The notes under the pieces are model-generated. The model worked only from the letters and a program-made list of their open reading frames with translations, was not told the DNA's origin and searched no databases. This document shows, in pieces, positions 1 through 64,000 of a stretch of 64,000 bases of DNA. The DNA is from Flavivirga sp. 57AJ16. GTDB taxonomy: Bacteria; Bacteroidota; Bacteroidia; Flavobacteriales; Flavobacteriaceae. The stretch lies in contig NZ_JAQZAT010000002.1 in assembly GCF_028736925.1 (NCBI RefSeq), positions 186,001 to 250,000 on the forward strand, read 5' to 3'. Each line of letters begins with the position of its first letter. Within the stretch, counting starts at the first letter, position 1. A program made the position numbers and the translations under genes.

Positions 1-264
1 AGCGACTCCTTGCCCCCTGGTTTCTGGAAGTGTAAACATACGCTTAATCTCAACTTCATTTTCGGTATATTTTTTAAAAGCACCGCAGCCAACAGGTGTG
101 TTGTCTATATAAGCAACTATGACATTTTTTAATACATCTATGTTGTTGTATTGATCATAAAACTCATGGTCATCCCCATCTACAACCTTCAAATAGTTAT
201 TTAATAATGTCACTAAATTGACAAAATCGTTATTATCGGAACTGGTTCTAACTAGTTTAATCAT
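1..264 (-). CDS. GNAT family N-acetyltransferase (partial, C-terminus outside window)
   Basis: The reverse strand from 264 reads [14 protein letters not shown] and continues open to the window edge, giving about 88 residues. The last visible stretch has the [10 protein letters not shown] pattern, which is the acetyl-CoA pyrophosphate-binding R/Q-x-x-G-x-G/A loop of GNAT enzymes, preceded by a beta strand of the type EVEIKRMF. The substrate cannot be inferred. The start codon overlaps the 3' end of the CCA-adding enzyme gene by 8 bp on the same strand, so the two are probably co-transcribed and translationally coupled. Only the N-terminal half of a normal 140-170 residue protein is seen. Confidence 0.8.
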
Positions 265-1684
265 TTAAATCGATTATTTTTAGTCCCAATCGCTTTCCCT
301 CCTTAATCATTAATTTATAGGCAGCGTCGTATTCGTTTGGAATCTTTCCTTCTAAAATAGCCTCTTTTATAACGTCCTTTATTAAACCGATTTCGCGTGA
401 TGGTTTTATATTAAATGTTTTCATGATCTCTTCTCCGGTAATTGGAGGTTGAAAATTTCTAACATGATCGCGTGCTTCAACTTCAATTATTTTTTCCCGA
501 ACTATCTTAAAGTTGTTATGGTATTTATTGAATTTTTTTGGGTTTTTGGTTGTGATATCTGCTTCGCAAAGTGTCATTAAATCGTCAACATAATCACCAG
601 CATCAAAAATTAAGCGACGTACGGCCGAATCTGTTACAATATCTTGTGCCAATACAATGGGACGCGAACTCATAAAGACCATTTTTTGAACAAACTTCAT
701 TTTTTCGTTCAAAGGCATTCTTAATCTTTTAAACAAACGGTACACCATTTTGGAGCCCTCAAACTCATGCGAATGAAATGTCCAACCAACTTTTTTGCTA
801 AACCTTTTGGTTGGCGCTTTACCAATATCATGTAATAAAGCCGCCCAGCGTAACCAAAGGTTATCGGTATTTTTTGCTATGTTATCAACGACTTCCAGCG
901 TATGGTAAAAATTGTCTTTATGTCGCTGCCCTTCAACTTCGTCAATACCTTTTAACGCTGTAAGCTCTGGTATTATATAATCCAGCAATCCGGTTTTTTC
1001 CAATAAAAGAAATCCAATGGATGGTTTTTTACTTTCAAGAATTTTATTTAATTCGGTAACAATACGTTCTTTGGTTATAATCTTAATCCGATGACTGTTC
1101 TTGGTAATAGCATTTAGGGAGGCCCTTTCTATTGTGAAATTTAATTGAGAAGCAAAACGAATAGCGCGCATCATACGTAATGGATCATCACTATATGTAA
1201 TGTCTGGCGTTAAAGGGGTACGGATTATTTGCTTTTCTAAATCTTTGATCCCATCAAAAGGATCCAGTAAATCACCAAAATGGGATGCATTCAAATTTAG
1301 GGCTAATGCATTTATAGTAAAATCACGACGGTTTTGGTCATCTTCCAAAGTGCCATTTTTTACTGTAGGGTTTCTGCTGCCTTCATTATAAGACTCTTTG
1401 CGAGCACCTACGAACTCAATTTCTATATCATCATATCTTAACATGGCAGTGCCATAGGTTTTAAAAACCTGTACTTTTGGTTTGGTCGGTAGATTATTTG
1501 CGACTTGTTTAGCTAGTTTAATACCATTACCAACGGTAACAATATCTATATCTTTTGCGCTACCGCGTTTTAATATAAAATCACGTACAAAACCACCAAT
1601 AACGTAGCTGTCTAAACTTAACTCTTTAGCAGATTGAGATATAATTTTGAAAATTTTATGTTGTAATGCCTTTTTGTAGTTCAT
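257..1684 (-). CDS. cca: CCA-adding tRNA nucleotidyltransferase with HD domain
   Basis: This 475-residue protein adds or repairs the 3' CCA end of tRNAs in the cytoplasm. The class II nucleotidyltransferase head is at residues 25-130, with GGFVRD at 30-35, the metal-binding pair D45/D47 in KDIDIV and the RRDFTINA motif at 119-126. A tRNA-binding neck follows. An HD phosphohydrolase domain starts near residue 255, with H261, H285-D286 in ALLHDIGKA and H304/H306. Length and order match bacterial CCA/poly(A) polymerase-HD proteins. The only tRNA gene in this window (tRNA-Leu at 23365-23449) does not encode CCA, consistent with a need for this enzyme. Pure poly(A) polymerase activity cannot be excluded from sequence. 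Confidence 0.93.
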
Positions 1685-1785
1685 TTTTTAATTGCCACGA
1701 ATGCACGAATAGTTCTTTAATTTGTATTCTATGGCATCTTCATAAATAGTGTTAGACATAAATATTTGTGTATTAGTGGCTCATT

Positions 1786-2346
1786 TTACTCACGTATAAT
1801 CTTAACAATGCCACTATTACTTAACTTGATAATAGATGACGGTTTATTACAGATTTTTTCACGCTGCAAATTTACAACATAGTCAACACCTTTTACAACC
1901 TCTTGGGATATTTCTTTAAATGATTTTGGGGTGGCTTGCCCACTTATATTAGCTGATGTCGAAACGATTGCAGTATTAAGTTTTCTTGAGAGTTGATAAC
2001 AAAATTCATCATTGGGAATTCTAATGGCTATAGTCCCATCTTCAGCAATTAGGTTAGTGGCCAAATTTTGAGCGTCGTCATAAATGATGGTTGTTGGCTT
2101 TTCAGAGATCTCAATAATATTTAAAGCGACTTCGGGGATTCTTTTTACATACTTTTTTAACATTCTATCATCTGCCACCAAGCATATTAGAGCTTTGCTG
2201 TCTTCACGTTGTTTTAGCTCATAGATTTTTTTAACGGCCTTTGGATTTGTCGCATCACAACCGATGCCCCAAACTGTATCGGTAGGGTAGAGTATGAGCC
2301 CACCGTTTTTAAGTATGTCCAAAGCATTGTTTATTTCATTTTGCAT
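1786..2346 (-). CDS. tsaC: L-threonylcarbamoyladenylate synthase (Sua5/YrdC/TsaC family)
   Basis: This 186-residue YrdC-domain protein makes threonylcarbamoyl-AMP from threonine, bicarbonate and ATP, the first step of t6A37 modification of ANN-decoding tRNAs. The N-terminal PTDTVWGIGCDA motif at residues 21-32 and the later STSANISGQATP stretch are typical of the family. There is no C-terminal Sua5 extension, so this is the short TsaC-like form. It lies 13 bp downstream of the methyltransferase gene on the same strand and upstream of the CCA enzyme, placing two tRNA-maturation genes side by side. Confidence 0.92.
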   Translation of the reverse strand: MQNEINNALDILKNGGLILYPTDTVWGIGCDATNPKAVKKIYELKQREDSKALICLVADDRMLKKYVKRIPEVALNIIEISEKPTTIIYDDAQNLATNLIAEDGTIAIRIPNDEFCYQLSRKLNTAIVSTSANISGQATPKSFKEISQEVVKGVDYVVNLQREKICNKPSSIIKLSNSGIVKIIRE

Positions 2347-2359
2347 ACAGATTAGAGGT

Positions 2360-3019
2360 TTAGTTTTTAACTAATAGGATTTGATAAGCATCAATTAACA
2401 CTTTCCAGTCCTTTTTTAGCATGTATTCTACCACTGTTTTTCCTTTTCCGCCACCTGGTAATCCGCAATCATCTATTAATACTACTGAATTATCGTGCAA
2501 TTTATTCTCAATAAGTTTAAATTCTTTTAAATGATGTTCTTGACTTTTAATTTGGATGTCTGTATCGGTTTTAGAATAATCATAACTATCCAAGTATAAA
2601 AAGTCTACAGTGTCTTCAAAATTTTTAAGGAATTCCAAAGAATCATTTAAATGTACGGTTACTGTTTGGTTTAAACCTTGGACGTTGATTTCATCTTGTG
2701 CTCCCTTTACTGAATCTTCACTAATATCGACGGAATGCATTTTAGCATTGTTTTGCTGTGCCCATTTGCCAAAAACGATAGTGGCCCCACCATCTCCTTT
2801 AGTATTTTTAAGCCCTTCTCTTGAAGTACCGGTTTCAACAATCATTTTAGCCTTTCTTTCATCAAGTAATTTCAATGTTTTGGCAAACGTTACCCGCCGT
2901 CTCCTAAAATTATATTTAAAAGGCATGAATGGATATAACGATTTGTGCTTTATAAATTTTAATGAAAAGTGTATAACAATAGCGAGAAGTAAAACGATTA
3001 CTAATATTTTAAATATCAT
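2360..3019 (-). CDS. membrane-anchored class I SAM-dependent methyltransferase-like protein
   Basis: The 219-residue protein begins with one hydrophobic helix (residues 3-21) followed by a basic stretch rich in Arg and Lys, predicting an N-in membrane anchor. The rest resembles a class I methyltransferase: a motif-I-like MIVETGTSREG at 59-69, an acidic residue after HSVDISEDS as motif II, and FLYLDSYDY as a motif-IV-like strand end. The glycine-rich first loop is weak. The substrate is unknown. It is probably co-transcribed with tsaC 13 bp downstream. It could instead be a catalytically inactive Rossmann-fold protein. Confidence 0.6.
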   Translation of the reverse strand: MIFKILVIVLLLAIVIHFSLKFIKHKSLYPFMPFKYNFRRRRVTFAKTLKLLDERKAKMIVETGTSREGLKNTKGDGGATIVFGKWAQQNNAKMHSVDISEDSVKGAQDEINVQGLNQTVTVHLNDSLEFLKNFEDTVDFLYLDSYDYSKTDTDIQIKSQEHHLKEFKLIENKLHDNSVVLIDDCGLPGGGKGKTVVEYMLKKDWKVLIDAYQILLVKN

Positions 3020-3106
3020 TTATGAATGTTTTTGTAAAGGTTGAGTCGCAAATTTAGTATTTACTTTTATAAATGTTCCAGAATGTATTTAAATAAAGTT
3101 CAATTT

Positions 3107-3490
3107 TAGGTTTAATACCTTGAAGATAGCTTTGAAAATATAAAAGTATTTTTCCAATAAGCACCTCTTGAGCTTGTCCTCGAGAATATTTATTAGTCCA
3201 TGCCTATTGTGTGAGAAAAGTTGCGAAGCAATGCATTCAAAACAGATAGTTGAACCACGCCTTTGTCGTGGCAGGCTAATCCCGCCTTTTTTGGCGGGAT
3301 CTTAGGTTTAATACCTTGAAGATAGCATCGAAAATATAAAAGTATTTTTCCAATGAGCATCTCTTGAGCTTGCCCTCGAGAATATTTATTAGTCCATGCC
3401 TATTGTGTGAGAAAAGTTGCGAAGCAATGCATTCAAAACAGATAGTTGAACCTGCCTGCCGACTAATCCCGCCTCATGTGCTGAACTTGT
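3107..3490 (+). repeat. two tandem copies of a ~196 bp intergenic repeat
   Basis: The unit starting TAGGTTTAATACCTTGAAGA at 3107 starts again at 3303, a 196 bp period. The copies are about 95% alike through the GAAAAGTTGCGAAGCAATGC segment and then diverge in a GC-rich hairpin. Copy 1 has a short hairpin built on CCCGCCTTTTTTGGCGGG (about 3284-3301). Copy 2 carries a longer version with TGCTGAACTTGTTTCAGTAT inserted between the hairpin arms. The same GTTGCGAAGC..GCATTCAAAACAG segment recurs at 13609-13815 (reverse orientation) and 23709-24100. Confidence 0.85.
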
Positions 3491-3711
3491 TTCAGTATCT
3501 TGCGGACTCCCAAGTTTAATCGAAAAGCATTCCTTGGCTCTGCTACGTGCCTGTTTGCTGGCAAAGGCAGGGTTTCCGTTGAAATTATTTTTGTGAAATC
3601 GCAAGATTCATGAATGCATGAATATAAAATAAAGCGCCATGAATAAAACGGCATCTAAATAATATTTTTTACGTCGAACGTCAAATTAAAAGACGCTGTA
3701 AAATCAGATAT

Positions 3712-3867
3712 AGCTAAGTCGCTATAAAATGGCATAGAATATTTAGAAATAAAAAATTGAAGTTCAAGGCAAAAAGCGTAGGCATAGCTTAGTTACGGTG
3801 AGCATTTTTAACGAAGAAATTCGGTTTTTTACTCTGAAGGGTCATCTTATTTTATATTGATTTAGCT
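3712..3867. repeat. palindromic intergenic element, 156 bp
   Basis: The terminal inverted repeats are 3712-3730 and 3849-3867, matching at 16 of 19 positions. The interior has a short dyad GCATAGCTTAGTTACGG near 3783-3799, similar to the centres of the elements at 15059, 52334 and 56784. It encodes no protein and sits just downstream of the GT4 gene on its minus strand. Read as a MITE-like or transcribed-hairpin element. There is no obvious target-site duplication. Confidence 0.5.
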
Positions 3868-3875
3868 GTACTATA

Positions 3876-4967
3876 TTATTTACTAAATAGGATGTCTCTA
3901 TAGACTTTAATATATGCCAATGCTGAGGCATTCCAGTTAAAGCTTTTCGCATGGTTTATATAACCTTGCGATAATATGCCCTTATTTTTATTGAACGTAT
4001 TTAATCCGTTTTCTAGAACTTTTGCCATATAATTTGGGTCATAATGATCCCAATAAAAAGCATGTTCTCCACCAATTTCAGGAAGTGAGGTATTATTAGA
4101 TAAAAATACAGGTTTTCCAAAACGCATGGCTTCGATAGGAGGAATACCAAAACCTTCCCGCAAAGAAGGAAAAACAAAAGCTTCGCAATTTTGTAAGTAG
4201 TATTGCTTGTCTAATTCAGAAATCTTACCAGTAATTAATACACGGTTTTCCAGCCCTAATTGCTTGATCGTTTTTTGTAGTATATTACTAGTATAAGCGG
4301 TATGGTTATTACCGGAAAGAATGAGGTTGTATTCAGGTATAAACTCTAACATTTTAACCAAAGTATGAAAGTTTTTACGTTCGGTAAACTCACCAATACT
4401 AAATAAAAAAGGAGCATTGGATATTTGTTTTGGTTTATAATTTTGTGGGATTTCAATATCTAAAATAGGATTGCCGTTATAAATGACATATTCGGGAACC
4501 TTTGGAACTTTAAAGTACTTGTGCGTGGAAGTTTTTGCGTAATTTGATATATATGTAATAGCATGGCTTCTGTTTAGTTTTTCTTGAAACCGAACATTAC
4601 AATCATGGGATAGGTCGCTAGACCGTTCTTCAATAAAATTAACATCATGTACCGTTAAAAGGTAGGGGATGTTATAATAAGGTTCAATTTTGATATTTTG
4701 ATTAAGACAATGCCACAAATCGTATTTTTTTCTAATTCGGAACAGCGTATGTCTTCTTAAAGAATAATATTTTTTGTAGTTAAAATAAGCCTTGTATTCA
4801 GATTTTAATGGCTGTGCGCTTTTTGCGTGGAGTGTCATTTTAAAATCTTTCACATTTGCATTATATAGGCCTTTGATTAAATGATAATTGAATTGGCCAA
4901 AACCAAAATGTTGGTTTTTTATATTGTGGGATTCTAAAAAAACAGTCTGCATAATTCTTTTTGGCAA
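3876..4967 (-). CDS. glycosyltransferase family 4/1 (GT-B fold)
   Basis: This 363-residue protein has the C-terminal GT-B donor-binding region SIGEFTERKNF (191-201) and the EX7E motif, E271 to E279, in LREGFGIPPIEAMRFGKPV. A retaining glycosyltransferase acting on a nucleotide-sugar donor at the inner membrane is the usual role. Acceptor and sugar cannot be told from sequence. It is divergent from the Kdo-kinase-like gene at 5037 across a 69 bp gap and opens a block of surface-polysaccharide genes ending at 11411. Confidence 0.88.
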   Translation of the reverse strand: MPKRIMQTVFLESHNIKNQHFGFGQFNYHLIKGLYNANVKDFKMTLHAKSAQPLKSEYKAYFNYKKYYSLRRHTLFRIRKKYDLWHCLNQNIKIEPYYNIPYLLTVHDVNFIEERSSDLSHDCNVRFQEKLNRSHAITYISNYAKTSTHKYFKVPKVPEYVIYNGNPILDIEIPQNYKPKQISNAPFLFSIGEFTERKNFHTLVKMLEFIPEYNLILSGNNHTAYTSNILQKTIKQLGLENRVLITGKISELDKQYYLQNCEAFVFPSLREGFGIPPIEAMRFGKPVFLSNNTSLPEIGGEHAFYWDHYDPNYMAKVLENGLNTFNKNKGILSQGYINHAKSFNWNASALAYIKVYRDILFSK

Positions 4968-5036
4968 AGTAGTAAATTGCCATAATATATCGGTGTAATT
5001 ATTTAAAAAGATAAAAAGTAATTGTAATATTGTCCT

Positions 5037-5798
5037 ATGAAGTATTCAGAAATTAAAGCAGAATTTCAAAGTCATAAATTGGTGCTTGATGACATTGTTA
5101 AAAATTTCGATACTAAAGGCGAACCCTTTGGCAATCAAGATAGAAATTCTTTAAAATTATTTAATTTAGACGAAAAGGTAATTAATGTAAAGTCTTTTAG
5201 AATACCCAATATTATAAACCAAATAGCTTATCGTTTTTTAAGAAAAAGTAAAGCACAACGTTCCTATGAGTATGCTAACAAACTTAAAACGTTACAAGTG
5301 GGAACTCCAGAACCTATCGCTTTTTACGAATACAAAACCCCTTTTTTGTTTAAAAAAAGTTATTATATAAGTGAGCAAATTGACTGCGATTTAACTTATA
5401 GGGAATTAACAACGGACTTTAATTATCCCGATCACGAAAATATACTTAGGGCTTTTAGCAGATTCTCTTTTGATCTGCATGAAAAAGGCATTCATTTTTT
5501 AGATCATTCACCAGGGAATACACTGATTAAAAAAAACGATAAGGGTTACGATTTTTATTTAGTTGATTTAAACCGTATGGAATTTAAACCGCTTGATTTT
5601 GAAACCAGAATTAAGAATTTTTCCAAGTTAACCATTCATAAATCCATGGTGGAGGTTATGAGTGATGAATATGCAAAATGCACCGGTGAAGATTATAATA
5701 GGATATTCAATTTAATGTGGAAAGAGACTGAAGCTTTTCAAAATAGATACCATCGAAAAAGACGGCTTAAAAAGAAACTTAAGTTTTGGAAGAAATAA
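5037..5798 (+). CDS. Kdo/lipopolysaccharide kinase-like protein (WaaP/InaA type)
   Basis: This 253-residue protein has a protein-kinase-like core: the HEKGIHFLDHSPGNTLI loop with D156 and N161 as catalytic-loop residues, and VDLNR with D177 as the metal ligand. This is the pattern of the Kdo kinase/WaaP family that phosphorylates the inner core of LPS. The C-terminus is very basic (RKRRLKKKLKFWKK), suiting an association with the membrane. The position inside a glycan cluster supports an LPS-core role. Substrate is inferred from the family only. Confidence 0.75.
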   Translation: MKYSEIKAEFQSHKLVLDDIVKNFDTKGEPFGNQDRNSLKLFNLDEKVINVKSFRIPNIINQIAYRFLRKSKAQRSYEYANKLKTLQVGTPEPIAFYEYKTPFLFKKSYYISEQIDCDLTYRELTTDFNYPDHENILRAFSRFSFDLHEKGIHFLDHSPGNTLIKKNDKGYDFYLVDLNRMEFKPLDFETRIKNFSKLTIHKSMVEVMSDEYAKCTGEDYNRIFNLMWKETEAFQNRYHRKRRLKKKLKFWKK

Positions 5799-5937
5799 GA
5801 ATTACCAGTAGTACCATAAGCCTAATAAACTTAAAAAATTAAGGTTAAATAACCAGTAAGCTAACTGCTCTTGTTTTAACTTTTTATACCCAAAACCTTT
5901 GGGGTATTTTCAATTCAAAAAAAAATCAAAAACTCAG

Positions 5938-5957
5938 TAGGGTATTTTTATAGATAA
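5938..5957 (+). repeat. direct repeat, left copy (partner at 7266-7285)
   Basis: TAGGGTATTTTTATAGATAA here matches 7266-7285 at 19 of 20 positions, and weaker similarity continues about 20 bp beyond. The pair flanks the broken epimerase plus the FkbM gene, 1.33 kb apart, and may be a duplicated promoter/leader left by rearrangement. Confidence 0.5.
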
Positions 5958-5991
5958 TTGTTTAAATAATTTAAACAGCGATTTTTAATAA

Positions 5992-6156
5992 ATGAAATTT
6001 AAAAATAAGGATGTCCTGATCACTGGAGGGTTGGGATTTATAGAGGCTAATTTGGCTATTAAATTAGTAGGATTAGGAGCAAATGTTATCATTATCGATA
6101 GGGTCATCTCAGCATATGGGAGGGGATTTAAAAAATATTTACATGAAATTGACTAA
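5992..6156 (+). pseudogene. remnant of an NAD-dependent epimerase/dehydratase (N-terminal fragment)
   Basis: An ATG at 5992 opens a 54-codon frame starting MKFKNKDVLITGGLGFIEAN, the Rossmann TGGxGFIG nucleotide-binding start of WcaG/GalE-type sugar epimerases, with the third motif residue changed from G to E. After VIIIDRVISAY the similarity (expected ...YGGNLxNI) continues only in another frame, where GGDLKNIY is read near 6118-6141. This shows a frameshift. The rest of the roughly 300-residue protein is missing and the FkbM gene starts inside the remnant. A clear truncated pseudogene in the polysaccharide cluster. Confidence 0.8.
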
Positions 6157-7075
6157 TCGATATTTGAATGTTTTATCCGGTATTACCAGAAAATGGGGAT
6201 ACCATCGTAAACTAAACCAATTATATAAATCCTTTAATAGGATTGCGTTAACATTGGGCGCTGAACCAATAGTTAGGGCTAAAATGAAAGATGATACGAC
6301 GATGTTGGTCGATTTAAGTACTAAAACGGAAAGAATACCTTTCTATACGGGTACGTACGATCCTGACTTAATTGCCGTCGTTCATTCTTTATTTAATCCA
6401 AATTGCTGTTTTTTAGATATTGGTGCTAACATAGGATTTTATTCCGTTTCGATGAGCCGTGTTATTAAGCTTAAAAACGCTACGGGAAGTGTCATATCTT
6501 TTGAGCCATTTGAAGGTAATTATCTCAGGCTTAACAAAAACCTGGAAATCAATAACCTAAATAAAATTTGTCAAACCAGTCACTTAGGATTATCAAATAA
6601 AGCATATGAAACCGAGATTACATTAGGGGAGGATTTTAAGCACGGTTCTAATACAGGAAGTGCCGCTATTCGTACTAGTGGGGAAATGGATAAAGGTTTT
6701 AAGGTATCACCAATTAAACTTGAGAAATTAGATGATATTTGGCTTAAGAATTATAATCACTATGGAAAAATAGATCTTATTAAGATGGATATTAAGGGCC
6801 ATGAAGATTTTTGTTTAGAGGGGGGGCAAGAGGTCATTGGCAGGCATCGTCCAACTATACTAATGGAAGTTAATAAGCCTTATTATGTAGCGCGTCATGT
6901 TAAGCTGGATGAACGGTTTTTTCCACTTATTCCGGAAAATTATAATATTTATAAAAAAAATGGCTCAAAATGGAAACGTATTACCTCTTTAAATGCGTGT
7001 ACAACGATCGATAATGTTTTCTTAGTACCACAAGAGAAACTTATTTTGGATGGGTATAATATTTTTGAAAACTAA
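6143..7075 (+). CDS. FkbM family methyltransferase
   Basis: The start is placed at 6143 (MKLTNRYLNVLSG), giving 310 residues. An upstream in-frame ATG at 6083 would only add translated epimerase debris. The SAM-binding motif is CCFLDIGANIGFYSVSMSR, followed by VISFEPFEGNYLRLNKNLEIN and the FkbM-typical DLIKMDIKGHEDFCLEGG and PTILMEVNK segments. FkbM enzymes O-methylate sugars or polyketides, and here a sugar in surface polysaccharide is the likely target. The gene replaced or overran the epimerase remnant at its 5' side, so its own promoter may be inherited from that gene. Confidence 0.85.
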   Translation: MKLTNRYLNVLSGITRKWGYHRKLNQLYKSFNRIALTLGAEPIVRAKMKDDTTMLVDLSTKTERIPFYTGTYDPDLIAVVHSLFNPNCCFLDIGANIGFYSVSMSRVIKLKNATGSVISFEPFEGNYLRLNKNLEINNLNKICQTSHLGLSNKAYETEITLGEDFKHGSNTGSAAIRTSGEMDKGFKVSPIKLEKLDDIWLKNYNHYGKIDLIKMDIKGHEDFCLEGGQEVIGRHRPTILMEVNKPYYVARHVKLDERFFPLIPENYNIYKKNGSKWKRITSLNACTTIDNVFLVPQEKLILDGYNIFEN

Positions 7076-7265
7076 TACCATTGGATTCGTTTGGATTTGT
7101 GTCATTCGTGCTCTTTTAAAGAAAAGATATGTACACATGGTAATGTTCTGTAACGGGATATATTTTTTATATCACAGAAATTTTAAACAAGAAAGAGGCT
7201 AAATCATTAAGGGTTTTTACGGACAAATTCTTTTGAATGAACTAAAAGAATCTTCAAAAAATTTA

Positions 7266-7285
7266 TAGGGTGTTTTTATAGATAA
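7266..7285 (+). repeat. direct repeat, right copy (partner at 5938-5957)
   Basis: Nineteen of 20 positions match the copy at 5938-5957. It lies in the gap between the convergent FkbM and GT2 genes, where no promoter would be expected, which suggests a rearrangement scar. Confidence 0.45.
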
Positions 7286-7348
7286 CCGTTTAGTTAATTA
7301 AAAGAACTATTTAAAACTTCGTTATTAAAAGCTTCGTAAATAAAATGA

Positions 7349-8107
7349 TTACTTATTATTTTGATGAAGTCTATAAAGCTTAATGTATTTTAAAAAAGTA
7401 ACGTTAAAGGTTTGTATGCAAATAACAAAACCATTTAAACCATCTAAAAACCCCAATCTTAAAAAGTAAGCCTTAAAAAATGCCCAGGTAGGGTTGAATA
7501 GTATTTTCCAAATAGAGGATTTTTTTCCTAAATCGAAATACGCTTGAGCTGCAATAGTAGAAAAGTTTTCGACCTTTATATTATGTTCTCTATAGTCCCT
7601 ATAGATCCAGTGCAATAGATCTCCCTTAAGCTTACCCGCTTTGAGCCCCTTTTTTAATGTATATCTATCATGAGGGTTTATGCCTTTCCATTCACCGCTC
7701 CCTTTTTTAAATAGTCTTAACTTTTTATCGGGATACCAATCAGAATGTTTAATCCACTGTCCGCAATAATTATTGAGTCGGTTACAATAATACCCGTCAA
7801 AACCCCAATGCTCTTTTGCCTTTAAAACAGATTTTTGTAGTGTATCAGATAAAGCTTCATCCCCATCTAACGATAAAATATAATCGTATTTAGCATGGGA
7901 AAGGGCATAGTTTTTTTGTTCAATATAACCTTCAAATTCATTTTGAATAAAAACCACGTTATATGCCTCGCATATTTCAGGGGTTTTGTCGGTAGAAAAG
8001 GAATCTACGACAACAATTTCATCTACGACCCCCACTAGTGATTTTAAGCATTTTTCTAAATGTTCCTCTTCGTTATATGTAATTATGACTCCGGATAATT
8101 TAATCAT
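7349..8107 (-). CDS. glycosyltransferase family 2 (WaaE/KdtX-like)
   Basis: This 252-residue GT-A enzyme starts MIKLSGVIITYNEEEHLEKC, with the nucleotide-sugar strand IVVVDSFSTDKT and the metal-binding DGDE at 81-84. It resembles the LPS-core GT2 proteins that use an inverting mechanism at the cytoplasmic face of the membrane. A hydrophobic C-terminal stretch (WKILFNPTWAFFKAYFL) may dip into the membrane. It lies 26 bp downstream of glf on the same strand, suggesting one transcript. Confidence 0.88.
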   Translation of the reverse strand: MIKLSGVIITYNEEEHLEKCLKSLVGVVDEIVVVDSFSTDKTPEICEAYNVVFIQNEFEGYIEQKNYALSHAKYDYILSLDGDEALSDTLQKSVLKAKEHWGFDGYYCNRLNNYCGQWIKHSDWYPDKKLRLFKKGSGEWKGINPHDRYTLKKGLKAGKLKGDLLHWIYRDYREHNIKVENFSTIAAQAYFDLGKKSSIWKILFNPTWAFFKAYFLRLGFLDGLNGFVICIQTFNVTFLKYIKLYRLHQNNK

Positions 8108-8133
8108 TTGATGCGCTATAAATAATTTTCAAA

Positions 8134-9231
8134 TTAGTTAAACTCTTTTTTGGTTTTTTGTAGAGCAGAAGCTATTATTTGGTGCATGTCATAATATTTG
8201 TATTCTGCAAGCCTTCCGCCAAATATAACATGGGGCTCTTGTAACGAAAGTGCTTTGTATGTCTGGAATTTTTTTTGATTTTCATCATTATTGATAGGGT
8301 AATAGGCTTCTTTCTCAGGCGTCCACTGTTCTGGGAATTCCTTGGTAATCACTGTATGTTTTTGTTTGCCAAATTCAAAATGTTTATGCTCTATAATTCG
8401 TGTATAAGGAACCTGGGAGTCATTATAATTTACAACAGCATTTCCTTGAAAATTTTCCGTATCTAGCTTTGTATTTTCAAATCGTAACGAACGGTATTCT
8501 AGGTTGCCGTATTTGCAATTATAGAATTCGTCTATTTTTCCAGTAAACACTATTTTTTTTGCCATACCGCTCAATGCGTCTTTATTTTTAAAAAAATCGA
8601 CACTGGTTTTTATATCTATCCCTTTTAATAAGCCGTCAATTATTTTGTTATAACCACCAATGGGAATGCCTTGGTAAGCATCATTAAAATAATTATTGTT
8701 AAAGGTATAACGCACAGGTAGGCGTTTAATGATAAAAGCAGGTAATTCGGTAGCTTTTTTACCCCATTGTTTTTCGGTGTATTCCTTTATAAGCGTTTCA
8801 TAAACATCCTTTCCTATTAAGGATAGTGCCTGTTCTTCTAAATTTTCAGGGTTTTTAGAACCAAATTCTTTAATTTGACTTTCTATAATTTTTTTGGCTT
8901 CCTCGGGAGTCTGCGTTCCCCACAATTGATAAAAAGTATTCATATTAAAAGGTAAATTATAGAGTTTACCCTTAGATATTGAAACAGGTGAGTTTACATA
9001 GTTGTTGAACGTTGCAAACTGATTTACATAATCCCAAATAGCCTTGTCATTGGTATGAAATATATGTGCGCCATATTTGTGTACATTAATGCCATCCATG
9101 TTTTCACAGTATACATTACCTCCTATATGATCCCTTTTATCTATAACTAAACATTTTTTTCCTTTTTTAGTCGCTTCATGTGCAAATACACATCCAAATA
9201 ATCCGGCACCAACAATTAAATAATCATACAT
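8134..9231 (-). CDS. glf: UDP-galactopyranose mutase
   Basis: This FAD enzyme interconverts UDP-galactopyranose and UDP-galactofuranose, the donor for Galf residues in surface glycans. The start is set at 9231 (MYDYLIVGAGLFG), giving 365 residues. A start nine codons upstream would push residues ahead of the Rossmann strand, which is not normal for this family. GAGLFG binds the FAD ADP moiety, and HIGGNVYCENMDGINVHKYG and GAHIFHTND are Glf signature segments. The NNNYFNDAYQGIPIGGY and GRLAEYKYYDMH segments line the active site. The divergent neighbour at 9300 looks like a galactofuranosyltransferase, a consistent pairing. Confidence 0.95.
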   Translation of the reverse strand: MYDYLIVGAGLFGCVFAHEATKKGKKCLVIDKRDHIGGNVYCENMDGINVHKYGAHIFHTNDKAIWDYVNQFATFNNYVNSPVSISKGKLYNLPFNMNTFYQLWGTQTPEEAKKIIESQIKEFGSKNPENLEEQALSLIGKDVYETLIKEYTEKQWGKKATELPAFIIKRLPVRYTFNNNYFNDAYQGIPIGGYNKIIDGLLKGIDIKTSVDFFKNKDALSGMAKKIVFTGKIDEFYNCKYGNLEYRSLRFENTKLDTENFQGNAVVNYNDSQVPYTRIIEHKHFEFGKQKHTVITKEFPEQWTPEKEAYYPINNDENQKKFQTYKALSLQEPHVIFGGRLAEYKYYDMHQIIASALQKTKKEFN

Positions 9232-9299
9232 TTGTATACTTTTATAATTTTTTAGCAAAACTAGGATATAAATTATCTACAAAAAAACTTTTCAATATA

Positions 9300-10346
9300 A
9301 TGTATTACATTTCCAGAAACTATAAATCGCTATTCAATGCTGCAGGAAAAGCAAAAACAGATTGTGAGTTTTCGTTGAAAGCATTGGGGTTTAAAAATCT
9401 TGGATTTAAGCAATCATCTATACCAAATTCTGCAATAGGTACAATTAAGAATTTTTTTGGTATCTCGATGGCATTATTAAGATTACCATTTAAATCTGTT
9501 TTGTGTACACAATATCCTAATAATAAGTTTAGAAAATTGATATTGTTTTTTGCAAAATTAAAAGGTTGTAAAATAATAACAATAGTTCATGATGTAAGAT
9601 GTTTAAAGGGTAGGACCAAGGATATTCAAGCTGAATTATCAAAAATAGTATGCTCTGATGTTATTATTGTACATAACGAGGCTATGAAAACATGGTTTTT
9701 AGAACAGCATACGACTATACCTATTGTGGTTTTGGGGATATTTGATTATGTCTCTGAAGAAAAACCACTTCAAAATAAAGCTATTAATAAAAGCGATACT
9801 TATAGTATAGCCTATGCTGGAGGATTTGGTGAAGGCAAAAATTCATATATCTTCGATTTTGATATACTGGCGCATAGTAAATACCATTTAAAGTTATATG
9901 GTGTTGGTTTCGATACCAATAAACGCAAGGTAAGCGAAGAGGCATCTGTTCTTTTTTATCAAGGTGCTTTTCCATCAGACCAAATAGCCCATAAAATAGA
10001 AGCTGATTTCGGCTTAGTATGGGATGGTACCTCAACAGCATCCTGTAGTGGAGATTTAGGGGCGTATTTAAAATACAATAACCCCCATAAAACATCCTTA
10101 TATCTTTTGTGCGGACTTCCGGTAATAGTTTGGGACCAAGCAGCCATCGCTTCCTTTATTGTTGACAATAATTTGGGAATAAGTATTTCGGACTTAAAAG
10201 ATTTGAATGCTGTTTTGGAAAAGTTAACACCAGAAGATTATGCGTTGATGAAAAACAATGTGCTAGGTGTTCAGGAAAAAGTAATGAAAGGACAGTTTGT
10301 AGAAACAGCAGTTAAGAAAGCATTAGAAAAAGTAAATGGCCAATAA
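9300..10346 (+). CDS. probable galactofuranosyltransferase (WbbI-like)
   Basis: The start at 9300 (MYYISRNYKSLFN) gives 348 residues. An earlier in-frame ATG at 9180 would lie inside glf and is rejected. The protein has a GT-B layout with IITIVHDVR, VIVHNEAMKTWF and, near the C-terminus, the segment GAYLKYNNPHKTSLYLLCGL followed by PVIVWDQAAIASFI. The NNPHK..YL..GLPVIVW pattern is what I recall from beta-1,6-galactofuranosyltransferases of WbbI type. Its position beside glf strongly supports use of UDP-Galf. The gap to glf is 68 bp and probably holds both promoters. Confidence 0.75.
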   Translation: MYYISRNYKSLFNAAGKAKTDCEFSLKALGFKNLGFKQSSIPNSAIGTIKNFFGISMALLRLPFKSVLCTQYPNNKFRKLILFFAKLKGCKIITIVHDVRCLKGRTKDIQAELSKIVCSDVIIVHNEAMKTWFLEQHTTIPIVVLGIFDYVSEEKPLQNKAINKSDTYSIAYAGGFGEGKNSYIFDFDILAHSKYHLKLYGVGFDTNKRKVSEEASVLFYQGAFPSDQIAHKIEADFGLVWDGTSTASCSGDLGAYLKYNNPHKTSLYLLCGLPVIVWDQAAIASFIVDNNLGISISDLKDLNAVLEKLTPEDYALMKNNVLGVQEKVMKGQFVETAVKKALEKVNGQ

Positions 10347-10367
10347 TTTTAAATAGCTATTATACTA

Positions 10368-11411
10368 TTACTTTAAGAAAGCTTTTAGTTTATTAATGAA
10401 AAGCTGTGGTTCGAATTTTTTATATAGAGCAGGAGCTTCCTTTTTATATTTCTTTTCGGCTTTGGTATATAGTTCTGGTTTAAAATCCTTTAAGTGTACA
10501 CTAGCGTTGTTGTTATTTTCAAAAAGGTTCCAAGTCGCTTTATCAATCCATGGGGAGTATATAGCAAATGTTTTAATGTTTAAGGCTTTAGCCATATTAA
10601 TAGCGCCGCCTTCGTTCCCAATTAAAGCGTCACAATGATATGTTATAGCTAAAAAGGCCCTTAAGCGCTTTCCAAAAACATGAAAGTAAATGTTTTTTTG
10701 GGTTTCTGGTTTACATAAATCAAATATGGTTTTAGCTTCGGTTTCTTGTTTTGGTATGTAATTGAATAGTATTTGTCCAGAAGTTTCTTTAACTATGGTA
10801 TCAATGACTTCTGCCATATAACTAAAAGGGTACGTTTTTTTTTCGCCACTACCCAATACACTTATCATGTATAAAGGCTTGTTAAAATCTATTTGGTGTT
10901 TTATAAGAAAGTCCTTACCGGTAGAAATTTCCTTTTCGGTCAAATATATTTTTGGCTTTATAAATGTTGTTTCAATACCTAAAGGTTCTAGTAATTGCAT
11001 TCTATTGATAATGGCCAATCCAGTTTTGCCATTATTGTTCTTTTTCCTTTTTATATTATAATGATAAAAAAGGGTCGTATAATATTTATGGTATGAAATT
11101 TTAGTTTTTGCTCCAGAAAAAAGACTTATTAAATTACTGGATAATTTAGAATAGACATCAATAACAATATCGTACTTTTTATTTTCTACAGACTTAGCAA
11201 ATTTTAGAAGTTTAGCTTTACTTCGTTCTGTCTCTTTAGTAAATAAAAGGAAGTTATCAATGTTTGGGTTGTTTTCTACAACAGCAACGGTATGCTCATT
11301 TATTAAATAATCCAATTGCCCCTTTGGATATTTTAAGCGAAGTGCTTCAAACAGAATACTGCTTGTAAGCACATCGCCAATCATTTTTTGTTGTATGATT
11401 AAGATCTTCAA
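10368..11411 (-). CDS. glycosyltransferase family 9 (heptosyltransferase-like)
   Basis: This 347-residue protein begins MKILIIQQKMIGDVLTSSIL, the N-terminal pattern of GT9 ADP-heptose:LPS heptosyltransferases, and contains the later GNEGGAINMAKALNI donor-site segment, which in the family reads (D/N)xGxxHxAxAL. The usual histidine after the glycines is replaced by an Ala-Ile pair, so the sugar may not be heptose. It is convergent with the galactofuranosyltransferase, with a 21 bp gap. Last gene of the surface-glycan block. Confidence 0.83.
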   Translation of the reverse strand: MKILIIQQKMIGDVLTSSILFEALRLKYPKGQLDYLINEHTVAVVENNPNIDNFLLFTKETERSKAKLLKFAKSVENKKYDIVIDVYSKLSSNLISLFSGAKTKISYHKYYTTLFYHYNIKRKKNNNGKTGLAIINRMQLLEPLGIETTFIKPKIYLTEKEISTGKDFLIKHQIDFNKPLYMISVLGSGEKKTYPFSYMAEVIDTIVKETSGQILFNYIPKQETEAKTIFDLCKPETQKNIYFHVFGKRLRAFLAITYHCDALIGNEGGAINMAKALNIKTFAIYSPWIDKATWNLFENNNNASVHLKDFKPELYTKAEKKYKKEAPALYKKFEPQLFINKLKAFLK

Positions 11412-11491
11412 AATTTACAACTTCGATTTTTTTGTATGTTTTCTGCAAAAGAGTAAATACTACCTACTGCCACCGTATACTGCTAGCTAGT

Positions 11492-12307
11492 CTATACAGC
11501 TACATTATGCTCTCTTAAAGCATCGTTAAGCGACGTTTTTTTGTTGGTACTCTCTTTACGTTTGCCGATAATCAAGGCACAAGGTACGTTATAACTTCCA
11601 GAAGGGAATTCTTTAGCATAACTACCAGGTATAACTACAGAACGCGCAGGTACCCTCCCTTTATATTCAACAGGCGTATCCCCAGTTACATCGATAATCT
11701 TAGTGCTCATAGTTAAAACAACACCGGCACCTAAAACAGCTTCGGTTTCAACACGTACCCCTTCAACAACAATACATCTAGATCCGATAAAGGCGTTATC
11801 CTCTATAATTACTGGAGCTGCTTGTAAAGGCTCTAAAACACCACCAATGCCAACACCACCAGATAAATGTACATTTTTACCTATTTGTGCGCAACTGCCA
11901 ACCGTGGCCCAAGTATCGACCATAGTGCCTTCATCCACATAAGCGCCAATGTTTACATAACTGGGCATTAAAATGGTACCGCTGGAAATATAAGCACCAT
12001 GTCTTGCGACAGCATGAGGCACCACACGAATCCCTTTTTCTGCATAACCACGTTTTAATGGAATTTTATCATGAAATTCTAATGGGCCGGCTTCAATCGT
12101 TTCCATTTTCTGAATTGGAAAATATAAAACAACTGCTTTTTTTACCCATTCGTTAACTTGCCAACCATCAGTAATTGGCTCCGCTACTCTCAATTCACCT
12201 GTATCTAATAAATCTATAACCTTTCTTATAGCAGAAATTGATGTTTCTTCTTTTAAAAGATCCCTGTTCTCCCAAGTCTTTTCTATGATTTGTTGTAATT
12301 CTGTCAT
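11492..12307 (-). CDS. dapD: 2,3,4,5-tetrahydropyridine-2,6-dicarboxylate N-succinyltransferase
   Basis: This 271-residue trimeric left-handed beta-helix enzyme transfers succinyl from succinyl-CoA to tetrahydrodipicolinate in the lysine/meso-diaminopimelate pathway. The alpha-helical N-terminal domain starts MTELQQIIEKTWENR. The hexapeptide-repeat domain spans about residues 95-220 with VARHGAYISSGTILMPSYV, GAYVDEGTMVDTWATVGSCA and GGVGIGGVLEPLQAAPVIIE. Full length matches the family. The cytoplasmic product feeds peptidoglycan synthesis. Confidence 0.96.
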   Translation of the reverse strand: MTELQQIIEKTWENRDLLKEETSISAIRKVIDLLDTGELRVAEPITDGWQVNEWVKKAVVLYFPIQKMETIEAGPLEFHDKIPLKRGYAEKGIRVVPHAVARHGAYISSGTILMPSYVNIGAYVDEGTMVDTWATVGSCAQIGKNVHLSGGVGIGGVLEPLQAAPVIIEDNAFIGSRCIVVEGVRVETEAVLGAGVVLTMSTKIIDVTGDTPVEYKGRVPARSVVIPGSYAKEFPSGSYNVPCALIIGKRKESTNKKTSLNDALREHNVAV

Positions 12308-12428
12308 TGATATTTAAATTTTGAGCAAATATAATAGGTATCATTTAAAAAATAGAACGAAAAAGCCATTATATCAATTATGAAGCACCTTAAATTTTTC
12401 ATCTATTGATGCAAAATTTAATGAAAAT

Positions 12429-12511
12429 AAAAGCCTGTTTTTCCTTTGAAAGAAAAAAATAAATCGATGAAATGCATTTTTGTTGTATTTCGTCTTGATA
12501 AACAGGCTTTT
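12429..12511. repeat. perfect 12 bp inverted repeat with 59 nt loop, between dapD and 12639
   Basis: AAAAGCCTGTTT at 12429-12440 and its exact complement AAACAGGCTTTT at 12500-12511 lie in the 331 bp divergent gap between dapD and the small secreted protein. It could be a stem-loop or a protein-binding dyad serving either gene. Nothing else is recognised in the gap. Confidence 0.55.
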
Positions 12512-12638
12512 AATCTGTTTATCGATAAAAATTTGTAGCTCCACTACTAATCGAAAATACGTTGGCTTATAACTAATTTTTTGTGTTTGAACTTTGGTAT
12601 GAACATATATTTGGAACATGCAAACAATGATAAACGAC

Positions 12639-12947
12639 ATGAAAACAAATACTTACATACTGTTAATTTTATTGCTTTCCTTTTCTTTCGGGATTGCTCA
12701 AAGCGATACTAATAAGATAGAAGCTAATAGTGTTATACCAGTTTCTGTAAATAATGAGGAAGTAGTGATTGTTAAAGATAATGCAGTAAAAACTGTGAAA
12801 GAGCATGACACCTTGTTAATTGATGCTAAAGAATTAAGAGCGTCTATGGCGCGTACTAGTGATATTAGACTTTATCTTAATCGTGTAAGAAATGTTGAAA
12901 ATATTAGATTGTTATTTCCAAAAATAAATAAGCCGGTAAAAGCTTAA
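12639..12947 (+). CDS. small secreted protein of unknown function
   Basis: The start at 12639 (MKTNTYILLILLLSFSFGIA) gives a classic signal peptide followed by a mature part of about 80 residues. An earlier ATG at 12618 would add seven residues ahead of the lysine and is less natural. The mature protein has VVIVKDNAVKTVKEHDTLLIDAKELRASMARTSDIRLYLNRVRNVENIRLLFPK and no cysteines. No family recognised. It is followed by a terminator-like hairpin at 12991-13025, so it is probably monocistronic. Confidence 0.65.
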   Translation: MKTNTYILLILLLSFSFGIAQSDTNKIEANSVIPVSVNNEEVVIVKDNAVKTVKEHDTLLIDAKELRASMARTSDIRLYLNRVRNVENIRLLFPKINKPVKA

Positions 12948-12990
12948 ATACTATAGATTTTAATTATTATTAATGTTGAAACGATGTGAT

Positions 12991-13025
12991 AAAGGTTGTC
13001 TGAAAAGGCAGCCTTTGTTATTTTA
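12991..13025 (+). terminator. terminator-like hairpin after the small secreted protein
   Basis: The arms AAAGGTTGTC (12991-13000) and GGCAGCCTTT (13007-13016) pair fully when two G-U pairs are allowed, with a 6 nt loop and a T-rich tail to 13025. Confidence 0.6.
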
Positions 13026-13090
13026 TTGAATTTTTAAGTATTGAAATTTTATTTTTTTAAAATTTAACGCCTTCAGGTAGTTTATTAAAC

Positions 13091-13098
13091 TATTTTTG
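13091..13098 (+). promoter_or_regulatory. Bacteroidota -7 element of ruvX
   Basis: TATTTTTG fits TAnnTTTG and lies 14 bp before the ruvX start codon, predicting a very short leader. No clear -33 TTG is visible. Confidence 0.5.
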
Positions 13099-13112
13099 CA
13101 CAAAGTAGATAT

Positions 13113-13523
13113 ATGGCCCGCATTTTAGCAATAGATTATGGTACAAAGAGAACGGGGATAGCCGTGACCGATGCGTTACAAATTATAGCCTCTGGGCTTA
13201 CCACTGTTAATACGAAAGAGCTTATAAAATTTTTAAAGGATTATACCAATAAAGAACAGGTGGAATTATTTTTGGTCGGAGCCCCAAAACAAATGAATAA
13301 TACCGTATCAGAGAGTGAAGTTCACATTCTTCCATTTATAGATAGTTTAAAAAAGGAATTTCCCAATATTCCAATTAAAAGGGTAGATGAGCGATTTACC
13401 TCTAAAATGGCTTTTCAGACCATGATTGACAGTGGGTTAAAAAAGAACCAACGAAAAAATAAAGCGCTCATAGACGAAATTAGTGCTACTCTTATATTAC
13501 AGAGTTATTTGTATTCTAAATAA
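13113..13523 (+). CDS. ruvX: YqgF/RuvX family Holliday junction resolvase-like nuclease
   Basis: This 136-residue RNase H-fold protein starts MARILAIDYGTKRTGIAV with catalytic D8, then has VDERFTS with E93 and DEISATLILQSYL with D121. This is the full set expected for YqgF proteins, which are linked to Holliday junction resolution and 16S rRNA 5' end processing. The gene stands alone, followed by intergenic repeats and then def, an order common in this group. Confidence 0.92.
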   Translation: MARILAIDYGTKRTGIAVTDALQIIASGLTTVNTKELIKFLKDYTNKEQVELFLVGAPKQMNNTVSESEVHILPFIDSLKKEFPNIPIKRVDERFTSKMAFQTMIDSGLKKNQRKNKALIDEISATLILQSYLYSK

Positions 13524-13608
13524 CAGAAACTTCATTAGGGATAAATATTTTTCGGAGCAAGCCACGAGGTATTCAAAGGAAAAACACCTTTAAATTTCCG
13601 AAGCATGC

Positions 13609-13815
13609 TTAGAGGTGTTAAATCCAAGATCCCACAAGATACTGAAACAAGTTCAGCACATGATGCGGGATTAGCCTGCCTACCGGCAGGTTCAACTATC
13701 TGCTTTGAACGCATTGCTTCGCAATTTTAGAGGTGTTAAATCCAAGATCCCGCCGAAAAAGGCGGGATTAGTTCAACTATCTGTTTTGAATGCATTGCTT
13801 CGCAATTTTTCAAAA
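13609..13815 (-). repeat. two tandem copies of the GTTGCGAAGC intergenic repeat, reverse orientation
   Basis: Units starting TTAGAGGTGTTAAATCCAAG at 13609 and again at 13727 each carry a hairpin and end with ATTGCTTCGCAA. Copy A has the elongated hairpin with the complement of TGCTGAACTTGTTTCAGTAT and an extra palindrome at 13675-13690. Copy B has the minimal CCCGCC..GGCGGG hairpin. The outer edge TCAAAACAGAGTTTCACTAA (near 13809-13828) also bounds the array at 23690, so the element has a fixed end. Confidence 0.8.
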
Positions 13816-13870
13816 CAGAGTTTCACTAATAAATTTTGCATAAATAAGACCGGTAAATTATAAGTATTAT

Positions 13871-13878
13871 TATTTTTG
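13871..13878 (+). promoter_or_regulatory. Bacteroidota -7 element of def
   Basis: TATTTTTG fits TAnnTTTG, 24 bp before the def ATG at 13903. It supports that start over an in-frame ATG at 13876, which would overlap the promoter. Confidence 0.5.
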
Positions 13879-13902
13879 CAAATAATAAACACGAAACAAA
13901 TA

Positions 13903-14493
13903 ATGATTTTACCAATAGTAGCCTATGGCGACCCAGTCTTAAAAAAGAAAGGAACAGAGATAACCAAAACGTACCCTGATCTTGATGTTCTTTTAGATAA
14001 TATGTTTGAGACCATGTATAATGCTTATGGTGTTGGATTGGCGGCACCACAAATAGGATTACCAATTAGACTGTTTTTGGTTGATACAAAGCCTTTTGCC
14101 GAAGATGAAGATTTGACTGCGGAAGAACAGAAAGCGTTAAAAGACTTTAAACGGGTTTTTATTAATGCTAAAATAATTAAAGAAGAAGGTGATGAATGGG
14201 CTTTTAATGAAGGTTGTTTAAGTATCCCGGATGTTAGGGAAGATGTCTTTAGACAGCCAAAAATAACTGTTGAGTATGTAGATGAAAATTTTGAACCACA
14301 TACAGAAACTTTTGATGGATTAATAGCTAGAGTTATTCAGCATGAATATGACCATATTGAAGGTATTTTATTTACAGATAAACTTTCCAGTTTAAAAAAA
14401 CGTTTAATAAAAGGAAGACTGGTTAACATATCTAAGGGTAAGATTAATGTTGATTATAAAATGCGTTTTCCCGATCAAAAAAAGAAGCGATAA
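13903..14493 (+). CDS. def: peptide deformylase
   Basis: This 196-residue metalloenzyme removes the N-formyl group from nascent proteins. All three motifs are intact: GVGLAAPQIGLP at 43-54, EGCLSIP at 103-109 with metal ligand C105, and QHEYDHIEG at 146-154 with ligands H147 and H151 and catalytic E148. The start at 13903 (MILPIVAYGD) is chosen because family members begin right before this strand and a -7 promoter element lies at 13871. An acidic insertion (AEDEDLTAEEQKALKD) is common in Bacteroidota. Confidence 0.96.
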   Translation: MILPIVAYGDPVLKKKGTEITKTYPDLDVLLDNMFETMYNAYGVGLAAPQIGLPIRLFLVDTKPFAEDEDLTAEEQKALKDFKRVFINAKIIKEEGDEWAFNEGCLSIPDVREDVFRQPKITVEYVDENFEPHTETFDGLIARVIQHEYDHIEGILFTDKLSSLKKRLIKGRLVNISKGKINVDYKMRFPDQKKKR

Positions 14494-14549
14494 TATTTGC
14501 AAGCAATCAATAAACAGTTGATATTTGCCCTCTCTTTCAAAAATTAATT

Positions 14550-14981
14550 ATGAGTTTAGATAAAGTATTGTCAATAGGAGGAAAACCAGGATTATATAAA
14601 TTAATAGCACAAACACGAAGTGGTTTTGTTGCAGAATCGTTAATAGATAACAAACGTATATCTGTTAGTGTACAGAATAATGTGAGTGTTTTAAGCGAGA
14701 TAGCTATTTATACTTTAACAGAAGAAGTGCCCTTAAAGCAAGTTTTTGAAAATATTAAGAAAAAGGAAAATGGCCAACAAGCTTCTGTAAAGCCCAAGGA
14801 CAGTAAAGATGTGTTGGAAGCGTATTTCTTTGATGTATTGCCTGATTATGATGAAGATAGGGTCTATGCAAGCGATATTAAAAAAGTGATACAGTGGTAT
14901 AATTTATTGCAAAAATACGATATGCTGAATTTTTCGGATGCTGAAGAAGAAAGCGATACAGCATCCAACGAAGAAGAATAA
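14550..14981 (+). CDS. DUF5606 domain protein
   Basis: This 143-residue protein starts MSLDKVLSIGGKPGLYKLI, matching the conserved small Bacteroidota protein usually found next to def. A beta-rich N-terminal half (residues 1-60) is followed by a linker and a helical part ending in a very acidic tail (EEESDTASNEEE). Function is unknown. It lies 56 bp after def, followed by a strong terminator at 14990-15012, so def and this gene probably form one unit. Confidence 0.8.
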   Translation: MSLDKVLSIGGKPGLYKLIAQTRSGFVAESLIDNKRISVSVQNNVSVLSEIAIYTLTEEVPLKQVFENIKKKENGQQASVKPKDSKDVLEAYFFDVLPDYDEDRVYASDIKKVIQWYNLLQKYDMLNFSDAEEESDTASNEEE

Positions 14982-14989
14982 AATTTAAG

Positions 14990-15012
14990 ACCTCCAAATT
15001 GGAGGTTTTTTT
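14990..15012 (+). terminator. rho-independent terminator of def-DUF5606
   Basis: ACCTCCA and TGGAGGT form a 7 bp stem with a 3 nt loop, followed by seven T residues. Confidence 0.85.
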
Positions 15013-15058
15013 ATGCTTTTTTGTAAGCTTCATTGGTCTTTCTCGACTGTAAACGAAA

Positions 15059-15271
15059 TGAACTCATCTTGACTTTTTGTATTTAACCGAAATCGAAGAT
15101 TCATGAACTCCGATTTATGATAATAAGAGTTAAGTGAACTAAAATGAGATGAAATTTGTTCAGATAAGGTACTTTTTGAAAGACATAGCATCGCTACGGA
15201 TAATAAAAGTAACGAAATATGAACGAATATTAGCCATTTTTTAGGAAATAGAAAAAGTCAAGACGAGTTCA
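15059..15271. repeat. palindromic element, 213 bp, 26 bp terminal inverted repeats
   Basis: The termini 15059-15084 and 15246-15271 are inverted repeats with 24 of 26 positions matching; the left begins TGAACTCATCTTGACTTTTT. The interior contains GCATCGCTACGGATAATAAA near 15188, resembling the centre of the element at 16940. There is no coding capacity. It fills the gap between the def terminator and the Crp/Fnr gene. Confidence 0.7.
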
Positions 15272-15293
15272 ATAACAAAAAAAGAATAAATTA

Positions 15294-15965
15294 ATGAAAC
15301 CACTTTGGTTTTTCGATGATGTCAATCTTTTCAAGGTGCTTTGCCCCCACAAATTTAAAGCCTACAAAGCAGACCATGATTTTGATACTTACAAAAAGAA
15401 AGACTATATCTATTTTGAAGCAGACTCGGCAAACAAAGTATATCTTATAGAAAGGGGTAAAGTCAAAATTGGCTATTATAGTGAAGAAGGAGACGAAGTC
15501 ATTAAGGCTATTTTAACACGTGGGGACCTATTTGGAGAAACAGCTATACTTGGAGAGTCCAAGCGAGAAGAATTTGCCCAATCAATTGATAATACTACGA
15601 GTATTTGCCCCATAGGGGTGGATACTATGCATGATTTAATGCGAAATGATCAAACTTTCAGTTTTAAAGTGTACAAAATAATTGGTTTCAAATTTAAAAA
15701 ATTGGAAAGACGATTACAGCTGCTCTTATTTAAAGATACCAAAACACGACTTATTGAGTTTTTAGGTGAGCTGTGTGCAGACTATGGATACGATTGTGAA
15801 AAAACAGGCGATAAAGTAATTCATCACCCATATACACAAAAAGATATAGCCTCTTTAATAGGAACTTCCAGACCTACATTAAATATACTTTTAAACGAAT
15901 TAAAGAAGGAAAAAGTGATTCAGTTCTCTGGAAAAAAAATAAGAATCCATAGAAATATTGCTTAA
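15294..15965 (+). CDS. Crp/Fnr family transcriptional regulator
   Basis: This 223-residue protein has a cyclic-nucleotide-binding-like beta-roll at about residues 30-125 (VYLIERGKVKIGYYSEEGDE, GDLFGETAIL at 78-86) and a C-terminal winged helix from about 175 (TQKDIASLIGTSRPTLNILL). The beta-roll lacks the RxS pair needed for cAMP binding in E. coli Crp, so the ligand is unknown. No FeS cysteine cluster. The lipoprotein gene 76 bp downstream on the same strand may be its target or operon partner. Confidence 0.88.
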   Translation: MKPLWFFDDVNLFKVLCPHKFKAYKADHDFDTYKKKDYIYFEADSANKVYLIERGKVKIGYYSEEGDEVIKAILTRGDLFGETAILGESKREEFAQSIDNTTSICPIGVDTMHDLMRNDQTFSFKVYKIIGFKFKKLERRLQLLLFKDTKTRLIEFLGELCADYGYDCEKTGDKVIHHPYTQKDIASLIGTSRPTLNILLNELKKEKVIQFSGKKIRIHRNIA

Positions 15966-16041
15966 TGTTAGATAGCTAACATTTTATAAAATCCGTGTAT
16001 TATAATTTTGACATATTAAAAACTTAAAAAATTATAATACA

Positions 16042-16935
16042 ATGATCAAAAAAATGTTTACGGCAACAATACTGTCAATAGGTTTATTTGCCAGTTCTTG
16101 TAGCAATGATGACGATAATAATACATCAACAGCCAGTTTAACATTGGATTTAGATGGTTTAGAAGCTTTAGGAGACAATTATGTTTATGAAGGTTGGATA
16201 ATTGTCAATGGCGCCCCGGTTTCAACCGGAACATTTAGTTCGGTTACATTCCCACAATCTTTTACGGTAGATGCCGCCCAATTAGCGAATGCAACAGATT
16301 TTGTACTATCAATTGAACCCGCAGGAGAAACTGGGGTTGAAGCTGGGACACCGGCAAAAACAAAATTATTAGCAGGAAGCTTTTCTGGAAGTACAGCGAA
16401 TGTAAGCACGGGTATTGTAGGTGATTTTAGTAATGCTACAGGTAAGTATATTTTAGCGACCCCTACAGATAATGATGATACAAATGAATCTAGTGGTGTT
16501 TGGTTTTTGGATAATACCAATGCACCGCCTCCAGTTGCAGGATTAGATTTACCAACATTGGAAGAAGGATGGAAATATGAAGGATGGGCGGTAATTAATG
16601 GCATACCAATAAGTACTGGTACATTTACTAAAGTGGCAGCAACCGATGATGCGGCGCCTTTTAGTGGAAGTGTTGCTTTACCTGCGCCTAATGGGGCAGA
16701 TGGGTTTTTTCCAGGAGAAGATTTTCTAGAGAATGCACCTAATGGCGTCACATTCCCCACAGACCTAAAAGGAGCAACTATTGTTATTTCTATAGAACCA
16801 AGTCCAGATGATAATCCTGCACCGTTTACATTAAAACCATTGGCCCATGTTGTACCAGTGGATGCAGCAAACCATACGGTTATATCTATGGGGGCAGGAC
16901 CTGTAGTTGCTTTATCTGGAAAAGTGACACGATAA
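16042..16935 (+). CDS. lipoprotein with two anti-sigma-K (RskA-C)-like repeats
   Basis: This 297-residue protein starts MIKKMFTATILSIGLFASSC, a lipoprotein signal peptide with C20, then an acidic DDDDNN linker that may favour outer-membrane export. Two internal repeats begin LDLDGLEALGDNYVYEGWII (about 34-53) and LDLPTLEEGWKYEGWAVING (about 168-187), each followed by (A/I)P(V/I)STGTF. The YEGW..NG.P.STG.F pattern resembles the extracytoplasmic domain of anti-sigma-K factors, here without a sigma-binding domain. Probably an envelope sensor or structural lipoprotein. It follows the Crp/Fnr gene. Confidence 0.7.
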   Translation: MIKKMFTATILSIGLFASSCSNDDDNNTSTASLTLDLDGLEALGDNYVYEGWIIVNGAPVSTGTFSSVTFPQSFTVDAAQLANATDFVLSIEPAGETGVEAGTPAKTKLLAGSFSGSTANVSTGIVGDFSNATGKYILATPTDNDDTNESSGVWFLDNTNAPPPVAGLDLPTLEEGWKYEGWAVINGIPISTGTFTKVAATDDAAPFSGSVALPAPNGADGFFPGEDFLENAPNGVTFPTDLKGATIVISIEPSPDDNPAPFTLKPLAHVVPVDAANHTVISMGAGPVVALSGKVTR

Positions 16936-16939
16936 AGAA

Positions 16940-17151
16940 TGAAGTGATTTAAACTACCCAGTCAAGCTGAGCACATGTTTTTAGATTGAAGCGAAAAATA
17001 GTAGATTTTTATTCGTTTTGAAGCCTTTTTGCACTTCACAGCAACAGCAGCGTTACGAAGTAATAAAAAGATGAAAAAAGGATGAAAAGGAACATTCCTG
17101 CCTGCTGGCGAGGCAGGTTGCAGCCAATTGAATAAAGTTTAAATCACTTCA
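16940..17151. repeat. palindromic element, 212 bp, perfect 16 bp terminal inverted repeats
   Basis: TGAAGTGATTTAAACT at 16940-16955 and its exact complement at 17136-17151. The interior holds GCAGCGTTACGAAGTAATAA near 17047, similar in place and kind to the centre of the 15059 element, plus a GC-rich CCTGCC..GGCAGG palindrome at 17097-17117 that looks inserted. Non-coding. Confidence 0.7.
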
Positions 17152-17225
17152 ATATAAAATATTTTTATTTTCGTTATATTTTCGGCATAGTTTCGACATC
17201 GAAACTATGCCTTTTAATTCTATAT

Positions 17226-17789
17226 ATGTTAAGAAGAAAAAAAATTAGCTTAAAAAATGTTATATACTTAGTTGTTATTGCAGTTTTAATTATTCCACAA
17301 ACACGGCAGCCTATACAAATCTTGTTACATAAAGGATTGGCACTTTTTGCTCCTTCGGTAATTAAGGATACTAAACAGGCAAGTTTGACCAATTATAATT
17401 GGAAACTTAAAAATGGGCAAAGTATATTTAATTTTGAGGAAACCAAGGGGGAAGTCGTTTTAGTAAACTTTTGGGCAACTTGGTGTCCGCCTTGCCTTGC
17501 AGAAATGCCAAGTATGCAAGCTCTTTATAATGACTATAGGGATCGTGTTAAATTTGTTTTTGTTTCTAATGAAGATAGCACGGTAACCAACCCATTTTTA
17601 AGTGAAAACAATTATACTTTTAAAGTCTATATGCCATTAACCAAGTATCCGGAACCCTTTGATGTGACAAGTATTCCAAGGACTTTTTTAATAGATAAGC
17701 AAGGTCATATAGTCATTGATAAACTTGGCGCTGCAAATTGGGATAGTGATACCGTTAGAAAAACTATCGATGCCTTGTTGAAAGGATAA
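17226..17789 (+). CDS. TlpA/thioredoxin-like membrane-anchored disulfide reductase
   Basis: This 187-residue protein has an N-terminal membrane anchor (residues 12-23) followed by a thioredoxin fold with W86-C87-P-P-C90 in VLVNFWATWCPPCLAEMPS and the cis-proline loop SIPRTFLIDKQG. The CPPC active site and anchored topology indicate a periplasmic thiol-disulfide reductase of the TlpA/ResA type, for example in cytochrome c maturation. It is convergent with the lycopene cyclase gene and overlaps its 3' end by 26 bp. Confidence 0.9.
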   Translation: MLRRKKISLKNVIYLVVIAVLIIPQTRQPIQILLHKGLALFAPSVIKDTKQASLTNYNWKLKNGQSIFNFEETKGEVVLVNFWATWCPPCLAEMPSMQALYNDYRDRVKFVFVSNEDSTVTNPFLSENNYTFKVYMPLTKYPEPFDVTSIPRTFLIDKQGHIVIDKLGAANWDSDTVRKTIDALLKG

Positions 17790-18474
17790 GGTTTCTTTTA
17801 AGCTCTAAACGATCCATTATAAATAAATTCAAAAGAATAAGTATAAACGCGTATATAGTATCTTCAATTGGAATGGTGAATAATCTGATATTCAAATTTT
17901 CTGAATTATTATACCAAACAACTTCATTTGTAATAAAACTACCAGTTAATATGCCGTTCACTAAAAAGAAGGGAATAAGAATAACTAAAAACGTTATATA
18001 GAAACTACTTAATAAATGACTGTTCTTTTTAACGACAATGCTCATTAAAACTACCCCAAGCATAAAATTTATAAAAGTATACCATTTGGTGCTATTATAG
18101 ATTGAAAGTATTAATAGCAGCAATATAAGTAAGTAGCTTATTGTTTTAGTTACTGCCTGTGATAATTTCAGGTTAGGGAAATAATATAATAATGCATAAT
18201 GTGTAAAAACACAGGCATAAGGAATACATATAAAAAAAAGCCATTCTTCAATAGGTAAGGAAAATAATTTGATATTTAGAAAATAAGCTTCGTTAAACCC
18301 CCAAATACCATTTAAAGTAAAAATAATATCCCAAGGAATAAATATGAGCATACTTATTAGTGTACTTATGAATAAAGATTTCCAGCGTTTATAAAATTTT
18401 AATTTAGGATGGAAACTAAATAAAAAGGGAACAGAAATAGACCCGAGGTTTAGTAACAGATATAAATAATCCAT
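17764..18474 (-). CDS. lycopene cyclase (CrtYcd-type integral membrane protein)
   Basis: This 236-residue, very hydrophobic protein has about seven membrane segments and two internal half-repeats. Each contains the PxE(E/D)xxF-like motif of heterodimeric-type cyclases: SLPIEEWLFFICIPYA at about residue 92 and TIPIEDTIYAFILIL near 207. These fused CrtYc-CrtYd proteins make beta-carotene from lycopene. It is the last gene of the carotenoid operon, 3 bp after crtZ. Confidence 0.88.
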   Translation of the reverse strand: MDYLYLLLNLGSISVPFLFSFHPKLKFYKRWKSLFISTLISMLIFIPWDIIFTLNGIWGFNEAYFLNIKLFSLPIEEWLFFICIPYACVFTHYALLYYFPNLKLSQAVTKTISYLLILLLLILSIYNSTKWYTFINFMLGVVLMSIVVKKNSHLLSSFYITFLVILIPFFLVNGILTGSFITNEVVWYNNSENLNIRLFTIPIEDTIYAFILILLNLFIMDRLELKRNLILSTRHR

Positions 18475-18477
18475 CCG

Positions 18478-18927
18478 TTACTTTTTAAAATATTTAAAGG
18501 GAACAAAGAGCATTCCAAAACACTCCCCATCTTCTTTGCCCAGATGTTTATGATGCATTTTATGAGCACGCCTTACACCTTTAGCATACCAGTTGTTGGC
18601 ATTTCTAAATAATTTAAAACGTTGGTGTATAAAAATATCATGCACCATAAAATAAGACAATCCGTAAGCAAATATCCCCAAACCAATGGGTAAACCAGCC
18701 CAAAAGCTAGTATGTTTCCATAGCAAGAAAAAAACAATACTTACAGCGGCATAAAAAATAAAGAAAGCATCGTTTCGCTCAAACCAACTATTATGGTCTT
18801 TTTTGTGGTGATCCTTATGTAAGGACCATAGAAAACCATGCATGATATATTTATGCGTAAACCAGGCCATAAATTCCATAAAGCAATAGGTGCCTAAAAA
18901 AATCAATATCCAAAACACAGTATGCAT
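18478..18927 (-). CDS. crtZ: beta-carotene hydroxylase
   Basis: This 149-residue di-iron membrane hydroxylase of the fatty-acid-hydroxylase superfamily converts beta-carotene to zeaxanthin. The histidine boxes are intact: HKYIMHGFLWSLHKDHHKKD at residues 25-44, HDIFIHQRF and RRAHKMHHKHLGKEDGECFG. It lies between crtB (9 bp upstream) and the cyclase (3 bp downstream), implying translational coupling. Confidence 0.93.
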   Translation of the reverse strand: MHTVFWILIFLGTYCFMEFMAWFTHKYIMHGFLWSLHKDHHKKDHNSWFERNDAFFIFYAAVSIVFFLLWKHTSFWAGLPIGLGIFAYGLSYFMVHDIFIHQRFKLFRNANNWYAKGVRRAHKMHHKHLGKEDGECFGMLFVPFKYFKK

Positions 18928-18936
18928 GTTATAAAA

Positions 18937-19782
18937 TTACATTAAATTTAATTGATATTTTACGTAGCTACGCATTAAGAGCTCTATTTTTTTAGGATTA
19001 GAAACCCTTATTCTGGTATTTTTTATTTGAAGTGCCGGTGTTCTTTTTAATTTTTTTAATAATTGACGATAGTACCTGTAGGCAATAAAAACACCGAATT
19101 TAGCTTCTATGGGTAATTTTTTAATGCCATTTAAACCTTTTGCAAAATCTGCTTCAATTTCGTCTATAATGTCCTGTTTTGAATTTTCATCTAAATTGTT
19201 TAGATCGGTTTTAGGAAAATAAGTTCTGTTTAAATCATCAAAATCAGTTTTCAGGTCTCTTAAAAAGTTTACTTTTTGAAAAGCTGAGCCTAATGACATG
19301 GCAGTATCTTTAAGTGCTTCATATTTAATAGGGTCCCCTTTTACAAAAACCTTTAAGCACATAAGACCCACGACGTCTGCAGATCCATAAATATAGGTTT
19401 TGTATTCTTCTTCAGTAAGATATTTGGTTTTGTGTAAATCCATACGCATACTTTTCATAAAAGCATCTACTAAGCTTTTATCTAAATTATATTTATGGAA
19501 CGTGTGTTGAAATGAGTTGAGTATAGGGTTTAAACTAATTTTATCTTTTAAAGCAAGTTTTAGATCATCTGAAAATTTATTGAAGAGCAGCTCTTTATTG
19601 TAATCATGAAAAGAATCAACGATCTCATCAGCAAAACGGACAAATCCGTATATGTTGTAAATATCCATCCTAATAGATTTAGAGAGCATTTTTGTCGCTA
19701 ATGAAAAAGAAGTGCTGTAAGTCTGTGTCACAAGCTCACTACACTTATAAGAGACCGTATCAAATAATATTTTCATAATCAA
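18937..19782 (-). CDS. crtB: phytoene synthase
   Basis: This 281-residue trans-isoprenyl diphosphate synthase condenses two geranylgeranyl-PP to phytoene. The two Asp-rich motifs are FADEIVDSF (around 50-58) and NFLRDLKTDFDDLNRTYFP (about 171-189). Its start overlaps the crtI stop by 4 bp, so translation is coupled. Alternative in-frame Met at position 3 is possible. Confidence 0.94.
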   Translation of the reverse strand: MIMKILFDTVSYKCSELVTQTYSTSFSLATKMLSKSIRMDIYNIYGFVRFADEIVDSFHDYNKELLFNKFSDDLKLALKDKISLNPILNSFQHTFHKYNLDKSLVDAFMKSMRMDLHKTKYLTEEEYKTYIYGSADVVGLMCLKVFVKGDPIKYEALKDTAMSLGSAFQKVNFLRDLKTDFDDLNRTYFPKTDLNNLDENSKQDIIDEIEADFAKGLNGIKKLPIEAKFGVFIAYRYYRQLLKKLKRTPALQIKNTRIRVSNPKKIELLMRSYVKYQLNLM

Positions 19783-21242
19783 TCATGGTATTTAGTTACT
19801 AAATCGGCTACTAATTTTCCCGATATTAATGAGGGAGGAACACCAGGTCCAGGTACTGTTAGTTGCCCTGTAAAGAATAAGTTTTTAACTTTTCTACTTT
19901 TTAATTTAGGCCTTAAAAAGGCAGTTTGCTTTAATGTATTGGCCATTCCGTATGCATTTCCTTTATACGAATTATAGTCATTAATAAAATCGTTGATACA
20001 GAAACTCTCTTTAAAGATAACATGTTTTTTTACATTTTGAGAGGTTAAACTTTCAAAACGGACCATGATTTTATTAAAATAGGCAGCTCTTAGTTCTGGA
20101 GTATCATCTAGACCAGGAGCTAATGGAATTAAAAATATACCAGCTTCTTTTCCATCGGGAGCAGCGTTTGCATCTGTTTTACTTGGAAAACTAGCATAGA
20201 ATAAAGGGTTTTCTGGCCATTGTGGGTCATCATAAATAGCTTTGGCATGCCTATCAAAATCCACATCAAAAAATAGGGTGTGGTGATTCACGTTTTTCAG
20301 TTTTTTATCAAACCCAACATAAAATAGGAGGGATGAAGGCGCAAATGTTTTTTTGTTCCAGTAATTTTCAGAGTATTGCCTATATGGTTTATCCAAAAGG
20401 GATTCAGTATGATGGTAATCGGCGCCACTTACAACCATGTTAGAAGTGTATATTTCCCCATTAGAAATGACACCCTTGTATTCACCATTTTTTACCACAA
20501 TTTTTTCTATGGGCGACTCGGTCTTAATAACGACCCCTAATTCTTTAGCTAATTTTTCCATAGCTAGAATGACCTGATACATGCCTTTTTTTGGATGAAA
20601 CGTACCCAAACCAAAATCGGCATAATTCATAAAATTATAAAAAGAAGGGGTGTCACTAGGTTTTGCTCCTAAAAACAAAACTGGAAACTCAAGAATTTTA
20701 ATGAGCCTTTCATTCTTAAACCTTCTTCTTACATCTCTTTTTATATTGCTAAAAAACTGATTTAACTTTTTAATAGTTGCAGGAGTCACTAATTCTAAAG
20801 GGGAGATTCCCGGGTTGTAAACCAAATCTTTAATAGCTATATTGTAGTTGTCTTCTGCCTGTCTTATAAATTTCTTGAGTTGTTTGGAGCTGCCTGTTTC
20901 TTCTTTTTCAAAAGCTATGGCTATTTTTTCCAAAGTGTCTTCTATGGTTATAAAGTCGTTTTTCCCAAAATAAACACGATAAGCAGGATTTAATTTTTCT
21001 AAGGAATAATAATCTTGGGGAGATTTATTGAAGTCTGAAAAAAAGCGCTCAAATACATCGGGCATCCAGTACCACGTTGGCCCTATGTCAAAAGTAAAGC
21101 CTTCTTTAATGAGCTGCCTTGCTCTGCCCCCAATAGTTTTGTTCTTTTCAAAAACGGTGACTTTATAACCGGCTTGAGCTAGGTAACATGAAGCTGCCAA
21201 AGAAGAAAACCCTGAACCTATTATATTTATTGATAAACCCAT
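19779..21242 (-). CDS. crtI: phytoene desaturase
   Basis: This 487-residue FAD enzyme starts MGLSINIIGSGFSSLAASCY and has the dinucleotide loop GSGFSSLAASCYLAQAGYKV and the FAD-contacting KTIGGRARQ. The C-terminal carotenoid-desaturase signature FFTGQLTVPGPGVPPSLISG is complete. It carries out the stepwise desaturation of phytoene to lycopene at the membrane. First structural gene of the operon, 44-100 bp after the regulator, with a 9 bp inverted repeat at 21244-21275 just before its start. Confidence 0.95.
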   Translation of the reverse strand: MGLSINIIGSGFSSLAASCYLAQAGYKVTVFEKNKTIGGRARQLIKEGFTFDIGPTWYWMPDVFERFFSDFNKSPQDYYSLEKLNPAYRVYFGKNDFITIEDTLEKIAIAFEKEETGSSKQLKKFIRQAEDNYNIAIKDLVYNPGISPLELVTPATIKKLNQFFSNIKRDVRRRFKNERLIKILEFPVLFLGAKPSDTPSFYNFMNYADFGLGTFHPKKGMYQVILAMEKLAKELGVVIKTESPIEKIVVKNGEYKGVISNGEIYTSNMVVSGADYHHTESLLDKPYRQYSENYWNKKTFAPSSLLFYVGFDKKLKNVNHHTLFFDVDFDRHAKAIYDDPQWPENPLFYASFPSKTDANAAPDGKEAGIFLIPLAPGLDDTPELRAAYFNKIMVRFESLTSQNVKKHVIFKESFCINDFINDYNSYKGNAYGMANTLKQTAFLRPKLKSRKVKNLFFTGQLTVPGPGVPPSLISGKLVADLVTKYHD

Positions 21243-21243
21243 A

Positions 21244-21275
21244 TTGTTTAACGAATATAGTTAAAAGTTAAACAA
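21244..21275. promoter_or_regulatory. inverted repeat TTGTTTAAC-N14-GTTAAACAA upstream of crtI (possible operator)
   Basis: TTGTTTAAC at 21244-21252 and its perfect complement GTTAAACAA at 21267-21275 lie immediately before the crtI start. A single GTTAAACAA half-site recurs at 22202-22210, just before the CarH-like regulator gene. On the minus strand the second half-site is part of TATTTTGTTTAAC, a near fit to the -7 promoter element. Candidate binding site for the regulator; inference only. Confidence 0.55.
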
Positions 21276-21286
21276 AATAAAAATAT

Positions 21287-22186
21287 TTATAAACCTTTAA
21301 TCAAATCTTGAATAGTATTATAGATCTTCACTTTTTTAGGAAGGCCTTCAATACTTATATTGGATAGCTTTTTCCCTAATAATAAAAGCTTGGTATTTTC
21401 TTTATTTAGTAATAGCTCATTAAATCTATTAATATAGCCTGGGATGTCTTGTGCTTGAGGGGATACCGTAAAGTATGATATAAAGGTGATATCCTCAAAG
21501 AAGCCTAGCAGATCCGTAAGGTTTTCCATAGGAACACTTCCGCCTAGAAAAATAGTATGATATCCTTTGCTTCTTAGTTGATAATTAATAAATAATAGTC
21601 CAATATCATGAATTTCGTTATCGGGTAAAAATAAAACAAAGGTTTTAGAGGCAGGTTTGGGCTCTAAAATTTGTAACCTCTCAATATTTAAGAGTATTTT
21701 TTGTTTAATATGGATAGATAAAAAATGCTCATGGGCAGGCGTAATGGTATTTGTTTGCCACAAAAGGCCTATGTCATTTAAGAGCGGTAAAAAAACGGTA
21801 TAGAAAACCTCGCTGAAAGATTTATTTTTCAGTAAATGATTATATGTGCTGTAAAATAGTGCCTGGTCAAAGTTTATCATGGCCATTTTTAATGCATTAA
21901 TGGCGTGATCTTCGATTTTGGCTCTTGAGGCTATTTCTTTAACCTTGATAGGTATTTCATCTTCTTTAAGATTAGCAATTTTCGAGATTTTTAATCCGTT
22001 GTTATTTAAGTAAGATATATTTAATAACTTTTGAAAACTGGCTAAACTATAATTTCTAATATTAGTATCGGTTCTGTTTGGGCTTAGTAAATTATAACGT
22101 TTTTCCCAAATTCGTATCGTGTGGGCTTTGATGCCCGTAAGATTCTCTAAGTCCTTAATACTAAAGTTAACCCGAATATTGTTCAT
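21287..22186 (-). CDS. CarH/LitR-like MerR-family regulator with B12-binding photosensor domain
   Basis: The start is placed at 22186 (MNNIRVNFSIKDLENLTG, 299 residues), since the frame further upstream has only a TTG. The MerR winged helix spans about 6-75 (GIKAHTIRIWEKRYNLLSP). The four-helix cap contains W143-x9-E153-H154, exactly the Wx9EH motif of CarH photoreceptors. The cobalamin domain has EIHDIG at 191-196, fitting E/DxHxxG with H193 as lower ligand, plus GGSVP near 215. CarH binds adenosylcobalamin and represses carotenoid genes in the dark; light breaks the tetramer. Its position heading the crt operon fits this role. Confidence 0.85.
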   Translation of the reverse strand: MNNIRVNFSIKDLENLTGIKAHTIRIWEKRYNLLSPNRTDTNIRNYSLASFQKLLNISYLNNNGLKISKIANLKEDEIPIKVKEIASRAKIEDHAINALKMAMINFDQALFYSTYNHLLKNKSFSEVFYTVFLPLLNDIGLLWQTNTITPAHEHFLSIHIKQKILLNIERLQILEPKPASKTFVLFLPDNEIHDIGLLFINYQLRSKGYHTIFLGGSVPMENLTDLLGFFEDITFISYFTVSPQAQDIPGYINRFNELLLNKENTKLLLLGKKLSNISIEGLPKKVKIYNTIQDLIKGL

Positions 22187-22208
22187 CAATATTTCATTTA
22201 AGTTAAAC

Positions 22209-22216
22209 AAAAGTAT
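22209..22216 (-). promoter_or_regulatory. -7 promoter element of the CarH-like regulator gene
   Basis: On the minus strand TACTTTTG fits TAnnTTTG, about 23 bp before the start at 22186, and runs straight into the TTGTTTAAC half-site, so bound regulator would cover the promoter. No clear -33 element. Confidence 0.5.
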
Positions 22217-22978
22217 GTAAATTAATCGATAAAGCTGGGAACTGGGTGAAAAACTAATCTAAATACTTGTGTAAAATTTTGAGTAAATTTTTAATGGTTT
22301 TAATGTGTTGTATACCTGTGGTTTATCTCTTGCAATCACGTAACTACAAAAATCGTTACCAGGTATTACCGGTACTTATCCACTAGAAATAACGAAAGAC
22401 GTGGCGGAGCTTTAAGTAATGATATAAAAATTTAATATAAACTTATGACTTTATAAATATGAATTAAATATAAACCTGTATGTTTATATAATAATGCTAA
22501 ATATCATTGAAATAGTTTCAGTCTTTAAAGTTTGGTCTGTGTATTGGTCATTCCAAAACAGTAACCAAAACTTACCGAAATGGTAATCAAAAGTGACCGA
22601 AATGGAATTGCTTTTTTCATGTCTTAAATGGAATGCAGACCTTGTTCTAAATTCGTTAAAGTTGTCACTTTTGGTAACGCTATAGTGAAGCTTTTAAGGA
22701 TTATGGATAAGTGAATTGATTGACGTGAAATACTGAAAACACCTATAAATACTGGTGTTTTTAGAACGAGAGACGAGATGTCCTTTTCTGAACTAGAGAA
22801 AATATATAGATTGTGAAATTGAATTATAAAAAAAGATAAGAGAATTTGAATTAGACATGTATAACCTTAAACTAGCAGCTTAGTCATTCAACTATTTGTC
22901 CAGTTTTTTGTTGCAAGTCCAAGTGTGAGTGAGAAATATAAATGGGATATTATCTGTCGCAACCTATATAAATAACAG
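22217..22978. other. non-coding stretch, no gene recognised
   Basis: No open frame with family resemblance was seen on either strand. It holds a hairpin at 22736-22762 (AAAACACC, 10 nt loop, GGTGTTTTT) that looks like a terminator, and short reiterated GTAACC/GGTAAT/GTGACC words around 22560-22620. It ends at the long direct repeat starting 22979. Confidence 0.5.
22736..22762 (+). terminator. isolated terminator-like hairpin
   Basis: AAAACACC and GGTGTTTT form an 8 bp stem with a 10 nt loop and T tail. No intact gene precedes it on the plus strand, so it may be left from a lost gene. Confidence 0.45.
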
Positions 22979-23139
22979 GTTTTAATGACCTTTCGACTTT
23001 AGTTTATCTTGAGCACCCGCCTGCCGGACGGGCAGGAAGACGAAAGGCTCAAGGCGATAAATCGCATTATTAGTGAATTTATTGTTAAAAACACCCTTGC
23101 CTGCCTGTCGGCAGACAGGTTTTAAATCGAACTCACGTT
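22979..23139 (+). repeat. long direct repeat, left copy (161 bp)
   Basis: From GTTTTAATGACCTTTCGACT to AATCGAACTCACGTT this matches 25703-25842 almost base for base, except for a 22 bp GC-rich palindromic insertion at 23015-23036, a G/A change in GGCGATAAATCGC and a few substitutions. The pair brackets 2.56 kb containing tRNA-Leu, a tRNA-like fragment, a tandem array and two genes. Confidence 0.85.
23015..23036. repeat. GC-rich palindromic insertion (CCTGCC..GGCAGG family)
   Basis: The palindrome CCTGCCGGACGGGCAGG sits inside the left direct repeat and is missing from the right copy at 25738-25740, where a single G takes its place. Relatives occur at 13675-13690, 17097-17117, 35912-35923 and 38652-38672. 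Confidence 0.75.
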
Positions 23140-23364
23140 AAAATATTATAAGCATATGGAAATAATACGTTTCGGTAATTTTTCAATTGTAAATTTTTTA
23201 AGTTTTATTGAAAAGACAAATGAATGGATAAAAACGTGACATTTCTGGTTGATAACATGTTTTTATTGATCCTTATCAGGCTTATTCTTTAATTCGATCG
23301 AGGAAGATACAAAAAGAAAAAGGTAATATAGCGTGAAGTTAAGAAGTAGTCTGGTAATTATTTG

Positions 23365-23449
23365 TGCGCACGAGAAGATTCGAACTTCCACATCCTAAAC
23401 GGATACTGGCCCCTCAAGCCAGCGCGTCTACCAATTCCGCCACGTGCGC
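23365..23449 (-). tRNA. tRNA-Leu (anticodon GAG)
   Basis: On the minus strand the gene starts GCGCACGTGGCGGAATTGGT and ends CGTGCGCA, with a 7 bp acceptor stem (GCGCACG/CGTGCGC), an anticodon stem CTGGC/GCCAG around loop TTGAGGG, a long variable arm and T-loop GTTCGAATC. Its 85 nt length suits a class II tRNA. The 3' CCA is not encoded. Both long direct repeats and a tRNA 3'-end-like fragment are close by, as often seen at integration sites. Confidence 0.95.
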
Positions 23450-23505
23450 ATAAGTGTACTTCGCAAAAATAGAAAAAGTTAAGTCATGTTGTTTAACTTG
23501 TTCTT

Positions 23506-23535
23506 AGTGACTGGGCAGGGCTCGAACTCATAGCT
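23506..23535 (-). other. tRNA 3'-end-like fragment
   Basis: The minus strand reads AGTTCGAGCCCTGCCCAGTC followed by ACT, matching a tRNA T-loop (TTCGAGC), the 3' half of a T-stem (CCTGC) and an acceptor 3' strand. No cloverleaf can be built because the 5' side of the T-stem and the anticodon arm are not recognisable. Best read as a decayed tRNA or an attachment-site scar 56 bp from the tRNA-Leu. Confidence 0.45.
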
Positions 23536-23571
23536 CTAACACTAGCAGCAGTCAGGTAAGATTAACACATT

Positions 23572-23599
23572 CTCACAATTGTTGTTGACAAATTGTGAG
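23572..23599. repeat. hairpin CTCACAATT-N10-AATTGTGAG
   Basis: A perfect 9 bp dyad (23572-23580, 23591-23599) follows the tRNA-like fragment. There is no T tail, so it is not a standard terminator; possible protein-binding dyad or part of the repeat block. Confidence 0.45.
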
Positions 23600-23708
23600 C
23601 TTTACTTCATTATAAATATGCTAAATTAATTTTGCAGGTACAAATATGAAATTTTAATCTTATTTATACTAAAATATATTTAGTTTTTTATTAGTGAAAC
23701 TCTGTTTT

Positions 23709-24100
23709 GAAAAGTTGCGAAGCAAAGCATTCAAAACAGCTAGTTGAACTAATCCCGCTTTTTTCAGCGGGATCTTAGAATAAACACCCAGATCCTTGGA
23801 TTTAGCTTTTTATTGATCCATGTTTACAGCATAAGAAAAGTTGCGAAGCAAAGCATTCAAAACAGCTAGTTGAACTAATCCCGCTTTTTTCAGCGGGATC
23901 TTAGAATAAACACCCAGATCCTTGGATTTAGCTTTTTATTGATCCATGTTTACAGCATAAGAAAAGTTGCGAAGCAAAGCATTCAAAACAGCTAGTTGAA
24001 CTAATCCCGCTTTTTTCAGCGGGATCTTAGAATAAACACCCAGATCCTTGGATTTAGCTTTTTATTGATCCATGTTTACAGCATAAGAAAGGTTGCGAAG
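23709..24100 (+). repeat. tandem array: three identical 126 bp units plus a partial fourth
   Basis: Units start GAAAAGTTGCGAAGCAAAGC at 23709, 23835 and 23961, with a truncated fourth at 24087 (GAAAGGTTGCGAAG). The three full units read identical over 126 bp. Each contains the hairpin CCCGCTTTTTTCAGCGGG and a spacer ending TTTACAGCATAA. Identity points to recent amplification. The preceding TTAGTGAAACTCTGTTTTGA edge is shared with 13809-13828. Confidence 0.9.
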
Positions 24101-24138
24101 TTAACCCTCTATTTTTTATACATTATTGGTACAGTTTT

Positions 24139-24762
24139 TTAAATCTGCTCAATCTCTTGATGAATTTTTCTTTTAGAGTTCTCAAAAATTTCACCACCAA
24201 ACTCTTCATTGTCTAAAGAGATCGTTGAAATGTCTTTTATTCCCATTATTCCAAATACGAATTTTAAATAGGTTGTTTGAAAGTTCATATGTTCATTTTT
24301 TTCGTTTTCTCCATAACCTGTATCTCCTCTACTTGATAAAATGAACATTTTTTTGTCTTTAAGAAGTCCAACGTAATCTCCATCGGGTACACCTGAACGG
24401 AATTTCCAAGTTTCATTAATTCGCATAAGTTGATCTATATATGATTTTAGACCACTTGGAATTGACCAGTTGTACATGGGGGTCCCGATAACGTAGATAT
24501 CATGCTCTTTAAATTCTTTTATCAACTTGTTGCTAAATTCAACACCCATTTGATTTACTTCTGTTCTGTCCTTTGGCTTGACAAAAGCACTTGCAATCCA
24601 TTCTTCGTTTATAGATGGAATTTTCTTTAGTCCTACTTCTCGGTAAGAGAAAGTGTCGGTTGGATTTTTCTTTTGCCAGTTTTCCACAAATAGTTGAGTT
24701 AGTTTACGGCTATACGATTTTTCGTTTCTAACACTAGCATTAATAATTAGTACTTTGTTCAT
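24139..24762 (-). CDS. flavodoxin-fold NAD(P)H-dependent oxidoreductase (azoreductase-like)
   Basis: This 207-residue protein starts MNKVLIINASVRNEKSYSRK, the flavodoxin-2/FMN-reductase phosphate loop. It has the TPMYNWSIPSGLKSYIDQLM segment that is diagnostic of FMN-dependent NADH-azoreductases/quinone reductases, and ILSSRGDTGYG for the second FMN contact. A cytoplasmic two-electron reductase of quinones or azo compounds is expected. It lies 65 bp after the Crp/Fnr-type gene on the same strand; a GAACTTTG in the gap is close to the -7 consensus, so it may have its own regulated promoter. Confidence 0.85.
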   Translation of the reverse strand: MNKVLIINASVRNEKSYSRKLTQLFVENWQKKNPTDTFSYREVGLKKIPSINEEWIASAFVKPKDRTEVNQMGVEFSNKLIKEFKEHDIYVIGTPMYNWSIPSGLKSYIDQLMRINETWKFRSGVPDGDYVGLLKDKKMFILSSRGDTGYGENEKNEHMNFQTTYLKFVFGIMGIKDISTISLDNEEFGGEIFENSKRKIHQEIEQI

Positions 24763-24827
24763 ATTTTTTTGATTTTGAATTATGAAGCAAAGTTCGTTTT
24801 CAGAAAAGAGAAAAAAATTGACCTAGT

Positions 24828-25409
24828 TCAAGATGTCCTAGTTTTTTTGCGAATTCTGCTCAAAAATTCGGCAGTGATTCCCAGATAGGAAGCGATTAGA
24901 TAGTTTGGTACTTTATTGGCAATTTTTGGGTATTTTTCTATAAAATCGAAATAGCGTTGCTCCGCATCAAGAACATGGTTCAAAACGATTCTTCTTTGTA
25001 GACTGCCGAGATAATTTTCGAGGATTATTCTAAAAAAACGTTCAAGTTTTGGAACTTTCCTTAACATTTCTTGAAAAGAATCGTAGTGGATTTGTAGTAA
25101 TATGGTTTTTTCGATGGCTTGAATGTTGTAAATCGAAGGTTTTTGTTTTTGAAAACTATCTATATCCGTAGCCCACCAATTTTCGATCGCAAAATATACG
25201 ATTTCCTCTTTCCCTGTTTCGGAATTTATGTAAAAAGCCTTTAATGTCCCGCTAACAACGAAATTGTCGGTTTTGCAAGTTTCTCCGTTTCTTAACAAAT
25301 AGTCTCCCTTTTCAAGGGTTTTCTCAATCCAAAATGTTTCGATTAAATTTTCTTCTTCCGAATTTAACTTTACATACTTTGAAATTGATTTGATTAACGG
25401 TTTTTTCAT
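24828..25409 (-). CDS. Crp/Fnr family regulator (short, 193 aa)
   Basis: The protein has a cyclic-nucleotide-binding-like beta-roll (about 20-120: FWIEKTLEKGDYLLRNGETC, VVSGTLKAFYINSETGKEEI, VYFAIENWWATD) and a short winged helix with VPNYLIASYLGITAEFLSRI. This is the common Bacteroidota Crp subtype without cAMP-binding residues. It ends in RKKTRTS with no longer C-terminal wing. The pairing with a flavodoxin-fold reductase downstream suggests it controls a redox or xenobiotic response, but this is inference. Confidence 0.85.
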   Translation of the reverse strand: MKKPLIKSISKYVKLNSEEENLIETFWIEKTLEKGDYLLRNGETCKTDNFVVSGTLKAFYINSETGKEEIVYFAIENWWATDIDSFQKQKPSIYNIQAIEKTILLQIHYDSFQEMLRKVPKLERFFRIILENYLGSLQRRIVLNHVLDAEQRYFDFIEKYPKIANKVPNYLIASYLGITAEFLSRIRKKTRTS

Positions 25410-25702
25410 TCAAATTGTTGGCAATGTCCGCGCTAGCCATGCGCTGTTTAGTGGAGTGAAAATAGGGAAACTATTTCATATAGGAAAATGGCGTATAGCT
25501 AACTGTTCTACGGCGCCCTCACCGCAGGATTTTTATTCCATTTTTAAATGTTGCTTGAAATAGACAAAATGATACTCAATAACGTGAGTTCGGTGCAAGC
25601 ATAATATTATTGATCTGACTATCAATAATTTAGTCATGGTTGTCAGGTTGAGTACTTCGGTAAACTCAGCACAGGCTCTGTCGAAACCCATTTAAATAGC
25701 TA
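25410..25702. other. intergenic region upstream of the Crp/Fnr gene
   Basis: No gene recognised. It should contain the promoter for the minus-strand Crp/Fnr and reductase genes; no fit to TAnnTTTG was found by eye. A GC-richer patch (around 25420-25440 and 25510-25525) differs from the AT-rich surroundings. Confidence 0.4.
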
Positions 25703-25842
25703 GTTTTAATGACCTTTCGACTTTAGTTTATCTTGAGCGAAGACGAAAGGCTCAAGGCGACAAATCGCTTTATTAGTGAATTTATTGTTAAAAATTCCCT
25801 TGCCTGCCTGTCGGCAGACAGGTTTTAAATCGAACTCACGTT
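25703..25842 (+). repeat. long direct repeat, right copy (140 bp)
   Basis: This copy matches 22979-23139 apart from lacking the 22 bp palindromic insertion at 25738-25740. It closes the bracket around tRNA-Leu, the tandem array and the reductase/Crp pair. Confidence 0.85.
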
Positions 25843-25984
25843 CAATAGATTCTGTCCAATATTCAGTGTTGTGTTCTCCTGGTTGAATAGAAAATCTTAT
25901 CGGCAGTTTTTTTTGATAAAGTCAATTCTTTAATTTTTAAGGTGCTTGAAAGCAAAGGGTCTTTTAAACCACAATCAATAAATA

Positions 25985-26058
25985 ATACCAATTATTATTT
26001 AAAATGAGCTATAAATAATTCAAATTTATTATCAATCATTTTAAAATTCATTTGGTAT
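25985..26058. repeat. short palindromic element (74 bp) related to the 56784/62498 elements
   Basis: It begins ATACCAATTATTATTTAAAA and ends with the complement-like TTTAAAATTCATTTGGTAT. The left end is close to the terminal repeat of the 56784 and 62498 elements, but the interior is only about 25 bp. It looks like an internally deleted copy. Confidence 0.55.
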
Positions 26059-26186
26059 TATGCAATAAAGCTGAGGGGATTTTTTTTGATGTTTGACTGA
26101 GTTCAAACGTTATCCGTCTAAATTTATTTTATTTCAAGCTAAAATTATGAATTTTTATATAGTAGAGATAGGTTAAATAGTTTTTA

Positions 26187-28448
26187 ATGGAGAAAAAGTA
26201 CTTATACCTTTTAGTCATAGTTGTAATATTGGGTTGCTCTAAAAAAGGAGATAAACCAAATAAAGAAAATGAATCATTCGATTTAACAGCGCAAGTAGAC
26301 CCTTTTATTGGTACAGGGGGGGATGGACATACCTATCCAGGAGCAACGGTTCCTTTTGGCATGTTACAAGTGAGCCCTGTAAACGGAATTAGCTCATGGG
26401 GTTGGTGCTCTGGTTACCATTATTCAGATTCTATTGCCATAGGGTTTTCCCATTTAAATTTAAGTGGAACTGGGATTGGTGATTTGTTAGATATATTGTT
26501 TATGCCTATTAATAAAGAAGTAGATTTATCGGTACGCCCTAAATCTCGCGATAGCTTACCTTATAAATCTTCTTATAGTCATAAAAAGGAAAGTGCCTCT
26601 CCTGGTTATTATCACATGTTTCTTAAAGATCATAACATTCATGTAGAACTTACAACATCACAGCGTACGGCATCTCATAAATACACATTTGCTAAAGGAG
26701 ATGAACAAGCTGTTGTGGTTGATCTTGGGTTTGAGATAAACTGGGATAGAGTACAAAGATCGTCTCTAACTATTGAAGATGCACATACCATTAGTGGTTA
26801 TCGTTTTAGTAATGGGTGGGCAAAAAATGAGAAAGTATTTTTTGTTGCCAAATTTTCTAAACCCATTGCAAAGCACCATCTTTTTGCGGATGGGATCAAG
26901 AGTGAAAAAAATGATGTAGAAGGGAAAAGGGCAGCATTGCAATTATTTTTTAAAGTTAATGATACAGACGAACTACAGGTAAAAGTAGCTTTGTCGTCTG
27001 TTAGTGTAAATAATGCTAAAGAAAACCTAGAAGCAGGAGCATTTAATTTTGAAACAACAAAAGAAGAAGCCAAAAAGAACTGGAACAAGGCTCTATCGAA
27101 CATCATCGTTGAAACACCTATAGATTCCTTAAAAACAATATTTTATACCGCATTATACCATTCACAATTGGCTCCAGTTACTTTTAGTGATAAAAATGGG
27201 CAATTTAGAATGGAAAATGATAGTATTGTAAGGGCCCAAAATTATACGACGTATTCAACCTTATCCCTTTGGGATACCTTTAGGGGCGAGCAACCATTAC
27301 TTACATTAATAGCACCAGATAAGGTTTCGGATATCATTAACAGTATGTTGGCATATTACGAAATTAAAAAGAGACTCCCTGTTTGGATACTGTATGGTAA
27401 TGAAACTAATACAATGACAGGGTATCATTCTATTTCAGTTATAGTTGAAGCTTATTTAAAAGGGATCAAGGGATTTGATGCGGAAAAGGCTTATGAAACT
27501 ATGAAATCGACGATGATGCAGGATGAGCGCGGATTAAACCATTATAAAAAATACGGATACATTCCCTATAACCTGTTAGATGAATCTGTATCCATTACTT
27601 TAGAATATGCATATAACGATTGGTGTGTAGCGCAAATGGCAAAAGCTTTGGGAAAGGAAGAAGATTATACGTTTTTCTTAAACCGCTCAAAAGCCTATCA
27701 ATATTTATTTGATAATAAAACAGGTTTTATGCGCGGAAAAAATGAGAACGGAAAACAATGGAATGAACCTTTTGACCCCAAATATTCTAATCATAGAAAG
27801 CATACAGATTACACAGAAGGCAATGCATGGCAACATAGTTGGTTCGTACCTCATGCCATCGAAGATTTTATTTCGCTCCACGGAGGTCATGACACATTCA
27901 CTAATAAATTGGAACAGCTCTTTACGGAAAGTTCAGAAATTACCGGTGATAATACATCTGCGGATATATCTGGTTTAATAGGGCAATATGCACATGGTAA
28001 CGAACCTAGTCACCACATAGCTTATTTATTTAATTGTGCGAACAAACCATGGAGAACACAATATTGGGCTAGAAAAATAATGGATACACAATACAACACA
28101 ACGCCAAATGGATTAAGTGGTAACGAAGATTGTGGTCAAATGTCTGCCTGGTATGTCTTAAGTTCTATAGGTTTGTATCCATTAAACCCGGCATCGACCA
28201 TGTACCAAATAGGAAGTCCTCTATTTGAAAAGGTAACGATCAATCTTCCAGAAGGAAAATCTTTTGTGATCGTAGCAGAAAATGTTTCAGATAAAAACAT
28301 ATATATCCAATCGGCGACCCTAAATAACCAAATATTCAATAAAACCTCTATATCACATCAAACCCTTATAAAAGGGGGCGAATTGCATTTTGTTATGGGA
28401 CCTGAGCCCAACAAGGATTGGGGTGTCATTAAAAATACAGAAGAGTAA
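26187..28448 (+). CDS. GH92 alpha-mannosidase, lipoprotein
   Basis: This 753-residue protein has a lipoprotein signal (LLVIVVILGCSKK, C17). GH92 landmarks include VDPFIGTGGDGHTYPGATVP near 38-57, LSLWDTFRGEQPLL, the (a/a)6 domain and GNEDCGQMSAWYVLSSIGLY near the C-terminus with catalytic-loop residues. GH92 enzymes are calcium-dependent exo-acting alpha-mannosidases, trimming alpha-1,2/1,3/1,6-mannose from high-mannose N-glycans. It is probably exposed on the outer membrane. Its stop overlaps the next start by one base (TAATG), so uptake and cleavage are co-translated. Confidence 0.93.
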   Translation: MEKKYLYLLVIVVILGCSKKGDKPNKENESFDLTAQVDPFIGTGGDGHTYPGATVPFGMLQVSPVNGISSWGWCSGYHYSDSIAIGFSHLNLSGTGIGDLLDILFMPINKEVDLSVRPKSRDSLPYKSSYSHKKESASPGYYHMFLKDHNIHVELTTSQRTASHKYTFAKGDEQAVVVDLGFEINWDRVQRSSLTIEDAHTISGYRFSNGWAKNEKVFFVAKFSKPIAKHHLFADGIKSEKNDVEGKRAALQLFFKVNDTDELQVKVALSSVSVNNAKENLEAGAFNFETTKEEAKKNWNKALSNIIVETPIDSLKTIFYTALYHSQLAPVTFSDKNGQFRMENDSIVRAQNYTTYSTLSLWDTFRGEQPLLTLIAPDKVSDIINSMLAYYEIKKRLPVWILYGNETNTMTGYHSISVIVEAYLKGIKGFDAEKAYETMKSTMMQDERGLNHYKKYGYIPYNLLDESVSITLEYAYNDWCVAQMAKALGKEEDYTFFLNRSKAYQYLFDNKTGFMRGKNENGKQWNEPFDPKYSNHRKHTDYTEGNAWQHSWFVPHAIEDFISLHGGHDTFTNKLEQLFTESSEITGDNTSADISGLIGQYAHGNEPSHHIAYLFNCANKPWRTQYWARKIMDTQYNTTPNGLSGNEDCGQMSAWYVLSSIGLYPLNPASTMYQIGSPLFEKVTINLPEGKSFVIVAENVSDKNIYIQSATLNNQIFNKTSISHQTLIKGGELHFVMGPEPNKDWGVIKNTEE

Positions 28449-30325
28449 TGGACAGTATAGATGTGTCAATAATAATAGTCTATGTTATTTTAACATTAGC
28501 TATAGGTATATGGGTTTCAAAAAGAGCTTCAAAAGGGCTGGATTCTTATTTTCTTGGAGGTAAAACTATTAAATGGTATTATTTAGGACTAAGTAATGGG
28601 TCTGGTATGTTCGATGTTTCAGGGACTGCTTGGATGGTGGGCATACTATTTCTTTACGGCGTTAAGAGCTTTATGTTTATGTGGCTATGGCCAATTTGGA
28701 ATCAGATCTTTATTATGATGTTTTTGGCCGTTTGGATCAGGCGATCGAATATCATGACGGGCTCAGAATGGATTTTAACGCGTTTTGGAGATGCTAAGGA
28801 CGGTAGAGCTTCACATATTATTGTAGCGGTTTTTGCCATAGTTGCTGCTATTGGGTTTATTGCCTACTTTTTTGAAGGAGTCGGAAAATTTATGACTATA
28901 ATATTACCATGGGATTTGGCCCTTGAGTTTAATAATATGCACGTACTGACTTCTGAGCAATCTTATGCACTTATTATTATATTCCTAACAACTGTTTACA
29001 CGGTAAAAGGAGGAATGTTTTCTGTGGTGGCAACCGAAGTGTTACAATATGCCATTATGGTTATTGCTGGCCTTTTAGTAGCTGTTTATGCTTTTGTTAC
29101 GGTTTCGGATATTGAGATAGCTAATGTTATTTCTGAAGAATGGAAAAACGTTTTCTTCGATTGGGAATTAGGTAAACATTGGAGCGAAAAATACTTAGCC
29201 TTTGATAATTTAATTAACGCAGAAGGTTTTAAAATGTTTGGTGCCTTTATTGGGATGTCACTTTTTAAAGGTTTTTTTGGAAGTATTGCAGGACCTACGC
29301 CAAGCTTTGATTTACAAAGAATTCTTTCTACAAAAACAGTAAAAGAAGCTGCATATATGAGCGGTTTTACAAACCTCATTCTTTTTATTCCCAGATATCT
29401 ATTAATTTCTGGAATTGTTGTTATTGCTTTAGTTACTTTAAGCCCCGAAATGAATAGTAATCCCCTTTTAAATGGCAATGATTTAGAAATTCTATTACCA
29501 AAAGTGATTAACTTTCACATTCCAGTAGGTATTAAAGGGCTTTTGTTGGCAGGACTATTAGCTGCTTTTATGAGTACATTTTCAGCTTTTGTTAATGCTG
29601 GACCTGCATATATAGTAAACGACATATACAAGAAATATTTTAAGCCACAGGCAGAGAACAAACACTATATTAAAGTAAGCCATCTGGCATCCTTTATAAT
29701 TGTTGCCCTTGGGGTTTTTATGGGCTTCCTTGCCGACTCAATAAATTCATTGACACTATGGATTACAAGTGCTCTTTTTGGAGGTTACGTTGCTGCTAAT
29801 TTTTTAAAATGGATTTGGTGGCGTTTTAATGGATGGGGATATTTTTGGGGAATGCTATCAGGTTTAATTGTAGCTACTTTACAGTTTGTATTGGATCAGA
29901 ACAAAGGCGATTTTGAAGAGGGATCCATATTATATGATTTATGCAATGTACATGCTATTTATTTATTTCCTATTATATTTTCTGTATCGCTTATAGGATC
30001 ATTTTTAGGAACATTTTTAACCCAGCCAACATCTATGGAAGTATTAAAATCCTTTTATAAAGATGTACGCCCATGGGGATGGTGGCATCCCGTATTTAAA
30101 GAATTGAAAAATGAAGACAAGACCTTTACCAAAAACAAAGGGTTTGCTTTAGATATGTTAAACTGTGCGGTTGGTATTATATGGCAATCCAGTATGATTG
30201 TTTTACCAATTTATTTTATGATTAGGGATTATCCAAAAACATTAATAGCCCTTGCAGTATTTATAATTACATCTGTTATACTTAAATTTACATGGCTAGA
30301 TAAAGTAAAAAAGCTACAGAATTAG
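28448..30325 (+). CDS. sodium:solute symporter (SLC5/SSS family)
   Basis: This 625-residue protein has about 14-15 membrane helices, starting MDSIDVSIIIVYVILTLAIG, with the SSS-typical KRASKGLDSYFLGGKTIKWY loop and GLLLAGLLAAFMSTFSAFVN segment. It should import a sugar or glycoside with Na+ across the inner membrane. The 1 bp overlap with the GH92 gene implies that the substrate is released by the neighbouring glycosidases. No SusC/SusD pair is present in the locus, so outer-membrane uptake must use other proteins. Confidence 0.92.
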   Translation: MDSIDVSIIIVYVILTLAIGIWVSKRASKGLDSYFLGGKTIKWYYLGLSNGSGMFDVSGTAWMVGILFLYGVKSFMFMWLWPIWNQIFIMMFLAVWIRRSNIMTGSEWILTRFGDAKDGRASHIIVAVFAIVAAIGFIAYFFEGVGKFMTIILPWDLALEFNNMHVLTSEQSYALIIIFLTTVYTVKGGMFSVVATEVLQYAIMVIAGLLVAVYAFVTVSDIEIANVISEEWKNVFFDWELGKHWSEKYLAFDNLINAEGFKMFGAFIGMSLFKGFFGSIAGPTPSFDLQRILSTKTVKEAAYMSGFTNLILFIPRYLLISGIVVIALVTLSPEMNSNPLLNGNDLEILLPKVINFHIPVGIKGLLLAGLLAAFMSTFSAFVNAGPAYIVNDIYKKYFKPQAENKHYIKVSHLASFIIVALGVFMGFLADSINSLTLWITSALFGGYVAANFLKWIWWRFNGWGYFWGMLSGLIVATLQFVLDQNKGDFEEGSILYDLCNVHAIYLFPIIFSVSLIGSFLGTFLTQPTSMEVLKSFYKDVRPWGWWHPVFKELKNEDKTFTKNKGFALDMLNCAVGIIWQSSMIVLPIYFMIRDYPKTLIALAVFIITSVILKFTWLDKVKKLQN

Positions 30326-30662
30326 AATCATAAAATTTGATGAAGTGCGTACAATTCCTTGGCAGAATAGACGGATAAGTAGCAAAGAAACTATTTGGAA
30401 CTGCTCAGCAATGATCAATAAGTAGCTTCTGCTCGTGTTAAAAAAAGGTTTTTATTAGCGATGTAGCCTTTTGACAACGTGTTTGTTGGAGTTTTTAGAT
30501 ATAATAATTATAGTACAGTGAAAATAAATATGTTTGCAGGATTTAGCAAAAATAGTATAGATTGGAAGTGCAGATACCGTTGTTGTTCTGGTATTCAGAA
30601 GATAGATTGGAATCATTCAATTTACAAAAGATAATTGTTTATAAGTATTGAAATTTAGCATT
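30326..30662. other. intergenic gap between symporter and CBM9 protein
   Basis: About 337 bp without a recognisable gene or strong repeat. Short reading frames are broken by many stops. No promoter or terminator could be assigned with confidence. Confidence 0.4.
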
Positions 30663-31727
30663 ATGAAATTTAATTTTTTTCTCACCTTTATGTATTGTTT
30701 TTCTATAATTGGTTGTGCGCAAACAAAAAAAGAAATAACTCCCCAAACGTATGTGGCCCATAAAATCACAGAAACTATAACTATAGATGGCCAAGCAAAC
30801 GAACCTGCTTGGGAAAAAGCAAAATGGACTCGTGATTTTATTGATATTGAAGGAGATAAAACACCCAAATACACCACCAATGTAAAAATGCTTTGGGATG
30901 AAAATTATTATTACATTCTGGTAAAAATGGAAGAACCGCATGTTTGGGCAGATATAAAACTGCATGACGAAATCATTTTTTATAATAATGACTTTGAAAT
31001 TTTTATAGACCCCGATGGAGATACACATAACTATTACGAATTAGAAATAAATGCCCTAAATACAGCCTGGGACTTATTTATAGGCAAACCTTATAGAGAG
31101 CAAAATAACCCCGTGTTAAATGATTGGGATTATAAAGGGTTGAAATCGGCAGTAAGTGTTGATGGCACTTTAAATGATCCCAATGATACAGATAAAGGTT
31201 GGACACTCGAGATAGCGCTTCCTTTTAAAGACTTAAGAACAGCATACCACCAAGATAATGTACCAAGAAACCAGTTTTGGCGTGTGAATTTTTCGAGAGT
31301 AAACTGGCAACACGATATTAACCATGGGGCTTACTCTAGAAAAAAAGGAAAAGACGGTAAGTTTTTACCCGAATATAATTGGGTGTGGTCGCCAATGGGA
31401 GTCATTAATATGCACGAACCAGAAAAATGGGGCTATGTGTATTTTTCTTCAAATACCGTTGGTGATGATACATTTACAATACCGCAAGACGAAAAAATAA
31501 AATGGAAATTATATACGCTGTATAGGGCTCAAAAAGCATACTACGCGAAACATGGAGGGTATGCCACAAGTATTGATAGTTTAAACGCTTCGGCAATAAT
31601 TATAGATGACAAAAAATTAGAACTAAAACTAGAGAATCATAGTATGGGCTACAATATTACCGTAAAGAGCCCTTTTTCAAATAAAATCTTAAACCTTAAA
31701 GAAGATGGTAAATTTATTTCAAAATAG
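30663..31727 (+). CDS. CBM9-like carbohydrate-binding lipoprotein
   Basis: The start is placed at 30663 (MKFNFFLTFMYCFSIIGCAQ), giving a lipobox with C18; an ATG 15 bp upstream would weaken the signal peptide. The family-9-like beta-sandwich begins at ITIDGQANEPAWEKAKWTRD (around 44-63) and includes NNDFEIFIDPDGDTHNYYEL, typical of Bacteroidota CBM9-like proteins next to glycosidases. No catalytic domain follows; the C-terminal ~60 residues are helical. Likely a surface glycan-binding protein of this locus. Confidence 0.85.
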   Translation: MKFNFFLTFMYCFSIIGCAQTKKEITPQTYVAHKITETITIDGQANEPAWEKAKWTRDFIDIEGDKTPKYTTNVKMLWDENYYYILVKMEEPHVWADIKLHDEIIFYNNDFEIFIDPDGDTHNYYELEINALNTAWDLFIGKPYREQNNPVLNDWDYKGLKSAVSVDGTLNDPNDTDKGWTLEIALPFKDLRTAYHQDNVPRNQFWRVNFSRVNWQHDINHGAYSRKKGKDGKFLPEYNWVWSPMGVINMHEPEKWGYVYFSSNTVGDDTFTIPQDEKIKWKLYTLYRAQKAYYAKHGGYATSIDSLNASAIIIDDKKLELKLENHSMGYNITVKSPFSNKILNLKEDGKFISK

Positions 31728-31734
31728 ATCAATA

Positions 31735-32853
31735 ATGAAGACAAATCACATACTCCTTTTAGTATTGCTTTTAAGTTTTATGGCTTGCAATCAGAAAAAA
31801 GAAGAAAACAACAATGCTCAAATAACCCAAATAGAACCTGTAAAAGAAGTTTTTAGATTTGGTACTTGGATAACATCCCAAAAAGAGAAATCGAATGAAG
31901 ATTATGCCTCAGAATTTGAAAAGTACAGCCATGCTGGAATAGATGAAATCTTAATAAACACAGGAACAGATCCAAAAGAGTTAGAGCGTTTAGTACCAAT
32001 AGCCGCTAAGGCAGGTTTAAAAGTCCATGCGTGGATTATGGCCATGAATCGTCCCGGAGACACTGTGGCTTTAAAACATCCAGAATGGTATGTTGTAAGT
32101 AGAGAAGGGAAATCGTGTTTCGATACTAGGCCCTATGTAGATTATTACCAATGGTTATGTCCAACAAGAGAAGCATCCCGTAACCATGTTTTAAGCTTGG
32201 TTGAAGGCTTGGCTAAAGTGGAAGGCATTGAGAGTGTACATTTGGATTATATCCGTTTTCCGGATATCTTTTTACCTATTGGTTTATTACCAAAATATGA
32301 CTTAGAGCAAGATACAGAGATGGCAGAATTCGATTTTTGCTATTGCGATGCATGTATTGGTGCGTTCGAAAAAATACATCATAAAAATCCTAAAGAGAGC
32401 AAAAATACTGCGCTTGATATGGAATGGAAAAATTTTAGGCTAAATGCCATAAAGTCTGTAGTGGATGATGCCTATAAAATAGTTACTAACCACAATAAAA
32501 AATTAACTGCTGCGGTATTTCCTTATCCAGAAATGGCAGACCATATGGTACGTCAGCGTTGGGACAAATGGACCATAGATGAAGTATATCCTATGATATA
32601 TCACGGTTTTTATAACGAAGAAATCGATTGGATTGGATATGCTACCAGCCAAGGGGTCAATGATGTAAAAGCTAAAGATATTGATATCAATACAGGTGTT
32701 TATTTACCGCCTTTTAAATCGACTGCAGAATTGAAGCAAGCCATATTATTGGCTAAAGAAAATGGTGCCAAAGGCGTTACGTTTTTTGACGGTCCCGCTT
32801 TAACCGATGATTATTTACAAGTTATAAAAGAAACCAAGGCGTCATTTAAATGA
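31735..32853 (+). CDS. GHL10/DUF187-like putative glycoside hydrolase, lipoprotein
   Basis: The start at 31735 (MKTNHILLLVLLLSFMACNQ) gives a lipobox with C18. A TIM-barrel-like body follows: FRFGTWITSQ, KAGLKVHAWIMAMNRPGD, VHLDYIRFPDIFLP, and VYPMIYHGFYNEEIDWIGYA. The LDYIRFP segment is typical of family 10-like glycosylhydrolases (GHL10), whose substrate is poorly known. Two close Cys pairs (FCYCDAC) are unusual and may bind metal or form disulfides. It starts 7 bp after the CBM9 gene, in one operon. Confidence 0.75.
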   Translation: MKTNHILLLVLLLSFMACNQKKEENNNAQITQIEPVKEVFRFGTWITSQKEKSNEDYASEFEKYSHAGIDEILINTGTDPKELERLVPIAAKAGLKVHAWIMAMNRPGDTVALKHPEWYVVSREGKSCFDTRPYVDYYQWLCPTREASRNHVLSLVEGLAKVEGIESVHLDYIRFPDIFLPIGLLPKYDLEQDTEMAEFDFCYCDACIGAFEKIHHKNPKESKNTALDMEWKNFRLNAIKSVVDDAYKIVTNHNKKLTAAVFPYPEMADHMVRQRWDKWTIDEVYPMIYHGFYNEEIDWIGYATSQGVNDVKAKDIDINTGVYLPPFKSTAELKQAILLAKENGAKGVTFFDGPALTDDYLQVIKETKASFK

Positions 32854-32895
32854 GTTCAATGACTATATCAAAGCATACTAATAAAAATCAAACTT

Positions 32896-33915
32896 ATGTC
32901 AGATAGAAGGAGTTTTATAAAAAAAGCAGCTTTAGGTACCATTGGAGTTAGTACTGTGGTGGGGTGCAATCAGGTTACCAAAGAAGCCCCTCAAGAAAAG
33001 AATAAAGTAAGCCATCAAGCAGGCGTTAAACCTCTAATTATTTCTACATGGAAACATGGGTTGCCTGCTAATGAAGAAGCTTGGAGGTTTCTAAAAAAGG
33101 GAAGTTCGGCACTAGATGCTGTTGAGGCAGGCGTGAAAATACCAGAGGCCGACCCTAAGGAACGTAGTGTAGGTTATGGAGGTTTACCGGATAGAGAAGG
33201 CAAAGTGACTTTAGATGCCTGTATTATGAATCATCATAGTGACTGTGGCTCTGTTTCCTTCTTACAAGGTATCAAGCACCCAATATCTGTTGCTAAAAAA
33301 GTATTGGAAGAGACGCCTCATGTTATGTTATCCGGTAAAGGAGCTTTGGATTTTGCTTTATCAAAGGGGTTTAAAGAAGAGAACCTTTTAACGCCAGAAT
33401 CTGAAAAGGATTGGAAAAAATGGTTAGAGGAATCGAAGTATAAACCAGTAATAAATATCGAAAATCATGATACCATAAGTATGTTGATTTTAGATGAAAG
33501 CGGAAATTTAACAGGAGCATGTACTACCAGTGGTGCCGCATGGAAAATGCACGGTCGTGTTGGCGATTCCCCCATTATTGGAGCGGGTCTGTTTTTAGAT
33601 AATGAAGTAGGTGCAGCAGCAGCAACGGGCTTAGGGGAAGCTGTTATTAGAACAGCTGGAAGTGCTATGGTTGTTGAACAAATGAGATTAGGAAAATCTC
33701 CTGCTGAGGCATGTAAGGAGATTGTAGAACGAATCTACAACAAGCATAAAAACCATAAGGATATGGCCTATTTACAAGTGGGGTTTATTGCCGTTAATAA
33801 ACAAGGTAAATATGGGGGATACAGTTTGCGTTCAGGCTTTAATTACGCTGTTTGCGATGATGAAAAAGGGCATAGAATGGAAGATGCACCATTTAAAATG
33901 ACCTGGGATAGTTAA
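32896..33915 (+). CDS. N4-(beta-N-acetylglucosaminyl)-L-asparaginase (glycosylasparaginase)
   Basis: This 339-residue Ntn-hydrolase cleaves the GlcNAc-Asn bond that ties N-glycans to protein. A twin-arginine signal (RRSFIKKAALGTIGVSTVVG) with a following Cys predicts folded export and lipid anchoring. The self-processing site is NHD-T193, with T193 becoming the N-terminal nucleophile. GRVGDSPIIGAG (220-231) and ATGLGE (243-248) bind the asparagine. This closes the logic of the locus: mannose, fucose and hexosamine removal plus cleavage of the protein linkage. Confidence 0.93.
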   Translation: MSDRRSFIKKAALGTIGVSTVVGCNQVTKEAPQEKNKVSHQAGVKPLIISTWKHGLPANEEAWRFLKKGSSALDAVEAGVKIPEADPKERSVGYGGLPDREGKVTLDACIMNHHSDCGSVSFLQGIKHPISVAKKVLEETPHVMLSGKGALDFALSKGFKEENLLTPESEKDWKKWLEESKYKPVINIENHDTISMLILDESGNLTGACTTSGAAWKMHGRVGDSPIIGAGLFLDNEVGAAAATGLGEAVIRTAGSAMVVEQMRLGKSPAEACKEIVERIYNKHKNHKDMAYLQVGFIAVNKQGKYGGYSLRSGFNYAVCDDEKGHRMEDAPFKMTWDS

Positions 33916-33941
33916 AATAGTGAAAACCTTCAAATAAATAC

Positions 33942-34028
33942 GTGAAAGTATTTAATAAAACAGTGCTCATATTAATAGTTGCTTTAAGTGCAGGCGCAAA
34001 AGAAAAGGGGTGCCTGGTTGTTTGTTGA
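33942..34028 (+). pseudogene. signal-peptide remnant of a lost secreted protein gene
   Basis: A GTG frame of 28 codons reads VKVFNKTVLILIVALSAGAK and then EKGCLVVC before a stop. It looks like the signal peptide of a gene whose body has been deleted. It lies between glycosylasparaginase and fucosidase genes on the same strand. It could be chance, so confidence is low. Confidence 0.4.
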
Positions 34029-34107
34029 TGAAATTTTAATGAATTAAAAATGAGTTCATTATCATCAAATATTACGTATGACCGTTGAAAAACAATAAAA
34101 TAAATAG

Positions 34108-35436
34108 ATGAAAAATTATAAAAAAGCTTTCTTGCTATTATTAGTATTGGTCTGTGGTCAAATATTTAGTCAGGAAAATAAGCGAACTAAAGAAGAAAGG
34201 CTGGAATGGTTTAAGGATGCCAAGTTGGGGATCTTTATACACTGGGGGATCTATGCAGTAAATGGGATAGATGAATCCTGGTCGTTTTTTAACAATTACA
34301 TTTCATATCCTGATTATATGAAACAATTAAACGGTTTTACCGCTAAAGAATATGACCCGGAATATTGGAGTAAACTTATTAAGGAAAGTGGTGCAAAATA
34401 TACTATAATAACAACAAAACACCATGATGGTGTTGCACTTTGGAATACCAAATACGGTCATTTGAATGTCGTAGATAAGACGAAAGCGAAGCGGGATTTA
34501 ATTGCACCGTTTGTAAATGCCGTGCGCAAAGAAAATCTAAAAATTGGACTATATTATTCTTTATTGGATTGGTCTCACCCAGATTACCCTAACTTTTTAC
34601 GGCACGAAAAACGATATACCAAAGATGCTAAAAGATGGAAGTCTTTTACAAAATTCAATTTCGGACAAATAGAAGAACTAACAGCGTTTAATCCAGATTT
34701 GTATTGGTTTGATGGAGATTGGGAACAATCGGCAGAGATGTGGAAGGCTAAAGAAATTCGTGAATTATTATTAGAAAGAACGCCAACAACCATTATAAAC
34801 TCTCGATTACAAGGTTATGGCGATTATGCAACTCCTGAACAAGGTGTCCCCATTACAAAACCTGATAATAATTATTGGGAGTTATGTATGACCATGAATA
34901 ATTCCTGGGGCTATCAACCAAATGATATGGAATATAAAACAACGAATCAGCTAATTCGCATTTTAGTAGATTGTATTAGTATGGGAGGCAATTTATTATT
35001 GGATATCGGCCCAAAACCAGATGGCACCATTCCGCAAGAACAAATAGCTATTTTAAAAGGCATTGGTAGATGGACAAGCAAACATAAAGAGGCTATTTAT
35101 GGTACAAGAGCTGGGATCCCTTATGGGCATTTTAACGGTTATACGGCTTTATCAAAAGATAAAACCATGCTGTATTTGTATGTAGATAACAAGCCTAATG
35201 GTCCATTGTTAATAAAAGGACTAAAGAACAAGATCAATAGAATTTGGGTTGTTGGTAATGGTACAAAACTATCTCATAAAGTTGTTGGAAAACAGTATTG
35301 GAGTGCTGTTCCAGGTTTGTTGTATATAGATGTTCCTGAAAAAGTTCAAGATAAAGATGTGACCGTAATAGCTGTATTGTTAGATGGAGAAGTAGATTTG
35401 TATAGAGAAAAAGGGCAAGTTATTGAAAGCAATTAG
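34108..35436 (+). CDS. GH29 alpha-L-fucosidase
   Basis: This 442-residue secreted protein has a signal peptide (MKNYKKAFLLLLVLVCGQIF) and the GH29 start RLEWFKDAKLGIFIHWGIYA (30-50). TTKHHDGVALWNTKYGHLNV is the substrate-binding loop. DLYWFDGDWE at 197-206 contains the likely nucleophile D202. It removes alpha-L-fucose from glycans and fits core- or antenna-fucosylated N-glycans. The decayed fucose permease and hydroxy-acid dehydrogenase downstream suggest that released fucose is no longer used by genes in this locus. Confidence 0.93.
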   Translation: MKNYKKAFLLLLVLVCGQIFSQENKRTKEERLEWFKDAKLGIFIHWGIYAVNGIDESWSFFNNYISYPDYMKQLNGFTAKEYDPEYWSKLIKESGAKYTIITTKHHDGVALWNTKYGHLNVVDKTKAKRDLIAPFVNAVRKENLKIGLYYSLLDWSHPDYPNFLRHEKRYTKDAKRWKSFTKFNFGQIEELTAFNPDLYWFDGDWEQSAEMWKAKEIRELLLERTPTTIINSRLQGYGDYATPEQGVPITKPDNNYWELCMTMNNSWGYQPNDMEYKTTNQLIRILVDCISMGGNLLLDIGPKPDGTIPQEQIAILKGIGRWTSKHKEAIYGTRAGIPYGHFNGYTALSKDKTMLYLYVDNKPNGPLLIKGLKNKINRIWVVGNGTKLSHKVVGKQYWSAVPGLLYIDVPEKVQDKDVTVIAVLLDGEVDLYREKGQVIESN

Positions 35437-36005
35437 ATGAACGTATTCAATTTTATAAGGCGGGTAATATCTGCAACCAATGCTTAAAAAGGAGCCACCT
35501 TGCTTATAAAACAAAACACTTCTTAAAAAAATTGAAAACTAACTTTAATATGAGGCCACTTGCGTTCGTAATTAAAAATCAATCTAACCGTTTAAAAATA
35601 GAAGTAAAAGGACCTTAATTAACCAATTGAAAAAGTTTAAATGAGTTCATTAGATGTTACATACGACAAATAAAAAACCATCTGAATGTCTGTGATCATG
35701 CATAATGATATTTTTGTCATTCAGAACGAAGTGATTAACCTGTTGTAAATCAATAAAATAGATCGTTACCTTGGACAAAATCAATATATTTTTAGATTTA
35801 TGACAAATTACGGACAATCAATAAAAAACAATTAATATAAACACATGAAACGAGCATTAATAAATTTTAGACATTTTTTTTACAGAAGATAATGTTTAAA
35901 ATTCCTGCCTGCCTGCCGGCAGGTTTAATGTGAGAGCGTAGCGGTTACATACGTTCTCAATTTTATAATTAACATCAAATCAAATAATTATAAAGATTTA
36001 AACGT
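35437..36005. other. intergenic region with gene debris and a GC palindrome
   Basis: No intact gene. A short frame near 35551-35608 (MRPLAFVIKNQSNRLKIEVK..) may be a C-terminal scrap of a secreted enzyme. The word TGAGTTCATTA near 35643 followed by ACATACGAC repeats 34052-34085 in the gap before the fucosidase. A perfect CCTGCCGGCAGG palindrome lies at 35912-35923. Confidence 0.4.
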
Positions 36006-38234
36006 ATGAAAAAAGTAATTGCAGCCATAGTTTTTTTGTTTTTAATTCAAGGCTTTTCTCAAAACCCCGTTAATTATGTAAACCCGTTTATAGGGACATC
36101 AAATTTTGGTGCTACAAATCCAGGGGCGATAGCACCTAGAGGTATGGTAAGTGTGGCTCCCTTTAATGTGGCAGGAGCACCAAATTTACCTTTAGAAAAG
36201 GATAGTCGGTGGCTGTCTAATCCGTATGTTAACGAAAACACATTTTTAACAGGCTTTAGTCATGTTAATTTGAGCGGTGTTGGATGTCCGGATTTGGGCG
36301 TTATTTTAACCATGCCTACTACAGGAGCACTTAAAACGAATCATTTAGAATACGGAACCACTTATACTAACGAAGTGTCTAAACCTGGGTATTACAGTGT
36401 CAATCTTTCAAAATATAAAGTGAAGGCAGAAGTAACGGCCAGCACGAGAACAGGTGTGAGTCGTTATACATTCCCTAAGGGGCAATCCAACATGCTTATA
36501 AACTTGGGGTTAGGTTTAACTAATGAAGAAGGAGGCGTCATTAAGATTGTGTCTGATACCGAAATTGAGGGGATGCGCAATGTGGGGTCTTTTTGTTATT
36601 ATAAACCAGAAGAAGCATATCCTGTGTATTTTGTGGCTAAATTTAGCCATCCTGCAGATGATTTTGGTGTATGGAATACGCCTAAAAAAGCAAAAGGTAT
36701 AGAAAGCCAATGGATGGGATACAATGGGAAAACACGTTTGTATAAACAATATAAAAAAGAGGTAATAGGCGACAGTATTGGGAGTTACTTTACCTATCAT
36801 TTCAAAGCGCCTACCACCGTAGAAGTTAAAATCGGGGTTTCCTATGTTAGCATAGAAAATGCTCGCGAAAATTTAGAAAAAGAAACGCAAGGCCTAACGT
36901 TTGATGATGTTTATCATAAAACGAGTACGACCTGGAACGATTTATTATCTAAAATCGAAGTTGAAGGGGGAACAGAAGACGACAAAACTATTTTTTATAC
37001 AGCATTGTACCATACGCTCATTCATCCAAATACATTAAACGATGTAAATGGTGACTATCCAACCATGGCCAAGCGAGAAACTGCAAAAACAAAAGGTACT
37101 CGGTTTACGGTATTTTCCTTTTGGGATACTTATAGAAACTTACATGCATTGATGTCTTTGGTATACCCTAAGCAACAGTCCGATATGGTAAAAAGTATGC
37201 TTAATATTTATGATGAAAGTGGTTGGTTGCCAAAATGGGAATTAAATGCTACAGAAACAACCACTATGGTTGGAGACCCTGCAGGGATTATATTAGCAGA
37301 TACCTATTTACGGGGCATTCAGGATTTTGATGTTGAAAAGGCATACGAAGCCATGCGTAAAAGTGCCTTACAATTAGAAAACAACCCTTTAAGGCCAGGA
37401 ATAAAGGATTATGTAGAAAAAGGCTATTTAACAACGACGACTACCAAAAGTGGATCGGTATCTACGACACAAGAATACAATATTACTGATTTTGCAATCG
37501 CTCAATTAGCCAAAAAGCTAAATAAGAAACAAGACTACGAATTGTTTTCTAAGCGATCTGTCTCATATCGAAATTTATTTGATAAAGCGTTTAACCTTTT
37601 AAGGCCAAAAAACCATGATGGCTCCTGGTTCTCTCCTTTTAATCCAAATACAGGTGCCAATTTTGAAAAAAATGTAGGTTTTATAGAAGGTAATTCTTGG
37701 CAGTATACTTTTATGGTTTCCCATGATATAAAAACACTTATGAAACTTATGGGAGGAAAAAGGCAGTTTGTAAAACAACTAGATGCAGTGTTTGATAATA
37801 AACAATTTGACATGGCGAACGAACCAGATATAAACTATCCTTTTTTATATAATTATGCAAAGGGATATGAACGAAAAACACAGGATCGTGTTTCAGGTTT
37901 AATAAAAGAATATTTTACCAACAAGCCCGATGGCTTACCAGGGAACGACGATACGGGCACCATGTCTGCATGGTTAATTTATAGTATGATGGGGATATAT
38001 CCCAGCGTTCCTGCCAAACCCAATTATACAATAACAACCCCGCACTTTAACAAAATTACCATTCATTTAAATACCAATTATTATAAAAATGATAAGCTAA
38101 TTATTACCTCCAATACTTCAAAAGATAAAAATTACATTAAGAGCATTCGTATTGATGGAAAACCGTATAAAGACTATTTTATTTCACATAAAAAATTAGT
38201 GAATTCAAGAACCATTGAGTTTACTTTAGAATAA
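36006..38234 (+). CDS. GH92 alpha-mannosidase (second copy, secreted)
   Basis: This 742-residue protein has a cleavable signal peptide (MKKVIAAIVFLFLIQGFSQ) and no lipobox, unlike the first GH92. Landmarks are VNPFIGTSNFGATNPGAIAP, FSFWDTYRNLHALMSLVYP and GNDDTGTMSAWLIYSMMGIY. The start loop FGATNPGA differs from the first copy's DGHTYPGA, and the GQMSAW motif is GTMSAW, so linkage specificity probably differs. A division of labour between alpha-1,2- and alpha-1,3/1,6-mannose is plausible. Confidence 0.92.
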   Translation: MKKVIAAIVFLFLIQGFSQNPVNYVNPFIGTSNFGATNPGAIAPRGMVSVAPFNVAGAPNLPLEKDSRWLSNPYVNENTFLTGFSHVNLSGVGCPDLGVILTMPTTGALKTNHLEYGTTYTNEVSKPGYYSVNLSKYKVKAEVTASTRTGVSRYTFPKGQSNMLINLGLGLTNEEGGVIKIVSDTEIEGMRNVGSFCYYKPEEAYPVYFVAKFSHPADDFGVWNTPKKAKGIESQWMGYNGKTRLYKQYKKEVIGDSIGSYFTYHFKAPTTVEVKIGVSYVSIENARENLEKETQGLTFDDVYHKTSTTWNDLLSKIEVEGGTEDDKTIFYTALYHTLIHPNTLNDVNGDYPTMAKRETAKTKGTRFTVFSFWDTYRNLHALMSLVYPKQQSDMVKSMLNIYDESGWLPKWELNATETTTMVGDPAGIILADTYLRGIQDFDVEKAYEAMRKSALQLENNPLRPGIKDYVEKGYLTTTTTKSGSVSTTQEYNITDFAIAQLAKKLNKKQDYELFSKRSVSYRNLFDKAFNLLRPKNHDGSWFSPFNPNTGANFEKNVGFIEGNSWQYTFMVSHDIKTLMKLMGGKRQFVKQLDAVFDNKQFDMANEPDINYPFLYNYAKGYERKTQDRVSGLIKEYFTNKPDGLPGNDDTGTMSAWLIYSMMGIYPSVPAKPNYTITTPHFNKITIHLNTNYYKNDKLIITSNTSKDKNYIKSIRIDGKPYKDYFISHKKLVNSRTIEFTLE

Positions 38235-38934
38235 TGTTATTTTTCACTATCTGTAAGTAGCCCCATATTAGTTCACATGTACACTAGTACTTCGCCTGTG
38301 ACGAGTGCCGTATCTGAATATAAAAATAGTGAGCTAATCTAAACTAAACATGTTATGTTGGGGTTTAATAGGTGTTCTTACAAAGAGTTGAAGTTAAAAA
38401 CTATATGATCTTCCGTCTATTTAACCATGTTATTAGTCGAAATAAATTCGCATTATTCCAGTCTTTCCTTTCCTTAGCACAAAAGAAAATAAATCAAATT
38501 ATTATTTTATGTCGATTAAGTGTTAATTTGTTATTTGTTTATTTTGAACAGTTTGTTAGTTTGGAAAAACTTGAGAAATCAAGTTTTTCTTTTTTAGTAG
38601 TAATACCCATTTGAATATAACACCATTTACACCTTGAATTTACCCGATTCTTGCCTGCCGGACGGGCAGGCAGCCGAAGAACACAAGAAAAACAAAGGCT
38701 AAGCATACTACTATGGGGCAGTCTCGAGCCTGTCTGCCGACTAGGTATGGATAGTTCGTTTCAAGAAATTCTTTTATTACAACATTCTACATTCAAATGG
38801 GGCTAATTTATAATGGGTCAATTAATGTATGTTGATTTAGATAGAAGTATTTGACGCTTGTAGAAAAAATATTATTAGATTTATAGCAAATAAAAATTTT
38901 AAAATAAAAATTGATATATGAATACCTCTAAAAA
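38235..38934. other. intergenic region with short repeats
   Basis: No gene recognised. Contains the CCTGCC..GGCAGG palindrome at 38652-38672, a hairpin-like AACTTGAGAAATCAAGTTTTTCTTTTTTAG stretch near 38569-38598 that may act as a terminator, and GGATAGTTCGTTTCAAGAAA at 38749-38768, which recurs at 62387-62406 and partly at 63121. Confidence 0.45.
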
Positions 38935-39021
38935 ATGCCAGTAGTATTTAAAAAGGTGTTCATTCCTTTTTTTCTATTCACCTCATTATTTGCCTTATGG
39001 GGGCTAATGCCTAAGTTATAA
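38935..39021 (+). pseudogene. FucP-type fucose permease remnant (N-terminal fragment)
   Basis: The frame reads MPVVFKKVFIPFFLFTSLFA and then LWGLMPKL before a stop. IPF(I/F)L.TSLFALWG is the first-helix signature of FucP-family L-fucose:H+ symporters. An ATG at 38919 (MNTSKK) in another frame is the probable original start, so a one-base shift lies near 38935. The remaining ~400 residues are absent, and the following 39022-39120 has no clear similarity. It lies directly before the GH20 gene in a fucosidase-containing locus. Confidence 0.7.
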
Positions 39022-39167
39022 GGAATGGTTATAGATGCTGGTGGGTATGGTGTTGCCGATATTCATGTGGAAATACCAACAAGCATCACCAATAGCCAAC
39101 CCAGGTGAAAAATGCTACTAATGGATAGAATATATAAGTTAAATTATAAACTATAAAAACCTTTAAA

Positions 39168-40853
39168 ATGAGATTCGCAATTTTTATCACAATCTGCTCT
39201 TTAGTTACTTCTTGCTCAAATAAGTTCGAACAAGTAGTAAATTCTGAAGAAGATTATCAAATCATTCCAAAACCCGTGACACTAGAAATGTCTAATGGAA
39301 GATTTTTAGTTGACTCCGATACCAAAATTCAGTATGATTCGGATTTAAAAAATGAAGGCAGTTATCTGGCAGAGATGCTAAGCCTTGCTACTGGGAATAC
39401 CATTGTTTCAAGTGCTGATACAGATCAAGGAACTATTATGTTGAAATTAGACAATACCATAACAAATGAGGAAGGCTATACCTTATCTGTAAAATTCGAT
39501 AAAATTATTATTGCTGGAAAAACGGCCAAAGGGGTGCTTTATGGTATTCAGACCTTAAGGCAGTTAATGCCTTCTTCTATAGAAAAGGGGCAGGTGGCAG
39601 AATTAACAATTCCTGCAGTACATATTACAGATAGCCCGAGATATCAATACAGAGGTATGCATTTGGATGTTGCCCGTCACTTTTACGATGTCGATTTCAT
39701 AAAAAAATATATTGATTTGATTGCCATGCATAAAATGAATACATTTCATTGGCATTTAACAGAAGATCAAGGGTGGCGTATAGAAATAAAGAAATACCCA
39801 AAATTAACAGAAATTGGAGCCTTTAGAAATGGCACCATAGTAGGGCATCATCCAGGAACAGAAAACGATAATAAAAAAGATGGTGGGTTCTATACACAAG
39901 AACAAATTAAAGAAATTGTTGCGTATGCGACCAAGCGTCATGTAACCGTTATTCCAGAAATTGAATTACCGGGACATAGTAGTTCGGCTATAGCTGCCTA
40001 CCCGTATTTAAGCTGCTTCCCTAAAGAACCTACGGTGGTTACTAATGATATGATGTCTGAAAAAAGCAAAGAGCTACAAGCTGCTGGAACTCCAAAAGTA
40101 GTACAGGAAACCTGGGGTGTATTTAACGATGTGTACTGTGCAGGTAAAGAGGAAACATTTACTTTTTTACAAGACGTATTAGATGAGGTTATTCCATTAT
40201 TCCCATCAACATATATACATATTGGAGGCGATGAGTGTCCGAAAGAAAATTGGAAGCGTTGTCCAAATTGCCAATCTCGAATTAAAAAGGAAGGGTTACA
40301 TGATGAACATGAGCTTCAAAGTTATTTTATTCAGCGTATAGAAAAATATCTTAATGCTAAAGGCAAGCAAATTATAGGTTGGGATGAAATCTTGGAAGGT
40401 GGTTTAGCACCAAATGCTACGGTAATGTCATGGCGAGGAACTAAAGGAGGTATTGAAGCGGCAAAGCAACATCACGATGTTATAATGACTCCTGGGCACT
40501 CATGTTATTTTGATCATTATCAATCAAAAGATAAGGATAATGAACCTTTGGCAATAGGAGGCAAAACAACTGTTAAAGATGTGTATGCTTATGAGCCAAC
40601 TCCAAAGGAATTAGCAGCCGATGAGCAAAAATATATTTTGGGAGCACAAGGGAATGTTTGGACAGAATACATGGGAACTACCGATCATGTTGAATATATG
40701 ATTTTACCAAGAATGACTGCCCTTTCAGAAGTGGTTTGGTCTACAAAAGCATCTAAAGATTGGGACGATTTTAAATGGCGCTTGGAGCATTTTAAAAACA
40801 GATATGATAATCTCGGCTTAAATTATGCAAAGCATACATTTAAAAGTGAATAG
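39168..40853 (+). CDS. GH20 beta-N-acetylhexosaminidase, lipoprotein
   Basis: This 561-residue protein has a lipoprotein signal (LVTSC, C16), an N-terminal GH20b alpha/beta domain (about 30-155) and a TIM barrel from 160 (YRGMHLDVARHFYDVDFIKK, KMNTFHWHLTEDQGWRIEIK). The catalytic pair D355-E356 is in HIGGDECPKENW. It removes terminal beta-GlcNAc/GalNAc by substrate-assisted catalysis. It completes the set of exo-enzymes for N-glycan breakdown in this locus. Confidence 0.94.
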   Translation: MRFAIFITICSLVTSCSNKFEQVVNSEEDYQIIPKPVTLEMSNGRFLVDSDTKIQYDSDLKNEGSYLAEMLSLATGNTIVSSADTDQGTIMLKLDNTITNEEGYTLSVKFDKIIIAGKTAKGVLYGIQTLRQLMPSSIEKGQVAELTIPAVHITDSPRYQYRGMHLDVARHFYDVDFIKKYIDLIAMHKMNTFHWHLTEDQGWRIEIKKYPKLTEIGAFRNGTIVGHHPGTENDNKKDGGFYTQEQIKEIVAYATKRHVTVIPEIELPGHSSSAIAAYPYLSCFPKEPTVVTNDMMSEKSKELQAAGTPKVVQETWGVFNDVYCAGKEETFTFLQDVLDEVIPLFPSTYIHIGGDECPKENWKRCPNCQSRIKKEGLHDEHELQSYFIQRIEKYLNAKGKQIIGWDEILEGGLAPNATVMSWRGTKGGIEAAKQHHDVIMTPGHSCYFDHYQSKDKDNEPLAIGGKTTVKDVYAYEPTPKELAADEQKYILGAQGNVWTEYMGTTDHVEYMILPRMTALSEVVWSTKASKDWDDFKWRLEHFKNRYDNLGLNYAKHTFKSE

Positions 40854-40899
40854 GTTTTAAATAATGGATATAGAAGAATACATGTAAACAAAAAGAGGC

Positions 40900-41014
40900 A
40901 ATGTCATTAAGTTAAGGATGAAAATGTTGGTCTGAACCTCTTGTCTCTTCTCGAGACAAATTAAAACTGAAGGACACCATGTGATAAAATAAACGCCTTT
41001 AACTTAATGACATT
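40900..41014. repeat. MITE-like element, 115 bp, perfect 16 bp terminal inverted repeats
   Basis: AATGTCATTAAGTTAA at 40900-40915 and its exact complement at 40999-41014. The 83 bp interior includes TTGTCTCTTCTCGAGACAA, itself a nested dyad. It is not coding. The ends preceded by AAAAGAGGC recall inverted repeats of IS elements; a similar AAGAAAGAGGCTAAATCATTAAGGG-type half end is seen around 7189-7213. Confidence 0.65.
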
Positions 41015-41044
41015 AACCCAGTAATATCTAAAACAAATTGTCAT

Positions 41045-41306
41045 TATGTTTTCGCTACTGTAAGCGCTACAATTCCTAAATTTACTTTCGAATATTTAGA
41101 TGGCGGCTGCAATGAAGCTGTCAATATTTATAAGAATACTGCAGAAATTAGAGCCGTAGAATAACTTCCTGAATATTTGAGCAAACATATCAAACCTGAT
41201 ATGAAAACAGGATTATTTGGTCATTGTGTTCTTGAAAAGCGTTTTTTTACTGCTTGTGGCATATGGCTAACCTTTTGTAGCAAACTTCACCATACAAGGA
41301 GTTAAG
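41045..41306 (+). pseudogene. FMN-dependent alpha-hydroxy-acid (L-lactate) dehydrogenase remnant
   Basis: From about 41072 the frame reads IPKFTFEYLDGGCNEAVNIY, KNTAEIRAVE, an in-frame stop, then LPEYLSKHIKPDMKTGLFGH. This is the N-terminal signature of LldD-type FMN oxidases (FEY.DGG..., then ..LFGH). After the stop similarity fades and the frame ends by 41306. The start, the FMN-binding barrel and the catalytic His are missing. Such enzymes occur in fucose pathways that end in lactate. Confidence 0.75.
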
Positions 41307-41400
41307 AGCGTTGTCCGTATGTTTTTTTGGTTCCTGATTCGCATCATTCTCAAATTGATATAATTTTAGAAAATTTAAGGTGTTTTTACATTATGGCCGC

Positions 41401-41436
41401 TTTTGGGCACTTAAGTCTCCTTTTTTTTTAACTTTG
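41401..41436 (+). promoter_or_regulatory. promoter of the sigma-factor operon
   Basis: TTTTG at 41401-41405 (-33 type) and TAACTTTG at 41429-41436 (fits TAnnTTTG) are spaced 23 bp apart. The sigma gene starts at 41467, about 30 bp after the -7 element. Confidence 0.55.
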
Positions 41437-41466
41437 AAAAGCGAACTCTAGTTTTTATGTCTATCT

Positions 41467-42096
41467 ATGTCTTTATTGAATAAATTTAATTTAATCTTGG
41501 TCAATGTATTACCAGGCAACTCTAAAAAAGACTCAGCACCTCTTACCGATGATGAACTTGTCCTACAAATAGTAGAAACAAATAATGCCATTCTCTTTGG
41601 TAAGCTTTATGATAGATACAGTAAAAAGGTGTACAGTAAATGCTATAGTTTTTCAAAAGATAAACATGAAGCTCAAGACCTTGCCCAAGACGTATTTATA
41701 AAACTTTTTACCAAACTGGGCACCTATAAAGCACAATCTAAATTTTCTACCTGGCTATATAGCTTTACTTATAACTTTCTTGTAAATTATAAGAAACAAG
41801 ACACTTCAAAAAAGCTAAAAGAACGTTGGGAAAGATTAAATAAATACGATTATTATTTGGCCTCAGAAGATGATGTTGACGAAGATGATCTTTTCGAATT
41901 AAGGGCTTCTAAGCTTGAAAAAGCTTTAGAACTTATGGAACCCGCAGATAAGGCTTTGCTTTTATTAAAATATCAGGATAATGTATCTGTTAAAGATATA
42001 CAGGCTATTTTAAATATAAATGAAAGTGCTGTAAAAATGAGACTTAAAAGAGCTCGCATAAAATTAATAAAAGCTCACAATAAACTTAAAGATTAA
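41467..42096 (+). CDS. RNA polymerase sigma-70 family (ECF-type) sigma factor
   Basis: This 209-residue protein has region 2 (about 30-95: LFGKLYDRYSKKVYSKCYSF, DLAQDVFIKLFTKLGTYKAQ) and region 4 (about 155-205: PADKALLLLKYQDNVSVKDI, NINESAVKMRLKRARIKLIK). An acidic linker (SEDDVDEDDLFELR) joins them. No transmembrane anti-sigma gene follows; instead two small soluble proteins sharing an NPFK motif lie downstream, the first starting on the sigma stop codon. The stimulus is unknown. Confidence 0.92.
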   Translation: MSLLNKFNLILVNVLPGNSKKDSAPLTDDELVLQIVETNNAILFGKLYDRYSKKVYSKCYSFSKDKHEAQDLAQDVFIKLFTKLGTYKAQSKFSTWLYSFTYNFLVNYKKQDTSKKLKERWERLNKYDYYLASEDDVDEDDLFELRASKLEKALELMEPADKALLLLKYQDNVSVKDIQAILNINESAVKMRLKRARIKLIKAHNKLKD

Positions 42097-42260
42097 TGAG
42101 TAAGAAAAACCCTTTTAAAATAATAGAATTGACAGACCCTATATTACCGGAAACCTTAAAAGAAAATATCATTGAAGATATTATAGAAAGTATTGAAGAT
42201 TCTAAAAAGGACTCCAATGCTGAAGGATCCGATTCTGGTTTAGATACCAACAACACCTAA
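42096..42260 (+). CDS. small acidic protein coupled to the sigma factor
   Basis: A 54-residue protein starting MSKKNPFKIIELTDPILPET, with ATG overlapping the sigma stop by 1 bp (TAATG), a strong sign of translational coupling. The first 30 residues resemble the protein at 42337 (NPFK.I, then PE...+.NI...I). The tail is acidic and Ser/Asn-rich. No signal peptide or membrane helix. Candidate sigma-factor partner, possibly a cytoplasmic anti-sigma peptide; not recognised as a named family. Confidence 0.65.
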   Translation: MSKKNPFKIIELTDPILPETLKENIIEDIIESIEDSKKDSNAEGSDSGLDTNNT

Positions 42261-42336
42261 GATACATATTTTTAAGTGACTTTTTTGTCTCTTTGCTGTC
42301 ATAGAATAATAAACACTGATTAAAGTGATATTGGCT

Positions 42337-42531
42337 ATGGAAAAACAAAACCCATTTAAAAATATCGGACAGCCGCCACATGACGTCCCTGAGGATATTA
42401 GGAATAATATTATGAAAAGCATTACCACGGCTAAACATTTAATGAAAATTAAATTGCTTTTTAAACAAAATCATAAAGCTGCCATGTCCTCATTATTTAA
42501 GAGGAAAATAAATAAGCCGCCATCTAATTAG
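42337..42531 (+). CDS. small basic protein of the sigma operon
   Basis: The start is placed at 42337 (MEKQNPFKNIGQPPHDVPED), giving 64 residues; an ATG four codons upstream is possible. Motif spacing NPFK.I........PE...+.NI matches the 54-residue protein before it, but the C-terminal half is basic and may form an amphipathic or membrane-touching helix (KHLMKIKLLFKQNHKAAMSS). Gap to the previous gene 76 bp. Function unknown. Confidence 0.65.
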   Translation: MEKQNPFKNIGQPPHDVPEDIRNNIMKSITTAKHLMKIKLLFKQNHKAAMSSLFKRKINKPPSN

Positions 42532-42562
42532 CTCAAAAAAACCTGTTACTTTTCTTTGGACA

Positions 42563-43414
42563 TTAAATTTTATTAGTAGCAACTGCTGGTAATATTAATA
42601 AAGGCACTGGGCTATTAAAACTTACTTTATCAACAACATCTTCATTAGTTAAATTATATAAGAAATTATTTTTGTGATGAATGAATGCCACCATATCACT
42701 TTGTGTTTCCTTTATAAAGTCTTTTATAGCTTTGGTTTCTGACGTTTCGTACGTTATTTTATGAAAAAAATATGGGATACCTTCCAATAAATGGGTCAAT
42801 GCTTCTTTATGCCGTTTTTGTTTTTCGGTAAGCATACGATCTTCCATTATTTGCACGATCTTTAACTTTGCTTTATGGTGTTCTAATAGTTTAAATAATG
42901 GTTTTAACTCGGTTTTTACAAATGGTCTTTTATAATTTGTAGAAAAAACAATTTGTTTAATCTTTTTAGGTATATAATCTTGAGGTACTATAATAGTTGG
43001 GCACTTAGAGATGGCATTAATAACCTTTACGGCATGACTTCCTAAAAACACGCTTTTTAAACCTTTCGCCCCTTTTGTCCCCATAATGATAAAGTCTATG
43101 CCATAATCATCTACTATGCTTTTCGTTGATGGAATGAAACGATCTAATTTGCTTATGCTTTTAAATTGATGTTTCGTGTTATGGCTCGTTTTTTTTATCT
43201 GACTTACAACACTTTCTAAATCATTTTTAACGCCTACAGATATGATTTCGACCCATTCATTTCCCCATTCATCCTCTAAAAGATTTAATGGTAAAACCGT
43301 ATGTGCAGAAAACAAGTAAAAGGTCACTTCAAAATCTTCAAAAAGGAACTGTCCATAATGTAACGCATTAAGGGAGCTGTCCGAAAAATCGATTGGTATG
43401 AGTATTTTTTTCAT
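42563..43414 (-). CDS. tandem universal stress protein (UspA family)
   Basis: This 283-residue protein contains two Usp domains. The first starts MKKILIPIDFSDSSLNALHY and has the ATP-loop IIMGTKGAKGLKSVFLGSHA (G-2x-G-9x-G-S type) near 110-130. The second is degenerate, starting KQIVFSTNYKRPFVKTELKP, with no clear ATP loop. Cytoplasmic stress-linked nucleotide-binding protein. It is convergent with the sigma operon and starts opposite the small membrane gene at 43580. Confidence 0.88.
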   Translation of the reverse strand: MKKILIPIDFSDSSLNALHYGQFLFEDFEVTFYLFSAHTVLPLNLLEDEWGNEWVEIISVGVKNDLESVVSQIKKTSHNTKHQFKSISKLDRFIPSTKSIVDDYGIDFIIMGTKGAKGLKSVFLGSHAVKVINAISKCPTIIVPQDYIPKKIKQIVFSTNYKRPFVKTELKPLFKLLEHHKAKLKIVQIMEDRMLTEKQKRHKEALTHLLEGIPYFFHKITYETSETKAIKDFIKETQSDMVAFIHHKNNFLYNLTNEDVVDKVSFNSPVPLLILPAVATNKI

Positions 43415-43579
43415 ATCTAAATAAGTTATTGAACAATAATAAGATGCATACTACTTTTTAGACATAAATATAATATTAGGGTCACCATTTAGACAGTACA
43501 AAATTAAAGTGACCAATTTTTTTTTAACTGTCTTAATAGAAAGCCTGTTAAAATGGGAATATAACTTTTAAAATCTAAT

Positions 43580-43786
43580 ATGAACATGTTTATCGTGTAT
43601 TCAGGTTTCGTAATGATGTCCTATGCTGTTATAGCCAATGATGTCATTAAAATATTAGGAACTTTTTTAGCTTCCAATATTTTGGCTATTTTAATTTATC
43701 TGTTAAAAAAAGACAAATTGAAACACACGTATAAATTAATATTCAAAGACCTCGCAAAGGTCTATCAAAATAGGGTTAATCGTTAG
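43580..43786 (+). CDS. small two-helix membrane protein
   Basis: This 68-residue protein has helices at about 3-20 and 25-43 followed by a basic tail (KKDKLKHTYKLIFKDLAKVY). The second Met at 43586 is an alternative start. It lies 42 bp before the serine hydrolase gene on the same strand. The size and GFVMMSYAVIANDVIKI style would also suit a fragment of a bigger transporter, so a real gene is likely but not certain. Confidence 0.45.
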   Translation: MNMFIVYSGFVMMSYAVIANDVIKILGTFLASNILAILIYLLKKDKLKHTYKLIFKDLAKVYQNRVNR

Positions 43787-43828
43787 TGTGCCCATCGCTT
43801 TTACTATTCAATTATTAAAAACATAAAA

Positions 43829-44821
43829 ATGAAAAAAAATCATTGTTTTTACCTTATAGCACTAGGTGTTTTCATATTTGCCCATTCTTGTACAGCGCAA
43901 GAAAGCGGTAATTTAAATAATACCCTCTCTGCATCTGTTCCGAGCGAAGTCGAATTGGCAGAAACCCCTGTACAAAATTTAGACTTGCCCTTACGAATTA
44001 AAGATGATACCATACCATTACGAAAACTTATTGATAGTACACTTCAGAAAAAATTAGAGCAAGAAATTAATAAAAAACCACGGTGGAAAAAACTTGTAGC
44101 CAATAAAAGAATGGCTATTGGAGTAGTGGATTTATCAGATGTAAACAACATACGCTTCGCCTGTGTAAATGGGAACCATATGATGTACGCCGCTAGTTTA
44201 CCAAAAATTGCCGTACTACTTGCTGCAACCGATGCCATAGAAAAAGGGGAGCTTATTGAAACCAAAGCGGTAAAAGCAGATATGAAAATAATGATAAGCA
44301 AGTCTAACAATGCAGCGACTACGCGCATGATTAACCGGATAGGCTACGAAAAAATTGAAGCTGTTTTAACAAGCGACCGCTATAATTTATATGATGAGGA
44401 ATATGGCGGTGGATTATGGGTAGGCAAATGCTACGGTAGCGGTGGTGATACTAACAGGGACCCCTTAAAAAACTTAAGTCATGCAGCATCTGTGACCCAG
44501 GTTTGCAGATTCTATTATTTGCTTGCCCAAGGCAAACTGGTTACCGAACAGCGTTCTAAACTCATGTTGGATATTATGGAAGACCCGGCTTTGCACCATA
44601 AGTTTGTAAATACATTAAATAGAATAGCACCCAATGCACGTTTGTTCCGTAAATCGGGTTCCTGGAAAAATTGGCATTCAGACTCTGTTTTAGTATGGGG
44701 ACAAGATCCGAACAGAAGGTATATTCTTGTAGCTCTCATAGAAGACAACAACGGTGAACAAATTATAAGAAACCTGGTAGAGCCTTTAGAAAGGGTACTT
44801 AAAAATAAAGAAACATTTTAA
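43829..44821 (+). CDS. class A beta-lactamase-like serine hydrolase, exported
   Basis: This 330-residue protein has an N-terminal signal (residues 1-21, ending AHSC, a possible lipobox) and a penicillin-binding fold with S123-L-P-K126, S159-N-N161 and K275-S-G277, the SxxK/SDN/KTG set of class A enzymes. The Omega-loop Glu is not obvious, so it may be a peptidase or esterase rather than a lactamase. A second protein of the same fold lies at 47820-49088. The two frame the Npt-like carrier gene. Confidence 0.85.
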   Translation: MKKNHCFYLIALGVFIFAHSCTAQESGNLNNTLSASVPSEVELAETPVQNLDLPLRIKDDTIPLRKLIDSTLQKKLEQEINKKPRWKKLVANKRMAIGVVDLSDVNNIRFACVNGNHMMYAASLPKIAVLLAATDAIEKGELIETKAVKADMKIMISKSNNAATTRMINRIGYEKIEAVLTSDRYNLYDEEYGGGLWVGKCYGSGGDTNRDPLKNLSHAASVTQVCRFYYLLAQGKLVTEQRSKLMLDIMEDPALHHKFVNTLNRIAPNARLFRKSGSWKNWHSDSVLVWGQDPNRRYILVALIEDNNGEQIIRNLVEPLERVLKNKETF

Positions 44822-44953
44822 AAAAAGGATATCCCAATAGTGGTATTTGAAAAATTGTTTCTAAATTCATAAATCAAAAGATAACTTTTGTGACAGTTAC
44901 ATTTACAACATTAATTATTTTTTGTAAATGAAACGAAGTAACCCTTTGAAAAA

Positions 44954-47782
44954 ATGATAACAAAAGCCATAAAAAAGATTTTCAATATCCGCGATGGAGA
45001 ATTAAAAATAGCTTTGCTCATGCAGGGCTATATCTTTTTTATTATTACAACATTGCTTATTATTAAACCTACGGTAAACTCGCTATTTATATCGGAGGTA
45101 GGGGCAGAAAATCTTCCATTCGGATATCTATTGGTAGCAATAACAGCTGTAATAAGTTCATTCTTTTATGCAAGGGCAACCGAACGGTTTTCATTGCTCC
45201 GTATCATACGGTTTACACTAGCACTGAGTATTTTGTCTTTATTTATATTGGGCACCTTATTATATCTCAACCTCATTAAAGGCTGGTTGTTGTATGGCTT
45301 TTATATAGGAGTGGCCATTTATGCAGTTCTGGCTACCTCCCAATTTTGGGTACTGGCAAATTTGGTATTTAACATCAGGGAAGCCAAAAGGCTTTTTGGT
45401 TTTATTGGAGCTGGCGCAATAGCAGGAGGCATTTTTGGAGGCTATTTAACGACGGTGCTAGCACCCCTTATAGGTAACGAAAACCTCATTTTTGTGGCTT
45501 CTTTATTTTTGGTGTTATGTTTTCCGTTATTGGCCCATATTTGGAAAACCAAAGTATTGTTGCTCAATAGTTTTAAACAGAAAAAACGAATAGCTTCTTC
45601 TAAAGAGAGTCCTTTTAAATTGGTACTGGGCTCTAAGCATTTAACATATTTGGCAGCTATTATTGGTATAGGGGTCATTACTGCAAAGCTGGTTGATTAT
45701 ACCTTTAGTTATATAGCTGCAGAGCGTATTACGGATAGTGACGAATTAACTTCCTTTTTTGGTTTTTGGTTATCGTCGTTTAATGTGGTTTCCTTATTGT
45801 TACAACTATTTTTAACCCGGAGAATAGTGGGGGTTTGGGGCGTTGGTTTTTCATTATTAATATTACCGGTTCTTGTTTTTATGGGGGGCTTGCTCTTTTT
45901 TGTTTTTCCAGAATTATGGGTTGTTATACTTTTAAGGGCTATAGATACAAGTTTTAAGCAGTCTATTAACAGATCTGCTGTCGAGCTTATTGCTTTGCCA
46001 CTTCCATTCCAACTTAAAAGGAAAACGAAATCGTTTATAGACGTGGTTGTAGATAGCATTGCTACGGGAGTTGCAGGATGTATACTCATTTTTCTTATTA
46101 AAGGGCTAGATGTTTCGCCCAAGTATATAATAATGCTTATTGTACTGCTTACCTTTGTTTGGGCATATTTTGTTTTCAAACTACGCACAGCCTATTTTTT
46201 ATCTTTTAGAAAAAACTTAAACACTATGGCTTCGCACCCTAAAAAACGTGAAACAATGGTATCCAAGGAGTCCTTTATTAAAGGGATGCGCCATGTATTT
46301 CAACAAGGAGAAGAAAGAGAAATTCTTTATATGTTGGGAAAAACCCTTGAGATCAATGATCGTCGATTGGAAAGCCTCATTTCTAAATTGTTGTACCACC
46401 CTTCAAACAAAGTGAAAACGGCTGCCTTACAAAACTTGTTTTTTCTTAACAATAGAACCATATACCTCGAAGTGCAGCAATTACTACATAGTGAAGATGA
46501 TGAAGTGGTACTTGCCGCCCTGGAATACCTACTGCTTCATGCAGATACTAGCGAGGATATCGTCTTTGACAAGTATTTAAACCATCCTAACGAACGTCTT
46601 GCTAATGCAGCGTTAATCTGTCTTGCTAAAGAATCAAGGGATAACCAAAGTCTTAAAAAAAAATATCACTTGTATAAGCGCATTCAGGAAAAAGCATTCC
46701 AAATTGAAGAACTCGAAGGAGCATTTAAAACAAAGTTTCAAATAGAGCTTCTTGAAATTATAGGCTTTTCAGATTATAAAGATGGATATATGATGCTTTT
46801 AGAAGCTATAGAGAGCGATGATTTGCAGTTACAAAAGGCAGCCATCTTGGCTGCGGGTAATACCATGAATCAGGTTTTTATACAACCTATTCTAGAAAAA
46901 ATGATAAACAAGGAGCAGCGGGAAACGGTAATTAAGGCACTATTACAATTTGACGAAGGCATGTTGCCTATATTGCGCAATAATATTACAGCTACCGAAG
47001 TGACCTTGCAAATAAAGCAATTCATACCAAAAGTGATGGCTGCTTTTAATTCACAGTCGGCCGTAAATACTTTAATTGTGAGCTTTAAGGAAGCTCAAGA
47101 CCTATCCGTTAGGCTGGAGTGTGTTACGGCCTTGGCCAAATTGAAGGAAGAAAATATAAGTTTGCACTTTAATGAACGTGAAATAGCCAAGCTCATTTTG
47201 GAAGAGTGCAAATTATACGATAGTACCATTAGCGCCATGCATACACAAATAATTGTGCATTATCTACGTAGGAAGAAGTTAAAGCAGCTACTGTCTGAAA
47301 ACGAAATGCAAGCCAGGGAAAGTTTAATGGAACTCCTGGAACGAAGATTGGAAAATGGGTTAAATCGAATTTTTAAATTGTTGGAACTACGGTATGCCTC
47401 TCAAGATATTCGAATGGCCTATGAGGGTATTTTAAGCGAAGAACATGAAAAACGAACCAACGCTATCGAGTTTTTGGATATGCTGTTAACCCCTTCCTTA
47501 AAAGGTGCCTTAATTCCCATAGTGGAGGCTACCATACTGGATACTTCATCTGAAGAGGTGATTGAAATGATAAGTAAAAGCAAGATTACGGAATTCGATT
47601 GTTTTAGATCAATTTTAGAAGGCCGGGACTTGAAATTAAAATTAGCCGTACTTTATCTAATCCAGCAGATGGCCCACGTAAAGTACCTGCCTCTTTTAGA
47701 GACGCTTGTCGATAGTTATGATGATAAAGTTAAGAGCTTTGCAAGAAATGCAATGAACACCATACATGTAAACATACATTAA
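44954..47782 (+). CDS. Npt1/Npt2-family (ADP/ATP carrier-like) membrane protein with HEAT-like C-terminal domain
   Basis: This 942-residue protein has about 12 membrane helices in residues 1-410, in the MFS-like fold of nucleotide transporters (LLIIKPTVNSLFISEVGAEN, FWVLANLVFNIREAKRLFGF, GAIAGGIFGGYL). A cytoplasmic domain of about 500 residues follows, built of helical repeats of HEAT type (KVKTAALQNLFFLN, DEVVLAALEYLL). Family members move ATP/ADP or other solutes in plastids and intracellular bacteria; in free-living Bacteroidota the role is not established. Placed in a cluster with a secreted dikinase. Confidence 0.85.
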   Translation: MITKAIKKIFNIRDGELKIALLMQGYIFFIITTLLIIKPTVNSLFISEVGAENLPFGYLLVAITAVISSFFYARATERFSLLRIIRFTLALSILSLFILGTLLYLNLIKGWLLYGFYIGVAIYAVLATSQFWVLANLVFNIREAKRLFGFIGAGAIAGGIFGGYLTTVLAPLIGNENLIFVASLFLVLCFPLLAHIWKTKVLLLNSFKQKKRIASSKESPFKLVLGSKHLTYLAAIIGIGVITAKLVDYTFSYIAAERITDSDELTSFFGFWLSSFNVVSLLLQLFLTRRIVGVWGVGFSLLILPVLVFMGGLLFFVFPELWVVILLRAIDTSFKQSINRSAVELIALPLPFQLKRKTKSFIDVVVDSIATGVAGCILIFLIKGLDVSPKYIIMLIVLLTFVWAYFVFKLRTAYFLSFRKNLNTMASHPKKRETMVSKESFIKGMRHVFQQGEEREILYMLGKTLEINDRRLESLISKLLYHPSNKVKTAALQNLFFLNNRTIYLEVQQLLHSEDDEVVLAALEYLLLHADTSEDIVFDKYLNHPNERLANAALICLAKESRDNQSLKKKYHLYKRIQEKAFQIEELEGAFKTKFQIELLEIIGFSDYKDGYMMLLEAIESDDLQLQKAAILAAGNTMNQVFIQPILEKMINKEQRETVIKALLQFDEGMLPILRNNITATEVTLQIKQFIPKVMAAFNSQSAVNTLIVSFKEAQDLSVRLECVTALAKLKEENISLHFNEREIAKLILEECKLYDSTISAMHTQIIVHYLRRKKLKQLLSENEMQARESLMELLERRLENGLNRIFKLLELRYASQDIRMAYEGILSEEHEKRTNAIEFLDMLLTPSLKGALIPIVEATILDTSSEEVIEMISKSKITEFDCFRSILEGRDLKLKLAVLYLIQQMAHVKYLPLLETLVDSYDDKVKSFARNAMNTIHVNIH

Positions 47783-47787
47783 CTAGA

Positions 47788-47817
47788 ACAACCTGAATCC
47801 GATTCAATAACGGTTGT
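47788..47817. terminator. bidirectional terminator-like dyad
   Basis: ACAACC (47788-47793) and GGTTGT (47812-47817) pair around a loop with the nested dyad TGAATC/GATTCA, in the 37 bp gap between convergent genes. Confidence 0.5.
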
Positions 47818-47819
47818 GT

Positions 47820-49088
47820 TTATTTTATACCTCTAATAGTGTGGTCAATTCTACTTGCCAATGCCAAATGATCTCCAGCAGAGTTTTTACTTAAAACATT
47901 GGTCATTAAACAGACCATATATTTAGCACCATCCGTATGCTCTATAATAGCCACGGAATTCATATAGTTAAACACGTTACCTCTATATTTGCCACAAGCA
48001 GCATCTTTTGTTTTATCACATTTGTATAAACTGCCAGATTTAAAATATACGGCTGCATCTCGTAATTCGGGGGCCTGTGCATATCGTATCCTTCGGTCTG
48101 TCATGTACATTAAACGTTTGATCTCAAGACTGGATTTTACATCTACGACCTTTCCTTGTTCTAGCTGTACCATCCATTTCATTAAACCCAATGGCGAACC
48201 TATACTGCCTCCTTTGCTTCCTACGTAGGGGTTTGCTCCTCTGGTAAAAAATGTACCTAAACGCCATTCGTCTTCTGTAATGCCTAATGGTCTCAATGGT
48301 TGGTTTGCTACAGTAATGGCAAGGTCTGTAATATCGTTTTTAGAACCCTTTTTAAAATAAGCATCGGCATCTTCTTGTGTCATTGTGGGGTATTTATCTC
48401 CAAAAGCGGCCATTAAAAGAGCCTCTCTCCAAACGACACTTGCGGCGCCATTGTTACTTACGGAAAGCATATGGTCTGCCCATTCAAAAAGAGAAAATAC
48501 ATCACTTGCTATGGCCTGGCGCTTCACTAACTTATTGGTCTCAATATTAAAGATTGGTATCGTATGCTCATCTGTTAACACCCAAGGGCCTCCTTTTACC
48601 ATTTTGGTTTTTAATAATTCTACCCGTTTGCTATAATCATTGGGATATATTTTGGCTAACTGATCGAACAGCGCAGTTACTACGACCAATTTACCTACAC
48701 TACCTGGTTGATAACCTCTGGTTTCATTTTGTTGTGCATAGCGTAAGTTTTCAGGATGGGTCATATCTAAAATCGTTATAGAGTAACTTTTATGCAATCT
48801 GGGAAAAAGGGCATCTATTTTCTTTTGTAATACCGCATCTTCTACCAAAATATCCTGAGTATTGACCTGCTTTTTGGAGAGTAAATTCAATTTAATATCA
48901 TTGATGCTCTTTAAAGCACCTGCAGGTAATCTGGCATCTGGTAAATCGCCGGAAAGGGATAATTGCAGGCGTTTCAATCGCTTTATTCCAGAATATTGAT
49001 AGCCGTCAATGGGGTAGATAGTATCCTTTATAGGCATGTTAAGCGACATACATAAAAAGGTGATTATAGTCATTTTAAATAATTTCAT
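47820..49088 (-). CDS. class A beta-lactamase-like serine hydrolase, exported (long form)
   Basis: This 422-residue protein has a signal peptide (MKLFKMTIITFLCMSLNM) and the set S130-V-G-K133 in GYQPGSVGKLVVV, S211-N-N213 and K350-S-G352. Cysteines in CDKTKDAACGK (357-367) may form a disulfide, suited to the periplasm. It lies 4 bp after the dikinase-like gene on the same strand, so the two are almost certainly co-expressed. Target unknown; it could be a peptidoglycan or glycan-ester hydrolase. Confidence 0.85.
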   Translation of the reverse strand: MKLFKMTIITFLCMSLNMPIKDTIYPIDGYQYSGIKRLKRLQLSLSGDLPDARLPAGALKSINDIKLNLLSKKQVNTQDILVEDAVLQKKIDALFPRLHKSYSITILDMTHPENLRYAQQNETRGYQPGSVGKLVVVTALFDQLAKIYPNDYSKRVELLKTKMVKGGPWVLTDEHTIPIFNIETNKLVKRQAIASDVFSLFEWADHMLSVSNNGAASVVWREALLMAAFGDKYPTMTQEDADAYFKKGSKNDITDLAITVANQPLRPLGITEDEWRLGTFFTRGANPYVGSKGGSIGSPLGLMKWMVQLEQGKVVDVKSSLEIKRLMYMTDRRIRYAQAPELRDAAVYFKSGSLYKCDKTKDAACGKYRGNVFNYMNSVAIIEHTDGAKYMVCLMTNVLSKNSAGDHLALASRIDHTIRGIK

Positions 49089-49092
49089 GTTC

Positions 49093-52002
49093 TTATAATT
49101 TTGTGTTCAATAAGATTTCTTTTTGGGTATTCACACTTGGGGTAATCGATTTTAGATAGTCAGATCCCAATGCATTTTTGTTTTCAACAAAGGGACGTAT
49201 TTGGAACAACCATAATGTATTGTCTTTAAACCCAAGTTCTACATCATAAGCGTCCTTATAGCCCGATTTGGTCTTCTTTGCCAATACTTTTCTAATTGTT
49301 GCTGCAAGTTCGTTTATTTCTGAAATATTCTCGGCGTTGAGAATTGGTTTTTCAAACGTAGCTACTTTTTTTCCGGTACCTCCTGTAGGAGGTAGGGTAT
49401 TATAATAAGTTTCGCGTGCTGGCGATACCAGTTGATAACTGCCATCTGGTTTTATAGTATAGGATTCTGCCGCTTGGCCGTCAACGGCACCCCCCGCACC
49501 ACGACTAAAAGCAATGGTTAAATCGGTATCATTTTCTGTAACAATTCCCTTGGTTATCAATACGCCCGAATAATCTACATCTACCGATGGGATGACCAAA
49601 ATAGATGGAAATACATTTTCGGGGTTGAGCAGGTATTTTTGCCGCCACTTAAAACTGCGCTCTGTGTAAGGTGAGGCCCATACATCACGAATACCTTGCA
49701 AAATATTATCTTCTTCAAGGGCATTAAAAATAGTTAGGTTTAAACCAGCTCCCGTAAAATCCTTTAGGTCTTCCATATTGGTATCACTGCGCAAAAAAAC
49801 AGGTACGTTACCTATAGGTTTTCCAAAGATGTTTTGAAAAGATGTACCTATTTCAGAAGAAAACCGAGATTTTAGCGGCATTGTTTTAATGGCTGTTCTT
49901 AAAACTTCCAGTTGACGTAATTGATAATTTTCTACTTCTTTTTCCGAAATGCCCTGAGCAAGTTTTTTCTCTGCTTCGGCAAATATGGCATTTAAAAACG
50001 CCCAATATGATTTGCCCTGATTAGGCATAGGTTGATCCATATGGCTTTTAAAAACCCCAAAAGGAATAACAAATCCTTCTACTACCTTTTCAGGAAACAT
50101 AGATTTTAACTGCCCCAGGTTTGCTGCTTTAGGACCACATAGTTTTCCGGAATCTTTGGCATCTACCTCGCGAAGGTTCAACACATTGTCAAGGTCTAAC
50201 CGTATATCATTTACAGGTACGGTAATTTTATCTTCCTTTCGTACTTTTTTGGCAAAAAGTGCTTGTTCCTCAGAAGTCATCCTGATGGCTTCTTTTAAGA
50301 TAACCGTTCCACGATTTGATACCGCATAAAAAACCTTTTTCCCGCTAAAAACCAATAGGTCTTGTAAATTTTCATCAGATAGGGCAGCATTGGGAATACC
50401 TAAATTTCGTGCAAGCAATTGTACATGGGAAACCAAATTTCCTTCTGCTACTGTTGCAATGCCCGCTACTGGTTTTAAATCTGATGGCGCATGTTCAAAA
50501 ATGTAAATCTTATCGTCAGATACATCAATGTCATCTGGGTTTCTTTTTATAACCACTAATTCCCCAAGAGCATACCCAGGGTTTAACCCACGTATGCTAC
50601 TTTGGTTTGTAAGGTTTAGCACTTTATTGGATAATGATGATTCCTTGGCTATAAAGAGTCCTAGGTCGCCCACCGCTTTTCCTAATTGTAAAACTACAGA
50701 AGAACGAATACGGTCATCGATAAATCCATATGCCTTAGGCTCAAAAACGGTATAGGTATTAACCACATTTTGATAGCTCGCCTTCACCATTGCTGTACTC
50801 CATTCTACTACACCTCTTGCCGTTTCTAGTTTTTTAGTGAGCTCACCTAAAGTTATTTTGTTGGAGGTGTCTGGCTTTAAAATAGATGCTGCTTTTTCCC
50901 ATTCCCATAACTCAATAGAACCGCTTCCAGCAGCTGCTATACTCAGTACATAAATTTTATTAAGTTGCTCCTCTAGCGTAACAGGCTGCCATGAAGCACT
51001 GCTTTTAAACACGATGCTTTGTAATTGGTTGGCAATATCAAGTAGCTGTAAACGTTTGCTGGCGCTTTTTTCTTTAGTAATATCTTTTCTAATATTAAAT
51101 AAGAGCAACGCAGTTTCCTTGGTTAATGTTGCAGGTGGGCTATTTATATTGTTCTGTACATAAACCTTAATGGCAGACGTTAAAGAACTGGTTGCCGATA
51201 GCTTTTCTGCTTTTGTAAAAATGTCCTGTAAATCAATCGGCTTATGGAATTTTTGCATGGTGGCCACCAATTCATCAAATTTCTTTGCCAATAAAGGTGT
51301 TAGTTTAGATTCATGTGCTTTTTTAAATTGTATGGTCCTCTCAATATCGCTTTCCTCTGGATTGCTGTGGATTTTCACGCGCAAGTCCATAAACTTGCCG
51401 TATTGGTCTGAAATTACTTTAGACTGAGCACGCATTGATTGCGAAACATCATCATCTCCTTTATGTGGAATATCCCTTAACGATTGCAATACCAGAAAAT
51501 AATGTTTAGTGAGCACTTCATCTTTTGTAAAAAGCCATTTGTAAAAATTAACGCCCCATTGTTCCTCATCTTCAATTTGAATGGCCCCTCTATAATATTG
51601 TCCTTTTTGGTTGATCCAGCCATCATCTATACGAGCTAGATAGCGCCCCAATTGATATTGCTTCAATCTCGAATAGTTTTTAGAAACATCTAAAAAATCC
51701 GCCTTATCCGTATATGCTAAAATCTGGCCTAAAAAGATATGATTGCGTTTGCCCAGGGCAATAATATCCTCTTTATATGTGGCATGTTGAATACCGCCTA
51801 CAGCATCCGGACAAGGGTCTTTTGCTGCGCGTACAGTGCCATCGTCACAAAACCACTGGATATTCTTATAAGGCCCTCTAATGTCGTTTTTGTAAAAATC
51901 TATTTGAGCTTTTATCTTTTCTGGAGAAATAGTTTGAGCCGTTATAATATTAACAATTATAAGTGCCAAAAGAATGGAAACCCTAAATATATTTTTTTTC
52001 AT
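49093..52002 (-). CDS. secreted dikinase-like protein (phosphohistidine domain then ATP-grasp domain, glucan water dikinase order)
   Basis: This 969-residue protein starts with a signal peptide (residues 1-23). A novel helical N-terminal region follows with C52 and C64 in a WFCDDGTVRAAKDPCPDAVGG-type stretch, an apparent disulfide. A swivelling phosphohistidine domain carries H526 in GNLVSHVQLLARNLGIPNA. The C-terminal PPDK-type ATP-grasp domain (about 620-950) has CGPKAANLG at 622-630 and FLRSDTNMEDLKDFTGAGLN at 736-755. The His-then-ATP order and SDTNMEDL..GAGL wording resemble plant glucan/phosphoglucan water dikinases rather than PEP synthase. Export of an ATP enzyme is highly unusual. 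Confidence 0.75.
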   Translation of the reverse strand: MKKNIFRVSILLALIIVNIITAQTISPEKIKAQIDFYKNDIRGPYKNIQWFCDDGTVRAAKDPCPDAVGGIQHATYKEDIIALGKRNHIFLGQILAYTDKADFLDVSKNYSRLKQYQLGRYLARIDDGWINQKGQYYRGAIQIEDEEQWGVNFYKWLFTKDEVLTKHYFLVLQSLRDIPHKGDDDVSQSMRAQSKVISDQYGKFMDLRVKIHSNPEESDIERTIQFKKAHESKLTPLLAKKFDELVATMQKFHKPIDLQDIFTKAEKLSATSSLTSAIKVYVQNNINSPPATLTKETALLLFNIRKDITKEKSASKRLQLLDIANQLQSIVFKSSASWQPVTLEEQLNKIYVLSIAAAGSGSIELWEWEKAASILKPDTSNKITLGELTKKLETARGVVEWSTAMVKASYQNVVNTYTVFEPKAYGFIDDRIRSSVVLQLGKAVGDLGLFIAKESSLSNKVLNLTNQSSIRGLNPGYALGELVVIKRNPDDIDVSDDKIYIFEHAPSDLKPVAGIATVAEGNLVSHVQLLARNLGIPNAALSDENLQDLLVFSGKKVFYAVSNRGTVILKEAIRMTSEEQALFAKKVRKEDKITVPVNDIRLDLDNVLNLREVDAKDSGKLCGPKAANLGQLKSMFPEKVVEGFVIPFGVFKSHMDQPMPNQGKSYWAFLNAIFAEAEKKLAQGISEKEVENYQLRQLEVLRTAIKTMPLKSRFSSEIGTSFQNIFGKPIGNVPVFLRSDTNMEDLKDFTGAGLNLTIFNALEEDNILQGIRDVWASPYTERSFKWRQKYLLNPENVFPSILVIPSVDVDYSGVLITKGIVTENDTDLTIAFSRGAGGAVDGQAAESYTIKPDGSYQLVSPARETYYNTLPPTGGTGKKVATFEKPILNAENISEINELAATIRKVLAKKTKSGYKDAYDVELGFKDNTLWLFQIRPFVENKNALGSDYLKSITPSVNTQKEILLNTKL

Positions 52003-52286
52003 TTTTAATTTGTTTATAATTTTTAAGACAGTACTCTTAAAAATGGGTCACTGAAAATAACTCATTTTATTGATCAAAAAATATTAAACTTTACAATAAT
52101 TACTGTAAATCTCTTGGCCAGAGTTAGTAATTATCTGGTATTAAAGGTATATAAGAAAATACTTTAAAATAAATGTATTATGGATTCTTTTAACAATTAC
52201 TCTAACTTTAAATTATAGTTCGTTAAAAAAAATCAAAAAAAAAAGTGACCTATATAAAAATATAATGTCTTAACTATTAAAACAAT

Positions 52287-52333
52287 TAAACGACACATCC
52301 CTGGATGAATTTCAACTGGAGAAGTGTCGTTTA
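52287..52333. repeat. hairpin TAAACGACAC-N27-GTGTCGTTTA
   Basis: Perfect 10 bp dyad immediately abutting the palindromic element at 52334. The AAGTGTCGTTTA arm recurs near 56605-56616, also shortly before a palindromic element. Possibly a terminator or part of the element. Confidence 0.5.
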
Positions 52334-52494
52334 ATACCAGTTCTGATTTAAATTTACTCAAAAGAAAAGTAGTAGATTTTTGACTTAGATGAAAAAGAAA
52401 ATACAAGCATAGTTGGGCTACGGTTGTATTTTATTTTGAAATATTAGGCAAAAACATGCAGTTTTATTGAGTAAATTTAAGTTAGAAATGGTAT
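52334..52494. repeat. palindromic element, 161 bp, 28 bp terminal inverted repeats
   Basis: Termini 52334-52361 and 52467-52494 match at 25 of 28 positions, starting ATACCAGTTCTGATTTAAAT. The centre is AAAATACA..GCATAGTTGGGCTACGG..TGTATTTT, the same type of core as in the 56784 and 62498 elements. No coding capacity. It lies in the 831 bp gap before speA, where no gene was seen. Confidence 0.7.
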
Positions 52495-52833
52495 AATTTT
52501 AAAGATAACAATAAAAAATCACCGAATTGATTTTTTTATTATGTTTGTTTAATGACGAGTTCTAAATTAAAGAACGCATTGCCATACTAAAATGAAAATT
52601 TTTTTCAGATTCGGGCTTAGGAGGATAAAGAAGTCTACTCCAAAAGTTGCTCTAGGGATAGAGAACCGAATTATCAGGCTGACTTCTGAAATAGTTACTA
52701 CATGCTTTATTTTGGGGAGACATAGTTTTACGCCTTCAAACTTCTTTATTATTCGCATTTGAATTTTAGAAACACCTTACCGTTTACTCCATAGAGTAAA
52801 ATCCTTATTTTCTAATTTTTCAACTATATCTTA

Positions 52834-54333
52834 ATGAAAACAAAATATTTTGATCTTATCGATCAAACTTTTGATTTTCCGCAGGAAGAATTTACTTTAA
52901 ACAACAACGAGTTATACTTTCACGGAATTGATTTAATGGAACTTATCAAAAAACATGGAGCTCCACTTAAGTTTACATACCTTCCTAAAATCTCAGATAA
53001 CATTAACAGGGCAAAGGGGTGGTTTGAAGACGCTATAAAAGAACATAACTATCAAGGCCATTACAATTATTGCTATTGCACTAAAAGTTCACACTTTAAG
53101 CATGTACTGGATGAAGCGCTTAAAAATAACATCCATATCGAAACATCCTCTGCATTCGATATCGATATTGTTGAGAACCTTAAAGCACATGGAAAAATAG
53201 ACGATAATACGTTTGTTATAAGCAACGGTTTTAAACGTGACCAATATATTCAAAACATAGCAAGGTTAATTAATAATGGACACAAAAACTGTATTACCAT
53301 AATAGATAATTATGAAGAGATCGATCTTTTAAGTGACACTATTAAAGATACTTTTAATATAGGCATTCGTATTGCTTCTGAAGAAGAACCAAAATTTGAA
53401 TTTTATACCTCTAGATTAGGTATTGGTTACAAAAATATTGTTCCTTTTTATACCAAGGAAATTAAGGACAACCCAAAAGTTAACCTTAAAATGCTACACT
53501 TTTTCATTAATACAGGTATTCGGGACAATGCCTATTACTGGAATGAACTATTAAAATGTATGAAAGTGTATGTGAACCTAAAGAAGATATGTCCTAGTCT
53601 GGATAGTCTGAATATAGGTGGTGGTTTTCCAATTAAAAATTCACTTGCTTTTGATTATGATTACGCCTATATGGTAAGCGAAATTATTAGCCAAATTAAA
53701 CAGACCTGTGATGAGGCTGGCGTAGATGTTCCTAATATATTTACAGAATTTGGAAGCTTTACTGTTGGTGAAAGTGGTGGCGCTATTTATAAAGTGCTCT
53801 ATCAAAAGCAACAAAATGATCGTGAAAAATGGAACATGATCAATTCTTCCTTCATTACAACAATGCCAGATACTTGGGCTATTAACAAACGTTTTGTAAT
53901 GCTTGCCATAAATGGCTGGAACAAAGAATATGAGCGTGTTCTTTTAGGGGGCTTAACTTGTGATAGCGATGACTATTACAATAGTGAGCAACATATGAAT
54001 GCTATTTATCTCCCTAAATTCAATAAGGAGAAGCCTTTATACATAGGCTTTTTTAATACGGGGGCCTATCAAGAAACCATTGGTGGTTTTGGTGGTTTAC
54101 AACACTGTCTTATTCCTACGCCCAAGCACATTTTAATAGACCGTAGCGAGGATGGCCAATTAATGACTTCGGTATTTACAGAAGAACAAACATCCGAGCA
54201 ATTATTATCAATTTTAGGTTATGACTTTAATGTTAATAAAGCATTAGCCAAAACAGGCACCTTATTAAATGAAGATAAACCTTTTAAAGATACAAACAAT
54301 CACAACATCAAATTAAAGTCTTTGACACTTTAA
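52834..54333 (+). CDS. speA: arginine decarboxylase (alanine-racemase fold, PLP)
   Basis: This 499-residue cytoplasmic enzyme decarboxylates arginine to agmatine. PLP lysine K84 is in YCYCTKSSHFKHVLDEAL, the phosphate-binding region is NIGGGFPI, and the second-subunit active-site CDSDD motif is in LLGGLTCDSDDYYN. GESGGAIYKVLY is typical of the Bacteroidota SpeA type. It is the first gene of the operon with speB (38 bp gap), the DHS-like gene and a small acidic protein. Confidence 0.92.
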   Translation: MKTKYFDLIDQTFDFPQEEFTLNNNELYFHGIDLMELIKKHGAPLKFTYLPKISDNINRAKGWFEDAIKEHNYQGHYNYCYCTKSSHFKHVLDEALKNNIHIETSSAFDIDIVENLKAHGKIDDNTFVISNGFKRDQYIQNIARLINNGHKNCITIIDNYEEIDLLSDTIKDTFNIGIRIASEEEPKFEFYTSRLGIGYKNIVPFYTKEIKDNPKVNLKMLHFFINTGIRDNAYYWNELLKCMKVYVNLKKICPSLDSLNIGGGFPIKNSLAFDYDYAYMVSEIISQIKQTCDEAGVDVPNIFTEFGSFTVGESGGAIYKVLYQKQQNDREKWNMINSSFITTMPDTWAINKRFVMLAINGWNKEYERVLLGGLTCDSDDYYNSEQHMNAIYLPKFNKEKPLYIGFFNTGAYQETIGGFGGLQHCLIPTPKHILIDRSEDGQLMTSVFTEEQTSEQLLSILGYDFNVNKALAKTGTLLNEDKPFKDTNNHNIKLKSLTL

Positions 54334-54371
54334 ACGAAACAGAATTAAATAATCAATAATAAAGTATTAAA

Positions 54372-55313
54372 ATGAGTACCCATAAAACTTATGCCGGCAT
54401 CCCAGAAAAATATGCCAGTTTAGAATCATCAAAAATTGTTCTTGTTCCTGTTCCTTATGATGGAACCAGTACTTGGGGAAAAGGAGCAGATAAAGGCCCT
54501 GAGGCATTTTTGCATGCCTCAGAGAATATGGAATTATACGACATTGAAACAAATAGTGAAGTATATAAACAAGGGGTTCACCTTACAGAAGCTATTACAG
54601 AAAATAGCACTCCAGATACTATGGTAGAGGCCGTGCACGATACCATTAAATCCTATATAAAACGAAATAAGTTTGTTACGCTATTTGGAGGAGAACATTC
54701 CATATCTATAGGTGCCATTCGTGCTTTTAATGAATGTTTTAATAATTTAACCGTGCTCCAGATCGATGCACATGCAGATTTGCGAAAAGACTATGAAGGT
54801 TCTCAATACAACCACGCATGCGCATTGTATGAAGCCAATCAAAGCACAAACCTTATACAGGTGGGTATACGTAGTATGGATATTGCCGAAAAAAACGTCA
54901 TGAATGAAGATCATGTGTTTTTCGCTCACGATATGCTAAATGACGATTATTGGATGGATAATGCCATTGAGCTAATGACGGATAATGTATATATCACTTT
55001 CGATTTAGATGCCTTGGATCCTTCCATTTTACCATCAACCGGCACACCAGAGCCAGGTGGGTTATTATGGTACGAAACTTTAGAATTTCTTAAAAAAGTA
55101 TTTGAAGAAAAAAACGTTGTAGGGTTCGATATTGTTGAGTTATGCCCTAATAAATTTGATAAGTCTTCAGATTTTATTGCAGCAAAACTGTACTACAAAA
55201 TGTTAAGCTATAAATTTGCAGAACAAGATACAGATGACGAAAACGAGAACCTTTACAATACGCAAAAAGAAAATAACATCAATCGTTTAAAATACAATCA
55301 GGATGAATACTAA
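54372..55313 (+). CDS. speB: agmatinase (ureohydrolase family)
   Basis: This 313-residue binuclear manganese enzyme hydrolyses agmatine to putrescine and urea. Metal ligands are H109 in GGEHSIS, D132-A-H134-A-D136 and D211-L-D213 in TFDLDALDPS, with the PSTGTPEPGG loop intact. Its 3' end overlaps the DHS-like gene by 11 bp. Because SpeA is adjacent, the arginine to agmatine to putrescine route is complete here. Confidence 0.94.
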   Translation: MSTHKTYAGIPEKYASLESSKIVLVPVPYDGTSTWGKGADKGPEAFLHASENMELYDIETNSEVYKQGVHLTEAITENSTPDTMVEAVHDTIKSYIKRNKFVTLFGGEHSISIGAIRAFNECFNNLTVLQIDAHADLRKDYEGSQYNHACALYEANQSTNLIQVGIRSMDIAEKNVMNEDHVFFAHDMLNDDYWMDNAIELMTDNVYITFDLDALDPSILPSTGTPEPGGLLWYETLEFLKKVFEEKNVVGFDIVELCPNKFDKSSDFIAAKLYYKMLSYKFAEQDTDDENENLYNTQKENNINRLKYNQDEY

Positions 55314-56277
55314 AGGAGCCGTTTCAAACTTTATAGAAAAATATTATTTACATTTTAATGCCGCTACGGTTGTTGATGCTGCAAAATCTTATGAAGAACA
55401 GCTAAATAAAGGTTCAAAAATGTTAGTATCTTTAGCAGGAGCAATGAGCACGGCCGAGATAGGAAAGATTTTTGCAGAAATGATACGACAAGATAAGGTT
55501 CAGATCATTTCTTGTACAGGTGCCAATTTAGAAGAAGATATTATGAATTTGGTGGCCCATTCACATTATAAACGTATACCGGATTATCGTGATCTGACAC
55601 CAGAAGATGAATGGGATTTATTAGAACAGGGGCTTAATCGTGTTACAGATACCTGTATTCCAGAAGAAGAAGCCTTTAGAAGGTTACAGCAACATATCTA
55701 TAAAATATGGAAAAGTGCAGATGACAGGGGAAAACGTTATTTACCACATGAATATATGTATAAAATGTTGTTGTCTGGAGTTTTAGAAGAATATTATGAG
55801 ATAGATTTAAAAGACTCATGGATGTATGCGGCAGCAGAAAAGAATTTGCCTATCATATGCCCAGGTTGGGAGGATAGCACTATGGGTAATATTTTTGCGA
55901 GCTATGTACTAAAAGGAGATCTTAAAGCAAGTACCATGAAATCTGGAATTGAATACATGACTTTTCTTGCAGATTGGTATACCGCTAACTCTGAAAAAGG
56001 GATAGGTTTCTTTCAAATTGGTGGCGGTATTGCGGGCGATTTTCCCATATGCGTGGTCCCTATGTTATATCAGGATATGGAACGTACAGATACTCCTTTT
56101 TGGAGTTATTTTTGTCAAATAAGTGACTCTACTACAAGCTATGGATCTTACTCTGGAGCTGTTCCAAACGAAAAAATAACCTGGGGTAAACTAGATATTG
56201 ATACGCCCAAGTTTTTAATAGAGAGTGATGCTACCATAGTTGCTCCGTTAATTTTTGCTTATTTGTTAAATATGTAA
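55303..56277 (+). CDS. deoxyhypusine synthase-family protein (probable homospermidine synthase-like)
   Basis: This 324-residue NAD-dependent enzyme has the Rossmann-type SLAGAMSTAEIGKIFAEMIR, QIISCTGANLEEDIMNL, GGIAGDFPICVVPML, and the catalytic-lysine motif ITWGKLD with K296 (human DHS K329 equivalent). Bacteria lack eIF5A, so the family works on small polyamines; DHS-like enzymes making homospermidine from putrescine or spermidine are known in bacteria. The overlap with speB supports use of putrescine. Product is inference. Confidence 0.85.
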   Translation: MNTKGAVSNFIEKYYLHFNAATVVDAAKSYEEQLNKGSKMLVSLAGAMSTAEIGKIFAEMIRQDKVQIISCTGANLEEDIMNLVAHSHYKRIPDYRDLTPEDEWDLLEQGLNRVTDTCIPEEEAFRRLQQHIYKIWKSADDRGKRYLPHEYMYKMLLSGVLEEYYEIDLKDSWMYAAAEKNLPIICPGWEDSTMGNIFASYVLKGDLKASTMKSGIEYMTFLADWYTANSEKGIGFFQIGGGIAGDFPICVVPMLYQDMERTDTPFWSYFCQISDSTTSYGSYSGAVPNEKITWGKLDIDTPKFLIESDATIVAPLIFAYLLNM

Positions 56278-56279
56278 TC

Positions 56280-56585
56280 ATGAAAAATAGTAATAATCAT
56301 AATTTTAGAAGAGTCATCGTCGACTTTAAAAAATTAACACCAGAGATTTTGGCGCTTGTAGTAGAGAAATATCCAGACGGATATAATGACCATGATATTA
56401 TTCAATTTAGGAATGCGAATTATGAACTTATTGAAGCCGTAGAAATTGTCACAGAAGATACCAAGTATTTGGTAAAAGTAAGTGCTAAGCTTGAAAAAAT
56501 AATGGAAGATTATGACGAAGATGATTATGAAAACTATGAAGATAATGACCCAGAAGCCATCCAAAACCCTTTTGAGGAAGAATAG
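56280..56585 (+). CDS. small acidic protein, paralogue of 62732-63004
   Basis: A 101-residue protein starting MKNSNNHNFRRVIVDFKKLT, 2 bp after the DHS-like gene. Residues 11-75 align with the 90-residue protein at 62732-63004: VDF..L.PE......L.Y..G+...D+I+F, then DT.(Y/F)L(V/I)K. The tail is strongly acidic (DYDEDDYENYEDNDPE). No known domain recognised. The tight spacing implies a role tied to polyamine synthesis; acidic tails could bind polyamines, but that is speculation. Confidence 0.75.
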   Translation: MKNSNNHNFRRVIVDFKKLTPEILALVVEKYPDGYNDHDIIQFRNANYELIEAVEIVTEDTKYLVKVSAKLEKIMEDYDEDDYENYEDNDPEAIQNPFEEE

Positions 56586-56618
56586 GTTTTAGGCCATTAG
56601 GTCAAGTGTCGTTTATAA

Positions 56619-56802
56619 AGTATTCATGAAAAGGTTAAAAAAATAGATAAATCTCGTCTTATAGCATTTAAAGGTGAAAAAGTTCCGGTTCTTGATAAGA
56701 ATGATTTAACCTATTTTATTTCCAGAAAAAATAGTAATAAAGAAGGACATTATAAACATTATTTTATCACAACAAAACATATAATACCAATTATGAATTA
56801 AA
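56619..56802 (+). pseudogene. open-frame gene remnant truncated by a palindromic element
   Basis: An open frame without start reads SIHEKVKKIDKSRLIAFKGE, KVPVLDKNDLTYFISRKNSN, KEGHYKHYFITTKHI and runs into the element at 56784, where it ends. Composition is that of a coding sequence, but no start codon and no family were recognised. A nearby ATG at 56626 in another frame stops after six codons. Confidence 0.4.
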
Positions 56803-56946
56803 ATGAGCTACAGAAAACGACATTGCTTATTTGTTTTTGCCTGCTGCGTGTTATTTGCATAGCCTAAGCTATGGAAATGACGAGTAAAGTGATAAAACAA
56901 ATTAATGAATGAGTTTGAATTGCGTATTTTAATTCATAATTGGTAT
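56784..56946. repeat. palindromic element, 163 bp (inverted partner at 62498-62659)
   Basis: Termini 56784-56808 and 56922-56946 match at 23 of 25 positions, starting ATACCAATTATGAATTAAAA. The centre is GCATAGCCTAAGCTATGG. Reverse complement of 62498-62659 with only about six substitutions plus one single-base deletion over 162 bp, so the two copies are about 96% identical. Confidence 0.9.
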
Positions 56947-56955
56947 AAAGTATTA

Positions 56956-57060
56956 GAATCGCATAAGTTTAAAAGCGTATTGTGGATTCTTTGGTATGAA
57001 ACTTTAGAATATTTAGATAAAAAAGACCGAATAGCAGTATCATTATACTTCGGTATGCTC
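56956..57060 (+). pseudogene. agmatinase-like C-terminal remnant
   Basis: Just after the palindromic element the frame reads ILWYETLEYLDKKDRIAVSL and YFGMLKKKF. This mirrors speB residues LLWYETLEFLKK and AAKLYYKMLSYKF, with the roughly 30 residues between them missing. It looks like the internally deleted end of a second ureohydrolase gene. The frame is open into the VOC gene, which is why a false longer start for that gene exists. Confidence 0.55.
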
Positions 57061-57090
57061 AAAAAAAAGTTTTGTAAAAACACTATAATT

Positions 57091-57504
57091 ATGAAAGCAC
57101 AATTTCACCTAGCCTTACCTTGTGAAAATTTAGAGGCTACAAAAGAATTTTATATTAATGCCTTAGGCGCTACCCAAGGTAGGCAGTCAAATAAATGGAT
57201 TGATATAGATCTGTTTAACAACCAACTTACGTTTACCGAAGCGGGTTCATTTAGTTTTAAATTTAAAAATTATAAATTAGACGATAATATTTTACCTTCG
57301 TTCCACTTTGGGGTTATTGTTTCTATAGAAGTATGGGGTCGATTATATAAAAAATTATTACAATCGAACCAGGAGGTAACAACAGAAACTACCTTTATGG
57401 AAAACAAAATAGGAGAACATATCTCGTTTTTTATAAAAGATCCCAATGGGTACTTGATTGAATTTAAAAGCTTTAAAAATGCTAAAGAAATCTTTAGCCA
57501 ATAA
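57091..57504 (+). CDS. VOC/glyoxalase-fold protein
   Basis: The start is placed at 57091 (MKAQFHLALPCENLEATKEF), giving 137 residues; the in-frame ATG at 56905 would lie inside a repeat element and gene debris. The fold signature is two beta-alpha-beta-beta-beta modules: HLALPCENLEATKEFYINAL first, and HFGVIVSIEVWGRLYKK with ISFFIKDPNGYLIEFKSF second. Potential metal ligands H6, H-76-region and E-C-terminal are present. Substrate unknown. It lies 3 bp before the GNAT-nitrilase gene. Confidence 0.82.
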   Translation: MKAQFHLALPCENLEATKEFYINALGATQGRQSNKWIDIDLFNNQLTFTEAGSFSFKFKNYKLDDNILPSFHFGVIVSIEVWGRLYKKLLQSNQEVTTETTFMENKIGEHISFFIKDPNGYLIEFKSFKNAKEIFSQ

Positions 57505-57507
57505 TTG

Positions 57508-59034
57508 ATGAAAACCAAAGATATTGAAAACATCGAACTTAAGTTTCTTGATTTAAAAGACTATCAAGAACTTAAATCGGCTATGATATCTGCATACACA
57601 AATATGCCCAATTCCTATTGGGGAGAACACCATATAGAATCCCTGATCAAAAAATTTCCAGAAGGTCAAGTGGTGATAAAAATTAATGGGCAGCTTGCTG
57701 GATGTGCACTTTCGATTATTGTAGACTATGGTAGTTTTGACGATGAGCATACGTATAAGGATATTACGGGCAACTACTCCTTTAGTACGCATACAGATGA
57801 AGGCGATGTACTTTATGGGATAGATGTATTTATTAAACCTGATTTTAGAGGGCTTCGATTAGGGCGAAGATTATACGACTACCGAAAGGAATTAGCCGAA
57901 AAATTAAACCTTAGAGGGATTGCCTTTGGAGGAAGAATGCCCAATTACCATCAATATGCCGATGCCATATCGCCTAAAGAATATATTGAAAAAGTAAAAC
58001 GTAAAGAAATTAATGATTCTGTATTGAACTTTCAAATATCGAACGATTTTCACCCCACAAAGGTGATGAAAGGGTATTTGGAAGGGGATAAGGCTTCTGG
58101 TGAGTATGCCATGCTGATGGAATGGGATAATATTTACTATAAAAAGCCCACAAAAAAGGCAACTATCAAAAAAAGGGTGGTACGTTTGGGGTTGATACAG
58201 TGGCAAATGCGTCCCTATAAAGATTTAGAGGAACTCCTAAACCAAGCAGAGTATTTCATTGATGCAGTGGCTGGTTATCGTTCCGATTTTGCCTTGTTTC
58301 CCGAGTTTTTCAATGCCCCCCTTATGGCCAAAGATAACCATTTAAGTACCCCTGAAGCCATTAGGGAACTCGCAAAACATACCGAAGCCATCGTAAGTAA
58401 GTTTTCTGAGTTTTCAATTACTTATAACATTAATATTATTTCTGGTAGTATGCCAGAAATGCGAGATGGTCGTCTCTATAATGTAGGTTATTTATGTAGG
58501 AGGGACGGTACTGTTGAACGTTATGAAAAATTACATGTAACGCCCGATGAAGCCAGAGTATGGGGCATGCAAGGTGGTAGCCAGATAAGAGCATTTGATA
58601 CAGATTGTGGCAAGATAGGCATCCTAATTTGCTATGATTCTGAATTTCCGGAATTAAGTAGATTGCTGGCAGATGAAGGCATGGATATCCTTTTTGTGCC
58701 TTTCCTAACAGATACTCAAAATGGGTACTCCCGAGTGCGTCACTGTTCCCAAGCACGCGCTATTGAAAATGAATGTTATGTTGCTATTGCCGGAAGTGTT
58801 GGTAATTTACCCAATGTAGAGAATATGGATATTCAGTTTGCACAATCCATGGTCTTTACGCCTTGCGATTTTTCTTTCCCTACAAACGGAATCAAAGCAG
58901 AAGCGACACCCAATACCGAAATGATACTTATTGCCGATGTAGATATTGATCTACTTAGGGAACTACATCAGTTTGGAGCTGTAAAAAACCTAAGAGATAG
59001 AAGAAAAGATCTATTTGAAATTAAAAAGAAATAA
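57508..59034 (+). CDS. GNAT acetyltransferase-carbon-nitrogen hydrolase fusion
   Basis: The start at 57508 gives 508 residues. Residues 10-215 form a GNAT domain (DVFIKPDFRGLRLGRRLYDY as the acetyl-CoA loop). Residues 224-508 form a nitrilase-superfamily domain (LGLIQWQMRPYKDLEELL) with the triad E266 in LFPEFFN, K341 in EKLHVTPDEARVWG and C375 in GILICYDSEFPE. The hydrolase should cleave an amide such as carbamoyl or amidine product. GNAT could acetylate a polyamine. The fusion is known in several bacteria; its pathway is not. Confidence 0.9.
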   Translation: MKTKDIENIELKFLDLKDYQELKSAMISAYTNMPNSYWGEHHIESLIKKFPEGQVVIKINGQLAGCALSIIVDYGSFDDEHTYKDITGNYSFSTHTDEGDVLYGIDVFIKPDFRGLRLGRRLYDYRKELAEKLNLRGIAFGGRMPNYHQYADAISPKEYIEKVKRKEINDSVLNFQISNDFHPTKVMKGYLEGDKASGEYAMLMEWDNIYYKKPTKKATIKKRVVRLGLIQWQMRPYKDLEELLNQAEYFIDAVAGYRSDFALFPEFFNAPLMAKDNHLSTPEAIRELAKHTEAIVSKFSEFSITYNINIISGSMPEMRDGRLYNVGYLCRRDGTVERYEKLHVTPDEARVWGMQGGSQIRAFDTDCGKIGILICYDSEFPELSRLLADEGMDILFVPFLTDTQNGYSRVRHCSQARAIENECYVAIAGSVGNLPNVENMDIQFAQSMVFTPCDFSFPTNGIKAEATPNTEMILIADVDIDLLRELHQFGAVKNLRDRRKDLFEIKKK

Positions 59035-59059
59035 TAATACTATAAAATATATACAATAA

Positions 59060-60430
59060 TTGGACGACTTAACTATTATAGGAAGTGAAGAATGGTGCTC
59101 TTTTGAGAGCTTTGGAATCCCAGCGATAAAAGCACGTGTAGATTCAGGTGCAAAAACATCATCTATACAAGCTAATAACATAAAAACCTTTTACAAAGAA
59201 ACAGAAGAATGGGTGCGCTTTGAGGTAAATCCGCTTCAGGTAAATAGAAGTATCAGTATTAAATGCGAAGCAAAAATTCATGCAAAACGATCCATAAAAA
59301 GCTCTATCGGTATTGCCGAAGAGCGTCTTGTTATCAAAGCCCCTATTACTATGGGGGCCAGTACTTTTGAGATTGAGCTGACCCTTGCAAATCGTGATTC
59401 TATGGAGTTTAGAATGCTCTTAGGTCGAGAGGCTTTATACAATCGTTATCTCGTAAACCCTTCAGCAACTTATTTGTTGCCTGAGTTTACACAGGAGGAC
59501 CTGGATAATAAATACGCCTCTTTTCAAAAGGAAAAAACAGGGCTTAAAATTGCTTTATTGGCAAGTAACCCAGAATTATTTAGCAATAAGCGATTGATGG
59601 AAGCAGGTAAGGCCAGAGGCCACGATATGGCCTTCCTCAATGTACAGCAGGCCTATATGAAATTTGATGCTACAGAACCACAAATACGTTATCGTGGCGG
59701 TAATGTGATCGATATGTTTGATGCTATCATTCCACGTATAAGACCATCCATGACTTTTTATGCTTGTGCGTTGATAAGACAATTTGATGCCATGGGGGCT
59801 TATTGTTTAAACTCAGCAGAAGCCATAACCCAATCTAGGGATAAGCTTCTAGCAACCCAATTATTTGCAAAAAACGATATCCATATTCCTATTACAGGTT
59901 TTGCAAATTCTCCGCTAGACACCAGGGATTTGATCAAAATGGTAAATGGTGCACCACTTATCATTAAATTGTTAGAGAGTACACAAGGTAAAGGCGTTGT
60001 GCTGGCAGAAACCAATAAAGCTGCTGAGAGTGTTATTAATGCTTTTAAAAGCGTTAATACAAATATCCTTGTGCAGGAATTTATTAAAGAGGCCAATGGT
60101 CAAGACATACGTTGTTTCGTAGTTAACGGGAAGGTAGTAGCCTCCATGCAACGCCAAGCGGCTAAAGGTGAATTTAGGGCAAACATACATCAGGGAGGTT
60201 CTGCGGCTAAAGTAAAGATTACAACAGAAGAACGAAAGCTGGCTGTTAAAGCTGCAAAAATCCTTAATTTACCTGTTGCCGGTGTCGATATTATCCGTTC
60301 TAATAAAGGGCCATTGTTACTGGAAGTAAATTCTTCTCCAGGTCTTGAGGGCATAGAAGCCGCAACAGGTTTTGATATTGCCAATGTTATGATCGAGGCT
60401 ATTGAAAAAAAGCTAAAGTATAAACGATGA
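59060..60430 (+). CDS. RimB-like retropepsin domain fused to RimK-type ATP-grasp ligase (TTG start)
   Basis: The 456-residue protein starts at a TTG; a stop lies directly upstream and the first ATG would remove the N-terminal domain. Residues 1-145 resemble the RimB/ATP-dependent zinc protease-like domain with [10 protein letters not shown] (27-35; aspartic-type DSG). Residues 165-450 are a RimK ATP-grasp domain ([57 protein letters not shown]). RimK ligases add glutamates or other amino acids to protein or peptide ends. The fusion joins a maker with a possible remover of such tails. Confidence 0.85.
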
Positions 60431-60440
60431 TTTTTAGTAT

Positions 60441-61028
60441 ATGATACACCCAAACACCGAAATAAAACATATTAGTAAAGAAGTAGGCTACGGCGTGGTA
60501 GCGACGTCTTTTATTCCTAAAGGCACCATAACTTGGGTATTGGATAAATTTGATAGAGAGTTTACAACACAAGAATTTGATGCACTAGAACCTATTTATA
60601 AAAACATTCTTGATACCTATGCCTATAAAAACAATAGGGGAAATCTTGTTTTATGCTGGGATAATGGTAGATTTGTTAATCATAGTTTTAAATCCAATTG
60701 CCTTACAACAGCATATAATTTTGAACTAGCTATAAGAGATATAAAAGAAGGCGAACAGCTTACGGACGACTATGGTTATCTCAACATAGACAAGCCCTTT
60801 AAAGGAATTAATGAAGGTACTAAACGAAAAACGGTGTATCCAGACGATTTACTAAAATACCACAAAGTATGGGACACTAAGCTTATTTCTGCTTTCAAGT
60901 CTTTTTCGAAAGTAGATCAGCCTTTAAGAGCCTTGATAGATGAAGATACGTGGCACATGGTATTGCAGATAGAAAAAGGGGAGATTGAAATGGACTCTAT
61001 TTTGAATAATTACAACTTTAAACAATAA
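60441..61028 (+). CDS. SET-domain lysine methyltransferase-like protein
   Basis: This 195-residue protein contains a compact SET domain: GYGVVATSFIPKGTITWVLD, the SAM-binding N80-H81-S82 motif in RFVNHSFKSNC, and the active-site tyrosine in TDDYGY (108-113). No pre- or post-SET zinc clusters, although C69 and C87 are present. Bacterial SET proteins methylate lysines of proteins, or their substrates are unknown. It begins 10 bp after the ATP-grasp gene, suggesting an acceptor protein shared with that ligase. Confidence 0.9.
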   Translation: MIHPNTEIKHISKEVGYGVVATSFIPKGTITWVLDKFDREFTTQEFDALEPIYKNILDTYAYKNNRGNLVLCWDNGRFVNHSFKSNCLTTAYNFELAIRDIKEGEQLTDDYGYLNIDKPFKGINEGTKRKTVYPDDLLKYHKVWDTKLISAFKSFSKVDQPLRALIDEDTWHMVLQIEKGEIEMDSILNNYNFKQ

Positions 61029-61078
61029 AGATGTATTTTTAGAAGTGTTTTTAAAAACTTAATTTGATACCAAACAAG

Positions 61079-61468
61079 ATGAGCAATCAGCTTTATTCAA
61101 ATCCGGATTTTTATATAGCTTTAGCATATCTTTTTTATACCATTGCTGCGATAGATAGATCTATGACACGTGAGGAAAAATTACAGATCATAGCCTTTGT
61201 GAAAAAACACTGGACAGTATCTATAAATGATGCAAACAGTCAAGAGTTAATATACCAAACATTGAGAGAACTTATTAAAAATAAAGAAAAGCCCGAGTCT
61301 GCTTTTTTAGTTTTTAAAAATTTTTATTTAGACCATAAAAAGATGTTTTCCCAGGATTTTTTAACCCGTATTCTTACAGCTTGCCATGCCATAGCCTCTT
61401 CTTTTGGCAAACAGAACAAATCAGAACTAATAGTTCTTAGTAACCTTGCTTTACTATTCAAACCTTAA
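61079..61468 (+). CDS. TerB-like helical protein
   Basis: The start at 61079 (MSNQLYSNPDFYIALAYLFY) gives 129 residues; the upstream TTG at 61064 is less likely. AYLFYTIAAIDRSMTREEKLQI is the first-helix pattern of TerB/DUF-type helical domains, where acidic residues can bind metals. All helical, no signal. It is 50 bp from the SET gene, in the same orientation. Function unknown. Confidence 0.65.
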   Translation: MSNQLYSNPDFYIALAYLFYTIAAIDRSMTREEKLQIIAFVKKHWTVSINDANSQELIYQTLRELIKNKEKPESAFLVFKNFYLDHKKMFSQDFLTRILTACHAIASSFGKQNKSELIVLSNLALLFKP

Positions 61469-61610
61469 TCTATACGCCTCACTAAAAAAAACAGAAAAAT
61501 TAACGCTCAAATGGGTGACCCCGATTTGTTTTTGATGTCTAATAATTAAGCTCAATAAGGCAAGAAACCTTATTGGTAAAAACAAATTAAAAACATTAAA
61601 ACAATACAAA

Positions 61611-61970
61611 ATGAAAACATTAAAATTAGTGCCATTATTTCTTGTAGCATTTCTATTTTGTAACTACACGGCCATGGCTCAAGAAGACGAAGAGGAATAC
61701 GAGGAAGACGAATTATCGACAATAACTGCCGTTTATGCGGGTATTGAAGATGGCATGTATATGTTCACCTACAAAGACGAAGATGATGAAGAAACTACCA
61801 TTAGCTTTGAGAACATATCTCCAGAAGTAGAAAAGAAGTATGATCTATTTTCTAAAAAAATTATAGGTAAGACTTTTGAAATCACTTATTCCGATGAGAA
61901 TGTTCCAGATAATGATGACGAGGAAATACTTGTTAATATTAGAACAATTGTAGCCATAAAACAATTATAA
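61611..61970 (+). CDS. small secreted acidic protein
   Basis: This 119-residue protein has a signal peptide (MKTLKLVPLFLVAFLFCNYT, cut after AMA) and a mature domain with a very acidic start (QEDEEEYEEDEL) and a beta-rich body (ITAVYAGIEDGMYMFTYKDE). No cysteines in the mature part. A hairpin CAATAAGG-N7-CCTTATTG at 61553-61575 lies 36 bp ahead of its start. No family recognised. A small lipoprotein gene follows after 11 bp. Confidence 0.7.
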   Translation: MKTLKLVPLFLVAFLFCNYTAMAQEDEEEYEEDELSTITAVYAGIEDGMYMFTYKDEDDEETTISFENISPEVEKKYDLFSKKIIGKTFEITYSDENVPDNDDEEILVNIRTIVAIKQL

Positions 61971-61981
61971 TTCTTGGTAAA

Positions 61982-62212
61982 ATGAAAAGGTTATTTGTAG
62001 GATTTTTAATATTGACAATATCTTTTGCTGTTTTATCTTGTAGACAAACTAAAGAAGAAAAAACAGGTAAAACGCCTGAAGCGGCTCAAGAAAACATTAA
62101 TGAGTACGAGCAAAATTTTGAAGAGGACGAAGTAGAGGATGAGTCAATAGAAAAAGAGGTTGAAGATATCCCTGAAAAAGAACAAACAGAGGATGATGAA
62201 TCCAATTTATAG
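61982..62212 (+). CDS. small acidic lipoprotein
   Basis: This 76-residue protein has a lipobox (AVLSC, C20) and a low-complexity acidic tail rich in Glu and Asp with few hydrophobic residues, likely unfolded. Co-transcribed with the acidic protein before it, ended by a terminator at 62236-62270. Function unknown; periplasmic cation or polyamine binding is possible but unsupported. Confidence 0.7.
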   Translation: MKRLFVGFLILTISFAVLSCRQTKEEKTGKTPEAAQENINEYEQNFEEDEVEDESIEKEVEDIPEKEQTEDDESNL

Positions 62213-62235
62213 GAAAGTTGTTCTTTAAATAATGT

Positions 62236-62270
62236 AGAGGTGCTTTTAAAAAAGGCATCTCTTTTTTTTT
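62236..62270 (+). terminator. terminator after the acidic protein pair
   Basis: AGAGGTGC pairs with GGCATCTCT (with a G-U pair) and is followed by nine to ten T residues. Confidence 0.75.
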
Positions 62271-62386
62271 ATATTCTAGTTAAGGTTTTTAAACAAAAAT
62301 ATGCAGTTTTATTGACCATTTCAAATGCGAAATGACATTAATTTATGTTGAGCATAGCCGAAGTAAACCTCTATGGTTCTGCCTTG

Positions 62387-62408
62387 AGGATAGTTCGTTT
62401 CAAGAAAT
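62387..62408 (+). repeat. short dispersed repeat GGATAGTTCGTTTCAAGAAA
   Basis: The same 20 bases occur at 38749-38768, and the core GGTTCGTTTCAAGAAACTC recurs at 63121-63139. The core is a partial dyad (GTTTC..GAAAC), so it may be a binding site or hairpin. Confidence 0.55.
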
Positions 62409-62497
62409 TGTTTTATTTGCAAAAAGCCAGAACTTGCATTCTGGCTTCAACAGATTTATCAAGCAAAATGCTCGATTTCAAGAACCTCAACTATATA

Positions 62498-62659
62498 ATA
62501 CCAATTATGAATTAAAATACGCTATTCAAACTCATTCATTGATTTGTTTTATCACTTTACTCATCATTTCCATAGCTTAGGCTATCAAATAACACGCAGC
62601 AGGCAAAAACAAATAAGCAATATCGTTTTCTGTTGCTCATTTTAATTCATAATTGGTAT
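62498..62659. repeat. palindromic element, 162 bp, inverted copy of 56784-56946
   Basis: Termini 62498-62522 and 62635-62659. As a reverse complement it matches 56784-56946 at about 96%, with a single base missing in the central GCATAGCC. Both ends face the segment 56947-62497, giving a composite-transposon-like bracket. An open frame of 82 codons across this region is not considered a gene. Confidence 0.9.
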
Positions 62660-62731
62660 TATTCTTTTGAAGCATAGATGAAAAAGGGCAAATATTAATT
62701 CGAGTTGGTATTTCTGTAATGTCTTCTACAT

Positions 62732-63004
62732 TTATTCACAATAATCACCTTCACAATCTATATTATCGTTTGGAGGGATTAGAAATGAATCGTCATATAC
62801 ATCATTAATTATATTGTTAACAGATGCCATTTTTATTAAAAAAAGAGTGTCATTTATTATTATTTTTACACGATCTTCCATTTCTTTTTCAACTTCAGAA
62901 AAACGAATAACATCACTTTCTTTAAAACCTTTTTTGTAAGTTAGTGCTACTGCTTTTATAACTTCTGGATCTAGATAACTAAAATCTACCTTTACTTTTT
63001 TCAT
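62732..63004 (-). CDS. small protein, paralogue of 56280-56585
   Basis: This 90-residue protein starts MKKVKVDFSYLDPEVIKAVA, matching the 101-residue protein at 56280: VDF..L.PE......L.Y..G+...D+I+F and then DT.(F/Y)L(I/V)K. It lacks the long acidic tail and instead ends with CEGDYCE, a Cys pair. It is transcribed toward the palindromic element at 62498. Function unknown. The real gene call rests on similarity to its paralogue. Confidence 0.7.
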   Translation of the reverse strand: MKKVKVDFSYLDPEVIKAVALTYKKGFKESDVIRFSEVEKEMEDRVKIIINDTLFLIKMASVNNIINDVYDDSFLIPPNDNIDCEGDYCE

Positions 63005-63319
63005 TTTATCTATAAAGTATATATAACATTACGACAATAAACTAAAGAAAGGGTCACCATTTATTTTGGCTATTTTATGCTTTTTTTTGAAATTTTAACA
63101 AAGAAGTTGAAAGTGTTACCGGTTCGTTTCAAGAAACTCTTTATTAGATCTATCTACTACTAAAATTCAAACATTTTTGTTTTTATAATTTCGCGTGTTG
63201 AAGGTTTCTTTTTATGGATAGCTTGCGCTTGATTACGAGACATAAAATCATTATAGATTTTATATATAGGGTTATAACAACTGTTAATAACTTCTATGTA
63301 AGATTTGCACCAAAAATTC
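63005..63319. other. intergenic region before trxB
   Basis: No gene recognised. Holds the GGTTCGTTTCAAGAAACTC dispersed repeat at 63121 and AGGGTCACCATTTA at about 63048, also found near 43476 in the gap after the USP gene. Confidence 0.4.
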
Positions 63320-63327
63320 TACTTTTG
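63320..63327 (+). promoter_or_regulatory. -7 promoter element of trxB
   Basis: TACTTTTG fits TAnnTTTG, 24 bp before the trxB ATG. A -33 TTG at correct spacing was not obvious. Confidence 0.55.
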
Positions 63328-63351
63328 TTTTAATTAAATTTTACAAGTACT

Positions 63352-64000
63352 ATGTCTGATACAATAGAAAAAATAAAGTGTTTAATTATAGGTTCTGGAC
63401 CAGCTGGCTATACAGCAGCTATTTATGCAGCAAGGGCTAATATGTCACCTATATTATATCAAGGGACGCAACCAGGCGGGCAATTAACAACAACAAATGA
63501 AGTTGAGAATTTTCCAGGTTATCCAGAAGGTGTAACCGGACCGGAAATGATGATCGAATTACAAAAACAAGCAGAACGTTTTGAAACCGATGTACGTGAT
63601 GGTTGGGTTACAAAAGTTGATTTTTCTGGTGATGTTCATAAAGTATGGGTTAATGGCACCAAAGAAATTCATTGTGATACCGTCATAATTTCTACAGGAG
63701 CATCGGCTAAATATTTAGGACTGGATTCTGAACAAAAATATTTAAAACTAGGTGGAGGTGTATCTGCCTGTGCTGTGTGTGACGGATTCTTTTATAAAAA
63801 TCAAGAAGTAGTCATAGTTGGAGCAGGGGATTCTGCTTGCGAGGAAGCCCATTATTTATCTAAGTTGTGTACTAAGGTAACCATGTTGGTAAGACGTGAT
63901 GAATTTAGAGCGTCCAAAATTATGGCTGCCAGGGTTCAGAAGACTGAGAATATTGAAATACTATTTAATACGGAAACCGATGAGGTCTTGGGTGATGGGC
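63352..64000 (+). CDS. trxB: thioredoxin reductase (partial, C-terminus outside window)
   Basis: The first 216 codons are visible, starting MSDTIEKIKCLIIGSGPAGY. GSGPAGY at 14-20 binds FAD, PGGQLTTTNEVENFPGYPEG is the TrxB signature, and the redox pair is C140-A-V-C143 in SACAVCDGFF. VVIVGAGDSACEEAHYL is the NADPH-binding Rossmann loop, with GAGDSA in place of the usual GGGDSA. Reduces thioredoxin with NADPH in the cytoplasm. Confidence 0.95.
   Translation, partial: MSDTIEKIKCLIIGSGPAGYTAAIYAARANMSPILYQGTQPGGQLTTTNEVENFPGYPEGVTGPEMMIELQKQAERFETDVRDGWVTKVDFSGDVHKVWVNGTKEIHCDTVIISTGASAKYLGLDSEQKYLKLGGGVSACAVCDGFFYKNQEVVIVGAGDSACEEAHYLSKLCTKVTMLVRRDEFRASKIMAARVQKTENIEILFNTETDEVLGDG

Follow-up and report, generated by a model that had tools for sequence, protein, structure and literature searches.

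Gene content and layout of the locus

The window, i.e. the whole stretch of 64,000 nucleotides that was analysed, carries four genes, coding for two serine hydrolases (SH1 and SH2), a nucleotide-type carrier (NPT) and a dikinase-like protein (DIK) (Table 1). The ORF list places all four where the first-pass annotation of this DNA had put them, and it agrees with the layout described there: the SH2 and DIK genes form a pair on the same strand with 4 bp between them, the carrier gene is convergent with this pair, leaving a gap of 37 bp, and the SH1 gene precedes that of the carrier.

Table 1. Genes and predicted features of the four-gene locus (positions in the window)
Feature	Position	Strand	Basis
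SH1, 330-aa serine hydrolase with signal, class A beta-lactamase/PBP-like	43829..44821	+	ORF, PF13354
NPT, 942-aa NTT (TLC) carrier, HEAT repeats at C-terminus	44954..47782	+	PF03219, PF13646
SH2, 422-aa serine hydrolase, probably membrane-anchored or exported	47820..49088	-	ORF, Pfam, model, Foldseek
DIK, 969-aa dikinase-like protein, predicted exported	49093..52002	-	ORF, Pfam, alignments, signal rule, Foldseek
DIK signal-like N-terminus, about residues 1-22	51937..52002	-	Sequence and rule-based test
DIK N-terminal domain, mostly helical, residues 24-460, holds C52/C64	50623..51933	-	Secondary structure, alignment
DIK phosphohistidine-type region, residues ~472-580	50263..50589	-	Pfam, hhalign
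DIK H526 codon, proposed phosphate carrier	50425..50427	-	Invariance and PEP-synthase alignment
DIK ATP-grasp (PPDK_N), residues 621-944	49171..50142	-	Pfam, Foldseek, hhalign

The dikinase-like protein

Residues 621-944 of DIK match the Pfam family PPDK_N (PF01326) with 92.7 bits, the cut-off being 27, which bears out the C-terminal ATP-grasp domain of the first-pass annotation. Most of the catalytic residues to be expected of such a domain are also in place: K625, R738, E744, D745, D920, E922, Q934 and R936 show no variation among 57 orthologues or six distant relatives and align with their PEP-synthase counterparts (hhalign, 97.6%), but the glutamate of the PEP-synthase GLGE motif is replaced by Gly838 in all 57 orthologues. 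In Foldseek, the closest solved ATP-grasp domain is the one that binds ATP in rifampin phosphotransferase (5hv6; TM 0.80-0.81, normalised by target length), and the 15 matches at E up to 0.001 all belong to rifampin phosphotransferase, PEP synthase or PPDK; against viral models, the best E was 5.7e-6, with ATP-grasp-type matches only. According to an excerpt of a study of rifampin phosphotransferase (PMC4844700), this enzyme needs Lys22, Arg117 and Thr136, whose counterparts in DIK are K625 (from the PEP-synthase hhalign alignment) and R738 and T757 (from a separate alignment). The same excerpt describes Glu297, a metal ligand, as dispensable there, so that an enzyme of this type may lack one acidic ligand and still be active; Glu297 may or may not occupy the position of Gly838.

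The phosphohistidine domain that had been proposed around H526 remains putative. This residue is invariant in the 57 DIK sequences, as well as in a set of nine including distant relatives, and aligns with the conserved histidine of four PEP synthases (profile comparison, probability 46.6%, E 2e-4), whereas the match of DIK to PF00391 (14.2 bits) lies under the cut-off of 23.1. The same family matches 14/14 DIK orthologues at E up to 10 (best E 0.016), and residues 504-542 of the histidine region are modelled at low confidence. The alignments and the structural model support the assignment of DIK to the ATP-grasp/swivelling-histidine type of proteins.

Export of DIK is supported by its N-terminus, scored with a simple rule of our own and not with SignalP. 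The rule was passed by 66 of 81 DIK sequences, 47 of 66 SH1, 40 of 81 SH2 and none of 70 NPT, including the window's own DIK and SH1, and by 94 of 545 ORFs longer than 250 aa taken as background; it replaced a cruder hydropathy test without discrimination (background 66% positive). Together with the cysteines C52 and C64, which are invariant in the 57 sequences and form the putative N-terminal disulfide, it supports the predicted signal peptide. These 57 sequences are the window's own and 56 others, obtained from 80 frames by dropping nine on length or exact motif and then 15 of 71 as near-duplicates. The domain at residues 24-460, predicted to be mostly helical, gave no match when aligned with PEP synthases (0.6%). 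Distant exported relatives keep the same catalytic residues, and no carrier or Beta-lactamase2 gene was seen among the 10 neighbour proteins scanned.

The serine hydrolases and the carrier

Both hydrolases have the features of the PBP-A/class A acyl-enzyme group, since PF13354 (Beta-lactamase2, cut-off 22) matches SH1 with 61.8 bits and SH2 with 29.7, and both carry SxxK, SxN and KSG motifs. In SH1 these are S123xxK126, S159-N-N161 and K275-S-G277, invariant in 12 orthologues except for N160, which is Asp in some; in SH2 they are S130xxK133, S211-N-N213 and K350-S-G352, invariant in 40 sequences (of 80 frames, two were dropped on length and then 39 of 78 as near-duplicates). The SH2 model (pLDDT 84.7, pTM 0.86) has a Sphaerobacter beta-lactamase and PBP-A as its best Foldseek matches (TM about 0.75 by target length), from which it differs by extra segments and, among the matches listed, by an identity of 12-16% across the portions that align. 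Unlike true class A beta-lactamases, neither protein reaches an NCBIfam beta-lactamase cut-off: SH1 scores 17.8 bits against the 600 of NF000511, and SH2 matches none of these models. A sequence search of the PDB returned nothing for SH2 and, for SH1, one match at E 0.046, which is not a hydrolase. The placing of SH2 4 bp from DIK was correct, but its signal peptide was not recovered, as the window's SH2 fails the signal rule; this protein may be membrane-anchored.

In NPT, a TLC ATP/ADP transporter domain (PF03219, 49.9 bits, cut-off 21) is followed by HEAT repeats (PF13646 HEAT_2, 51.5 bits, cut-off 27.7), which makes it an NTT-HEAT protein. It matches the solved ADP,ATP carriers 9j3j/9j3n, plastid-type and other. 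Two lysines of the plastid carrier, which we take to be important for ATP/ADP exchange, correspond to V41 and T371 in the NPT alignment. NPT may supply a nucleotide to the periplasm, as judged from its family, and its HEAT domain could, as the first-pass annotation suggests, act as a gate. The function of the NTT-HEAT fused clade is given as uncharacterised in an excerpt of the survey of Major et al. (2017, PMC5381601), which describes the characterised NTTs as mostly bringing nucleotides in.

Conservation of the four-gene module

Draws of 395 Bacteroidota genomes gave an identical set of 13 genomes for the DIK N-terminal domain and for SH2; by their assigned labels, these 13 span six families. 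Among 57 genomes chosen from the same family, SH1, SH2 and full-length NPT were each present in 14/14 dikinase-positive and 0/43 dikinase-negative genomes, the negatives being a hand-picked subset of those without a full-length DIK orthologue, seven of which (G012, G018, G022, G029, G036, G061 and G160) hold distant PPDK_N matches. Moreover, in 80 named loci taken from the 352 relatives found, SH2 comes after DIK in every case and a single order of all four genes is kept in 65, any other neighbour family being present in at most 14. The four genes are still co-present in G384, where the module is split over two contigs, and in L162, where the orientation is rearranged; in L159 and L161, SH1 was looked for within the fetched stretches only. 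Since named loci and numbered genomes overlap (G007 = L064, G034 = L112, G019 = L097 and G380 = L140), the two sets are not independent. The linkage proposed in the first-pass annotation is strongly conserved, and the search across genomes found the four genes together in related genomes.

A chance neighbourhood was rejected, the co-occurrence and conservation of order being far above chance, and so was the idea that the module is chiefly a mobile cassette, because the gene trees, read without support values, broadly hold families together. In the DIK tree, read in the same way, one same-family sequence groups with another family. No clean empty site was found: two genomes without a DIK orthologue keep the neighbour gene at 52834-54333, their other flanks being different. 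NPT is absent from the 20 kb around the other three genes in G606 and G591, the two deepest lineages; the sole NTT-HEAT protein of G606 is more distant (480.7 bits) and G591 has the NTT core only. Of 80 genomes taken to lack DIK, 3 have NTT-HEAT proteins about as distant as that of G606. On these sequence comparisons, the module is very likely one functional unit. It occurs in some marine and related bacteria, and literature text searches found no description of it.

Comparison with known systems

Each of the four proteins belongs to a known superfamily. DIK resembles rifampin phosphotransferase in its ATP-grasp fold and key residues, its putative separate histidine domain and the plan of an acceptor-specific third domain, but the order is ATP-grasp, rifampin-binding and histidine domain in that enzyme, and helical, histidine and ATP-grasp domain, behind a signal-like start, in DIK. 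Furthermore, rifampin phosphotransferase is not part of such a module, and DIK, with 61 bits, misses its NCBIfam cut-off of 999. The PPDK_N domain and a phosphohistidine-type region are common to DIK and PEP synthase/PPDK, from which DIK differs by its predicted export and by the reversed order, with the ATP-grasp domain last. An ordinary cytoplasmic PEP synthase was rejected, considering the signal-like start, this reversed order and the lack of any barrel (no PEP/pyruvate barrel family match in Pfam at E 0.1). The glucan and phosphoglucan water dikinases (GWD/PWD), for which an excerpt of PMC12892837 states that no structure has been solved, share with DIK the order of a histidine domain, putative in DIK, followed by the ATP-grasp domain, and a weak, sub-threshold PF22973 signal, whereas DIK is bacterial, is predicted to be exported and matches no carbohydrate-binding module.

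Proposed function and alternative explanations

We tentatively read the four genes as an extracytoplasmic phosphotransfer module, an explanation that comes near to being probable but stops short of it. NPT, in the inner membrane, would let a nucleotide, most likely ATP against AMP/ADP/phosphate, reach the periplasm and serve there as the donor from which the ATP-grasp domain of DIK phosphorylates H526. By swinging over, the histidine domain would then hand the phosphate to a substrate held in the helical N-terminal domain, probably a cell-envelope component. Either before or after its phosphorylation, this material would also be opened or trimmed by SH1 and SH2 through the formation of acyl-enzymes; given the PBP-A/class A fold of the two hydrolases, peptidoglycan-type peptides or amino-acyl groups are likelier targets than starch-like glucans. 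ATP is normally scarce in the periplasm. Against this reading stand the two lysines not matched in NPT, the position of the carrier in G606 and G591, Gly838, the poorly modelled histidine region with its sub-threshold PF00391 score, and the distant exported relatives whose scanned neighbours include no partner gene. The narrower version, in which the NTT-HEAT carrier exports ATP and the exported DIK phosphorylates an envelope polymer, probably related to peptidoglycan, that the PBP-A-like pair processes, is possible but rather doubtful.

The same machinery might run in reverse, with the exported DIK making ATP or another nucleotide from AMP and the phosphate of an external phosphorylated compound and NPT importing the product, as a means of scavenging nutrients or energy. 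This agrees with the reversibility of PPDK-type reactions (excerpt of PMC5371819), with the importing habit of most known NTTs (PMC5381601, in part) and with the strict tie of NPT to DIK within the family (14/14 versus 0/43). We nevertheless consider it unlikely: it leaves no role for two acyl-enzyme hydrolases, sequence cannot tell direction, and in the deepest lineages the linkage of NPT is looser than that of SH2. Equally unlikely, in our opinion, is a sensor, in which the ATP-grasp domain of DIK binds a nucleotide or metabolite and controls the hydrolases or NPT with no transfer of phosphate. The replacement by Gly838 in 57/57 orthologues and the normally ATP-poor periplasm would suit a mere binder, but a binder would not need the other catalytic positions, H526 included, which are invariant in the 57 sequences and in distant relatives. 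The dispensability of Glu297 in rifampin phosphotransferase (PMC4844700, in part) also argues against it, to the extent that Glu297 matches Gly838.

Slightly less likely than either is a reading that follows the comparison with water dikinases in the first-pass annotation, an exported glucan water dikinase acting on periplasmic alpha-glucans or algal polysaccharides. Apart from the domain order, it can draw on PF22973 (GWD1_pHisD), found below threshold in 7/14 orthologues (best E 0.012), and on the RSDTNMEDL..GAGL motif and the central helical region of DIK, which may resemble those of plant GWD. However, the DIK of the window is itself not among the PF22973 matches (up to E 10), and the family exceeds its cut-off in 0/395 Bacteroidota, with one weak match, with stops. 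With PF22973 under its cut-off in the orthologues and no solved GWD/PWD structure, kinship with GWD/PWD was not borne out; Pfam shows no carbohydrate-binding module, the flanks lack conserved polysaccharide genes, and a glucan would be poorly suited to serine hydrolases. The least likely of all is detoxification, i.e. the inactivation of antibiotics beyond the inner membrane by a rifampin-phosphotransferase-like kinase, two beta-lactamase-like enzymes and a transporter. The nearest solved ATP-grasp domain and the motifs and class A fold family of both hydrolases recall such a system, but the scores of DIK and SH1 against the respective NCBIfam models are far too low, no rifampin-binding domain is seen in DIK, and a strict four-part unit broadly tracking families is unlike a resistance cassette.

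Implications of the proposed extracytoplasmic phosphotransfer module

We know of no system in which an extracytoplasmic dikinase of the PEP-synthase type is joined by penicillin-binding-type enzymes and a carrier of the nucleotide type. If the phosphotransfer reading is true, some bacteria purposely supply their periplasm with a phosphoryl donor, be it ATP or another compound, and their envelope bears a covalent phosphate mark still to be discovered. If the version with ATP export also holds, ATP-driven chemistry takes place in a compartment thought to be ATP-free, and the NTT-HEAT clade gains a function. The gene linkage makes the role of the NTT-HEAT carriers, left open in the consulted excerpt of the 2017 survey (PMC5381601), testable; the carriers described there have, like NPT, an NTT domain followed by HEAT repeats, and some members are tied to a cyclic-nucleotide-binding domain and not to a dikinase.

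Organisation of the four-gene module

The module is real and tightly linked, and apparently undescribed, no description having been found in the open-licence literature searched for such a system. It comprises two serine hydrolases (SH1 and SH2), an NTT (TLC) carrier with HEAT repeats (NPT) and a dikinase-like protein of 969 residues (DIK), which is the sole PPDK_N protein of the host genome (search at E up to 0.001).

Genes of the module in the window
Gene	Position	Strand	Assignment
SH1	43829-44821	+	ORF; Pfam PF13354
NPT	44954-47782	+	ORF; Pfam PF03219 plus HEAT repeats
SH2	47820-49088	-	ORF; Pfam PF13354
DIK	49093-52002	-	ORF; Pfam PF01326 across residues 621-944

Searches of 60 relatives and then of 395 genomes of the order gave, combined, full-length DIK orthologues in 13 other genomes (50-73% identity), 11 of which carry the four genes together as in the window, with one extra frame in locus L044. 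In G007, from the host genus, the NPT-SH1 pair lies about 7 kb from the DIK-SH2 pair, while in G384 the two pairs are on separate contigs. The co-occurrence check suggested by the first-pass annotation gave a positive result: among 57 chosen same-family genomes, SH2, SH1 and full-length NPT were present in all 14 DIK-positive genomes and in none of the 43 DIK-negative ones, although in two of the latter the NTT core alone was weakly matched. DIK occurs in 2 of 12 genomes of the host genus.

Gene order was followed in the best 80 of 352 relatives from one-genome-per-species contigs, whose genera, where given, belong to the Flavobacteriaceae (e.g. Maribacter, Arenibacter, Allomuricauda, Winogradskyella, Lutibacter and Formosa). 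The order of the window, within distance limits set by us, was found at 65 of these 80 loci, and also at L067 with wider gaps; the contig ends at the locus in two of the 80. Besides these 65 and L067, the other 14 of the 80 genomes, searched whole, all contain full-length NPT. Since SH2 lies downstream of DIK on the same strand at all 80 loci (gap of at most 200 bases in 76, 432 to 1593 bases in four), and SH1 adjoins NPT at 11 of 12 fetched NPT loci (at the twelfth SH1 adjoins SH2 instead), the unit consists of a DIK-SH2 pair and an NPT-SH1 pair that usually converge. No further neighbour family is commoner than the one found at 14 of the 80 loci. There are 68 SH1 frames across the 65 loci, and SH1 is apparently duplicated downstream of NPT in Lutibacter loci L086, L104 and L136 (long SH1 spans).

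As regards the surroundings, the stretch left of the module (39168-43414) encodes, by Pfam, a beta-hexosaminidase of family GH20, a sigma factor of the ECF type and a universal stress protein. In G007 the latter two still adjoin the gene 52834-54333, with the module on their other side, and the region splitting the pairs (L183:7-6452) holds circularly permuted ATP-grasp, Alpha-E, proteasome-type, pyruvate-kinase-barrel and Na/Ca exchanger genes.

Distribution across Bacteroidota and the carrier

A profile built from just the N-terminal domain of DIK matched 13 of 395 Bacteroidota genomes, and the SH2 profile (E up to 1e-10) matched the identical 13, the two evenly drawn 395-genome sets being treated as one. 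By database labels, these positives span six families. Among the eight outside the family, the four genes are contiguous at L157, L158, L160 and L162 (at L162 with the carrier reversed), and at L159 the contig ends inside NPT. DIK, SH2 and SH1 stand together at L163 and L164, with no NPT within the fetched 20 kb; at L161 DIK is alone, SH2 and NPT being elsewhere on the same contig.

Strong NPT matches were obtained in six of these eight genomes, that of G484 being divided between two contigs; in G606 the sole match is a more distant NTT-HEAT protein (480.7 bits), and in G591 it is an NTT core. Moreover, NPT matches (E up to 1e-10) occurred in 7 of 80 further Bacteroidota genomes taken as DIK-negative, as members of the phylum draw outside its 13 positives. 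Because three of the seven are nearly full-length NTT-HEAT proteins, about as distant as that of G606, the wider NTT-HEAT family is, by sequence comparison, not tied to DIK, and it is the close NPT type that occurs together with DIK in every genome where that type was detected.

The distant NTT-HEAT protein adjoins or stands near an NTT core protein in G606, which has the dikinase (C7:47924-52243), and in G724, taken as lacking it (C14:201529-209851); this is perhaps another NTT system. A quick, unsupported tree separates the window's carrier from those of G034, G025, G019 and G286, although the dikinases of these genomes group with the window's, so carriers may have been exchanged, or may evolve faster.

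Protein anatomy and likely export

An alignment of 57 DIK sequences showed C52, C64, H526 (the proposed phosphate-carrying histidine), K625, R738, E744, D745, D920, E922, Q934 and R936 to be invariant, and the catalytic residues among them are likewise unchanged throughout a 9-row alignment including six relatives at 17-22% identity. The whole ATP-grasp domain aligns with seven PEP synthases of the order (profile comparison, 97.6%, E 3.9e-12), Gly838 occupying the position of their GLGE glutamate. Rifampin phosphotransferase (RPH), according to passages of PMC4844700, requires Lys22, Arg117 and Thr136, Glu297 being dispensable; Arg117 and Thr136 align with R738 and T757 of DIK (tag offset counted by hand). 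The predicted DIK model (mean pLDDT 79.1, pTM 0.75; residues 504-542 below 50) gave 15 Foldseek matches in the PDB at E up to 0.001, all of them RPH, PEP synthase, PPDK or dikinase-type HpeI. Its N-terminal domain is predicted to be helical and gave no match to PEP synthase.

The SH2 model (pLDDT 84.7, pTM 0.86) is closest to Sphaerobacter beta-lactamase and PBP-A (TM about 0.75 by target length), and SH1 is related to SH2 (94.3%, E 9.9e-8). With our own rule-based test, a signal-like N-terminus was found in 66 of 81 DIK, 47 of 66 SH1, 40 of 81 SH2 and 0 of 70 NPT proteins (background, 94 of 545). Furthermore, the invariant cysteine pairs in the alignments of DIK (C52/C64) and SH2 (C357/C365) would fit an oxidising compartment.

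Possible function and related proteins

ATP is scarce in the periplasm. The simplest account that gives each of the four proteins a role is a phosphotransfer path in the periplasm, in keeping with the extracytoplasmic phosphorylation proposed earlier: a phosphoryl donor would pass through NPT, phosphate would be placed on H526 and then handed to a substrate bound on the helical domain, and SH1 and SH2, as acyl-enzymes, would process that substrate. What is supported is the existence of the unit, the types of domain and a likely export; we infer the donor, direction and acceptor of the phosphotransfer. The function is directly testable.

Exported-looking proteins of about 625-727 residues, with a histidine region and an ATP-grasp domain that retain the catalytic positions, were also found (L056:8884-10767, L057:9279-11153, L061:8584-10764 and L062:9202-11082), no module being present among the neighbours scanned. 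Finally, at L059:5628-9599 and L060:7401-11336, proteins of about 1312-1324 residues have PPDK_N fused to CARDB and to Por_Secre_tail, the tail of type IX secretion; such dikinase-type proteins are apparently directed to the cell surface or beyond.
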